From: Armatimonadota bacterium
GTDB lineage: Bacteria; Armatimonadota; UBA5829
Assembly: GCA_026392045.1 (NCBI GenBank)
Contig: JAPLCU010000035.1
Coordinates: 1-50,744, forward strand
Direction: 5' to 3'
Length of the DNA: 50,744 nt
A model generated the notes under the pieces. That model had not been told where the DNA came from, did no database searches, and saw only the letters and a program-made list of their open reading frames with translations. The position numbers and the translations under genes were made by a program. Position 1 is the first letter of the stretch. Every line of letters begins with the position of its first letter. Of the stretch, positions 1-50,744 are shown in pieces.

Positions 1-248
1 CATGCTGCTCACCCCTCGAGTGACCTCAGGGTGGCGAAGTGGCGCCGCAGAATTTGTAGTTCATAAATAAGGGCTATCCCTTCCCTAACTCAAAACTCAG
101 AACTAAACTCGGAGGTTATATATGCACAGTCCCTTCCCTGCCATCGGACTATCAGACCATCGAACCATCGAACCAGTCTCAAGGGCCGTTAATGTTTTAC
201 TAACCAAAGCGAGCCCTGCTGCACGCACTGCCGTTCCGTTGGTTTCCG

Positions 249-1748
249 TCAGCTAATCGCCAAAACAACAACAGACTTCGCCGGGAGATTCACGCTGAAG
301 CCGCCCTCAACGAGCTTGGCGCCGCTAAAATCCGCAGGCTTGAGGGTATTCGGCGCGTCGAAGGTGTTGTGGGCTTGCATGGTAGCGGCGGTCAGGATTC
401 GGCCGCTAATCTTTGAGGCCTTTACACCGTGGAGCGCGCTTAAGACCTCGGCTGCGTTGTTGGGGTCGAGGTTGCAGAGGGTCACATGGACGGTGCCCTC
501 GGCGTTGATTGAAGCGGAACCGCTGAGCATCGGCAGCTTTATATTATCAACCTCAAATTCCCCGCAGGTGAGGTCGATGGGGAGCATGGTGGCGTCCTGG
601 TGCACCTTATACATATCGAAAATGTGATAAGTGGGGGTGAGGAGCATCTTCTCGCCCTCGGTCAGGATCACTGCTTGGAGTACATTGATGGTCTGCGCGA
701 TGTTCGCCATACGCACGCGGTCTGCATGATTGTTGAATATATTCAGATGAAGACCTGCCACGAGGGCATCGCGCAAAGTGCTCTGCTGATAGAGGAAGCC
801 GGGGTTGGTGCCTGGCTCGACTGAGTGCCACATTCCCCACTCATCCACAACCAGCATGATGCGCTTTTCGGGGTCATACTGGTCCATGATCTTGCCATGC
901 TTTGTGCAGAGATCATCCATGAACCAGGCTTTCTTCATACTTTCGAACCACGCGGCTTCGTCGAAATCTGCGGCGGTTTTGTTATACCAGGTATAGTTGT
1001 GCAGCGAGAGACCGTCCATATACCCGGCGGCTTCGCGCATGAGGATTTCGGTCCATTTGTAGTTCTTATCATTTGGCCCGCAGGCGATTTTCTGGACTTT
1101 GCCGTTGTAATTGCGCACGTAGCTCTGGTATCGGCGATATTCATCGGCGTAATATTCTGGCTTCATTTCGCCGCCGCAGCCCCAGCTTTCGTTTCCAACG
1201 CCGAAATACGGCAGCGCCCAAGGCTCCTCGCGTCCGTTTTTCCTGCGAAGGTCAGCCATCGGAGATTTTCCGGGGAATGTGACGTATTCCACCCAGTCGC
1301 GCATTTCCTTGACTGTGCCGCTGCCCACATTTCCGCAGATATAGGGCGCAGCGCCGATCATTTCGCACAAATCGAAGAACTCATGCGTGCCAAAATGGTT
1401 GTTCTCGGTAACTCCGCCCCAGAAGAAATTGATCATGCAAGGCCGATCTTCACGAGGCCCGATGCCATCCATCCAATGATAATCATCAGCAAAACATCCG
1501 CCCGGCCAACGCAGCACGGGAATCTTGATCGCCTTCAGCGCCGCCGCGATATCATTGCGAATACCGCGAGTATTGGGAATAGGAGAATCCTCCCCAACCC
1601 AAATCCCCTCGTAAATGCACCTGCCAAGGTGCTCAGAGAAGTGTCCATAAATATTTCTATCAATCTTGTGCTTGCCGAGGTCGGCGCTAATAACCAGCTT
1701 ATTCAACTTATTCTCCTTGATTATGTGATTTCGATTTATTCCCATCAA
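249..1748 (-). CDS. alpha-L-arabinofuranosidase, GH51 family
   Basis: 499-aa ORF with GH51-like features ([52 protein letters not shown]). Confidence 0.93.
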
Positions 1749-2170
1749 ACAGGCATAAGGAGTATGCCACGCGGCGAGAGATTTGTCAAATCAGAAGTTA
1801 TGAATTATGAGTTCTGAATTATGAATTGGGGATGGTATCCAGGGCAATCGCATCTAATTGAATGAGTCTTGGAAATTGATGCAAGGGGGCCGGAGACCCC
1901 CTGAAATCATTTTGCATTAAGACTCATAAAATAAGAATAATTTATGCGGTAGGCTTCGGCATCAGGATACCGAAGCAACTAACTAAAAATAGCATTCATT
2001 CTTAATAGGGTCCGAGGTTAATATCTCGGACCTATTTCTATCCCGCGCTCAAAAACAGGTAATCCGAACAGCACGCCCCCTATGCAACCCGTGGCACAAC
2101 CTCTATGGCCCTGATAGGGATAGTGTAATTTGCTCCTTACGCTATTGCGCCTAATGGCCATGGAGGCGAC

Positions 2171-2557
2171 TTGATAATGCAAAAAGTGTGGTTAGCAATC
2201 ATCCCTGGTTTGATGACGCTACTGGGCGGGATTGCGATAATTTCAATGATCCGCGGACCTGCGAATGCCGGGCAGAGTGCGTATGTCGGTATGTGGCGCT
2301 CTGTTGACGGCTCCGGCGAGAGAGCGCAACTCGTTAAGACGGACAAAGATTACTCGCTTAGTGTCCGTGATGCAGCGGGAAATACTATGTTCTCTTGCTC
2401 CGGTGGGTGCTCAAGGAACGGCGGATTGCTGTTCACTGAGGCTAGTTCGAGCGACGGCGACACCGGCTATATTACGGTGAGGCAATCGAACAATCGAATC
2501 ACGATAGAGGGCTGCGGCCCAGTGCCGAAGGTGTTCGTAAGCGAGTTGTCGCAGTAG
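2171..2557 (+). CDS. hypothetical exported or membrane-anchored small protein
   Basis: 128-aa ORF with N-terminal hydrophobic segment (VWLAIIPGLMTLLGGIAIISMI); no recognised family. Confidence 0.55.
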   Translation: MIMQKVWLAIIPGLMTLLGGIAIISMIRGPANAGQSAYVGMWRSVDGSGERAQLVKTDKDYSLSVRDAAGNTMFSCSGGCSRNGGLLFTEASSSDGDTGYITVRQSNNRITIEGCGPVPKVFVSELSQ

Positions 2558-2880
2558 ATACCGGACGGAGATCGATGAATTATGATTGGGCATAGTCCCC
2601 GATCGTGCTCTATCATAATTTTTCGGTAATCTCAGCGCTTCGCGAGTTATGAGTTCTGAGTTTGGTTGCTTCGGTATCCTGATGCCGAAGCCTACCGTAT
2701 ATTTGGTTGCTTCGGTATCCTGATGCCGAAGCCTACCGTATATTGTGAATAATGCGAGTTAGCATCTTGAGCTGTGTCGAAAGCTGTTTTCGCTAGAGCT
2801 CAGCATGCTCAGTTCCAATAGGAGGAATAATGAGATTCTCTGTGGTATCTTAATTTAGATTGATATCATCGGAGGACTAT

Positions 2881-4836
2881 ATGCATCGCCTACTTCTCAC
2901 TACGGCAGCTGCCGCCATTCTCGCACTTTCGCTTGGCACCGCACAGGCAGCCGCGCCTAAAGTCAACAGCTTCTATCCCGCCAACAAGGCCCCTCTGCCG
3001 CAAAGCGCTTACAGCATTCTGCCGCTTGGCGCAGTCAAGCCTGCGGGCTGGCTCAAGCAGCAACTCAACATCCAGGCCAAGGGCCTTACAGGCAACTTGC
3101 CCAAGTTCTGGAAAGACCTCGGACCCGATAGCGGATGGCTTGGCGGCAAGGGCGAGAGCTGGGAAAGAGGGCCATATTACATGGACGGCATGGTGCCCCT
3201 CGCGTTCCTCACCCAGGACCCCGAGCTGATGGAAACAGCTAAGAAATGGGTCGGCTGGACGCTCGATAACCAGCGCCCGGATGGTGATATCGGCCCCGAA
3301 AGCTGCACCGATTGGTGGCCGGTTGGGCTTATGTGCAAGACCCTCACGCAGTATTACGATGCTACCGGCGACCCCCGCGTGATCCCGACGCTGACCAAGT
3401 TTTTCGCCTATATGAAGACGGAACTGCCGAAGCGTCCGTTGGCTGAGTGGGCGAAGATGCGTTGGGCCGATACCGCCCTCAGCGCGATCTGGCTCTACAA
3501 CCGCACCGGTAACCCCGAACTGCTGGAGGTCTGCAAAATCCTGATGTCGCAGGGTTACGACTACGCGCAGGAGTTCTCCAACTTCGAGCCTTATAGCAAG
3601 ATATCGCGCGGCTGGAACTACGAGAACCATGGCGTCAACGCGGGCATGGCCTATAAAACCCCCGGGGTGATGTTCCAGATAACCGGCGACCCGAAGTATA
3701 AGAAAGCCGTATATGACGGCATCAGCAACATCGACAAATACCACGGTCAGGCGGGCGGAACTTTCGCCGCGGACGAGTGTTTTGCGGGCAGGAGCCCCAC
3801 TCAGGGCACCGAGCTTTGCTCCGTGGATGAGAGCATGTTCTCCTTCGAGAACCTCATTGCGATGTTCGGCGACCCCATGATGGGCGACAAGCTCGAAAGA
3901 ATGAGCTACAATGCCTGGCCAGGCACTTTCAGCCCGGATATGTGGTCGCATCAATATGATCAGCAGGCGAATCAGCCGATTTGCAGGGTTTCCCCGGAGC
4001 ACTGGTTCGTGACCAACGGCGGCGAGGCCAATCTGTTTGGCGTGGAGCCCCAGTTCGGCTGCTGTACATCGAATATGCACCAGGGCTGGCCGAAGTTGGT
4101 AAGGCACCTCTGGATGGCGACCCCGGACGATGGCCTTGCGGCTGTCACCTACGGCCCGTGCTCTGTCACAGCCAAGGTTAAGGGCGGAAATACCGTTACC
4201 ATAGATGTGGTCACGGATTATCCGTTCTCTGATACCATCAATATGACCATCAAGACCGCGAAACCCGTGGAATTCCCGCTGCAGCTTCGCATTCCCGCAT
4301 GGGCGCAGGGCGCAAGCATCAAAACCGACAAGACCATAAATCCGAAACCCGGCACGTTCGCGACCGTCTCCCGTAAATGGAAAAATGGCGATAAAATCAG
4401 CATCAAGTTGCCCATGAAGATCAGAATCGAGCGCCGGTTCAACAACTCCGCCACCGTGCTGCGAGGCCCGCTGGTCTATTCTCTGAGAATCGGGGAGAAG
4501 TGGAACATTATCAGGGGAGAAGCGCCGAAGGGTCTCTATGAAGTGCTGCCGACCACCCCGTGGAACTATGGTCTGATATTTGATGAAAAGAACCCGGAAA
4601 AATCGTTCAAAATAGTAACCAAACCAATGACCGACCCAGTCTATTCCAACCTAAACGCGCCAATCGAGTTGCACGCAAAGGGCCGGATCGTCCCTGATTG
4701 GAAAGAGGCAAAAAACAGCGCCGACATGCTGCCCGTGAGCCCGTTAAAATCCACCGAGCCCATCCAGGACATAGTCCTGATTCCCTACGGTTGCGCGAAG
4801 CTCAGGATAACTGAGTTCCCGGTGATTGGGGAATAG
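2881..4836 (+). CDS. secreted beta-L-arabinofuranosidase / DUF1680 (GH127-like)
   Basis: Signal peptide (MHRLLLTTAAAAILALSLGTAQA) then GH127-like motifs (GWLKQQL, CCTSNMHQGWPKLV, LRIPAWAQGASI, LRGPLVYSLR). GGAGGA precedes the ATG at 2881. Confidence 0.88.
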   Translation: MHRLLLTTAAAAILALSLGTAQAAAPKVNSFYPANKAPLPQSAYSILPLGAVKPAGWLKQQLNIQAKGLTGNLPKFWKDLGPDSGWLGGKGESWERGPYYMDGMVPLAFLTQDPELMETAKKWVGWTLDNQRPDGDIGPESCTDWWPVGLMCKTLTQYYDATGDPRVIPTLTKFFAYMKTELPKRPLAEWAKMRWADTALSAIWLYNRTGNPELLEVCKILMSQGYDYAQEFSNFEPYSKISRGWNYENHGVNAGMAYKTPGVMFQITGDPKYKKAVYDGISNIDKYHGQAGGTFAADECFAGRSPTQGTELCSVDESMFSFENLIAMFGDPMMGDKLERMSYNAWPGTFSPDMWSHQYDQQANQPICRVSPEHWFVTNGGEANLFGVEPQFGCCTSNMHQGWPKLVRHLWMATPDDGLAAVTYGPCSVTAKVKGGNTVTIDVVTDYPFSDTINMTIKTAKPVEFPLQLRIPAWAQGASIKTDKTINPKPGTFATVSRKWKNGDKISIKLPMKIRIERRFNNSATVLRGPLVYSLRIGEKWNIIRGEAPKGLYEVLPTTPWNYGLIFDEKNPEKSFKIVTKPMTDPVYSNLNAPIELHAKGRIVPDWKEAKNSADMLPVSPLKSTEPIQDIVLIPYGCAKLRITEFPVIGE

Positions 4837-5089
4837 GTTTCGAGTGGAAAGTGGAAAGTGGAAAGCGGAAAGCCCAGAAGGTTCGGGCCGGAATTGAAAT
4901 CCGACCGTAATTAAGATCGTCAGGGAAATTAGATCGTCAGGGAAATTAAGATCGTCGGGGAAATCTGTTCCCCGATGCCGTCTGCGGATATCCGATCCGC
5001 CCATTACCTACCAAGGCTTTACCGGCGGAATAGATTTCCGCGTTACCCGCGCCCAGGAACAGATTTCCTGGGCGATCTCGAATAATAAA

Positions 5090-5118
5090 GAGGCAGCGCC
5101 AAATTGCGGCGCTGCCTC
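5090..5118 (-). terminator. rho-independent terminator downstream of response regulator
   Basis: Hairpin GAGGCAGCGCC/GGCGCTGCCTC followed on the minus strand by a T-rich tract (TTTATTATT). Confidence 0.75.
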
Positions 5119-5145
5119 TGCATTTTATTAACTTAAGCTCAGAGC

Positions 5146-5883
5146 TTAGAGAGCGCCCTCTCTGATTTCGAACTTGTAGCCGACGCCCCAGATTGTGGTG
5201 ATTCTGCAGGGGCTGCCCTGGACTTCGATCTTCCTGCGAAGTCTTTTGATGTGCTGGTCTACGGTTCTCTCGTCGCCGTAGAATTCCTGGTAGGCCCAAA
5301 CCTGCTCAAGGAGCTGCTCGCGGGTGAATACGCGGTTGCGGTTTGATGCGAGATACCAAAGGAGATCGAATTCCTTAGGAGTGAGGTCGATTCTCATTTC
5401 GCCGACCATAACTTCTCTGGAAATCCTGCTCACGGTGATTCCGGGCATATTGAGGAACTGCTGCTCATCCGGGGCCGGAACGTAGGACGCTCTGCGAAGA
5501 ACAGCCTTCACACGGGCAAGCAGTTCTCTGGGGGAGAAAGGCTTGGTGACGTAATCGTCTGCGCCAATCTCAAGGCCAAGAACTCGGTCTACTTCGTCCA
5601 CTCTTGCGCTAAGCATAATGAGCGGCACATTGCTGAATTTGCGGATCTCCTTGCAGACATCCAGGCCATCCATACCGGGCAGCATAAGGTCAAGAATGAC
5701 CATGTCCGGTTTATGGCTGCGGATCATATCAGTTCCTTCTACTCCGTCACCAGAGCAGATAACATCATATCCGGCTTTCTCAAAATACAGGGTTATAAGT
5801 TCACAAACGTTCTCTTCGTCATCAATTACCAACACGCGCAGTTTGCCAGTACCAGTGTCGTCCTTTATTAGTACGTTCTCCAT
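5146..5883 (-). CDS. OmpR/PhoB-family two-component response regulator
   Basis: Receiver domain (VLVIDDEENVCELI, DMVILDLMLPGMDGL, KPFSPRELLARV) and winged-helix DNA-binding domain (LTPKEFDLLWYLASN...RTVDQHIKRLRRKIE). Confidence 0.95.
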   Translation of the reverse strand: MENVLIKDDTGTGKLRVLVIDDEENVCELITLYFEKAGYDVICSGDGVEGTDMIRSHKPDMVILDLMLPGMDGLDVCKEIRKFSNVPLIMLSARVDEVDRVLGLEIGADDYVTKPFSPRELLARVKAVLRRASYVPAPDEQQFLNMPGITVSRISREVMVGEMRIDLTPKEFDLLWYLASNRNRVFTREQLLEQVWAYQEFYGDERTVDQHIKRLRRKIEVQGSPCRITTIWGVGYKFEIREGAL

Positions 5884-6763
5884 GATCTAAGCTTACCTCG
5901 ACTTTTCTATCGTAATTTGCATTTCAATAAAATCTCAACCACTGCAAGTATAATTGAATTTACCTATCATGTCAATAGTGCAACAAAAAATCAGCATAAA
6001 ATGCCTTTGTCGCCACAAAAAAGCACCATGTAAGGCATCAAACACCCTGCGCCTGAGCGTGAGGAACTCGTTTCCAACATCAGGGTTGCACACCCGATAA
6101 TCTAGCCGGTATTATTCTTGACGAGCGGCAGGCTTCGGCATCAGGATGCTGGGTTATTCTTCTATTCTTACTAAGAGTGAACTCTTGCAACTTTTGTAAG
6201 AGCTCAGTCTTAATGTTTTGTCATTCCGAACTTGATTCACTAGCGTCCCATAGCATTCGATGTAATAGTTTTGAGTTTTGAGTTCTGAGTTATTGATTTG
6301 TCTTCGCACGAGTCATTCAGTCCACTTCGCCAAGTTACCACTTCGCCATCCTGAGGCTCTCGAAGGATGAGCAGAATGATAAGCTTTCAAATCTAGCATT
6401 TCCTTATGACACCTGGCTGCAAAAACCAACAATGGGGTCAGCGTAAACCATAGGGTTATGAGCGTAAACCATAGGCAATAATGACCTGTTTCAATAATTA
6501 TGGGACGCTACTGAACTTGATTCGGAATCTAAGTATCAAACGTAACAGATCCTGAATCGAGTTCAGGATGACAAGTATACTCACGAAGAGTGAACTCTTG
6601 CAACTTTTATTTTGCTTGCTAAGGTTGCAGGAAAGTGATATAATATGCAGCGGTGTGGTATCACACACCATTAAAACTGAATGAGGATTCCGGTTGCCCG
6701 CGTTGGCGCCGGTTTTACTCTCCGTCCCGACCAAGATCGGGACCGATTATAGACCGAGGGGAG

Positions 6764-7447
6764 GTGAATACCACGATACGCAACTATGAAACTCTCTACA
6801 TCATCGACTCGAACCTAATGGACGAGCAGATCGATGGTATCATCAGCAAGTATACCACGCTAATTACCGAGCAGGGCGGCGAAGTTCAGGCCGCAGGCCG
6901 ATGGGACAGGCGACGCCTGGCTTATGAAATCAAAGGCCGCCGCGAAGGTCTATATATACTGATGTATTTCACTGGAGAGGCAGCGGTTAAGAATGAATTA
7001 GACCGCATGTTTAGAATCTCTGACGAATTGATTCGACACATAATCCTTCGCATTGAGCCTGAAAGCGTCGACATTACCCGAATCATGCAGGCTGCACCGG
7101 CAGCAGCTCCCGCTCAGGAGGAAGCTCCTGTTGAGGCAGCGCCAGCTGAAGAAGTAGAAGTAACAGAAGCTCCCGCTCAGGAGGAGGCTCCTGTTGAAGC
7201 AGCGCAGGCTGAAGAAGCGGCAGAAGCTCCTGTTGAGGCAGCGCCAGCTGAGGAAGTAGAAGTAACAGAAGCTCCTGCTCAGGAGAAAGCTCCTGTTGAA
7301 GCAGCGCCGGCTGAGGAAACTGCGGAAGCTCCCGCTCAGGAGAAAGCTCCTGTTGAAGCAGCGCCAGCTGAAGAAACTGCAGAAGCGCGGCCTAAAAGGG
7401 CGCCGCGCAAAAAAACCAAGAGTGGCGACGGAGACTTAGCCACCTAG
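6764..7447 (+). CDS. rpsF: 30S ribosomal protein S6 with long Ala/Glu/Pro-rich repeat C-terminus
   Basis: S6 core (NYETLYIIDSNLMDEQIDGIISKY...GRWDRRRLAYEIKGRREGLYILMYF); probable GTG start at 6764 preceded by GAG; followed by ssb and rpsR. Confidence 0.93.
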   Translation: MNTTIRNYETLYIIDSNLMDEQIDGIISKYTTLITEQGGEVQAAGRWDRRRLAYEIKGRREGLYILMYFTGEAAVKNELDRMFRISDELIRHIILRIEPESVDITRIMQAAPAAAPAQEEAPVEAAPAEEVEVTEAPAQEEAPVEAAQAEEAAEAPVEAAPAEEVEVTEAPAQEKAPVEAAPAEETAEAPAQEKAPVEAAPAEETAEARPKRAPRKKTKSGDGDLAT

Positions 7448-7470
7448 AACCATTGGAGGCAATTGAACTA

Positions 7471-7911
7471 ATGAATGTTGTGGTTTTGATCGGACGAATG
7501 GTAGCTGACCCGGAACTGAAATATACTCCGAACGGAGTAGCTGTCACGTCATTCAGGATAGCTATTGACAGACGCTTCAAGAATGCGGCGGGTGAAAAGC
7601 AGTCCGACTTTATTGACATTGTGGCCTGGAGACAATCTGCCGAGTTTGCGGCTAATTATCTCAGTAAAGGCAGGCTGGTTGCAGTGCAAGGCGAACTGCA
7701 TTCACGATCATGGGTCCAGCCTGATGGCCAGAAACGGTATAAGACCGAGGTGGTTGCTGATAACATCCAGGGGCTTGACAGGCCAAAAGATGGTCAAGGT
7801 CAGGCGCCTGCGGCTGCGGCAACTGGCGATGGAGCAGAACATATACCTTCGGAGCCGCCGCCAGCGGGCGCCGAATCGGATATGGACTATGATCCGTTCG
7901 CCGAAGAATAA
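7471..7911 (+). CDS. ssb: single-stranded DNA-binding protein
   Basis: MNVVVLIGRMVADPELKYTPNGVAVTSFRIAIDRRF OB-fold and acidic tail DYDPFAEE; GGAGG upstream; rpsF-ssb-rpsR synteny. Confidence 0.95.
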   Translation: MNVVVLIGRMVADPELKYTPNGVAVTSFRIAIDRRFKNAAGEKQSDFIDIVAWRQSAEFAANYLSKGRLVAVQGELHSRSWVQPDGQKRYKTEVVADNIQGLDRPKDGQGQAPAAAATGDGAEHIPSEPPPAGAESDMDYDPFAEE

Positions 7912-7975
7912 ACGTCCGGTTTTGTGCGAGATCGCATGAAGATTCGGTTATTATGTAATAATGTGGAGGTAGCGT

Positions 7976-8227
7976 ATGCCAGTACCGAGAAGAAGCGGCC
8001 AGCCCACTAAGTATAGGAAAGTGCGCAGAAAGGTGTGCGGATTCTGCGTGGACAAGGTTGAGTCTATTGATTATAAGAGCGTCAACCGTCTGCGCAGGTT
8101 CGTGTCTGAGCGCGGCAAAATTTTGCCGCGTAGAACGACCGGAACTTGTGCGTCACACCAGCGCATGCTGACCCGCGCAATAAAGATAGCAAGAGAAATC
8201 GCTTTGCTGCCGTTTACGGCGGAGTAA
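7976..8227 (+). CDS. rpsR: 30S ribosomal protein S18
   Basis: [61 protein letters not shown]. Confidence 0.97.
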
Positions 8228-8320
8228 GCGTAATAAAGATAATGAAGCTTCCGCATGCTGCAAAAATGCGGATGGCGGGGGCTTCGAATATATGATCTTA
8301 TAAATTTTGGGGGGTGTGTT

Positions 8321-9439
8321 ATGAGTATGGAGCAGCCAACCTCAATACTTGATGACCTTGTGCGAATGCAAGAGCTGGACACGAGGAACATGCTTCGGCT
8401 GATAAATGAACTGCCGGAGCAGTGCGAGACCGCGCTTGGAATTGGGCGCAGTATCGTACCGGGCGAATCCATCGAACCACCCAGTCTGGTCTTTGTGTCC
8501 GGAGTGGGCGATTCGGGAACATCCGCGAATATGGCAGTGGCAGCTGTAAGCGAATTTGTTGACCTGCCTGTGATCAGCGATCACGGCGGTCCTCTGCCAA
8601 GGTATGTTGGGGAGAATGCCCTGGTTTTTTTGCTGGATTATACAGGCAAAAGTAAGTCCTCTTTACGTATTTACAAAGAAGCAAAGCGGCGCGGGGCAAA
8701 GGTGGTTTGCATCACCAGCGGCGGCCCGCTGCGCGAGATGGTTGTAAAAGATGGTGGGCTTATCGTGCGGATTCCGCCCGGTCAGCCCGTCAGAACGGCC
8801 TTCGGTTATATGTTTGTACCGGCTGTAGCGCTGTTTGAGCAGTTCGGATTGGCCCAAGGGCTCATAGAGAAGCTTTCGTATGGCATCAGGCATATGAAAA
8901 ACGTGCGCGAGATGCTTAGATACGAAAACCCGACCGCGCGCAACGTCGCCAAGCAGATCGCGCTTAGTCTGACTAAAAAGCTCGCAATAATATGCGGCGC
9001 TCAGGACTATAGAAATGCTATAGCTAGCCGATGGAAGAGCCAGATTAACGCGAACAGCAAGAAACCCGTCATGCTCAGCTATTTCCCCGATTTCGCAGAA
9101 GGGGAGATATCCGGCTGGGAGGGCGTCAAACACATGAAATCCGACGTCGTTATTGTCCTGCTGAAAGACCGCAGCGACCGCACTGAAATCCCTGCCTATA
9201 TGGACGCAGCGGCACATGTGCTGGGAGATTTCAATGTAATTGATGCGGAAATGAAGGGCTCTACCACAATAGAGAAACTCCTCTACGGGGTTTATCTAGC
9301 CGATTATGTTAGTTATTACAAGGCGCTTTCGGAAGGAACTGACCCGACAACTACGGATTATGTATCTCAAGTAGAAGCATTCCTGACGGGTGAGCCTATC
9401 GAAGAAAAGACGCCTGATGTGGATGTGTCCGGTGAATAG
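8321..9439 (+). CDS. SIS-domain bifunctional phosphoglucose/phosphomannose isomerase-like protein
   Basis: SIS-type GVGDSGTSANMAVAAVSEF...LVFLLDYTGKSKSSLRIYKEAKRRGAKVVCITSGG; ATG at 8321 (MSMEQPTS). Confidence 0.75.
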   Translation: MSMEQPTSILDDLVRMQELDTRNMLRLINELPEQCETALGIGRSIVPGESIEPPSLVFVSGVGDSGTSANMAVAAVSEFVDLPVISDHGGPLPRYVGENALVFLLDYTGKSKSSLRIYKEAKRRGAKVVCITSGGPLREMVVKDGGLIVRIPPGQPVRTAFGYMFVPAVALFEQFGLAQGLIEKLSYGIRHMKNVREMLRYENPTARNVAKQIALSLTKKLAIICGAQDYRNAIASRWKSQINANSKKPVMLSYFPDFAEGEISGWEGVKHMKSDVVIVLLKDRSDRTEIPAYMDAAAHVLGDFNVIDAEMKGSTTIEKLLYGVYLADYVSYYKALSEGTDPTTTDYVSQVEAFLTGEPIEEKTPDVDVSGE

Positions 9440-9462
9440 TATTTCTTGATCTTTAATAGTTT

Positions 9463-9500
9463 ACGCCCCTCTGGATATATTCGGAGGGGCGTTGTTTTTT
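9463..9500 (+). terminator. rho-independent terminator
   Basis: ACGCCCCTC...GAGGGGCGT followed by TGTTTTTTCT just after the SIS-domain gene. Confidence 0.8.
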
Positions 9501-9586
9501 CTATTGGTTACGGGCGGATCAGAGATCCTGCCCGAACACTCTTACATTACCCGAACACTCTTACAGTAAGAGAGAAAATGGCAAGA

Positions 9587-10528
9587 CTAGCGGACTAGGC
9601 GAATACCGAAGAAGCTGTTACTGCCGTTTGGGATGTTGCCCATGCGGTAGCTGCAACGAGAGTTGCTGTCGGCGCCGTACCAACCAGCGCCCCGCAACAC
9701 ATGAAAGCCACCGCCCACACTTGTGGTTCCCTGTGGGTCGCTTGTAGGGCTTTGATAATAGTAATTGTCTCCATACCTGTCCTTGCACCATTCCCACACA
9801 TTACCAGCCATGTTCAGGCATCCAGACGGACTTGCGCCACTCGGGTAACTGCCCACCAGAGCAGTCTGATAACGCTGATATCCTCCACCAGCGGAGTTGT
9901 GGTCATTGTAGTTATTGCACTTTTCTGCATCCCAAACATCACCCCATGGATAGATGTTGGCATGAGTTCCTGTCCAGCTCGCAGCCCGTTCCCACTGGGC
10001 CTCAGTAGGCAGATGACCTCCAGCCCAATTGCAGAACGCCTCCGCCTCATGATAGGTCACGCCTACTACGGGGTGGTTATCTGTTTGGGTGAAAGTCTGA
10101 CCAGTTGTCCATGTCTGTGCAGCAGTCCAATAAGACGGCTCGGTGCGGCTATTGCTTACTTTCCAAGACCAACCCGCAGTAGACCAGTAGGACTGAGTGG
10201 AATACCCGCCAGCTTTCATAAACTCACGGTATTGCCCACGGGTTATTTCATACTTGCCTATAGAGTAGGCTGAAAGAGTGACTGAGTGCTGAGGGTGCTC
10301 ATTTTCAAGATGAGTTGCGGCAAAGCTCTTAGGCGTTCCCATCAGGAAAGAACCAGCGGGGATATTGATCATCTCTATCTTCGTCGAGGACAGTGCCAGC
10401 ACGGGCTTGACAGGCGACTTTGGCGATGCCTTTGTAGTGCTGGATATAGCCGCATAACCCACCCCGCACAAAGCCACCATCGACAGCGCAACAACAAAAT
10501 CAACTGCTATTCTTATACGTTTGCTCAA
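9587..10528 (-). CDS. exported formylglycine-generating-enzyme/SUMF1-like domain protein
   Basis: SUMF1 motifs (IPAGSFLMGTP, HPQHSVTLSAYSIGKYEITRGQYREFM, HPVVGVTYHEAEAFCNWAGGHLPTEAQWERAA, NMAGNVWEWCKDRYG). Confidence 0.92.
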   Translation of the reverse strand: MSKRIRIAVDFVVALSMVALCGVGYAAISSTTKASPKSPVKPVLALSSTKIEMINIPAGSFLMGTPKSFAATHLENEHPQHSVTLSAYSIGKYEITRGQYREFMKAGGYSTQSYWSTAGWSWKVSNSRTEPSYWTAAQTWTTGQTFTQTDNHPVVGVTYHEAEAFCNWAGGHLPTEAQWERAASWTGTHANIYPWGDVWDAEKCNNYNDHNSAGGGYQRYQTALVGSYPSGASPSGCLNMAGNVWEWCKDRYGDNYYYQSPTSDPQGTTSVGGGFHVLRGAGWYGADSNSRCSYRMGNIPNGSNSFFGIRLVR

Positions 10529-10717
10529 TTCTTGACCTCCTCAATATGCAGCAAGCATTTGACGCAAGCTTGCTATACGGCATTATAGCACAGCGCACCA
10601 GATAAAACACAGCATTATAAATACTTTTTTCTATACCGCACTTAATGGATTGGAGACCAAAGATTATGACATGGGCGGATCAGAGATCCCGCCCGAACAC
10701 AATTGGGTTACAGAATG

Positions 10718-12862
10718 CTATTTTTCTGCTGATGCCGTCGGCTCTGCCTGGGCTTCTTCGCCCTCTTCGGCTTTGCCGCGAAATTTGACATAATCGCACT
10801 CGGGGTTGGTGCATTTATAGCCGCTGAGTTTCCCTCTGAAGCGACGTTCGCCGAGTAGGCTGTTGCATTTCGGGCACTTTTTATTGGTAGGTTTGTTCCA
10901 CGAAACCCAAGCGCACTCGGGATAGCGATTGCAGCTGTAGAAGACCTTTCTCTTCTTGGACATCTTCTCCACGATGTCCCCTTCGCCGCACAACGGACAC
11001 TTAACATCGATTGGTTTGGTAAGCGGCGCAGTGGTTTTGCACTCCGGGTAACCTGCGCAGCCCAGGAATTCGCCGAATTTGCCTTCACGAATAAGCATCT
11101 TCTTGCCGCAGTTCGGGCAAACCTGATCGCTTTCCTTGGGCTCGATCTTGACGCGCTCCATGTTCTCCTGCGCAGCCTCGAGGTCTTTCTCGAACGGGCC
11201 ATAAAACTCGCTCAGGAGCTTGACCCAATCGAGCTTGCCTTCCTCGACGTTGTCGAGCTTGGTTTCAACGCCTGCCGTGAACTCAGCGTCCATGATGACC
11301 GGGAAATGTTTGACCAGCTGGTCAGTAACTATAAAGCCGAGTTCAGTCGGGTAGAATTTGCGTTCCATAATCTCAACATACTTACGATCCTGTATAGTGG
11401 AGATAATAGCGGCATACGTGCTCGGCCTGCCGATGCCTTTTTCTTCCAAAGCTCTCACCAGGGTGGCCTCGCTGAATCTTGGCGGCGGCTCGGTGAAATG
11501 CTGATCGGGTTTGAGCTCTTTAAGGTCCAGCTGCTGGCCTTCCTTAAGCGGCGGCAACGGCGGCAGCTCTTCATCGGCCACCAATTTGTCGTCGTCCTTG
11601 CCCTCCGTGTAAACTTTCATAAATCCCTGGAACTTGACCGTGGAACCGGTGGCCCTGAAAAGAAGGCCTTTGGCTTCGATATCCATCGAGACAACATCAA
11701 AAACCGCCTGCGACATTTGGCTCGCCATAAAGCGCTGCCATATCAGCCGATAGAGCCCATACTGGTCACCAGAAAGAAAATGCTTGATCTCATCGGGATG
11801 GCGGAATACGGAAGTCGGGCGAATCGCTTCGTGAGCGTCCTGAGCGCCTTTCTTCTGAGCCAACTGCCTGGCATTCTCGGGCATATAGGAGGCGCCGTAT
11901 TGCTTGGTGATATATTCGCGGGCTTCGTCCTGCGCTTCCTTTGCCACGCGCGTTGAATCGGTTCGCATATAGGTAATAAGACCGACAGCGCCGGCTTCAC
12001 CTATCTCGATACCTTCATAAAGCTGCTGCGCAACAGTCATGGTGCGGCGGGCTCCGAAATTGAACTTTCGCGAAGCCTCCTGCTGCAGCGTGCTTGTGAT
12101 AAACGGCGGCGACGGGTTGCGCTTTTTTTCGTTTTTTCGGATGTTCTTTACTATATAATCCGCGCCCTCAAGCGCGCTCAGAAGTTCATCAGCTTCTTTG
12201 CCATTGTGTATTTCCAGCTTTTCGCCGTTGCGCGAAAATAGCTTGGCATCGAAAAGATGGAGTTTGTCTTTTGGCGTCAGCGTGGCCGTAATCGACCAAT
12301 ACTCAACCGGTACAAATGCCAGTATTTCGCGTTCGCGGTCGCATATCAGCCTCACCGAAACAGATTGCACTCTGCCCGCACTCAGGTTGCGTTTAACCTT
12401 GCGCCAAAGCAACGGACTCAGCTTGTAACCCACAAGCCTGTCCAATACCCGGCGCGCCTGCTGGGCGTTCACAAGGTCGATATTGATGTCATGAGCGTTT
12501 TTCAGAGCTTCCAGCACGGCAGTTTTGGTGATCTCATTAAACTGTATGCGCCGCGCATTATCAAGATTCAAAGCCTCTCTGAGGTGCCATGCAATAGCCT
12601 CTCCCTCGCGGTCAGGGTCCGAAGCAAGGTACACGATGTCTGCTTTACCTGCAGCAGCCTTTAGCTTCTTGATGACGTCTTTTCTTTCGGGTATCGAGAC
12701 ATATTGAGGCTCGAAGCTATTCTCGACTTCCACGCCAAGCTTGCTCTTCGGCAGGTCACGAACGTGGCCCATGCTGGCCTCGATCATGAAATCGGCTCCT
12801 AGAAAGTTCTTCAGAGTCTTTATTTTTGCGGGGCTCTCAACTATAATAAGCGATTTCGCCAT
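10718..12862 (-). CDS. topA: DNA topoisomerase I (type IA) with C-terminal zinc fingers
   Basis: MAKSLIIVESPAKIKTLKNFLG...SDPDREGEAIAWHL...GLITYMRTDSTRV...CPNCGKKMLIREGKFGEFLGCAGYPEC. Confidence 0.98.
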   Translation of the reverse strand: MAKSLIIVESPAKIKTLKNFLGADFMIEASMGHVRDLPKSKLGVEVENSFEPQYVSIPERKDVIKKLKAAAGKADIVYLASDPDREGEAIAWHLREALNLDNARRIQFNEITKTAVLEALKNAHDINIDLVNAQQARRVLDRLVGYKLSPLLWRKVKRNLSAGRVQSVSVRLICDREREILAFVPVEYWSITATLTPKDKLHLFDAKLFSRNGEKLEIHNGKEADELLSALEGADYIVKNIRKNEKKRNPSPPFITSTLQQEASRKFNFGARRTMTVAQQLYEGIEIGEAGAVGLITYMRTDSTRVAKEAQDEAREYITKQYGASYMPENARQLAQKKGAQDAHEAIRPTSVFRHPDEIKHFLSGDQYGLYRLIWQRFMASQMSQAVFDVVSMDIEAKGLLFRATGSTVKFQGFMKVYTEGKDDDKLVADEELPPLPPLKEGQQLDLKELKPDQHFTEPPPRFSEATLVRALEEKGIGRPSTYAAIISTIQDRKYVEIMERKFYPTELGFIVTDQLVKHFPVIMDAEFTAGVETKLDNVEEGKLDWVKLLSEFYGPFEKDLEAAQENMERVKIEPKESDQVCPNCGKKMLIREGKFGEFLGCAGYPECKTTAPLTKPIDVKCPLCGEGDIVEKMSKKRKVFYSCNRYPECAWVSWNKPTNKKCPKCNSLLGERRFRGKLSGYKCTNPECDYVKFRGKAEEGEEAQAEPTASAEK

Positions 12863-13139
12863 GTTACTTACCTTTTCTGTATTTCCATTACATTATATAT
12901 ATTTGCCCACCACAAGCTCGCAAGCTGATGTGCTTCGTGCTCAAACGCTGCTTCACAAAGCGCTTCGTGCAAGGGGAGTGGCACGGTGAAGGATAATAAC
13001 ACAACGGCGGGAAGCTGTCAATGGGGTGTCCCAAATTGACTGTAGAAAATGCTATCAAGGTTTGTTTCGGGATTTCCACTGCGCTCAAATCCCGAAATAC
13101 CACAGCCTGTCAAATCCCGAAATACCACACAACCACAGT

Positions 13140-14063
13140 TTATTTGCAGCCGCAGCAGCAGCATTCGCCGCCGCCTTTGTTGCCTTTTGCGGCTTCGGCT
13201 ATTGCCCGGATGTGCTCGGGAGTAGTGCCGCAGCAGCCTCCGATGATGTTCGCGCCCGCAGCTATCAGTTCTTGGACCTTCGCGGCCATGTCCTGCGGGG
13301 TGTCTTTGAAGACGGTCTTGCCATTCTCAAGGACAGGCGCTCCGGCATTCGCTTGAATCATAATCGGCGTGTTTGGAACCGCTGCACGAATCTGCCTGGT
13401 GATTTCTATCATATTATCGATGCCGCTGCCGCAGTTCGCGCCAACTATGTCCGCGCCAGCCTCAACCGAAGCCAAGGCGGCGGCTTTCGGGGTGACACCC
13501 ATCATCGTACGGAAGCCCCTTGCGCCCGGTTCGAATGTGAATGTGGCGATGATTGTGAGCTTGGTGTTTTCTTTTGCGGCTTTGATTGCCTGCACGGCTT
13601 CGGCGACCGATGACATGGTTTCTATGCAAACCGCATCCGCTCCGCCTTCTTCCAGCGCCATGGCCTGCTCCTTGAAAGCATCGTAAAGGGCCTCAGGAGA
13701 AGCCATACCGCCTTCGTCCTCTATTATCTGGCCGGTGGGACCAACGGAAGCTGCGACGCAGCCTTTATCGCCCATTGCTTCCCTGGCGAGTTTAGCGGCG
13801 GCAATGTTGAATTCGATGACTTTATCTTCGAGGCCAAACTCTTTTTGCTTATAGCTTGTTCCACCTAATGAATTTGTCTCGATTATGTCGCTGCCAGCCG
13901 CGATGTAAGCTTCGGTGACGCTTTTTACGGCGTCCGGGTGCGAAACACACCAAGCCTCAGGCGACTCGCCCGGCGCCAAGCCTTTTGCCTGCAAGAACGT
14001 GCCCATGGCGCCGTCTGAAATGAGAATCTCACCCGCTGCAAGTCTTTCCAGTAAGCTTTTCAA
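13140..14063 (-). CDS. homocysteine S-methyltransferase family protein with Cys-rich C-terminus
   Basis: LISDGAMGTFLQAKGL...DIIETNSLGGTSYKQKEFGL...IGGCCGTTPEHIRAI; ends GGGECCCCGCK. Confidence 0.92.
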   Translation of the reverse strand: MKSLLERLAAGEILISDGAMGTFLQAKGLAPGESPEAWCVSHPDAVKSVTEAYIAAGSDIIETNSLGGTSYKQKEFGLEDKVIEFNIAAAKLAREAMGDKGCVAASVGPTGQIIEDEGGMASPEALYDAFKEQAMALEEGGADAVCIETMSSVAEAVQAIKAAKENTKLTIIATFTFEPGARGFRTMMGVTPKAAALASVEAGADIVGANCGSGIDNMIEITRQIRAAVPNTPIMIQANAGAPVLENGKTVFKDTPQDMAAKVQELIAAGANIIGGCCGTTPEHIRAIAEAAKGNKGGGECCCCGCK

Positions 14064-14211
14064 GTTAAAACCTCCGGTTTTAGTATTTAAGTTTTAAGTT
14101 GTAAGTAATAAGTAGCTATCAGCAATCAGCTGTCAGCTTTCAGCAAAAATCAGGTTTGTGCGGACGGATTTGAAATCCATTTCGCGTTTTCGGCATTTCG
14201 CGATTAATAAT

Positions 14212-14880
14212 TTAGAGAACCCCCACCGCATCGAGCCATGCTTTTGCAATCAGGCCGTGGCCTGCGAGGGTTGGGTGGACACCGTCTGCTGCCCAGAAAG
14301 CCGGTTCGCGCTTTGCCGATGCCTGGGCGAAGATGCCATCCATCGGAATTAGGGTGGCATCGAACTCGCGGGCGAGCGCGCGCACTACGTGGATCTTCGG
14401 GTCAATATCTTCGCGCCATTCGTTGCGGTCGTCAGGAACTGGCAGCACAAACGGCTCCATCAGAATAATGCCCGCTTCGGTGGCCTCGACTGTGCGCGTG
14501 AGGATATCGTGATAATTGTCCTCAAACTCGGCGACGGAGGTGGCGTCGTTGCTGTCATAGCGCCGCCAGACATCGTTTATGCCAATAAGAATCGTGATCA
14601 GATCAGGCTGAATCACGATGCAGTCCTCATTCCAACGGGCTCGGAGGTCTTTGGTGCGGTCGCCGCCGATACCGCGGTTCATAAATTCCACCGGCAGCTC
14701 AGGGCGCTTCGCCAAATATTGGGCAGCGATAAGCATTGGGTAGCCTGCGCCGAGGCTGTAAGGGTCCTCGCGGTCTCGGTCGCAATCCGTGATGCTGTCT
14801 CCCTGGAATAGGATTATGCTATTGCCATGGCCTTCGCAGCCGCAGTCGCATTCGTTATCTTGGTCGTGTTCGTGTGACAT
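14212..14880 (-). CDS. SGNH/GDSL-type hydrolase with Cys/His-rich N-terminus
   Basis: FQGDSITDCDRDRED...NRGIGGDRTKDL...ITILIGINDVWRRY...DGVHPTLAGHGLIAKAWL. Confidence 0.9.
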   Translation of the reverse strand: MSHEHDQDNECDCGCEGHGNSIILFQGDSITDCDRDREDPYSLGAGYPMLIAAQYLAKRPELPVEFMNRGIGGDRTKDLRARWNEDCIVIQPDLITILIGINDVWRRYDSNDATSVAEFEDNYHDILTRTVEATEAGIILMEPFVLPVPDDRNEWREDIDPKIHVVRALAREFDATLIPMDGIFAQASAKREPAFWAADGVHPTLAGHGLIAKAWLDAVGVL

Positions 14881-15010
14881 TAGTTTACCTCGTTTTGAAT
14901 CATTTTCTGATAGTAATCATACCATCAGAGCATCATAGCAATCAAACTGCTTTGGATGCCATCAACAATTTACAATTATTTCGGAAACCCTTTTCCCGAA
15001 ATCTTCGTGC

Positions 15011-15193
15011 ATGTATCGGTATAATGAAAGGGGTTTCCCGATACAACAAAACCTTGCCGAGGTGAAACAGACTGTGCTAGAGTTTCGTGATAACTACAAC
15101 CGCTTTTGGCGGCTGGAAAAGCTGGGCTTCATCACGCCGCTAGAAGCCCGGCGGCGCTACGAACACGAGCGCTTACAACCAGTAGCGGCATAA
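15011..15193 (+). pseudogene. C-terminal remnant of a DDE (IS3/IS481-like integrase core) transposase
   Basis: FPIQQNLAEVKQTVLEFRDNYNRFWRLEKLGFITPLEARRRYE resembles the integrase-core C-terminus; no upstream catalytic domain. Confidence 0.55.
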
Positions 15194-15246
15194 TGCAAAA
15201 CCGTGTCCAGACAACCGGGTGCGGTGCATTGAAAGGAGATATACAC

Positions 15247-15597
15247 ATGAGCCCTTACGTAGAAGATCCTTCATCAGGTGAAAGATCTGCCTTGACAATG
15301 TTGGTGATCATCCTGGTGGTGATCATCGCCATCCTAATGATCGGCTACTTGGCCTGGTGGGCTCCGAGCCGGGAGAACACGGTTGTGGTACCGCAACCCA
15401 CTGTAACGACACCAGGGCCACAAGGGCCACAGGGTCCTGCAGGGTCTCCGGCCCCTTCGGCCCCCCAAGGTCCTCAGGGACCTTCCGGTACGCCGGGACC
15501 TTCCGGGCCGTCGGGTGCGTCTGGTCCTGCTGGACCTTCCGGAGCGGCAGGCACTTCGTCACCCGACTCTACTACACCACCCTCAGGCAGCCATTGA
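15247..15597 (+). CDS. membrane-anchored collagen-like (GPQ/GPS repeat) protein
   Basis: AAAGGAGATATACAC then ATG at 15247; TM helix LTMLVIILVVIIAILMIGYLAWW; G-x-y repeats GPQGPQGPAG...GPSGPSGASGPAGPSGAAG. Confidence 0.75.
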   Translation: MSPYVEDPSSGERSALTMLVIILVVIIAILMIGYLAWWAPSRENTVVVPQPTVTTPGPQGPQGPAGSPAPSAPQGPQGPSGTPGPSGPSGASGPAGPSGAAGTSSPDSTTPPSGSH

Positions 15598-15683
15598 GGC
15601 GCGTCCTGAGCACGAAACTGTTGGGGCAGCCGCCAGGCGCTGGCGGTAGTTGAACGTGAAATGCCGTGGTGGACACAATGGGA

Positions 15684-15784
15684 TTGCCCGACCCGCCACG
15701 GCTCGACAAGAAAGCAAGGTTTCGGTTAGTTATTCGTTGCGGAAAGAGGTGACAAGAAATGATATGGACAATATTCGTGATTCT
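15684..15784 (+). repeat. about 101-bp direct repeat, copy 1
   Basis: TTGCCCGACCCGCCACGGCTCGACAAGAAAGCAAGG...ATGATATGGACAATATTCGTGATTCT; near-identical copy 580 bp downstream. Confidence 0.9.
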
Positions 15785-16097
15785 ACTGGTAGTCGCGGTG
15801 ATCGTGGCAGTCGGAGAGTTACTGACTGGCAGGAAAGACTATATGTCGGTCATAGCCGGACTAGTGTTTGGTTTGTTACTTCTTACAGCAGATTTGTATG
15901 GCTGGCAACATTATCAGCCCCAAATTGACACAAATAACAGTATGCTCGGCCAGTTAGCCATCGGCGTTGGGGGCAAAGCTGCGGCTCGTGAGGCCGAGAC
16001 GATTCGAGTGTACTACATAGGGTCGATAGTATCGGCTTTTCTTGGCGCGATAATGGTTTTGGGTTGCAGCATTGCCCTAGCGGTGCGAAAACGATAG
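15759..16097 (+). CDS. small multi-TM protein; N-terminus resembles an internally deleted lmo0937-type peptide
   Basis: [26 protein letters not shown]... matches both ends of the peptide at 16339..16485 with the middle missing. Confidence 0.6.
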   Translation: MIWTIFVILLVVAVIVAVGELLTGRKDYMSVIAGLVFGLLLLTADLYGWQHYQPQIDTNNSMLGQLAIGVGGKAAAREAETIRVYYIGSIVSAFLGAIMVLGCSIALAVRKR

Positions 16098-16112
16098 TCA
16101 GCGGAGTAACCA

Positions 16113-16250
16113 GTGCGTTCAGCAACAGAACCACAAATCCTAAATGGACGATATCGAATCGATTCTGAACTCGGTAGAGGTGGAATGGGGGTAGTCTATT
16201 GTGCCACAGATATGCAAATAGATCGTGTGGTCTCGGTCAAGATAGGCGAG
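16113..16250 (+). pseudogene. truncated N-terminus of a Ser/Thr protein kinase (glycine loop only)
   Basis: [35 protein letters not shown] is a Pkn-type glycine-rich loop; kinase sequence then stops at the 101-bp repeat. Confidence 0.7.
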
Positions 16251-16263
16251 GTACACGATGTGT

Positions 16264-16364
16264 TTGCCCGACCCACCACGGCTCGACGAGAGAGCAAGGT
16301 TTTGGTTAGTTGTTCGTTGCGGAAGGAGGTGACAAGAAATGATATGGACAATATTCGTGATTCT
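16264..16364 (+). repeat. about 101-bp direct repeat, copy 2
   Basis: Same sequence as 15684..15784 with a few substitutions. Confidence 0.9.
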
Positions 16365-16485
16365 GGTTATCCTGTGGCTGCTGGGTCTGCTGGGCCACGT
16401 CGGCAACTTAATTCACATCGTACTGGTAATCGCGGTGATCGTGCTGATCTACAATCTGCTGACTAGTAGAAGAGGCGTATCTTAA
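16339..16485 (+). CDS. lmo0937-family small membrane protein (absent from ORF track, 48 aa)
   Basis: GGAAGGAGGTGACAAGAA then [51 protein letters not shown]. Confidence 0.8.
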
Positions 16486-16805
16486 GCTCTGCTGGATCAT
16501 AATCCGTTGTACTCATCGGAGTGTCACTCCGATGAGTGCGCCAACAGCGCGGGTAAATGGGGCTGACCAGGATTTTGGTGTTTCAGAAAGCTTGTTCCCG
16601 AAACGAACTGACCTTTGGACTTGAGAGAAAACTGCCGTCACTTTTTGCCACCACCCATTTGCGGTGTATCGGGACTTCAGTCCCGATACCAAAAAGCGCT
16701 ATAGTACAGTCTGTTTAGGGATGAAGTCCCGAAATACTTAAGTTACCATTTGGGAAGCGTTGGGATAGCTCGGCGAGGCATCTTTCGGCCTTTTCACGTT
16801 TATTG

Positions 16806-17588
16806 CTATTTGTTATAATTTTTATCTGCAGCGATAATCGCAGCCCCGAGAGCGCCGGTCATCTGGGGATTGGGCGCTATGGATATGCTTTGGCCTAAGG
16901 CAGATTCGAGCGCGCGATCCATTCCTGGGACAATCGCCACGCCGCCGGTAAAAACCACGGGTGCGGCAACTCCCCTGCCCGCCATCGCGGCTATGCGGAT
17001 CGCTATCGAATTTTGAACGCCGGCAACTATGTCATCCGCGCTGATGCCGGTTGCCAGGAGGCCGATGATCTCAGTCTCGGCAAAAACTATGCATGTGCTG
17101 CTTATTGAAGCCGGATTCTGACTTCGGGCTGCCATGGGGCCGAGTTGGTCCAGAGGCACGCTCAGACGGTCTGCTACGACTTCTAAGAATCGACCAGTAC
17201 CGGCAGCGCAGCGGTCATTCATAGAGAAATCTCTCACGCTGCCGTTAGAACCCAGCCGAAGGAGCTTGCTGTCTTGCCCGCCGATTTCAACTATCGTCGC
17301 TGCCTCAGGCGCAACATTATGCACCCCGCGCGCATGGCAGGTGATCTCCGTGACGGTGGTGTCTGCGAAGTCTATCATATTTCTGGCGTAACCAGTGGCA
17401 ACCGTGCGGGTTATATCGCCGACGCCTAGCCCGCTTCTTTCGAGAAGGTCGCGCAGCAAATCGTTGGCTAAATCATTGCTATGAACTCCCTGCGCAACCA
17501 CCCCGGACGCCACAACCTCTCGGCTCTGAGTGTCCAGCAAAACTATCTTTATCGCCCTCGAACCGGCGTCAACTCCCACTGAAATCAT
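16806..17588 (-). CDS. 2-hydroxyacyl-CoA dehydratase activase (BcrAD/BadFG/HgdC-type ATPase)
   Basis: VGVDAGSRAIKIVLLD...GGQDSKLLRL...DRCAAGTGRFLEVVADRL...VFTGGVA. Confidence 0.93.
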   Translation of the reverse strand: MISVGVDAGSRAIKIVLLDTQSREVVASGVVAQGVHSNDLANDLLRDLLERSGLGVGDITRTVATGYARNMIDFADTTVTEITCHARGVHNVAPEAATIVEIGGQDSKLLRLGSNGSVRDFSMNDRCAAGTGRFLEVVADRLSVPLDQLGPMAARSQNPASISSTCIVFAETEIIGLLATGISADDIVAGVQNSIAIRIAAMAGRGVAAPVVFTGGVAIVPGMDRALESALGQSISIAPNPQMTGALGAAIIAADKNYNK

Positions 17589-18964
17589 TCATTCCTCCGT
17601 ATGGCTGTTTCGATCAATGCTTCTATGCGTGTTCTGAGCGTTGGGATCATCGCGTCTGTGATCGGCGGCACTTCTATTTCCACCACAGGCAAGCCAAGCT
17701 CCGATCTAACCAAATCTGCGATGACTTCGCCCTCAGTTGCGCAGTGGCTGGCCCCCGGGATTCTAGAGATGATTACTGCCTCAGCGCCGAAAGCGCATGC
17801 ATCCTCTATTATACGCTGTGCGCGGTCATTTGCGCTCCCGACCATTGGGTCTGCCAGCGCAATTCTTGCGAGAGCTTCCATAGGCGGGAGGTCCTCGCGG
17901 ATTTCGTCCAGCGCATGCGCAAAAAGGTATTCCGTGCCGCAAATCCGCCCTCCGCAATCTTCCAGCAGGTTCATAGTGCGGAGATCTGCAACGGGATTCA
18001 CCCAAAACACACGAACCGCTTCGGCAGACAGCACGCCAACTCCTTCAGAAACTCGCGCGCGGACCTCGGTTAGAAGTTCGCAGAGAACTATTTCAGCCTC
18101 TTCGCGGTCAGAGCAATAATGTATGGCGAGCATTTCCGCAATCTGCATTTCAAGCGCAGGCATGGGGCAGATTTCGGCGGTGAATACGAGTATTCTCAGC
18201 TCAGAAAGAATTCTGCGGACACGATTGGCAGCGCGTATGCCGCGAGCCAGCGTTTTATCGTCCAAAGGCATTCCAGCCAGGTTGCTTATCGATATTCGTA
18301 TGCGCTCAAGTTCACTTTTGACGAACTCTACCTGGCTTACGGGCGCGGAAAATCCGCCTGGCAGGATGATTGAAGCCTCGTTGGTGTCTGGATGGCGGCG
18401 GCTGGGAATCTCCCACCATAGAATCGGGTGGTCGAGCCCCTCGAGGCGCTGCGCAATCGCGGAAAAATCGTCGCAGGTCGCGCCCACGCTGCAAGTGAGC
18501 AAATCGGGAAGCGGGAAGTGCGCCTGGGTAACGAACGCACCGATCATCGCGCGCACCGGGCAAAAAGTTTCATCGATGCCCAGCGATGATGCGATGCTCA
18601 GCAGACCGGCGTTCATTTCCATCACGCACGGAATCCACCATGCACCGTCTGGATAGAACGCTACCAAATTCGGCAGTGAATATGCCATTACAGGCACCGT
18701 GCCGAGGTCTTTCATAGTCCCAACCAGCTTTTTGCCCTCTGCCCTGGCGGCGCGCAGGCGGTCTTCCTCGGTTAGTAGGAAGTTCCAAAGCCGAAGGGAC
18801 GCGGCGGAATTATCGTAGCGCAGGCGAAGCAGGCGGGTGTCGCCGCCATCGTCCACATGCCTTCGCAGCGGGCCGCCGTAGGATGGCTCCATCATCCCGG
18901 CATCGCGAAGCTGAATGTAGTGCGAATCCCACTCATCAAATGATATTATGCGAGGCTCATTCAC
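17585..18964 (-). CDS. 2-hydroxyacyl-CoA dehydratase D-component-like protein
   Basis: Likely GTG start at 18964 (VNEPRIISFDEWD), overlapping the upstream TGA by 4 nt; CPVRAMIGAF, SVGATCDDFSAIAQRLEGLDHP, HCATEGEVIADLVRSELGLPVVEIEVPP. Confidence 0.75.
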   Translation of the reverse strand: MNEPRIISFDEWDSHYIQLRDAGMMEPSYGGPLRRHVDDGGDTRLLRLRYDNSAASLRLWNFLLTEEDRLRAARAEGKKLVGTMKDLGTVPVMAYSLPNLVAFYPDGAWWIPCVMEMNAGLLSIASSLGIDETFCPVRAMIGAFVTQAHFPLPDLLTCSVGATCDDFSAIAQRLEGLDHPILWWEIPSRRHPDTNEASIILPGGFSAPVSQVEFVKSELERIRISISNLAGMPLDDKTLARGIRAANRVRRILSELRILVFTAEICPMPALEMQIAEMLAIHYCSDREEAEIVLCELLTEVRARVSEGVGVLSAEAVRVFWVNPVADLRTMNLLEDCGGRICGTEYLFAHALDEIREDLPPMEALARIALADPMVGSANDRAQRIIEDACAFGAEAVIISRIPGASHCATEGEVIADLVRSELGLPVVEIEVPPITDAMIPTLRTRIEALIETAIRRNE

Positions 18965-19983
18965 TGGGTGATAACCTCCATAAACGCCTCCAGACGAAAG
19001 AGGGTGCGGCTGGGTTCCAGGCCGCCGTCGCCAGCGTCGAGTTCCAGAAATGGCAGCCCGGCCCAGTCGGCTATTCGCTGCGCTTCCGCGCGCCAGATAT
19101 CGCACCACAGATAGTGGCGCAGGATAATGCCGCGAATGCCGCGCTCGTCGATCATTTGCTTCAGCCATTTGAAAAACTCGCTGTTGGGCCTGCGGAACGG
19201 GTCAGGGATGTGCCCAAAATATGCATCGGCAAGTGTTCCGAGGGGGTCATCCTTCGAGAGCCTCAGGATGTTCGAGAGCCTCAGGATGGCGATGCTGCGG
19301 CGGTCGAAGGCGGCAGGCAGCGTGCGCTCGCCTGTTTCTGTACCGTCGAGAGCCACGTATCCGCCAGCTTGCTCGATTAGATCAAATATTCCGAATGCTT
19401 CGCTTGTTAATGGGCCGCCGATTAGAGCGACTGGCAGCAGGTTATTTCTCGACCCCTGCGGGGTCGGCTTCGGCATCAGGATACCGAAGCAACAGGGATT
19501 GTGGTGAAACGCGGCCATCATCTCAGAGAATTGCCGAGCGGTCAGGTTTGGGCGGGAATCAAGAATTTGTTGGCGAATTTCGCCATATTGAGACATTATC
19601 CCCGTCAGATCGCCTCCAGATGGATTCGTCCCGCTCAGCTTCTCCAAAAACCGCCCGAGGCGCTCCAGTTCATCTCTGTAGAGCCTGTGTGCGCCTGGGT
19701 TTTGCCAAGTATGAGGGACGTTCATTAGGAAAATGGGCTTGAATGTTCTTGCGGCGGCGGTTTCCGATATGCGCCGCATTTGGTCGCAGACTGTGGTGAA
19801 AATTATTGCTGCTGCGTCAGATTCCTCCGCGATTGCCTCTGTGAAAGCCTGCGCGTAAGGGCAGACGCCATTTGGCGCGCCGGAACTTGTCATCTTTGGG
19901 ATGATGCGAGAAGGCTCAAGCCCGTGCGCCGCAATCCATTCGGCGGGCACGAATGGGCAGCTATAAATGATTCGCTTACTCAC
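18961..19983 (-). CDS. 2-hydroxyacyl-CoA dehydratase subunit-like protein containing repeat-derived insertions
   Basis: Likely GTG start 19983 (VSKRIIYSCPFVPAEWIAAHGLEPSRI); GVCPYAQAF, TTVCDQMRR. Contains repeat-encoded CCFGILMPKPTPQGSRNN and ILRLSNILRLSKDD. Confidence 0.8.
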   Translation of the reverse strand: MSKRIIYSCPFVPAEWIAAHGLEPSRIIPKMTSSGAPNGVCPYAQAFTEAIAEESDAAAIIFTTVCDQMRRISETAAARTFKPIFLMNVPHTWQNPGAHRLYRDELERLGRFLEKLSGTNPSGGDLTGIMSQYGEIRQQILDSRPNLTARQFSEMMAAFHHNPCCFGILMPKPTPQGSRNNLLPVALIGGPLTSEAFGIFDLIEQAGGYVALDGTETGERTLPAAFDRRSIAILRLSNILRLSKDDPLGTLADAYFGHIPDPFRRPNSEFFKWLKQMIDERGIRGIILRHYLWCDIWRAEAQRIADWAGLPFLELDAGDGGLEPSRTLFRLEAFMEVITQ

Positions 19984-21190
19984 TTGCAGCACTATTTCTA
20001 CTTCGAGAGCCGTTTCGAGCGGTCTCGTATAACGCCTCAACGCGCATGGCTATTCGCGCGGAATCTGATGGTGAATAGTCGGTTTCTATGCGCAGATATG
20101 GCAGGTTTAACACATTTTCCGATAGCTTGCGCACATGGTAGGACTCGATATCATAGGTTATGCAAGCCTGCCAGATCAGGTCGATAATGCACTCCGCGCG
20201 ATACTCTTCGGCGAGCTTGCGCAAGTAGTCCATGCGTCTGGTGTTGCGGGTCATAACCGAGCAATGCAGCCGGAAATACTTCTCGGCGAGCGCGCGGATG
20301 GGGTCGGGCGCGTTAGCTTCCACCTCCTCAATAATCGGCTTCAAACCGGTGCAGTTCTCCATACAAACCACCAGCCCGCCGATGTCTTCGATGATATCTA
20401 TTACCCGCTCGGCGCCGTGGACGGTGGGTACGCCAGTCAAAAGAACCCGCACACGCGAGCCGAGGCTGGCAGTATCAGACTGATTAGTAAGATGGCTGAT
20501 TATGCTTTCATACTGTTCAAGGTCTGCAGGGATGCCTGAGATTATGCTTTTGAGCTTCAAGAGCTGGCGGCCTGTGATGGGAGGATTATCTGATTTCATG
20601 AACTCGGCCAGAGTGCGCCGCAGCCTGCGTTCGCGGTTCATGACCTCGATTGCCTCATTGATTTTATCGGGTGTAATTTCTACGTTAAAGCGAGATTGCA
20701 TGTGGGATTTGAGCTTGCGCAGCTCGATTACCCAGTGCTCGAATGCGTCTGGGTCGTCCTGCTTCTGGGTGAGTTCCATCAGGTAGACAGACCGAGAATC
20801 CTCCATCAGCTCGAACATCTTCTTTTTGCCATCGCAGGTGGTTTCCGCAACGATAAGGTCTGCCATTTCCAAAAACGGATTCGTGCCAAGCAGATGATAG
20901 CCGTAGGTTGATTTGATCAGCGGGCAGAGGTTAGAGGGCAAGTGCTCCTCGGCGGCGGGGATGGTCTTGGCCGAGCCACCGCAGAGGCATACGGGCACCC
21001 CACCCGCCGCCATTATCAGCTCGCGAGGTGCGTATTCGCACATTATGCCTACAATCGGTTTTCCGGCATTCTTAGCGGCCTGCGCGTAGTCATAGCAGTG
21101 GTCGATCATATCTTCGAACCACTCTATCGGTGTGCCTTTGGTTGCACAGGAGCCTGCCTTTATCGGTTTTTTATTAGAACACTTTGCCAT
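19976..21190 (-). CDS. 2-hydroxyacyl-CoA dehydratase family / double-cubane-cluster-like protein
   Basis: GIMCEYAPRELIMAAGGVPVCLCGG...LCPLIKSTYGYHL...VAETTCDGKKKMFELM...IDLIWQACITYDIESYHVRK. Confidence 0.88.
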   Translation of the reverse strand: MAKCSNKKPIKAGSCATKGTPIEWFEDMIDHCYDYAQAAKNAGKPIVGIMCEYAPRELIMAAGGVPVCLCGGSAKTIPAAEEHLPSNLCPLIKSTYGYHLLGTNPFLEMADLIVAETTCDGKKKMFELMEDSRSVYLMELTQKQDDPDAFEHWVIELRKLKSHMQSRFNVEITPDKINEAIEVMNRERRLRRTLAEFMKSDNPPITGRQLLKLKSIISGIPADLEQYESIISHLTNQSDTASLGSRVRVLLTGVPTVHGAERVIDIIEDIGGLVVCMENCTGLKPIIEEVEANAPDPIRALAEKYFRLHCSVMTRNTRRMDYLRKLAEEYRAECIIDLIWQACITYDIESYHVRKLSENVLNLPYLRIETDYSPSDSARIAMRVEALYETARNGSRSRNSAASE

Positions 21191-21209
21191 TCTTACCTCT
21201 GTATGTTGA

Positions 21210-21299
21210 TTGCCCTGGAAATCTGTTCCAGGGCGCAGGTATGCGGAAATTTGATCGCCCTGGAAATCTGTTCCAGGGCGCAGGTATGCGGAAATCCAT
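21210..21299. repeat. two direct copies of a palindrome-containing unit (CCTGGAAATCTGTTCCAGG)
   Basis: GCCCTGGAAATCTGTTCCAGGGCGCAGGTATGCGGAAAT occurs twice in tandem. Confidence 0.9.
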
Positions 21300-21355
21300 T
21301 CCGCCAGTACAGCCTTGGCAGATGATCAGGCGGATCAGATATCCGCAAACGTGTG

Positions 21356-21456
21356 TCGGGGAACAGATTTCCCCGACGATCTAAACTTGCATCGGGGAAC
21401 AGATTTCCCCGACGATCTAAACTTGCATCGGGGAACAGATTTCCCCGACGATCTAT
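21356..21456. repeat. three tandem 36-bp units with palindrome GGGGAACAGATTTCCCC
   Basis: TCGGGGAACAGATTTCCCCGACGATCTAAACTTGCA repeated; further single copies elsewhere (about 4950). Confidence 0.9.
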
Positions 21457-21460
21457 CTCT

Positions 21461-22264
21461 CTACTGCTTTTTAGCTACGAATATGCCTTGGGCGATTTTG
21501 CCTGCTTGGGCTAGCTGCTGCATGAAGACCATTTCGCCTGCCATTGCCTGCATCAAATCAGTGTTCCAACCGATTATGCGAAGGGCATCTGAGGTCAGCT
21601 GCATATCGAGCATGTTCAGATAAAGATCGACATAAGGCCCGAAGCGCTTTGTATCCTCGGCGATCATTACCTCACAGCCGTTCTTCTTGAGCAGGTCCGA
21701 GTAGCCGATGATGTCCTGGATACTCGGGAACTTCATGAATTTCATAAACCGCTCGGCCTCTTCATCAGACAATCCGGCGGGGCCCTCTACCCAATCAGTA
21801 AAAGCGATAGTTCCGCCAGGTTTTACCAATCTGACGGCCTCGGCGATAAGGGCTGGCTTATCCACAACGTAGCACCAGGCGTCCTCGCCCCAAACGAAGT
21901 CCGCACTGGCATCATCGAGACCCGTTTCGCAGACATCAGCAAGCACATAATTCGATTGATCCGCATGGCCTTCCAAAAGGCAGCGCTCAATGCCGCGCTC
22001 GATCACTGTCTGGGTGGCGTCCACACCGGTCATTCGGCTAACACCCATGAACCTCATAAGAAAACGCATCCCTGCGCCATTGCAGCAGCAGAGATCAACA
22101 CCATGTGTGTCGGGCTTGATGCCTGCCCGCTCGGCAAGGTCCCTCGATGACTTGAAACCGCCAATGTGAATCTGCTGGCCCATGACCATTTCCCAGAGGT
22201 CACCCTCAGCGCCGCTGTAAACCGTCTGAACATCCTGTAATGTAATTCCGCTTGTTTCTTTCAA
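21461..22264 (-). CDS. class I SAM-dependent methyltransferase
   Basis: GVDLCCCNGAGMRFLMRFMGVSRMTGVDATQTVIERG...DFVWGEDAWCYVVDKPALIAEAVRLVKPGGTIAFTDW. Confidence 0.88.
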   Translation of the reverse strand: MKETSGITLQDVQTVYSGAEGDLWEMVMGQQIHIGGFKSSRDLAERAGIKPDTHGVDLCCCNGAGMRFLMRFMGVSRMTGVDATQTVIERGIERCLLEGHADQSNYVLADVCETGLDDASADFVWGEDAWCYVVDKPALIAEAVRLVKPGGTIAFTDWVEGPAGLSDEEAERFMKFMKFPSIQDIIGYSDLLKKNGCEVMIAEDTKRFGPYVDLYLNMLDMQLTSDALRIIGWNTDLMQAMAGEMVFMQQLAQAGKIAQGIFVAKKQ

Positions 22265-22364
22265 TTATATTCTACTCCTCTACCTGTGTTCGGGCAGGAT
22301 TTGCAATCCTGCCCGTGAATGCAATGCGGGGCCAGATTGCAAATCTGCCCCAACAAGTGATGCC

Positions 22365-24302
22365 CTATTTCAGAACCCGTTTCTCGCCCACTCTCTTGGT
22401 GAATTGCTGGTCGTCGAAATATTCAAGAATGGCGACGGCATATTTTCTGGTGACGCCCAGAGAATCGCGCAGTTCGGCTGCGGAGATGCCGTTGTGCTTA
22501 GTGATTAGGTCCGCGACTATCTGTTTTGTCGCTTTAAGATGCTTGGTGTGATAAGTGACTTTTTCGCCCAGCCTTATCAGCTTTCCCTGCTCGATTAGGG
22601 CAGTTATGATGTTCTCGAACGTATCCGGCGTGATGCGAAGGCTGTCGAATACTTCATATTCCGGCGGGGAGCTGAAGCCGGATTCGTCATATTGCCTCTC
22701 GATGCGTTCGGCAAGCTGCCGCTCGCCAACTCTGAATTGGATTTCGCGGTCCGAAAGGGTGACTCTGCCGTCTTTCCAAATTAGCTTGCCTGCCTGCCGA
22801 AGCTCGATCATTACGGCCTCATACACCGGCCTGCGCGCGAGTTTCATAAAGCGAGACTGCAAATCAGCCGGGCCCATGTAGAGCTTGTATGGGTTTTTGG
22901 CGAAGAATTCTTTCATGATAACGATCAGCTTTTGCGTGAGATCATCGAAAATCTTCGCATGAATATAAGTCTCCCTACTGGGGTCGCGCGGGACGTTTTC
23001 CAGATTTCGCGGCGTAATTCTCTTTATTTCGCCGGATGCGCTCAGTTCGTCAACCGCCTTAAGCACATCTTCTTCGCTCTCGCCTATAGCCGCGGCCGCA
23101 TCGGTGATGGAGAGCGGGTCGCTGCCGGATTTGGTGAAAGCCTGCTCAAGAACATCGCAAAGATCGCCCTGCCGCTTTTCGAGGGAGTCTAAAATGGCCT
23201 CATCAAAGCGCTTGTGGTGGACGGGGTGCGCGTCCAATATAGCCCCGCCGCCGATGGTTTGCATAGATGAAAACGCGCGAATTACGAAGCGATCTTTGGG
23301 CAGCGCGACCGTAGGCGACTCAAGCACGAGCTGCGCGAGAGCCGTGTCGCCCGGCTGTACCTTGTCGCAGTCCAAAAGCAAAAGCCGTGCCATTACTTCG
23401 TCTGTTCCGACATGAAACCTCACGCGGATGCGGTTTTTGAGCTCTTCCGGGTAATTTTCGAGCACTTGCAATCGGATGTCCATGCGGCTTGATGGCTTGA
23501 GCGAACCCGGCGCGCAGACCACCTGCCCACGCCTGAGCTGGTCCTTCTTTATATCCTGAAGATTGATTGCGGTGCGCTTGCCGATTTCCGAGCGCTGCAC
23601 ACTCTGACCGTGAACCTGAATGCCGCGAACCCGCGAGACGATGCCGTCCGGCAATACCTCCAGCTTGTCGCCGAGCTTGACCTCGCCCGAAAGGATTGTG
23701 CCAGCGACTACCGTGCCGAAGCCGTGCATCGTAAAAACTCTATCTACAGGCATTCGGAAGATGCCGCTGTCCGCGCGCTTTTGGACTTTTCGGGCAGCAT
23801 CAACTATCGCTGCCTTGAGCTCGTCCAGGCCTTGCATGGTGATAGCCGAAACAGGAATAATCGGCGCATTTTCCAGGAACGAACCTGCGACCAGGTTCTG
23901 AACCTCAGCGGTGACGGCTGCAATGCGGTCTTCATCGACCAGATCAGATTTGGTAAGCGCGACCACTCCGTGCGCGATATCCAGCAGCCGGAGGATATCG
24001 AAATGCTCACGGGTCTGCACATTGATTCCCTCATCGGCGGCAACAACCAGCAGGGCAGCATCGAGGTTGCTCGCACCCGCGACCATCGTCTTGATGAGCT
24101 TCTCATGCCCCGGCACGTCTATGAATATGACCTGCTTATCGAAGCCGGGCGTCTCCATGAACGCGAAACCCAGCTCAATGGTTATGCCGCGCCGTTTTTC
24201 CTCGGCGAGCGTATCCGTATCGAAGCCCGTGAGGGCCTTTGTGAGGGCAGTTTTGCCGTGGTCGATGTGCCCGGCGGTGCCTATAATTGCGTGATCTGTC
24301 AA
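22365..24302 (-). CDS. selB: selenocysteine-specific translation elongation factor
   Basis: MTDHAIIGTAGHIDHGKTALTKALTGFDTDTLAEEKRRGITIELGFAFM; VPGHEKLIKTMVAG; C-terminal winged-helix repeats. Confidence 0.97.
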   Translation of the reverse strand: MTDHAIIGTAGHIDHGKTALTKALTGFDTDTLAEEKRRGITIELGFAFMETPGFDKQVIFIDVPGHEKLIKTMVAGASNLDAALLVVAADEGINVQTREHFDILRLLDIAHGVVALTKSDLVDEDRIAAVTAEVQNLVAGSFLENAPIIPVSAITMQGLDELKAAIVDAARKVQKRADSGIFRMPVDRVFTMHGFGTVVAGTILSGEVKLGDKLEVLPDGIVSRVRGIQVHGQSVQRSEIGKRTAINLQDIKKDQLRRGQVVCAPGSLKPSSRMDIRLQVLENYPEELKNRIRVRFHVGTDEVMARLLLLDCDKVQPGDTALAQLVLESPTVALPKDRFVIRAFSSMQTIGGGAILDAHPVHHKRFDEAILDSLEKRQGDLCDVLEQAFTKSGSDPLSITDAAAAIGESEEDVLKAVDELSASGEIKRITPRNLENVPRDPSRETYIHAKIFDDLTQKLIVIMKEFFAKNPYKLYMGPADLQSRFMKLARRPVYEAVMIELRQAGKLIWKDGRVTLSDREIQFRVGERQLAERIERQYDESGFSSPPEYEVFDSLRITPDTFENIITALIEQGKLIRLGEKVTYHTKHLKATKQIVADLITKHNGISAAELRDSLGVTRKYAVAILEYFDDQQFTKRVGEKRVLK

Positions 24303-24466
24303 GTTAGTTTCCTTGGGTTGTAAGTTATAAGTTATAAGTTATAAGTTATCAGTAGCTGTCAGCGGTCAGTTCTTCTGTTGACCGCATCCTTCGTCCTTCG
24401 ACGCAGCTCAGGATGCTGGATTACCACTTTCTCTCAATCGTAAACTCCCTACTTATGACCTATAAC

Positions 24467-26083
24467 TTATGACTTAATACTGTTGTAAAACATCATAACG
24501 GGCGCGCCGCCGAACATTATTGCCATATTGACGCACTCTTGAATTTCGGCGTCGGTGATGCCCATATTCTTTGCTTTGTTGATGTGGATATTGACGCATG
24601 GCTCGCATTTGGTTACTAAAGAAAGCGCTATCGCCATCAGTTCTTTTGTGCGGAGTGAGACTGCGCCGTCAGCCAGGTTTGCGCCGCAGAATTCGGAGAA
24701 TAGCTCACCTGCGCTTGTGCCGGATGCCTCAGAGCCGCCTGAGCAGCAATCTGTATCGTTTGACATTGGTTTATCCTCCGGGTTTGTTAAGATTTGGCCG
24801 CACCCTTCGACGGAGCTCAGGATGCTGGGTTGTGCGTTTACGTTAGGCTGCGCCCTCACCCCAGCCCTCTCCCCCAGGAGAGGGAGTGCGTTAGCTTTCT
24901 TTACTATAATTTCACCTTGTGATTTGCCTGTTATTCGGCCTATGATCTCTGCGCAGGCTACCCCTCGCTCTTTCAAGAGAGAAACCAGGGCGTTTGCTTT
25001 GGCCTCGGGGACGGCCATCAGCATGCCGCCCGAGGTCTGCGGGTCGTAGAGCGCGTAGGTGATCGCCTCGCTGACATCATCGGCGACGGTTACAATCTGG
25101 GAAGAATGCTCGATGTTGCGCTCGACCCCGCCGGAAATCATCCCGCGCGAGATGTAGTCCAAAACCTCATCGAAGATTGGAATAGAATCCGCCCAGATCT
25201 CTGCACTGACGCTGCTCTGCGAGACCATTTCTCCCAGATGCCCCAGCAGACCAAAACCGGTAACATCTGTTGCCGAGCTCACGTCTATCTCCATCATAAC
25301 CTCTGCGGGAACCTTGTTAAGCTCGATCATGGAAGCAGCGGCGGCGTTCAGGGCCGATTCCGATGCCGCGCCGAGTTGGCCCGCGAAGCTTATTATGCCA
25401 ACCCCCAGCGGCTTGGTTAGAACCAGCACATCGCCTGGTTTGGCCGTGTTATTGGCTGTGATTTTTGATGGGTTCACGATGCCCGTGACCGCGTAGCCAA
25501 ACTTAGGCTCATGGTCGTTAATGCTGTGACCGCCAATGATTACCACGCTGGCCTCGCGCATTTTGTCCATTCCGCCGCGCAGCATCTGGGTCATAACCCG
25601 ATGGCTGATGGTCTCGATAGGGAAGCCGATAATTGAGAGCGCCGTGAGGGGTGTGCCGCCCATCGCGTAGACATCGCTCAGCGAGTTTGCAGCCGCCACC
25701 TGGCCGAATGTGTAAGGATCATCCACGCTTGGCGTGAAAACATCCACCGTCTGCACCAGTGCGGTGTTGTCATCGAGCTTATAGACCCCGGCGTCGTCGC
25801 AAGTGTTGGTGCCGACGAGCACGTTCGGGTCGAATACATCCGGCAGCCCCGCAAGGACTTTTTTGAGATCACTTTGGTTGATTTTGGATGCGCAGCCTGC
25901 TTTTTCGACGAGGCTCGTCAAGCGAACCTCTTCGACCGCATTCTCCACCCGTTCACCCGCGCACGGGCAGACATCTTTTTCCTTAAAAATATCACACGGG
26001 CAGCCCTTTTTCGGATTGCAGATGCAATGCCCCAGCTTTATGGAGCGCGCCATTATTTTTTTGCGTTTTTCGATATCAATCAT
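24467..26083 (-). CDS. selD: selenide, water dikinase fused in frame to a C-terminal AhpD/CMD-like domain
   Basis: EKAGCASKINQSDLKKVLAGLP...GTNTCDDAGVYKL...VDVFTPSVDDPYTFGQVAAANSLSDVYAMGG, then repeat-encoded LPLLGERAGVRAQ..., then MSNDTDCCSGG...CEPCVNIHINKAKNMG. Confidence 0.93.
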   Translation of the reverse strand: MIDIEKRKKIMARSIKLGHCICNPKKGCPCDIFKEKDVCPCAGERVENAVEEVRLTSLVEKAGCASKINQSDLKKVLAGLPDVFDPNVLVGTNTCDDAGVYKLDDNTALVQTVDVFTPSVDDPYTFGQVAAANSLSDVYAMGGTPLTALSIIGFPIETISHRVMTQMLRGGMDKMREASVVIIGGHSINDHEPKFGYAVTGIVNPSKITANNTAKPGDVLVLTKPLGVGIISFAGQLGAASESALNAAAASMIELNKVPAEVMMEIDVSSATDVTGFGLLGHLGEMVSQSSVSAEIWADSIPIFDEVLDYISRGMISGGVERNIEHSSQIVTVADDVSEAITYALYDPQTSGGMLMAVPEAKANALVSLLKERGVACAEIIGRITGKSQGEIIVKKANALPLLGERAGVRAQPNVNAQPSILSSVEGCGQILTNPEDKPMSNDTDCCSGGSEASGTSAGELFSEFCGANLADGAVSLRTKELMAIALSLVTKCEPCVNIHINKAKNMGITDAEIQECVNMAIMFGGAPVMMFYNSIKS

Positions 26084-26190
26084 GGTTGTAAGTTTTAAGT
26101 CCTAAGTTTTAAGTTTGCTGTCAGCGCGGCCGGATCAGAGATCCTGGCCGAACAGCGCCTCGCACTCCCTTCCCATTTATAATTCATAAT

Positions 26191-27588
26191 TCATAATTCA
26201 GCACTCGCGACAGCGACAAGCGCTTTTGCGACGGTCGCGTCTTCGCCAGGCTGGATTGTTCGGAAATCCAGCAGCACGGCGTCCTGGTGGATTCTGGCGA
26301 AGACGGGAGTGTCATAATATCTGAGTTTCTTGGCAAATGCCGATGCGGATATTGTTATTGGCCTTACGCTTAATAGTTTGGTTGGAATAGCCTGGGCGGG
26401 AACTGACCCACTGCCGACCTGCGTTGTACCGTCTATTACCGATATCTCGGCGATATCACTTGAAACGCCGCTAATTTTCTTAACAACCTTTATAGCACGA
26501 TTTTCTATGCTTTCCACGCTCATAGAGAACATTTTGTAGGTCGGGTGATTTGCGTAGAGTTTCTCGCGGTCCAAAAATAGCTTTAATGTCGCCTCCAGAG
26601 CAGCCACTTCCAGCTTGCCCACGCGCATCGCCCTCGATAGCGGGTTCTTCTTTATCGCTTTGATAACATCCGCCTTGCCGACCATTATCCCGCACTGCGG
26701 GCCGCCGATGAGCTTGTCGCCGCTGAAACATGCAACGTCAACACCTGCACGGATGCTGTCGCGGATCATAGGCTCGCTTTCAAGGCCAAATTCGTTCAGA
26801 TCGACCAGCGCGCCGCTGCCGAGGTCATCTATAATCGGGATATTGTGATCGTGCGCGAGATTTGTCAGTTCCTCAATGCCAGGTTCCTCGAAGAAACCGA
26901 CTATGCGATAGTTGCTCATATGCACCCGCAAAATAGCGCCGGTGTTTTCATTGATGGCGGCGGCATAGTCGCGCAGATGGGTCTTATTGGTGGTTCCGAC
27001 CTCGCGCATAATCGCGCCGCTCTGCTCCATAACATCCGGCATCCTGAACGCCCCGCCAATCTCCACAAGCTGCCCGCGCGACACAATCACCTCTTTTCCC
27101 CTCGCAAGGGTGTTGAGGACCAGCATGGTGGCGGCTGCGTTGTTGTTAGCGATGGTGGCGGCTTCGGCCCCTGTGAGCTCGCAGAGGATATCACTGAAGT
27201 GAACATCTCGCGTGGTTCTCTGGCCGTTTTCGAGGTCTGCGGCGAGGGTGCAGTAGCCTTTTATCACATCGTTGACTGCGTCCACAGCGGCCTTTGGGAG
27301 CATAGCTCGACCAAGACCCGTGTGCAGAATAATCCCGGCGGCATTGATAGCGTGTTTTAGGGAAGGGGAAAACTTGGCGCGCAGATATGATGCGACGCGG
27401 CCCAATATGGCATCGGGCGATAAGACAGTGTCGCCGCCGCGAATGACCTCAGACCGAATCTGGTCCACAACCACCCGCGCGGCGTCCACTACCACATCTC
27501 TATCATGTTCTTCAATTAACCGCCTGGCTCCCTGCGTGTTCATTATCTCATCAATTGAGGGAAGCTTGCGTAATAGCTCTTGATTCAC
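26191..27588 (-). CDS. selA: L-seryl-tRNA(Sec) selenium transferase
   Basis: LPSIDEIMNTQGARRLIEEH...INAAGIILHTGLGRA...SGDKLIGGPQCGIMVG. Confidence 0.97.
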   Translation of the reverse strand: MNQELLRKLPSIDEIMNTQGARRLIEEHDRDVVVDAARVVVDQIRSEVIRGGDTVLSPDAILGRVASYLRAKFSPSLKHAINAAGIILHTGLGRAMLPKAAVDAVNDVIKGYCTLAADLENGQRTTRDVHFSDILCELTGAEAATIANNNAAATMLVLNTLARGKEVIVSRGQLVEIGGAFRMPDVMEQSGAIMREVGTTNKTHLRDYAAAINENTGAILRVHMSNYRIVGFFEEPGIEELTNLAHDHNIPIIDDLGSGALVDLNEFGLESEPMIRDSIRAGVDVACFSGDKLIGGPQCGIMVGKADVIKAIKKNPLSRAMRVGKLEVAALEATLKLFLDREKLYANHPTYKMFSMSVESIENRAIKVVKKISGVSSDIAEISVIDGTTQVGSGSVPAQAIPTKLLSVRPITISASAFAKKLRYYDTPVFARIHQDAVLLDFRTIQPGEDATVAKALVAVASAEL

Positions 27589-27631
27589 GATTCCTGCCTC
27601 GGTTTTTGCAACCGGACAGTTCCGCGAAACG

Positions 27632-28663
27632 CTACTGCACTGTCCAGTCGGTATTTTGGATTTTTACTTTGAACGGTCCTGTTTTGAGAACAGGACGGAC
27701 GGTAACCTTGCCTTTGAGAGTTGAGGGTATTCCACCGGAATACGTGCAGGTGCCGCCTCAACCATAAGCGAACTTGCCGGATAACACAACGTCGCCGGAC
27801 TCGCTCAAGACCTCGAAACTGGGCGGATCGCCCTTGCCGTCAGCTCGCTGAATCGTGTATTTGGCGCCGTCAGCCGCCGACATTTGCAGGTTCATGGTGA
27901 CTTTGTCACCGTTCTGATTCGCTGTTATGGATGCGGTGACTGACTCTAATGAGCCGAGCTTAATACTTGCTCCCTGCTTAACTTCGATGTTATTTGCGCC
28001 CTTGTCTGACCCTGGGGTAACGGTCACGCTCCACTTGTCACCGCTTTTGTCTGTCACGACGCTGGAGTAGTTGCCAACCATATATTTCCCAACAGGGATC
28101 GTCAGGGTCTTGGATTTGGATGCAGCCTGAAGATAACCATTCTTGTTATCCGCGGAGATCAGAGTTATCTTAGATTCGCCATCATACGGAAGAACAATGG
28201 CGCCAGTCTTGGCAGACTTGGTCGATGCAAGGAGCTTTTGTACCGTCGGAAGAGTAATCGATTTCCCCGCCTTTATCTGGATTGGCTTATCTGTTTTGCT
28301 GCCATTGGCATTGATGAAAAATGTTGTGCCACCCTTGCCGGGCACAGTAACGAAGCAGAACTGCGCCTTATAAGAGCCAACCGGAACAACAACTAATTTC
28401 TTTGTGCTACTTACCTGCAGATAATCTCCGAGCTCGCCGCCTTTGAACTTGCGCAACAGCAACATGCTTCGACCCGCACACGGCAGAGTAATGATACCTG
28501 TATCCCCTTTGTAAGTCGCGGGGTCAAACTGCTCGAACTTTGGCGCGGTAACAGCAGTGGCGGGTTTAGACATCACCGGCGAAGTAACCTCAGCCGCCAT
28601 ACTTATGCCGCAAACAGCCAGCACAGCAACGCATAGCCCGATTGTCTTAATGTTTATATTCAT
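27632..28663 (-). CDS. candidate exported selenoprotein (UGA at 27760..27758 read as Sec); ORF track truncates it at the UGA
   Basis: GGAGG then ATG at 28663 (MNINIKTIGLCVAVLAVCGISMAAE signal peptide). ...SGKFAYG-U-GGTCTYSGGIPSTLKGKVTVRPVLKTGPFKVKIQNTDWTVQ* with TAG at 27634..27632. Paralogue at 28716..29417 has the same structure. Confidence 0.85.
27727..27743 (-). promoter_or_regulatory. putative bacterial SECIS hairpin
   Basis: Minus strand GTATTCC-GGT-GGAATAC, 7-bp perfect stem, GGU loop 22-24 nt after the UGA. Confidence 0.75.
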
Positions 28664-28715
28664 AGTCACTACCTCCTTTCTCTCGTCATTTGAAATTGGT
28701 TCATATAATAATACT

Positions 28716-29417
28716 CTATTTTCTAGTCCATTTGGTATCTTTAACTGTAATATTAAACGGCCCAGCATTGATAATCGGGCGCACTGTGACTTTGCCTTTG
28801 ATATTGGAAGGTATTCCACCGGAATACGTGCAGGCGCCGCCTCAGCCATATTGGAACTTTCCAGACATTAGCGCCTTGCGTGTCTTAGACATTACCACAA
28901 AGCCGGGAGGAGTGCTGGAGCCGTCGCCTTGGAATATCTGACACTTGTCACCACCGCTGCCCAACATCACCAAGTCCATATTGACGGTCTTATTGCCTTT
29001 CTGGGTCACCTTGATAGATGCCGTAAGCGGCGCGCCAATTTTCAGACTTACGGTCTTGGTCAACGTCACATCAAAAGCAATCGGCTTCATCGGGTCTGCG
29101 GGTCCACCTGACAAAACCCACGTTTTGCCGTCTCTGCCCTGAACTGTCGACGTATAGTCAAACAGGTCGTATTTGCCGATCGGCAGTTTAAGCTTTGCGC
29201 TCTTGGTATTGACCGTCATATAGCCGCCACTATCTATGTTTCGCAGATAAAGCATAGTCTCGCCTTTGCTCGACAGAACGACATTGCCAACCGGCCCTTT
29301 ATAGGTTTCCGGGTTGAACAGCTCGGTTTTCGGCCCAGAACATCCGCCGCCAAAAACAGCCAATGCAATAGTTGCGCCAGCAGCATACATCCCAATCTTA
29401 CTCATATTAGCAGTCAT
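28716..29417 (-). CDS. candidate lipoprotein selenoprotein (UGA at 28844..28842 read as Sec); ORF track truncates it at the UGA
   Basis: GGAGG then ATG at 29417 (MTANMSKIGMYAAGATIALAVFGGGCSG lipobox). ...SGKFQYG-U-GGACTYSGGIPSNIKGKVTVRPIINAGPFNITVKDTKWTRK* with TAG at 28718..28716. Confidence 0.85.
28811..28827 (-). promoter_or_regulatory. putative bacterial SECIS hairpin
   Basis: Minus strand GTATTCC-GGT-GGAATAC, identical to and at the same UGA distance as the hairpin at 27727..27743. Confidence 0.75.
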
Positions 29418-29440
29418 AAGCCATAACCTCCATTCATTCG

Positions 29441-30286
29441 TTATTTTACTCCCATTTTGATATGTTTGGTAGTGGTGCATTCGTAACATCTAATGCACTC
29501 GGCGCCGTTGATTTCTTTAACCGGGTCAATATCCACGGGACAGACTTTCTTGCAGCCGCCGCAGCTATTGCACTTTTGGAATGTCTGATTATACCTGAAT
29601 ATGGAGAATTTGTTAAATAGGCCGAATATTGCGCCGAGTGGGCAAAGAGTTCGGCAGAAGCCTCTTGAGACGAAAACAGAAAGAAGCAGAGTGGCTAGAA
29701 GAATAGACACCCTGGTATAAAACCGCGGCGTGAACCCGTTGAAAAGCCCAGAACTCACGCTGAAATGTCCAATAAATGCCTTCGGCAGCATGTTTTCGAG
29801 CGTGCCTGACGGGCAGCCATCACAAAACGAGAATTTGGAAGTCGGGAAGAAGTAAGGCACTCCGACTAAGAACACGACCAATATCACGTATTTCAAATAC
29901 CTTGCTTGAGGCGGTATCGCAAGCTTTCGGGTGCGTATTTTGTAAAGCAGGTCCTGAAGAAGGCCAAATGGGCATACCCACCCGCATATAATTCTGCCCC
30001 CAAAAGCGCCAACTATCGCCAGCATAGCCACCGTGATAAACGGAAAAAGACGCATCTTGGAGTAGCGCATGAACATGCCCAGCGGGCACGCCATCACCGA
30101 CCACGGGCAACTGTCGCAGTAAAAGACGGGCGCACCCATGCACCGCATTCCCGTCAATACCGCACTTGGGAACAAAAAGTGTAGGTTAAGAAACCTCAGG
30201 TTCAGCGCAATTAAAGCAATGATCTGTAAGGTGTATCTTATTATTCTTAATTTCTTAGCTCTCGTGATTATGGCCCCCATAACCAC
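29441..30286 (-). CDS. membrane 4Fe-4S polyferredoxin (NapH/CcoG-like)
   Basis: Multi-TM with CGWVCPFGLLQDLLYKIR, CRTLCPLGAIFGLFNKF, CNSCGGCKKVCPVDIDPVKEINGAECIRCYECTT. Confidence 0.88.
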   Translation of the reverse strand: MVMGAIITRAKKLRIIRYTLQIIALIALNLRFLNLHFLFPSAVLTGMRCMGAPVFYCDSCPWSVMACPLGMFMRYSKMRLFPFITVAMLAIVGAFGGRIICGWVCPFGLLQDLLYKIRTRKLAIPPQARYLKYVILVVFLVGVPYFFPTSKFSFCDGCPSGTLENMLPKAFIGHFSVSSGLFNGFTPRFYTRVSILLATLLLSVFVSRGFCRTLCPLGAIFGLFNKFSIFRYNQTFQKCNSCGGCKKVCPVDIDPVKEINGAECIRCYECTTTKHIKMGVK

Positions 30287-30303
30287 CTTTCGTCATATTA
30301 CCC

Positions 30304-30777
30304 TCACGTGGGGCAGGCTGCATTTGGATCGGGCTTTGGCGCCGTCTTTTTGGGCGGCGTCTTAGCTGCAGGCTTTTTCACCGCAGGCTTTTTGACTACA
30401 GTTTTTTTCGCTGCCAGCTTTGTGGCAACAGGCTTCTTGACTGCAGGCTTTACTGCTGCCTTTACTGCAGGCTTCTTTGCCGACGTTGCAGTAATCGCGG
30501 CGCTCTGCATCGCAGAAATAGCTACAGATAAATTTGCGCTTGCAACCTGAACATACGGCCTGTTGTCCGTATTGATCATCGCGTCTCTATATGCCAGATT
30601 GCCGCTGCCATCTCGCACAATTCCCTCGGACAGGCTCCACACATTCATTGTCAACTCGCTGATCCGGTCTTGCCCAACATGATATCTAACGGACTTAACC
30701 GAATAGACAATCATGCCAGCCGACATCGCCAACAAAGCGACAACCAACGTCAGCCTCATTACAGATTTCATTTTCAT
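30304..30777 (-). CDS. membrane-anchored protein with Lys/Ala/Pro-rich tail, ending ...AACPT-UGA
   Basis: N-terminal TM (LTLVVALLAMSAGMIVYSV) and (KPAVKK)n-type tail. Confidence 0.7.
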   Translation of the reverse strand: MKMKSVMRLTLVVALLAMSAGMIVYSVKSVRYHVGQDRISELTMNVWSLSEGIVRDGSGNLAYRDAMINTDNRPYVQVASANLSVAISAMQSAAITATSAKKPAVKAAVKPAVKKPVATKLAAKKTVVKKPAVKKPAAKTPPKKTAPKPDPNAACPT

Positions 30778-30999
30778 GGCTTTCTCCTGCGTTCTATTTC
30801 CTATACTCCACTTTATGCCATAAAAACCAGCTTGTCAATACCTATTTTTGTTGGGAGCGATTTTTTCATTGACTAAGAACGTGAAACAGCATAGAATAAA
30901 TATCTCTAATGCTGAGTTATGAATGCTGAATGAAGGGAGCGCATATCCCTTCCCCTTTCATAATTCAGTATTCAAAATTCATAATTATCTGGCAAAAAT

Positions 31000-31096
31000 G
31001 GGGGCGGATTGGGCCTGGTGGCTTGCCTGGTCTTCAAAACCTGTGTGACGTCTGAGTAAGGCGTTGGGTGAGTTCGATTCTCACACGCTCCCGCCA
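31000..31096 (+). tRNA. selC: tRNA-Sec (anticodon UCA, 31034..31036)
   Basis: 97 nt: extended acceptor GGGGGCGG/ACGCTCCC, 6-bp D stem, anticodon loop CTTCAAA, long variable arm (ACGTC/GGCGT), T arm GTGAG-TTCGATT-CTCAC, encoded GCCA 3' end. Confidence 0.95.
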
Positions 31097-31144
31097 TTTT
31101 GAGCTCTGCCGTGCAAACTGGTTGTGCATTAGGAGGCGAGAAAG

Positions 31145-32353
31145 ATGCCTTACTATAGGCGCAACATAATAGTGTTATCCGTTACCATTTTCCTCGCTGC
31201 GCTCAGCTGGTACCAAATCATCCCCTATTTACCTGACTTTATTAAAGAAATTGGCGGAGAGAAAAACTATTATTGGTGGGTTGGCGTTATTTTTGCTGTC
31301 CAATCCGGCTCGAGTATATTGGCACAGCCTTTCTGGGGCAAAATGGGAGACACCTACGGGCGCAAAATCATGATTGTCCGAGCCGGCATTTGCCTTGCCG
31401 GTGTATACTTTGCCATGAGTATTTGTCATGCGCCTTGGCAGCTTGCTTTTTGCAGGTTCCTCAACGGCGCTCTGACAGGCTTCATCCCTGGTTCGTTTGC
31501 TTTGATTGCAACAAACACCCCCGAAGCGCTCGCGCCGCGTTATGTAGCCACCGCCCAGAGTGCAAATGCTATGGGATTGATTCTAGGGCCTGTAATAGGT
31601 AATATCCTGGCCAAAGAGATGGGGTTCCGGTTCTCTTTGCAGATCAGCGGGATGTCGATTTTACTGTGCACACTGATTGTATTGTGGCTTGTATTGGAAC
31701 CAAACAAAGCCTTCTCCGGCAAGAAAACCAGCATGCTTGATGATTTCAAAATCGCGATGGGTTCGAATATGCAAATATCCATTATGATCACCGTATTGCT
31801 CGCATGGTTTCCCAGCGCAGCCATATTCCCCTATCTTGCCGGCCACATCCGCGATCTTAATGGGCATATGCCGGTTCTTCTTTCTGGCGCGGTGATCTCA
31901 CTGCCTGCGGTGGCGTTTGTAATCTCGGCGCGAACGTGGACCTGGGTTGGTGAATATCATGGCTATAACCGCGCAATCACCATAGGGCTTGTCGGAGCGG
32001 CTATATCTTTAATATCATTAGCTTTCGTGCAGAACGTTTGGTTGTTTTCAGGCATGTATTTTACGGCTGGATTATGGCTGGCTTCCCTTTCGCCGTCTGC
32101 AGGCGCGCTTACCTGTTTAAGAGTTGATGAGGGCTTCAGGGGGCGAGCCTACGCCATCCAATCCTCCGTGGGAACATTCGGAGCTATGCTTGCGCCGATG
32201 GCGGCAAGTTACGTTGCCGCAAAGTTCGGTATACATGCCATATTCCTTATGGTGGGCGTCGTATTGCTGGCGGGCACATTGTGTTTCCGTTCAGTAGTCA
32301 AAAAGCTTAAACCCGAAGTGGGGCTCGGCGGAGGAAAGAACGAACGGATTTAA
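31145..32353 (+). CDS. major facilitator superfamily transporter
   Basis: 12-TM-like with GKMGDTYGRKIMIVRAGI motif. Confidence 0.93.
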   Translation: MPYYRRNIIVLSVTIFLAALSWYQIIPYLPDFIKEIGGEKNYYWWVGVIFAVQSGSSILAQPFWGKMGDTYGRKIMIVRAGICLAGVYFAMSICHAPWQLAFCRFLNGALTGFIPGSFALIATNTPEALAPRYVATAQSANAMGLILGPVIGNILAKEMGFRFSLQISGMSILLCTLIVLWLVLEPNKAFSGKKTSMLDDFKIAMGSNMQISIMITVLLAWFPSAAIFPYLAGHIRDLNGHMPVLLSGAVISLPAVAFVISARTWTWVGEYHGYNRAITIGLVGAAISLISLAFVQNVWLFSGMYFTAGLWLASLSPSAGALTCLRVDEGFRGRAYAIQSSVGTFGAMLAPMAASYVAAKFGIHAIFLMVGVVLLAGTLCFRSVVKKLKPEVGLGGGKNERI

Positions 32354-33780
32354 TCAATCGGCGATTGTGTATGAGCGACGATATGGCGGTTGCGCCAGCG
32401 CCCCATCTGGAACCAGACAATCATCAGAATTCCAGACATAATAGTGGACAAACTCATTGCCGCCCAAGCGCCTTTTGCGCCATAATTGAGATAGATTGCC
32501 AGAAACCATGCGAGAGGCAAGCGGACGGCATAGTTGGTAACCAGCGTAATAATTGCCGGCATCATATTATCTCCAGCGCCCTGCAAAGCTCCTCGAAGCA
32601 CCATGTTTGCGGCTAGAAACGGCTCCGAAATCGCATTGAGACGCAAATACCAAACAACAGATGTCACCACAGATGCGTCGCGAGTGAAAGCATGGGCGAG
32701 CTGGGCCGGAACCACAAGGAAAACTATACCGAAAGCCGACATGATCAAGACAGCATGCAGAGTTGCAATCCATGCGCTGCGGGTTGCTCGGTCGGGTTTG
32801 CCCGCGCCCAGGTTCTGCCCAATCAATGGAGTGGCAGCCTGGCTATACGCCATTCCAGGCATGAACGAAAGCGACTCGATTCTCATACCCACCGTGAGCG
32901 CCGCCTGAACATTGGTAATTATGACCGCACCGCCTGGCAGGAAAGATAAGAATTTTATAAATATCGTGTAAGCAAACGTCCATGCAAAGTTTGTCAGCAT
33001 GGCGGGCCAACCGATCTGAAATATCTTGCGCATAAGCCCTGTATGAGGCGTGAAGTGCAATATAGAATCGCGAAGGACAGATCTCTTCAGAAACCACAGC
33101 GTGACCCCTACGGCAAAAACTCTGGATATGCCGGTCGCCCAGGCAGCTCCTTGTATTCCCATTTGGGGGAACGGCCCCGGCCCGATTATCAGCAGCCAAT
33201 CCAGCAGAGTATTCACACCAATAATCACCGCGCCCGCATAGAGTGCGCTTTTCATGTCGCCGGCGCTTCGCAACGCCGTCAGCGCTATCATATAGATAAA
33301 AGTGGGAGCAGCAAAGTAGCTGATAATCGCAACATAATCGGCTGCAAGCGGGGATACAGCGCCTGTCGTACCAATAAACTTTACCAGCGGAAGCGCCCAA
33401 ACAATCAAAGGTATCGCAGATAGGCCGCCGATAATTGCCGAAAGCAGCAAAGATTGCCTGGCGGCTTCATTTGCGTCACTATTCTTTTCAGCGCCGAGGA
33501 ATTGGCTAACCAGTGCGCCCGTGCCTGCTGCGAGGCCCATAACCATAGAAAACTGCATCATCAGCGCGGCCCCGCCAACCCCAGCAGCAGCAAGAGGGTC
33601 CTGAGAATGAGGCAGCATACCAAGAAAAATGCCATTGATGACATTGTAAGCATTAAGAATAAGGGTGTTTACTACGGTAGGCCAGGCGATATGCCAAACG
33701 GCGCTCGAAATCCGCCCGGAGACAATCATCTCGATGGAATCACTGCGGGTCTTGGGTGAAATGGGATTGGCGCTGCTCAT
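32350..33780 (-). CDS. MATE family efflux transporter
   Basis: IAWPTVVNTLILNAYNVINGIFLG...PLIGQNLGAGKPDRATRSAW; NorM/DinF-type. Confidence 0.93.
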   Translation of the reverse strand: MSSANPISPKTRSDSIEMIVSGRISSAVWHIAWPTVVNTLILNAYNVINGIFLGMLPHSQDPLAAAGVGGAALMMQFSMVMGLAAGTGALVSQFLGAEKNSDANEAARQSLLLSAIIGGLSAIPLIVWALPLVKFIGTTGAVSPLAADYVAIISYFAAPTFIYMIALTALRSAGDMKSALYAGAVIIGVNTLLDWLLIIGPGPFPQMGIQGAAWATGISRVFAVGVTLWFLKRSVLRDSILHFTPHTGLMRKIFQIGWPAMLTNFAWTFAYTIFIKFLSFLPGGAVIITNVQAALTVGMRIESLSFMPGMAYSQAATPLIGQNLGAGKPDRATRSAWIATLHAVLIMSAFGIVFLVVPAQLAHAFTRDASVVTSVVWYLRLNAISEPFLAANMVLRGALQGAGDNMMPAIITLVTNYAVRLPLAWFLAIYLNYGAKGAWAAMSLSTIMSGILMIVWFQMGRWRNRHIVAHTQSPID

Positions 33781-34002
33781 AGTCTAATTCTATACTTGCA
33801 GGAGGTCTGAGTCAAATAGGTGATGGGTGCTGGGTGTTGGGTGATGGGTGTTGGGTGTTGGGTGCTGGGTGTTGGGGAGGGCGAAGCTCCCGCTGAGCCT
33901 CGGTGTTTCGGGATTTGAATGGAGCCGCAGGCGGAATGGAAATCCCGAAACCTCCCATTCGTTGTTCGGGAAACCCTTTTCCCGAAACCTCCGAACCTAT
34001 CC

Positions 34003-34746
34003 CTACCTCTGCGCCATAGAAAACAGCGCATCGCCAAGGCCGACGTTTGCCTTCACGTTCTTGTATTTCACGCTGCCGAGCTCATTGTTTTTGCCATCAT
34101 ACATCGTGCACATGGTAGCAATCGGAAGCTTGCCTGCGAGGGTTTCAAAGTCGGAATAGACCATTCTCACCCGCATTTCGCCGCTGCCTCGGTATTTCTC
34201 GCGTTTTAAGACTTTTAGGGTGGCGGGGTCGATCCACACCATATCGTGGCGTTTATCGGCGCCGCCTGCTTTGGGGTCAAATTTAAGTTTCAGGCTATTC
34301 TTTGCGCTCGATACCACGCTAACGTTGTTATCCGTCCAAAGCTTGCTTGTGAGGAACCCGAGGTCGAGGGAGTCCTGACGCTTGCCGGGGGCTTCTTTGA
34401 CGTTTTCTTTCTTGCGAATCATCGCGGCAAGAATCAGCTTTTCGCAGCCTTTTTGTATGTATGCGGCGCGAATTCCCTTTGCATAGCCGTCATATCTGAT
34501 CATGTCCGGCTTCTTATACTGAATAATCGCCTTTTCGAGCTTGAGAATATCGCTGTAGCCCTCACCCATGCCTGACACATTTTTCTTGTTTGCCTCGGTA
34601 ATCACCATATCGGCCTTGAAGTCCTTAAGGCTTGCTTCGGCTGCTTTAACTTTCTTCAGAATGTCCGCCGAGCTCACCGCCCATGCAGACGAAGCGAGCA
34701 TGCCCAGTGCAAGTGCGATTGCGACTCCTATAGATAATTTCTTCAT
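34003..34746 (-). CDS. LolA-like outer-membrane lipoprotein-sorting/carrier protein
   Basis: Signal peptide; ADILKKVKAAEASLKDFKADMVITEAN...DMIRYDGYAKGIRAAYIQKG...VRMVYSDFETLAGKLPIATMCTMYDGKN. Confidence 0.75.
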   Translation of the reverse strand: MKKLSIGVAIALALGMLASSAWAVSSADILKKVKAAEASLKDFKADMVITEANKKNVSGMGEGYSDILKLEKAIIQYKKPDMIRYDGYAKGIRAAYIQKGCEKLILAAMIRKKENVKEAPGKRQDSLDLGFLTSKLWTDNNVSVVSSAKNSLKLKFDPKAGGADKRHDMVWIDPATLKVLKREKYRGSGEMRVRMVYSDFETLAGKLPIATMCTMYDGKNNELGSVKYKNVKANVGLGDALFSMAQR

Positions 34747-34898
34747 ATCAAAAGGCTCCTTTGAGTAGTTACATATTATAATAGACTCCTGCGAGAGCCT
34801 GATATTGACCGCTATTCATGATAGACGTTTCGATAAATGTTGACAAGTTGGCCGATTTGCTGCTAAAATCACGGTAATCAACCATAATAAGGATAGAT

Positions 34899-35015
34899 AT
34901 GAGCGCATTATTGATTACAGATATTCATACCGGCCCAATAGCAACCCCGAAACGTCGTTTTGGGCGTCGCGAGCGTTCGCGCCTGCCGTGGCCGGGGATG
35001 ATGCGTCTAGTTTAA
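34899..35015 (+). CDS. candidate Arg-rich leader peptide (38 aa; absent from ORF track)
   Basis: AAGGATAGAT then ATG: MSALLITDIHTGPIATPKRRFGRRERSRLPWPGMMRLV*; 6 Arg within 10 residues; terminator then argB downstream. Confidence 0.65.
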   Translation: MSALLITDIHTGPIATPKRRFGRRERSRLPWPGMMRLV

Positions 35016-35038
35016 GTATTATCCGAACATGCAGTTTG

Positions 35039-35067
35039 AAGCCGCGGCACACTTTCCGCGGCTTTTT
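35039..35067 (+). terminator. rho-independent terminator / putative attenuator upstream of argB
   Basis: AAGCCGCGG-CACACTTT-CCGCGGCTT followed by TTT. Confidence 0.85.
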
Positions 35068-35184
35068 GTATTAAAGGCACAAGAGGTTGATATGCGGAGC
35101 CCAGCATCCTGAGCCATCCTGAGGCTCTCGAAGGACGAAGGGTGCGGCAAATATCAACTAAGCTCTCGATTAAAGGGGACCCAA

Positions 35185-36036
35185 ATGAATTACACAAGTG
35201 AACAGGCCAATATACTCGTCCATGCGCTGCCGTATATTCAGAAATACTACGGCAAGACCATCGTGATCAAATACGGCGGCAACGCTATGATAGACGAAAA
35301 ACTTAAGATGAGCGTGGTGCGGGATGTCGTTTTGATGCATTATGTCGGCATGAAGCCGATTCTGGTGCACGGCGGCGGACCGGAAATCAGCGCTATGATG
35401 AAAAAAATGGGCAAGGAGCCTGAGTTTATCAATGGTAAACGGGTAACTGATGCTGAGACCATGGATATAGTCGAAATGGCGCTCGCAGGCAAGGTCAACA
35501 AGGGCATTGTGAGCATAATCAACATCCTCGGCGGCAAAGCCGTCGGCTTATCGGGCAAGGACGCCAACCTGATAGTCGCCGAGAAGACAGAAGAGGATTT
35601 GGGGTTCGTCGGCAAGGTCAAGAAGATCAACCCGGAGATTCTGACCGATCTCCTGGAGCACAGCTATATACCGGTGGTGTCGAGCGTGGCGATAGGCGAA
35701 AACGGCGAGAGCTTCAACGTAAACGCAGACCACATCGCAGGCGAGATAGCCGCAGAGCTCAAAGCCGCCAAGCTGATTATGATGACGGATGTGCCAGGCA
35801 TTTACTCGGATTTCAGCAATAAATCGACATTTATTTCAGAACTCACGGTGTCCGACGCGAAGAAGATGATCGAAACCAGGCAGATCGACAAAGGGATGAT
35901 TCCCAAGGTGGAGGCCTGCATGACAGCGCTGTCCGGCGCAGTCGAACGCACCCACATAATAGACGGCACAATGCCGCACTCGCTTTTGATGGAGATTTTT
36001 ACGGATACGGGCATTGGGACGATGATAGTGCCCTGA
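35185..36036 (+). CDS. argB: acetylglutamate kinase
   Basis: IVIKYGGNAMIDEKLKMSVVRDVVLMHYVGMKPILVHGGGPEIS. Confidence 0.97.
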   Translation: MNYTSEQANILVHALPYIQKYYGKTIVIKYGGNAMIDEKLKMSVVRDVVLMHYVGMKPILVHGGGPEISAMMKKMGKEPEFINGKRVTDAETMDIVEMALAGKVNKGIVSIINILGGKAVGLSGKDANLIVAEKTEEDLGFVGKVKKINPEILTDLLEHSYIPVVSSVAIGENGESFNVNADHIAGEIAAELKAAKLIMMTDVPGIYSDFSNKSTFISELTVSDAKKMIETRQIDKGMIPKVEACMTALSGAVERTHIIDGTMPHSLLMEIFTDTGIGTMIVP

Positions 36037-36238
36037 CGGGCAAGTTGGCGGTTGGCAGTGGACGGTTGACGGTTGGGGATGTGTGATCGTCCGGGGAATC
36101 TGTCCCCGGACGGGCGTCTCGCGGAAGTCTATTCCGCCACTGAGGTACCGGAGTAGAGCTGAGAGAAAGTGAATCCGGTGGTTTTTGGGGAAAGGGTTTC
36201 CCGAAAGAACTCAATAACAAGATTACGAGGATGGAAGA

Positions 36239-36784
36239 ATGACGTATCACGAGTACTTGCGCAAATATAGAGCAGATATGCAGGATACGCCCATCAATAT
36301 CGAGCTTGAGCATGCTTATTGGCGGATTGGTTGGTTGCGGCTAGAGCGGATCGAAGAACTGGCCACGCAAATGATGGAAGAGAGTTACGACGATCCTTCC
36401 TTGGTCAAAATTGCTGCTGGACTTGCGGATTCCAATAGCGTAGACAAGCTGTTTGAACGCGCAATGGAGGGCATTGGACAGCATTTGTTAACAGAAGAGG
36501 AAGCTGCGAAGCGTGTTGCCGGTCACATAGCAACAGATATATTGACCCGTGCTTTATCACCAGAAGATGGAGCGAGTCTACTGATACAAGTCAGGCAAAG
36601 CATACAATACATTGACAGTAATAACTTCGTGCAATTTCCAGATTGGCTTGATGGGTGGTGTTATTGGGAAGACGCAATCGAGGATCACGTCATCACAGAC
36701 AAGATACGCCTAGGAATAGTTGAGGATGCCAGACAGCTAATCGAAGAGCTAGACAAAGAGTTCCAAGATAACAAGACTTCCTGA
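36239..36784 (+). CDS. hypothetical protein
   Basis: 181-aa ORF; no confidently recognised family. Confidence 0.6.
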   Translation: MTYHEYLRKYRADMQDTPINIELEHAYWRIGWLRLERIEELATQMMEESYDDPSLVKIAAGLADSNSVDKLFERAMEGIGQHLLTEEEAAKRVAGHIATDILTRALSPEDGASLLIQVRQSIQYIDSNNFVQFPDWLDGWCYWEDAIEDHVITDKIRLGIVEDARQLIEELDKEFQDNKTS

Positions 36785-36904
36785 AACAACTTCCTATTGA
36801 TACTTTGCAGAGAGCTGATTGTTGACGGCCGATAGCTAAAGAGTTGAATCGCGGATTCCGCGGAATGAACGGATGTCGCGGAAGATTAGGTTGAGGAGAT
36901 ACGT

Positions 36905-37309
36905 ATGGACAGCGTGGTATCCGAAAAAGGCTATGACTTTGGAAAGGACACTTCCGGAATTATCGGAGCGGCAATCGAAACGCACAAAGAACTTGGGGCG
37001 GGTTTTCAGGAAGTGGTTTATCAAAGAGCTTTGGCTCTTGAGCTGGAAGCGGCTGGAATTGAGTTTACTCGTGAAGTCAACGTGCCCGTGTTTTACAAAG
37101 GCAAGCACATCGATACCAGGCGGGTTGATTTTGTGATCGGCGACTGTATTGTGGAGATAAAGGCAAGGAAAGAACTCCTTGCTGAAGATTTTATCCAGAC
37201 GCTTTCTTATCTTAGAGCATCGGGGTATAAAGTTGCGTTGCTGCTCAATTTTGGAGCACAAAAGCTGGAAATCAAACGTTTTGCTAATGATCGGGCGCAT
37301 AGCGAGTAG
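36905..37309 (+). CDS. GxxExxY protein (PDDEXK_3-like), copy 1
   Basis: SGIIGAAIETHKELGAGFQEVVYQRALALELEAAGIEFTREVNVPVFYKGKHIDTRRVDFVIGDCIVEIKARKEL. Confidence 0.9.
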   Translation: MDSVVSEKGYDFGKDTSGIIGAAIETHKELGAGFQEVVYQRALALELEAAGIEFTREVNVPVFYKGKHIDTRRVDFVIGDCIVEIKARKELLAEDFIQTLSYLRASGYKVALLLNFGAQKLEIKRFANDRAHSE

Positions 37310-37382
37310 ATTAGTTGAATCGCGGAAGGGAACTGGCGCTTCGTCGGCAGCTTTCGCGAAACACAGAAAGAGAGTGCTTAAT

Positions 37383-37871
37383 ATGAGGCCTGGATTTGAA
37401 GAAAACAAGCTGGATCAAGCATTAACTATATTCTATGGGCATCCGCAAATTGTTCGTATTCTCGCAATAGTTACAGAAAGCGTGATTGTTGGCGGTATTG
37501 TTTCATCAACGTTCTCTTTACATAAAGAGGATATAGCATTATGGGTCATTAATGGGGTTTCTTTATTATTGTTGCTCTGGTTCCATCACAGCAACATTAA
37601 CAAATCTCCTATGGCGATTAGCATTAAAGAGGATAGAGTCTCATTATATTGGCTTTGGAAATACCGAGATATTTCTATTCATGATATCTTATCTGTTGAA
37701 ATTATTACTGTCAGACCTTCAATATTGTGGGGTGGACGAGAATATAGAAGGATTACTTATAACATCGAGGAGAAGAACCAATTCTTTACAATTGTCTCTG
37801 CCTATCAGAACTATGATAGCCTGGCGCAAATACTTTCTGATGCGGCTGATAAATGGAAGCCGAAATATTAG
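37383..37871 (+). CDS. small membrane protein with PH-like C-terminal segment
   Basis: ATG at 37383 (MRPGFEENKLDQ); two TM segments then ISIKEDRVSLYWLWKYRDISIHDILSVEI. Confidence 0.6.
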   Translation: MRPGFEENKLDQALTIFYGHPQIVRILAIVTESVIVGGIVSSTFSLHKEDIALWVINGVSLLLLLWFHHSNINKSPMAISIKEDRVSLYWLWKYRDISIHDILSVEIITVRPSILWGGREYRRITYNIEEKNQFFTIVSAYQNYDSLAQILSDAADKWKPKY

Positions 37872-38102
37872 AGTTGGATTTCGGCTTGACCGGGAATCCA
37901 GGACTCCCTCGCCCTTTAATGGAGAGGGCTGGGGTGAGGGTAAAGGCCTTTGATCTCATGGATAAGGCAAAGCGTCAATCCTTGCATTTCGCGTAATCCG
38001 CGATTCAATGGACGGGCGGTTTCGGGATGTGCTAAGTAGTTGAATCGCGGATTACGCGGATGCTATCGGATTTCGCGGAAGCTAGAGGCGAGGGATATTC
38101 GA

Positions 38103-38504
38103 ATGAGTGTTACGTCCGAAAAAGGCTATGACTTTGGAAAGGACACTTCCGGAATTATCGGAGCGGCAATCGAAACGCACAAAGAACTTGGAGCGGGTTT
38201 CCAGGAAGTCGTGTATCAAAGAGCTTTGGCTCTTGAGCTGGAAGCAGCTGGAATTGAGTTCACCCGTGAAGTCAACGTGCCCGTGTTTTACAAAGGCAAG
38301 CACATCGATACCAGGCGGGTTGATTTTGTGATCGGCGACTGTATTGTGGAGATAAAGGCAAGGAAAGAGCTGTTGCCTGAAGATCTTATACAGACGCTTT
38401 CTTATCTTAGAGCATCGGGGTATAAAGTTGCGTTGCTGCTCAATTTTGGAGCCCAAAAGCTGGAAATCAAACGTTTTGCAAACGATCGGGCGCATCGCGA
38501 GTAG
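38103..38504 (+). CDS. GxxExxY protein (PDDEXK_3-like), copy 2
   Basis: Nearly identical to 36905..37309 (MSVTSEKGYDFGKDTSGIIGAAIETHKELGAGFQEVVYQRA). Confidence 0.9.
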   Translation: MSVTSEKGYDFGKDTSGIIGAAIETHKELGAGFQEVVYQRALALELEAAGIEFTREVNVPVFYKGKHIDTRRVDFVIGDCIVEIKARKELLPEDLIQTLSYLRASGYKVALLLNFGAQKLEIKRFANDRAHRE

Positions 38505-38622
38505 GCTATCCTACTCCGCGTCATCCGTTCCATTTCGCGAAATCCGCGATTCAATGGATATGCGGTTTCGGGAAAAGGGGTTTCCCGAGAGAACGGAAAG
38601 CTGATTACTATAGGAGAATATT

Positions 38623-38997
38623 ATGACACTGAGACACAATTTTGTGATGGGTATTTCCGCCATTGTTGCAGGATTGGCAGGTTGGTACATTGTGCATGGC
38701 CTTTTGGGCGGTGACAGCGCAGTGAGTGTGTTAGTCTCTTTAACTTCAACTGCGAGTTCCTTCGCCTTTGTCGGCGGCTTACTGAGAAACGCTCAAGGTT
38801 TATGCACCGGGCTAAGCCTGTCAGCTACATTCTCTTATCTTAATCTGTTCCATTGCTACGCCGACCATTTGTTGTCCTGGAAGCTAAAATGGATGGCTGC
38901 TATGTTGATGGCACCAATAATGTGTTACATTGCGGGGCGGCTGTTACACAAACCATTGGCGACCCCTTTGCGTCGACTGTGGCACAGATTGTCGTAA
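38623..38997 (+). CDS. small membrane protein
   Basis: 124 aa, hydrophobic segments; preceded by AGGAG. Confidence 0.55.
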   Translation: MTLRHNFVMGISAIVAGLAGWYIVHGLLGGDSAVSVLVSLTSTASSFAFVGGLLRNAQGLCTGLSLSATFSYLNLFHCYADHLLSWKLKWMAAMLMAPIMCYIAGRLLHKPLATPLRRLWHRLS

Positions 38998-39138
38998 GCG
39001 TGCCCGTTTCGTCCGGCGGTTTCGGAAAAAGGGGTTTCCCGCAACAACTTAAATAGCTTGAAGAACTGAAAGTGAAGACCGTCGAAGGATGTGGACGGTG
39101 ATGCGCTTCGTCATTCCGAACGCAGAGAGGAATCTGCT

Positions 39139-39665
39139 TTGAATATTAAGCGAAGGCTTATAGCAATTGTTCTAATGGGCGTGGTCCTTATATCGGCAGT
39201 GTTGGCGCTACCGAGGATTGGCGCTTTTCGCCGGCTGATGCTTATGTTGCAGGGTAAGAAGACCGTGGAGGATCGGCTGCGTCAATATGGCCCGGATGCC
39301 AGGTTGAGGTTGGATGGTTTCTTCAAATTCTGAATCCGAATAGCCTTTATCATTTGTCGATGCGGTTGGATTATCCAAACGCATTTGACCAGGCGATGGC
39401 GAAAGCCGACGGCAGGACAAAGCTCGGCAGCGACATAATGATTCACGGCGACCGGGTATCCATTGGCTGTGTGGCTGTCGGTGATCAGGCTTCTGAAGAC
39501 CTGTTTGTGCTTGCGGCGGATATAGGGATGAGCAATGTGGAAGTCACCGTCGCTCCCTATGATTTCCGGAGTAAGCAGCGCGGAAGTGTTGCAGGGGACA
39601 TGCCGAAGTGGGCTGGAGGTCTTTACGACGATATTGAAAAGAAGATGGTAGAACTGCAGCAATAG
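39139..39665 (+). pseudogene. L,D-transpeptidase (YafK-like) pseudogene with frameshift/internal deletion
   Basis: N-terminal TM plus VEDRLRQYGPDARLRLDGFF in one frame; ILNPNSLYHLSMRLDYPNAFDQAM...LGSDIMIHGDRVSIGCVAVGD (HxxxxSxGC) in the next. Confidence 0.75.
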
Positions 39666-39708
39666 GCGATTCAATGGATGGGCGTTTCGGGAAAAGGGTT
39701 TCCCGAAA

Positions 39709-39750
39709 GAAATCAAACGTTTTGCTAATGATAAGGCGCATCGCGAGTAG
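39709..39750 (+). pseudogene. 3' remnant of a third GxxExxY copy
   Basis: GAAATCAAACGTTTTGCTAATGATAAGGCGCATCGCGAGTAG = EIKRFANDKAHRE*, matching the ends of copies 1 and 2. Confidence 0.8.
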
Positions 39751-39816
39751 GCTATCCTATTCCGCGTCATCCGTTCCATTTCGCGTAATCCGCGATTCAG
39801 AAAACAGGAGAATATT

Positions 39817-41004
39817 ATGATAACCAACGAATCAATCAACGCAGCCGAAGTAATGGCGCTTGATAAAGAATATGTAATGCACACCTATGGCCGGTTGCCG
39901 GTGGTGTTTGTTCGGGGTGAGGGGTGCTTTGTCTATGATGCGGCGGGCAAGGAGTATTTGGACTTCGTCGCCGGAATCGCGGTTAACGGCCTGGGGCATT
40001 GCCCGCCGAAAGTGGTCGAGGCTATATGCAAGCAGGCTGGGACTCTAATTCATACGAGCAATCTCTATTACACCACGCTTCAGCCGCAGCTTGCGAAGCT
40101 ATTGGTCGAGCTTTCGGGGATGGGTAAGGCGTTCTTTTGCAATTCGGGCGCTGAAGCCAATGAGGCTGCGATTAAGCTTGCGCGGAAAGCTGCTAAGGCT
40201 TCAGGCAATCCGAACAAGAGCAATATTGTGACGGCTGAGCAGTCTTTCCACGGCCGAACCCTCGCGGCGATCACCGCAACGGGCCAGCCGAAGTATCAGA
40301 AATCGTTCACCCCTCTGGTTCCGGGATTTGGCTATATACCTTATAATGATGTTGAGGCGCTCAAGGCTGCGGTGAATGACGACACCTGCGCGGTTATGAT
40401 GGAGCCGGTGCAGGGCGAGAGCGGAGTCCACCCGGCCACGCTTGAGTTTCTAACGGCTGCGCGCGAGCTGTGCGATAAGTTTGACGCAGCGCTGATTTTC
40501 GATGAGGTGCAGACGGGCCTAGGGCGAACGGGTAAAATGTTCGGCTTCGAGCATTTCGGATTGAAACCCGATGTAATGACCCTCGCAAAGACCCTCGGCG
40601 GAGGTTTCCCAATCGGGGCTTGCCTTGCTGCGGGTAAATATGCAGATACTTTCGAGCCCGGCGACCATGCTTCCACTTTCGGCGGCACTCCGCTTGCATG
40701 CGCGGCGGGTATCGCCACCGTTTCAGAGATAATCGAAGGCAGATGGGCAGTCAACGCGGCTGAGGTCGGCGAGTATTTTAGAGCGCAGCTTGCGACGCTG
40801 CCCGGGATCAAAGAGGTGCGCGGGCTGGGGTTGATGATCGCGGCTGAGTTTACCGAACCGATAGCAAAGGATATGGCGGCGAAAGCGCTCGAAAATGGCC
40901 TGATTGTAAACCCAATCGGCGAGAACATTCTGCGCTTCGTCCCGCCGCTTATTGTCACAAAAGCGCTGGTGGATAGAGCGATGGCTACGCTTCGCGAGTG
41001 CTGA
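39817..41004 (+). CDS. argD: acetylornithine aminotransferase
   Basis: DFVAGIAVNGLGHCPPKVV...FCNSGAEANEAAIKLARK...LIFDEVQTGLGRTGKMFG...MTLAKTLGGGFPIGA. Confidence 0.96.
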   Translation: MITNESINAAEVMALDKEYVMHTYGRLPVVFVRGEGCFVYDAAGKEYLDFVAGIAVNGLGHCPPKVVEAICKQAGTLIHTSNLYYTTLQPQLAKLLVELSGMGKAFFCNSGAEANEAAIKLARKAAKASGNPNKSNIVTAEQSFHGRTLAAITATGQPKYQKSFTPLVPGFGYIPYNDVEALKAAVNDDTCAVMMEPVQGESGVHPATLEFLTAARELCDKFDAALIFDEVQTGLGRTGKMFGFEHFGLKPDVMTLAKTLGGGFPIGACLAAGKYADTFEPGDHASTFGGTPLACAAGIATVSEIIEGRWAVNAAEVGEYFRAQLATLPGIKEVRGLGLMIAAEFTEPIAKDMAAKALENGLIVNPIGENILRFVPPLIVTKALVDRAMATLREC

Positions 41005-41010
41005 ATTAGT

Positions 41011-41140
41011 TGCTTCGGTATCCTGATGCCGAAGCTTTCGGGATTGGTTGCTGGTTGCTTCGGTATCCTGATGCCGAAGCTTTCGGGATTAGTTAGTTAC
41101 TTCGGTATCCTGATGCCGAAGCTTTCGGGATTTCCATTCC
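41011..41140. repeat. three copies of palindromic repeat (T)TGCTTCGGTATCCTGATGCCGAAGC(TTTCGGGATT)
   Basis: Near 41011, 41055 and 41099; same family at about 1953, 2668, 2704 and 19466. Confidence 0.9.
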
Positions 41141-41193
41141 GCCTGCGGCTGCATTCAAATCCCGAAACACATTCAAGTATATAGGAGAATATT

Positions 41194-42150
41194 ATGCAAA
41201 CACTCATCGAGGCAGGAAAACGGCTCAAAGGCCGAAGTCTTCTCGGCATATCAGACCTCACCAAGGCCGAAATAGATGCCATATTCGATATATCAAAACA
41301 GCTCAAAGAGCTTATAATATCGCCCGCCGATCAGCGCAAAATCTTAGAAGGTAAAACCCTTGCTATGATCTTTGAAAAACCGAGTTTGCGGACGCGGGTA
41401 TCGTTTGAAACAGGCATTTTCCAGCTCGGCGGGCATGGGATTTTCCTCGGCCCCAGCGATATCAGCCTGGGCAAGCGCGAGAGCATCAGCGACATAGCCA
41501 ATAATCTCGGGCGGATGGTGGACATCATCATGGCGCGGGTTTTTGCGCACAGCTCAGTGGTTGGGCTTGCAGAAAATGCCGGCGTTCCGGTGATTAACGG
41601 CCTCTGCGATATGGAGCACCCATGCCAGGCGCTGGCGGATTTTCAGACAATAATTGAGCACAAAGGCAAGCTTGAGGGTCTGAAGCTGGCGTTCGTCGGC
41701 GACGGCAACAACGTCGCGCACTCGCTCATGCTGCTTGCGGCAAAAGTGGGAACGAACTTCGCCATCGGCTGCCCCAAAGGCTACGAACCCGACGCAAACA
41801 TAGTCGCGCAAGCCAAAGAATTCGCCAAAGAAACCGGCGCAGTGATCGAAATATTCAACGATCCCGCAGCCGCAGCCAAAGCCGCCGATATTGTCTACAC
41901 AGACGTCTGGGCAAGTATGGGCCAGGAATCCGAAGCCGCCGCACGAGAGAAAATATTCACGCCGTTCCAGGTAAACTCTGCTCTAATGGCAAATGCCAAA
42001 CCAGACGCCATATTCATGCACTGCCTACCCGCCCACAGAGGTTCGGAAGTGACAGACGAAGTAATAGACTCGCCGCAAAGCGTCGTTTTCGACGAAGCGG
42101 AAAATAGATTGCATGCGCAGAAGGCGGTGATGGTATTACTAGGGAGATGA
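41194..42150 (+). CDS. argF: ornithine carbamoyltransferase
   Basis: FEKPSLRTRVSFETGIFQLGG...HPCQALADFQTI...FMHCLPAHRGSEVTDEVID. Confidence 0.97.
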   Translation: MQTLIEAGKRLKGRSLLGISDLTKAEIDAIFDISKQLKELIISPADQRKILEGKTLAMIFEKPSLRTRVSFETGIFQLGGHGIFLGPSDISLGKRESISDIANNLGRMVDIIMARVFAHSSVVGLAENAGVPVINGLCDMEHPCQALADFQTIIEHKGKLEGLKLAFVGDGNNVAHSLMLLAAKVGTNFAIGCPKGYEPDANIVAQAKEFAKETGAVIEIFNDPAAAAKAADIVYTDVWASMGQESEAAAREKIFTPFQVNSALMANAKPDAIFMHCLPAHRGSEVTDEVIDSPQSVVFDEAENRLHAQKAVMVLLGR

Positions 42151-42156
42151 GAGGGA

Positions 42157-42186
42157 GTGGAAAGCTGAAAGTGGAAAGCGGAAAGC
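42157..42186. repeat. left arm of inverted 9-bp-unit repeat (GTGGAAAGC)n
   Basis: GTGGAAAGCTGAAAGTGGAAAGCGGAAAGC; complementary array at 42590..42619. Confidence 0.85.
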
Positions 42187-42193
42187 AGGGAAC

Positions 42194-42583
42194 ATGAAGC
42201 TGGACACAGTGTTTAGATTCGAACGCTTAGCAATATGGCAAAAGAGCGTGCAATTTGCTGATATTGTCTATCGTGTTAGCAGTGGCTTCCCAACTAGAGA
42301 GCAGTATGGACTCACTTCTCAGCTGAGGCGTGCGGCTGTCTCGATTAGCGCGAATATTGCCGAAGGCAGCTCGAGAAAACACAACAAGGATTTCTCACGA
42401 TACATCGAAATCTCATTTGGGTCACTCTGCGAGACTATTTCGCATTTGCGCATCGCAGAGATGCAAAGCTTACTAACTAAAGATCAATACATCGAACTCT
42501 ACGGCTTAGCAGCTGAATTGAGTAAAATGCTAAGCGCGTTCAGAAACACTTTGGGAGATTGGAACACCGGTCAGTCGGAATAG
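42194..42583 (+). CDS. four-helix bundle protein (23S rRNA intervening-sequence protein family)
   Basis: FERLAIWQKSVQFADIVYRVSSGFPTREQYGLTSQLRRAAVSISANIAEGSSRKHNKDFSRYIEISFGSLCET. Confidence 0.92.
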   Translation: MKLDTVFRFERLAIWQKSVQFADIVYRVSSGFPTREQYGLTSQLRRAAVSISANIAEGSSRKHNKDFSRYIEISFGSLCETISHLRIAEMQSLLTKDQYIELYGLAAELSKMLSAFRNTLGDWNTGQSE

Positions 42584-42589
42584 CATTTA

Positions 42590-42619
42590 GCTTTCCGCTT
42601 TCCGCTTTCCACTTTCCAC
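42590..42619. repeat. right arm of inverted 9-bp-unit repeat
   Basis: GCTTTCCGCTTTCCGCTTTCCACTTTCCAC. Confidence 0.85.
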
Positions 42620-42637
42620 TAAAATCGGAGGATTTTT

Positions 42638-43831
42638 ATGCCAAAAAAGACTGTTCTTATCGTCTACTCCGGGGGGCTCGATACCTCCGTTTGCATCCCT
42701 ATGATGCGCGAGGATTATGGGTTTGACCATGTGGTCACGGTTACCGTGGACGTTGGTCTGCCCGCAGGTGAACTGAAGCAGGCCGAGGAAAAGGCCAAGC
42801 TTCTGGGCACCGAGCACTATTCAATCGATGCGCGGGAGGAGTTCGTCACAGACTACATCTTCCCCGCAATCAAGGCCAATGGCGATTACCAGGGCTATCC
42901 AATAAGCACCTCAATTGCAAGGCCGTTGATTGCTATGAAAGCGGTGGAGGTCGCGAAGAAGCTCAATGTGGATGCGTTTTGCCACGGCTGCACCGGCAAA
43001 GGAAACGATCAGTTCAGGTTCGAGTTTGTCATGCGCACTTTCATGCCGGATACACCCATCATCGCCCCCATGCGCGAGCACACTATGACCCGCACATGGG
43101 AAATCGAATACGCTCAGAAGAAGGGTATCCCAATCGGCCAGAGCATTAATAAAATCTGGAGTATTGATGAGAACCTCTGGGGGCGCTCGATAGAGGGCGG
43201 GCTTCTTGAGGAGCCGAATTACGCTCCGCCGGAGGAGATTTTCACCTGGACCAAGAGCTGGAAAAATGCGAAATCCACCCCAACCGAGGTCACAATCGAG
43301 TTTGCGAATGGCGTGCCTGTCGCTATCGATGGCGTGAAGATGAGCCCGCTGGATTTGATCCTCAAGGCGCATGAAATCGCCGGTGACAACGGCGTGGGCA
43401 GAGTGGACATCATGGAAGACCGCATGATCGGCCTCAAGGTGCGTGAAAACTACGAGTGCCCAGCCGCAAGAATAATTATTCCTGCGCATAAGGCGCTCGA
43501 AGACCTCGTCTGCACCACCGAGGAGCGCGCTTTCAAGGTTCTGGTAGACCAGAAATGGGGCGAACTCGCCTACGAAGGCCTGTGGTTCGACCCGTTCAAA
43601 GACGACCTGGAAGCGTTCATCAACCAAATCCAGCCGCGCGTAACCGGCGCCGTCACCCTGCGCCTGTTCAAGGGCAGCTGCCAGGTGATAGGCCGCGCAA
43701 GCAAATACGCGCTCTACAACGAAGACCTTGCATCGTTCGATAGCAAGACCTTCGACCAAAGCGAGGCCGTCGGCATAGTCAAAACCCACGGCATGCAGGC
43801 GAGAATGTATCGGACTGTTAAGGATAAGTAG
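42638..43831 (+). CDS. argG: argininosuccinate synthase
   Basis: KTVLIVYSGGLDTSVCIPMM...CTGKGNDQFRFE...SIDENLWGRSIEGG. Confidence 0.97.
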   Translation: MPKKTVLIVYSGGLDTSVCIPMMREDYGFDHVVTVTVDVGLPAGELKQAEEKAKLLGTEHYSIDAREEFVTDYIFPAIKANGDYQGYPISTSIARPLIAMKAVEVAKKLNVDAFCHGCTGKGNDQFRFEFVMRTFMPDTPIIAPMREHTMTRTWEIEYAQKKGIPIGQSINKIWSIDENLWGRSIEGGLLEEPNYAPPEEIFTWTKSWKNAKSTPTEVTIEFANGVPVAIDGVKMSPLDLILKAHEIAGDNGVGRVDIMEDRMIGLKVRENYECPAARIIIPAHKALEDLVCTTEERAFKVLVDQKWGELAYEGLWFDPFKDDLEAFINQIQPRVTGAVTLRLFKGSCQVIGRASKYALYNEDLASFDSKTFDQSEAVGIVKTHGMQARMYRTVKDK

Positions 43832-43950
43832 TTGAGAGCTGAGAGTGGAGGGTGGAGAGTTTGTCTCTGCCCTTTCTCAATCAGGAACGGACGTGGGCAT
43901 TCTTATCCGCATCACCACAAACAGGTATAGCGCGAATATGGAGAATTCAT

Positions 43951-44718
43951 ATGGTTAAAGAGACGCAGAAGGACAAAATACGTAGCGCAGTTATGTCAAT
44001 ACTACAAGCTAATCCGCAGGGATTAAGGCATGGCGAGCTGGTACAGAGTGTACAAGATTTTCTTCCCGCTGTGCCAAGAAACACTATACATGGCAATATT
44101 CACCAGATGGTAACGGAAGAGAGTTCCCAACTGTATAGACCAAGTCCTGGACTATACATGTTGAGAAGCACCGATGAGGAATCACTCGACCAGATTATCA
44201 AGAAGGCCATAGAACAAAAGGACTTGGACGAGAGTCACTTCTACCAGCCATTTGCTGAATGGCTGAGAGATGAACTAAATGAGTGCACTGAAGCTGTAAG
44301 ATTCGGAGGTGGCAGTCTTGGTAAGAAATGGGGTACACCGGACGTAATCGGAGTAAACCGTCCAGCAAAGCGAGCAATGATTCAATTCGATCCCGAGATA
44401 ATCACTGCGGAGGTAAAACTAGACCCATCGCAAGTAATCACTGCTTTTGGCCAAGCAGTTGCCTACAGACTCTTCAGTAACAAGGTCTATCTCGCCTTGC
44501 CCGAAGAGATATCTTTGGATGACAAGAGTAGGATGGAGGCTCTTTGCATACTTTTTGGCATTGGGCTGGTTCTGTTCAAGACAGACCCTGCTAAACCAGA
44601 ATTTCAAATTCGCGTGAGGGCACAGAAGCATAGCACTGACATGTTCTACACCAATGACTTTGTGGACAGATTAGACAAGGCTGATAGTAAGTCCTGTGCG
44701 ATATTATTCGGCGGCTGA
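43951..44718 (+). CDS. winged-helix/HARE-like N-terminus plus nuclease-like C-terminal domain protein
   Basis: MVKETQKDKIRSAVMSILQANPQGLRHGELVQSV...; C-terminal WGTPDVIGVNRPAKRAMIQFDPEIITAEVKLDPSQ (D...ExK). Confidence 0.55.
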   Translation: MVKETQKDKIRSAVMSILQANPQGLRHGELVQSVQDFLPAVPRNTIHGNIHQMVTEESSQLYRPSPGLYMLRSTDEESLDQIIKKAIEQKDLDESHFYQPFAEWLRDELNECTEAVRFGGGSLGKKWGTPDVIGVNRPAKRAMIQFDPEIITAEVKLDPSQVITAFGQAVAYRLFSNKVYLALPEEISLDDKSRMEALCILFGIGLVLFKTDPAKPEFQIRVRAQKHSTDMFYTNDFVDRLDKADSKSCAILFGG

Positions 44719-44743
44719 TGGAGAAAACTACGCGAGGCACGAA

Positions 44744-44911
44744 ATGAAGAATATGGCGTTGGTTACAATTGACGACATTGATTTGCTGGAACAGATGCTG
44801 GAGGCGTTGGAAGATCAGTTGGATATGCCGATCATAAAAGAACGGCTTTCGGAAGCTAAGCGTGGAGATACAGTGTCTTGGGAAACAATCAAATCGCGCT
44901 TGAAGAAATAA
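44744..44911 (+). CDS. small antitoxin-like hypothetical protein
   Basis: MKNMALVTIDDIDLLEQMLEALEDQLDMPIIKERLSEAKRGDTVSWETIKSRLKK; function inferred only from size and charge pattern. Confidence 0.4.
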   Translation: MKNMALVTIDDIDLLEQMLEALEDQLDMPIIKERLSEAKRGDTVSWETIKSRLKK

Positions 44912-44914
44912 ACG

Positions 44915-44942
44915 CTGGGCCGAGAGATTTTCTCCCGGCCCA
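44915..44942. terminator. probable terminator hairpin
   Basis: GGGCCGAGAGATTTTCTCCCGGCCC inverted repeat between convergent genes. Confidence 0.5.
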
Positions 44943-44970
44943 ACAACTATCAGTCCATCCAACTATCAGA

Positions 44971-46617
44971 CTATCCGACCATCTCCCCAAACAGCTTCTT
45001 CCGAATCAACTTGGGCGTCAAAGCTCCGCACGCCAGCAATTCATTGTGGAAAGTCTTCAGGTCGAACGCCGAGCCTTTGCGGCGCTTGTATTCGTCGAAT
45101 GTCTTCAATAGCTCCAGCTTGCCGATGAGATAAGACATCGGCTGGGTGGGCGCGAGGGTGTAGCGGACGCATTCGCCCATGGCATCGGGCCACTCGAAGC
45201 CTGCGCGGTCTACCAGCATCTGCGCGGCGGTCTCAAGCGACATTCCTCGCGTCTGGATTCCTACGTCTATCACAATCCTGCACGCGCGCCAAAGTTGTTC
45301 CTTGAGGCGGAAAATCTTGGTGTCGATGTCGCCAAGAAAACCCTTTTCCTCCATGAGTTGCTCGGTGTAAAACGCCCAGCCCTCTTCGTGGAGCGTGGAG
45401 ACACATCCGAACTTGCGCGCCAAAGTGCCGTAGAGGTTCGCCCATACGAATTGAACATGATGACCGGGGTAACCTTCGTGGACGGCGTGGATCGGTATTT
45501 TGGCCCATGGATGACTGCGAAGCCTCGCCTCGCGCTGGTCGGGCGGAAGATTGGGGTCGATAGGAGTCACTCCAAACACGCCCACCTGCTCCTTGGCAAA
45601 CGGTCCGGGAGGCCCATACGAGCAAAACGGCAGCAGATGCCAGACATACTTCGGGTGCTCGTGCATTTCCATGCGCTCGCCCTCAGGCAGCGTCATAAGG
45701 TCCTGATCTATAATAAACTGGCGCGAATCAGCCATGGCTTTGGCATAAGCAGGCACAATCTCATCCGCTGCAGGGTGCTTTTTGCTGATTTCGAATACTA
45801 TCTCGTTGCGCGTACCGCTATAGCCTGCGCTTTCGGCGAGATCATCGAATTGCCGCTCAGTTTCCTCGATTAGCTCCCAACCCTTAAGCTCCAGGTCGTC
45901 TGCGGTGACATCCATCATGTGGGTCTCGCGGAGCATTCTGTTGAACATATCCTCGCCCGCCGCGAAACCGCCGTTAGCATTCGGCAGCAGGTCTTCTTCG
46001 AGAAATCTGAGGTAATCTCTTGCAGCTTCGGCAGCCTTAGCGCTCGCCTCGATAACTTTCTGCGCAAGCTCAGGGACTTGCTGGGCGATCAGAGGAATAT
46101 CGTTCTCGAAGAAGCTGATCCCGCCTTTGGTCATTCCGATGCTGAGTTGCGTCCAGGCCTTGCCGGGCTGCGTGAGATTCTTCTTTCCCTGTTCGAGAAG
46201 CGACGGGATCTCCGAGAGCCTGCCGATAAGACTCGTAAGACGCTCATTAAGCGGAGCAAAATCTCTGATAATAAGTTCGTTGCAACCGGACAAAGCTCGG
46301 CCAATATACTGCTGCGGCGCGCGGCGATAGCCCTGCACTTCCTCAAATCCTCTTATCTGCGAACCCGTGTACGCAACCATCAGCTCAGCGTCAATTTGCG
46401 TGTCCAAATCATTACTTGCAAGCGCGGCCTCGAATTTTCGCCGAAATTCCCCCACTCGGCGATTATTGGCTTCCATTCTATCTATGCTCGCATCGCCGAG
46501 CCTGTGATCGTTCGTATGAACGCCCTGATGAGTGGCCCAGGTCGGATGCTCTTCCAGCATCCAATCCACCATCTCCTGAACATCGCGCTCGAATTGATGC
46601 TTCAAATTATCTGCCAT
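44971..46617 (-). CDS. DUF885 family protein (peptidase-like)
   Basis: IPIHAVHEGYPGHHVQFVWAN (HEGYPGHH) and LHEEGWAFYTEQLMEEKGFL. Confidence 0.9.
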   Translation of the reverse strand: MADNLKHQFERDVQEMVDWMLEEHPTWATHQGVHTNDHRLGDASIDRMEANNRRVGEFRRKFEAALASNDLDTQIDAELMVAYTGSQIRGFEEVQGYRRAPQQYIGRALSGCNELIIRDFAPLNERLTSLIGRLSEIPSLLEQGKKNLTQPGKAWTQLSIGMTKGGISFFENDIPLIAQQVPELAQKVIEASAKAAEAARDYLRFLEEDLLPNANGGFAAGEDMFNRMLRETHMMDVTADDLELKGWELIEETERQFDDLAESAGYSGTRNEIVFEISKKHPAADEIVPAYAKAMADSRQFIIDQDLMTLPEGERMEMHEHPKYVWHLLPFCSYGPPGPFAKEQVGVFGVTPIDPNLPPDQREARLRSHPWAKIPIHAVHEGYPGHHVQFVWANLYGTLARKFGCVSTLHEEGWAFYTEQLMEEKGFLGDIDTKIFRLKEQLWRACRIVIDVGIQTRGMSLETAAQMLVDRAGFEWPDAMGECVRYTLAPTQPMSYLIGKLELLKTFDEYKRRKGSAFDLKTFHNELLACGALTPKLIRKKLFGEMVG

Positions 46618-46766
46618 ATTGGTGTCTCCTCCCCATCGGATATATTAGGTGTATAATACGCCGTATATGCAAACATAGTAAATAGGCGCAAGGCAGATAG
46701 GCTATACTATTTTGCAAAAACCTGTAGTATAATAGTATTTAACGATTCCAAGGAGGATTTCAGGTT

Positions 46767-47900
46767 ATGAAAACGAATCTTGGCCGCATTTCTCGCATAG
46801 GAATGTTGGCGCTGCTTCTCGTATTGGCGTTTGGGGCGCATGCTCAGGCGGCGATGCTCATGACGCCATATTTACAGGCTGTTACCGAAACCAGCGTGTG
46901 TGTGATGGTCGAATGCGACACCAAAGACCCAGTCACCGTGCAATATGGCCCCAAGGTCGAATATGGCAAAACGGCAACCACCGAAATTACTCTCCCCACC
47001 GACACAAAAGCGGCTGAAACCTATGTGCATAGGATCAAGCTGATTGGTCTGAAAGCAAATTCGCTCTATCACTACCGCGCAACCCAGGATAAAACTACGT
47101 ATACCACCGATTACACGTTCAATACTGCCGTGACCCCAGGAAAACCGTTCAGATTCGCCGCGCTGGGGGATTTTAGAAGCGGTACGGCTATTCATGAGGC
47201 AATCGTAGCTAAAATAAAGACCGCTAACCCCAGATTTTCCATCTACGGCGGTGACCTTTGCAATGATAACTCATATAAAATGTTCAAGAAAGAGTTCTTC
47301 CAGCCCAATGAGCTGGCCCTGAGCGCGAGCGCGCCATTTTTCAACACGCCTGGCAACCATGAAGGCTGGTCTCAAAACACCAAGGCATTCACACAATCCC
47401 CGTTGGCTCCGGCTGACGCGCAGGGTTATTATTCATTCGATTACGGCGACGCGCACTTCGTTTCGATCAATAACCAGACCAATTACGGCGAAAACAGCGC
47501 GCAATGGAAATTCGTTAAGAAAGATTTGGAGAATTCCAAAAAACTCTGGAAAATAGTCTTCTTCCACGAACCTGCATATTGCGCCGGCGGACATAACGAA
47601 AACAAAAATATGGTCGCAATGACCACCAAGCTCTTTGAGCCTAATAGGGTAAACATTGTCATAGCAGGTCACACTCATCTATATCAGCATAATCTGGTCA
47701 ATGGCATTCACCACTTCGTTCTGGGAGCCGCAGGCGCGCCGCTCTACGAACCCGGCGCCGCGCCTTACGTCCTTAAATCAGCCAAGGTGCAGCATTACGC
47801 AATCATTGATGTAACCAAAGACAAGCTCGTGGTGAATGTCTACAAAGAAGACGGCTCGCAGCTTGATAAGCTGGAGCTTGCTAATCCAGCTAAGAAGTAG
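46767..47900 (+). CDS. secreted metallophosphoesterase (purple acid phosphatase-like, Fn3-like N-domain)
   Basis: Signal peptide; FAALGDFRSG, YGGDLCNDN, NTPGNHEGW, FFHEPAY, VIAGHTHLYQHN. Confidence 0.92.
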   Translation: MKTNLGRISRIGMLALLLVLAFGAHAQAAMLMTPYLQAVTETSVCVMVECDTKDPVTVQYGPKVEYGKTATTEITLPTDTKAAETYVHRIKLIGLKANSLYHYRATQDKTTYTTDYTFNTAVTPGKPFRFAALGDFRSGTAIHEAIVAKIKTANPRFSIYGGDLCNDNSYKMFKKEFFQPNELALSASAPFFNTPGNHEGWSQNTKAFTQSPLAPADAQGYYSFDYGDAHFVSINNQTNYGENSAQWKFVKKDLENSKKLWKIVFFHEPAYCAGGHNENKNMVAMTTKLFEPNRVNIVIAGHTHLYQHNLVNGIHHFVLGAAGAPLYEPGAAPYVLKSAKVQHYAIIDVTKDKLVVNVYKEDGSQLDKLELANPAKK

Positions 47901-47942
47901 TATGTGAGCATGCTGAACTCCGTCGAAGCGCCCAGCATACAA

Positions 47943-47979
47943 AGAAGCCCCCGGAGGTAGAGAACCAACGGGGGCTTCT
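47943..47979. terminator. bidirectional terminator between convergent genes
   Basis: AGAAGCCCCCG...CGGGGGCTTCT, 11-bp stem, then ATTTT. Confidence 0.85.
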
Positions 47980-48006
47980 ATTTTGACCCATTGTCGAGCA
48001 CTGCAC

Positions 48007-50685
48007 CTAATGCGCTGTTACTTCACTTTTACTGCGGACTCTCAGCAGTCTCTCGGCAGTGCCTGCCACATAGTCTACGCGCACGGTATCTGCATGGTCG
48101 TTGCTGGCGTTGAATCGCACCAAGAGAGGCTTATCGGGAACCAGACCTCCGCTGTATGAAACAGAGCACTCGGGGTGGTCAACGACATCCAATGCAACAT
48201 AGCCTGGCCTCCACGTGATCTTGAACGTGTTTACCTGACCCTTAATAACGGCCCAGCCGGGTATCGGCAGGTAGACCTCCTTGTTCTCAGGATCGAACGG
48301 ATCAGTCTCTCGAATTATGCCAAGCACGCCCTCGGTCACGACGATGGCGTAGTGGAACCCGCTGCCCCATCGTTCGAAACCGAGGCTGGTATCGTTCTCC
48401 CAATTGCTCACCTCAGCTCTAAACTCCAAGGGCTGATACAGGAAATGCTCCTTGCTCTGGACCTGGGCTCCTCCATTCGGCGGCGCCTCCGTACTCTGGA
48501 GAACGAGCCAGCCATCAGACACACTTGCATTTCCGCTCCGTATCGGCCACACCTCCTGGTCGAAAACTAGGAAGTCATCGCGGAACGTTCGTATAGACGA
48601 TACTCCAGTTGCGCTGAGATACTGCCAGTTTGTGTCCACAGTCTCTGGCCCGGGCAATAGACATTTGACGTACACACTGCTGCCGTCATCGAGCCAAAAT
48701 GTGTCGGCACTGCTCTCAGCAGTTAACACCTTCCCATAAAGCCTCACGAGCAGGCCGATGTTGTTCAGCCCGAATCCGCCAAAAATGCCCTGCTGAAGTC
48801 CGAACACCCCGCCGCCCAGGGAGCGGTTAGACAGCCCCAGAGGGGCAACAGTTCCGCTGTCGTTAGGCGGATCGCATCTGTGGGCATCAGAAGCTTCGAT
48901 GCAGCGTTCGAGGTCGGAGTTCGTGTCCATGACACCGATCACATGAACCCTCATTCCAGCCGTTAACGAGTGCCCCGACTTATGCACACGAATGCCGGAA
49001 CTCCGGTTGTCCGCTTCGATGTAGAAGAAGTCGGTGAACGCGGCTGAGACGATCGCGCCGTCGATGTCGGCCGATGCGTCGTCCGCGGCGAGCTTAGCTT
49101 CCTGAACCGTCGCTGCCGACAGCCAGTATTCGTCCGCTCCAATGTCGACTATCCCGCCCATTATCCTCGGCTGGCCGTCCATGTCGAGGGCGGGAATATC
49201 GGGAGCGAGGTTCCAACCCGCATTGATGCATGGTGAACCAAATGCCAGATGGAAATCGCCGCCGCCCGTGTTCACGAACAACGGATCGGCAGAGATATCG
49301 CCCGCGCCGGCTGAGACGCCGGAGTAGTTATACCAGTTGTTCTGGTAGACATCGTTATTGCGAAGCGCGGGCGCGGTGCCCCCGGAGTAGATGCCCCCTC
49401 CCGCCGTACTGAATGCGATAATGTTGTTTGCAACGTGCGAGTTCGCGCCGAGTATGCAGAAAATCCCGCCGCCATTGCTTGCGGACGAACCCGAGACGGT
49501 GTTGGTAGAGATGGTGTTGTTGGTGATGGTTGCCGAGTTCCCATGGCACATCAACCCTACCCCGCCGCCTACCGCGCTCCCACTCGGCTGGGGAAACCAA
49601 GGGTCCGGATTCATGGAGGATGCAGATGCGGAAGCCCAGTTATTAACGACGAGGTTGCCCGATATGGTGGGTGAGCAGTTGTCACACTCTATACCTCCAC
49701 CGGAGCTGAACGCTCCCCCAGCCCCGCCTCCCGAGTCCATGTAACTCGAACTGGCTTGATTACCCTTGACAATGTTATTGAGTAACTGTGGGCTGCCTCC
49801 AGAAACGTAGGCCCCGCCTCCGTAGGCTGACACCGACATCGATCCGCCGTCTGCATATACGTTGTTGCTTTCGATCAAGTTGCCCGAGACAATCACGGAG
49901 CCGCCAGATGCAGCTATCCCTCCACCGAAGGCTGAACTTTCAATCCCATAGCCGCCGGACATAAAACTGGCTGTGTTGTTCTTGATCACGTTGTTGGAGA
50001 TGGTGGCTGTGCTGACCTGGCAGTAGATGGCCCCCCCATTCGACGACATATAGTAGCCGCCGTAGTTCGACGCGTAGTTTCCAGAGATCGTGTTGTTCGA
50101 TATGACGGGCGCGCCCGAGTAGCAGCAAACTCCGCCTCCGCATCCAGCCGCATTGGACGTGATAAGATTATTCACAATAATCGGCGATGCATCGACGGAG
50201 TAGATGCCACCGCCGCCGTAGCCAGTGTCGCTGGTTGCTCTGCCGTTGCGGATGGTAAACCCGTCAACCCTGGCGCCTGATCCCGAGCCGGACGGGACAG
50301 TAACCACGCTGCCGAGCTGGTTGCCATCCAGAATTGTCTCGTTCGCATCGGGGGAAGCCCTGGGGAATGCGGGGCGTTCGGATAGATTGGTTTCCGTACC
50401 CACGAAGCCGCCATATAGTGCCACTCCATTCTTGAGGGTGATGCATTCAAGGTAGGTCCCCATGCAAACCCAGACCTCATCGCCTGATATGGCGGTGTTG
50501 ATACCCGCCTGGATGGTCTGCTTGGGGCTGCCCCAGGAGCGACCATCATTGATATCACTTCCCGTGGTCTTGACATAGATCACGTCGCCAAACGAAGGTA
50601 ACCCCCCAAAAAGAACCAGGCTACAAGCTATCAGCAGCATCGCAAACTTGATACGGTATAGCATGCGAATCTCTCCATTATTCAC
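48007..50685 (-). CDS. secreted right-handed beta-helix (parallel beta-helix repeat) protein
   Basis: Signal peptide; [41 protein letters not shown]; repeats of NNxIxxNxA; DIGADEYW. Confidence 0.85.
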
Positions 50686-50744
50686 AGTGGATTCAGTTGA
50701 AAAACTCCCGCGATTCGAGTATTTTCGCGGAGTCTGAGGCTCCC

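Follow-up and report, generated by a model that had tools for sequence, protein, structure and literature searches.

Codon-sensing attenuators are the textbook control of the trp, his, leu, ilv, thr and phe operons, and the regulator usually named for arginine synthesis is ArgR. Sensing of arginine through a leader RNA has been described in other settings. In the Salmonella orf34-speF leader, the progress of the ribosome over consecutive Arg codons senses arginine and switches RNA folds; the leader controls ornithine decarboxylase, acting through Rho, access to the ribosome-binding site and RNase G and not through an intrinsic terminator (PMC6386406). The rbfL leader ORF of Staphylococcus aureus senses charged Arg-tRNA and blocks translation initiation of the biofilm regulator rbf, so that low arginine turns the gene off (PMC13009471). 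The arginine T-boxes of Firmicutes (mentioned in PMC1262725) also control arginine genes at the RNA level by tRNA charging, and in these an untranslated leader is bound directly by uncharged tRNA. Leader-peptide attenuation of a bacterial arginine-biosynthesis operon was not found in the open-access library that was searched. Arginine does not appear in the main text of Naville and Gautheret 2010.

We analyzed a 50,744-nt stretch of DNA from an Armatimonadota bacterium (the window), for which a preliminary description had claimed a 38-aa Arg-rich ORF, a terminator and a competing pairing before argB. All three lie where it had placed them (Table 1). Our analysis suggests that the element is very probably a ribosome-mediated transcription attenuator that senses Arg-tRNA charging and serves arginine biosynthesis. 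Like the trp, his, leu, thr and phe attenuators, it has a short leader ORF with runs of end-product codons and a terminator before the structural genes, and the competing antiterminator uses the 5' arm of the terminator. It is unlike them in the amino acid, here arginine, and in the phylum, Armatimonadota; moreover, region 2 lies inside the ORF, so that a terminating ribosome would stand behind region 2 and not on it, and a 1:2 protector is not clearly present. Judged by sequence comparison, the leader most likely works as the classical attenuators do, and we infer its translation, the stalling, the sign of the response and the kinetic competition. It resembles orf34-speF in its consecutive Arg codons, although the peptides are unrelated and the window leader has an intrinsic terminator. 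It would share with rbfL the sensing of charged Arg-tRNA by a leader ORF, with the opposite sign of response. An Rfam scan of the window at the gathering threshold returned only a tRNA-Sec, with no T-box or other known cis-regulatory RNA.

Control by the ArgR repressor would have the same physiological goal, but it requires a protein repressor. Neither ArgR domain (PF01316, PF02863) was found in any of 61 genomes of the phylum, whereas the same searches were positive in 8–9 of 14 control genomes. The earlier remark that an arginine leader would be unusual, since arginine genes are usually ArgR-controlled, therefore holds even more strongly here. If the attenuator is real, it would show how a lineage without a detected ArgR domain can regulate its arginine pathway, it would extend ribosome-mediated attenuation to a new amino acid and a new phylum, and it would provide a compact arginine-starvation sensor.

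Table 1. Features of the putative arginine attenuator and its target genes (positions in the window).
Feature	Position	Strand	Remarks
Leader promoter, TTGACA-18-TAAAAT, TG 5' of the -10	34840..34869	+	11 of 12 consensus matches
SD-like AAGGA, 5 nt 5' of the leader ATG	34889..34893	+	read directly from the sequence
Leader ORF, 38 codons, Arg-rich	34899..35015	+	homologous leaders of 37-39 aa in six genomes
Possible region 1, CCGGCC in Thr-Gly-Pro codons	34930..34935	+	complementary to 34990-34995
Putative sensor codons Arg19, 20, 23, 24, 26, 28	34953..34982	+	seen in the sequence; relatives retain Arg but swap its codons
Region 2, antiterminator 5' strand, TGCCGTGGC	34984..34992	+	same register in all eight complete leaders
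Helper hairpin between regions 2 and 3, GGATGATGC/GTATTATCC	34996..35024	+	holds the leader stop codon
Region 3, antiterminator 3' strand, GCCGCGGCA	35041..35049	+	35041-35047 also within the terminator 5' arm
Intrinsic terminator (regions 3:4), U-tract to 35067	35038..35067	+	arms 35039-35047 / 35056-35064, 9-bp main stem
argB, N-acetylglutamate kinase, first cluster gene	35185..36036	+	TIGR00761, 262.8 bits (cut-off 151.3)
argD, acetylornithine aminotransferase	39817..41004	+	ORF; name from sequence and gene order
argF, ornithine carbamoyltransferase	41194..42150	+	TIGR00658, E 9e-130 at 41233-42138
argG, argininosuccinate synthase	42638..43831	+	TIGR00032, E 9e-152 at 42653-43822

The window leader encodes the peptide MSALLITDIHTGPIATPKRRFGRRERSRLPWPGMMRLV, in which R36 is a further Arg codon outside the main cluster. 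We read the sequence before argB at 30 loci, that of the window and those of relatives, in argB orientation and found homologous leaders in six genomes from two genera of one Armatimonadota family, namely the window's genome and five relatives (G002, G007, G011, G013 and G014) that all belong to one other genus. The leader is absent from most of the family. The TTGACA box and a TG-N-TANAAT -10 are kept in all six leader-bearing genomes, and an AATAGGA-type sequence occupies the SD position in several of the relatives. The core RRLRARRAYLPRPEGMR is common to most of the peptides, and an Arg-rich core is present in every one, its Arg codons clustered ahead of region 2, with synonymous swaps among CGT, CGC, CGA and AGA. 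The preliminary description had made its reading depend on conservation of the leader in frame and of its Arg codons, and both are conserved. Within region 2, by contrast, every Pro that occurs is encoded by CCG, and the five leaders that have Arg at position 31 all use CGG for it, as the RNA pairing would require. Codon swaps outside and fixed codons inside region 2 would be expected of a sequence that serves as coding sequence and as RNA structure at once. One leader matched a centriole helix in Pfam, weakly and under the family cut-off, and this match was ignored.

The leader was also sought beyond the family. Model R1 gave E-values of 2e-16 to 3e-44 for the six argB leaders; apart from these, the best value across 291 genomes of the phylum was 1.4e-8. 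The layout CCGYGGC-N30-60-GCCGCGG-N3-14-CCGCGGC occurred six times in 28 genomes: in four argB leaders, in one related leader and in one chance match. The last (G016:C55) is the end of a Pro-rich gene and was rejected as a leader. When 78 argB loci across taxa were scanned for an Arg-rich ORF with a terminator, the combination was seen at the G011 locus and at none of the 77 others.

The 2:3 helix has 9 bp, including one G-U pair. Its pairing energy in the window (-18.3 kcal/mol) gave p = 0.059 against dinucleotide shuffles, which makes the helix marginal from the window sequence alone, and the overall folding of the window leader was modest (z = -2.1). Because this p-value leaves the single sequence undecided, conservation decides. 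In three relatives the 2:3 pairing reached p = 0.004–0.009; in G011 it gave p = 0.35, and the best duplex of that leader lies elsewhere. A single register of the helix holds in all five complete argB leaders: 92.5% of its cells are paired, versus 30–42% in slid registers. When three leaders of a methyltransferase gene (see below) were added, the values for the eight complete leaders were 95.3% versus 30–44%, and this set includes one C-G to U-A change. However, 182 of 500 pair shuffles reached the 2:3 score, so that its covariation is not significant, because the sequences are few and similar. Thus, the case is made by register and position rather than by covariation. The terminator, at 35038-35065, is the only terminator-like site found in 34700-35300, where shuffles give 0.6, and all cells of its 9-bp stem are paired in the five complete argB leaders, including one A-U/G-C compensatory pair.

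We then considered these folds with a ribosome placed on the leader. With the ribosome set at the first Arg codons and region 3 just emerged, 2:3 was the minimum free energy (MFE) fold in all five complete argB leaders, and the probability of region 3 pairing with region 2 was 0.85–1.00 when the ribosome edge was just before region 2. The helper hairpin belonged to the MFE antiterminator fold with the ribosome at Arg19. The claimed arrangement of 2:3 versus 3:4 is thus borne out by the conserved register, the terminator stem and the placed-ribosome folds. For the full-length leader at equilibrium, the folding model nearly always favored the terminator; therefore, the choice of the switch must be kinetic, as in other attenuators. 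Without any ribosome, the model also preferred 2:3 in unstalled leaders before region 4 is made. The region 1:2 complementarity extends over 6 bp in four of the five argB leaders, is broken in G011 and showed no predicted competition with 2:3, so that a 1:2 protector hairpin is a weak candidate. Since this protector is poorly supported and 2:3 is predicted to form without a ribosome, the proposed off state would depend on the ribosome itself. Equilibrium favoring 3:4 and unstalled RNA forming 2:3 together mean that all would hinge on kinetics and on a ribosome that keeps 2:3 from forming.

The proposed mechanism is as follows. RNA polymerase would start near 34875, and a ribosome would then begin the 38-codon leader. 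If little charged Arg-tRNA is available, the ribosome would stall at the Arg codons (34953-34970) and leave region 2 free to pair with region 3, aided by the helper hairpin; no terminator would form, and argB and then argDFG would be transcribed. When arginine is plentiful, the ribosome would cross region 2 and reach the stop codon. There it is expected to cover about 34996-35026, just behind region 2 and on top of the helper hairpin, where it would hinder 2:3; 3:4 would then form and transcription would end near 35067. The gap between region 2 and the stop codon is 19 nt in every complete copy, and region 2 abuts the expected footprint of a ribosome at the leader stop without overlapping it. 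This invariant spacing provides a precise hypothesis for how the terminating ribosome may set the switch.

We are confident from its sequence that argB encodes N-acetylglutamate kinase. The N-terminal segment of the protein could be aligned to 2bty, 2buf and 2jj4, the Thermotoga maritima, Pseudomonas aeruginosa and Synechococcus enzymes, which are of the arginine-inhibited type; 1gs5, the Escherichia coli enzyme, did not align with it. The leader had been described as standing before argB, and argB does lie directly 3' of it in five of the six genomes (the G014 contig ends inside the leader region). The target is nevertheless probably the argBDFG cluster and not argB alone: the leader heads argB-argD-argF-argG in the same order in the window and four relatives, and genes 74–78% identical to argD follow argB in four relatives. 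In the window, argD, argF and argG are on the same strand as argB, 3.8 kb of unrelated ORFs separate argB from argD, and on the plus strand no strong terminator was detected from argB to argG. This insert is absent in G007 and G013. It contains two near-identical copies of a GxxExxY-like ORF (36905-37309 and 38040-38504). In the leader-bearing genomes no attenuator was found before argC; argC and argJ lie together elsewhere, without the leader-terminator layout.

A second promoter bears on how far argB depends on the leader. A promoter-like TTGACK-17-TACCAT lies between the terminator and argB in G002, G007 and G011, and before argB in the leaderless G003 and G008 (loci L003, L005, L002, L009 and L010 overall). 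It has the look of an ancestral argB promoter, in front of which the attenuated one would have been added, and it has apparently disappeared from G013 and the window. In the window, no such site was found between the terminator and argB; in G013, these are only about 25 nt apart, which leaves no room for one. Thus, the attenuator would not be the sole control in G002, G007 and G011, where it would govern part of transcription, and in G013 and the window argB should depend on read-through. The preliminary reading as an attenuator is largely upheld, with the amendments that the 1:2 protector is weak, that region 2 lies in the ORF and that some relatives have a second promoter. The window carries a repeat-like element, CATCCTGAG..CTCTCGAAGGA, at 35100-35150, in the place of the relatives' second promoter.

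The same promoter-like site would suit a different explanation, in which the leader is a separate small gene that has a promoter and a terminator of its own and just happens to neighbor argB, and argB is transcribed from a downstream promoter. We consider this very unlikely, because G013 and the window lack the site and because it leaves unexplained both the conserved antiterminator inside the ORF, in register with the terminator, and the invariant placement before argB. Neither does the terminator belong to an unrelated upstream transcript, which the preliminary description had named as a risk: the gene on that side (34003-34746) points away from the leader, which has a promoter of its own. 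That an ordinary Arg-rich ORF lies beside a terminator by chance is compatible with the p-value of 0.059 for the window alone, yet it is extremely improbable given conservation at the same locus across two genera with fixed spacing, and the homologous leaders already refute it.

The fixed 19-nt spacing can also be read as a sign of nascent-peptide arrest, in which the leader peptide together with free arginine or a related metabolite would stall the ribosome near the C-terminus, mask region 2 and stop transcription. The output would be the same, and the sensor would be a peptide with a metabolite, as is the case for SpeFL and for the fungal arginine attenuator peptide. The constant leader length agrees with this, as does the C-terminus, which is LPRPxGMR in four leaders and LPWPGMMR in the window. 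However, the C-terminus of G011 diverges (MRPDRSGLV), region 2 pairing already accounts for the invariant CCG Pro codons, and the many Arg codons would be unneeded. No match to a known arrest-peptide family was found, the SpeFL/ORF34 family PF10940 being absent in the two argB leaders scanned. We therefore regard peptide arrest as unlikely. Arg-x-Arg motifs are known macrolide arrest motifs, and the leaders contain RLR and RER/RSR, as would a drug-inducible leader that senses ribosome inhibitors through them. An Arg-Leu-Arg uORF has been reported, with the motif linked to antibiotic leaders (PMC8632094). Such a role is hardly credible here, since arginine biosynthesis lies downstream in every checkable case and there are more Arg codons than such a motif needs.

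Attenuation by Arg-tRNA charging, the reading we prefer, may have a counterpart with another sensor. Model R1 found two distant leaders, with E-values of 1.4e-8 and 5.5e-6, in G016 (L133/L181, G016:C168) and G003 (L134, G003:C145), and there is a third in G008 (L182, G008:C8). All three precede a class I SAM-dependent methyltransferase gene; one of these leaders is MRKNLNNINTGLYLNAMALCVNRLALRVNLINVICAPRPPGESLL. They have the promoter type, the NTG/HSG motif, the PRP-like region 2, the 19-nt spacing and the terminator of the argB leaders, with VNLINVI-like codons in place of the Arg codons. The [IV][NT]VI stretch resembles the IFVI of ErmCL. Model R2, built from all eight complete leaders, gave the nine known leaders E-values of 5e-9 or better in 291 genomes, and the rest 3e-5 or weaker; the weaker matches that were inspected looked like plain terminators or gene ends and were rejected as members. 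Tentatively, and with somewhat less than even confidence, the argB leader may be one edition of an exchangeable cassette, in which sensor codons are swapped on a fixed RNA switch in a phylum without ArgR. The cassette would consist of the promoter, the NTG motif, the sensor codons, the PRP-encoding region 2, 19 nt, the stop codon and the GCCGCGG terminator, with Arg codons before argBDFG and a VNLINVI-like stretch before the SAM methyltransferase gene.

Some further features of the window were observed. The divergent gene upstream of the leader, at 34003-34746 on the minus strand, encodes a LolA-like outer-membrane lipoprotein-sorting protein (PF17131), and a low-complexity TGGGTGTTGGGTGATGGG-type repeat occupies 33825-33880. 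The tRNA-Sec gene lies at 31000-31096, and the organism probably uses selenocysteine.
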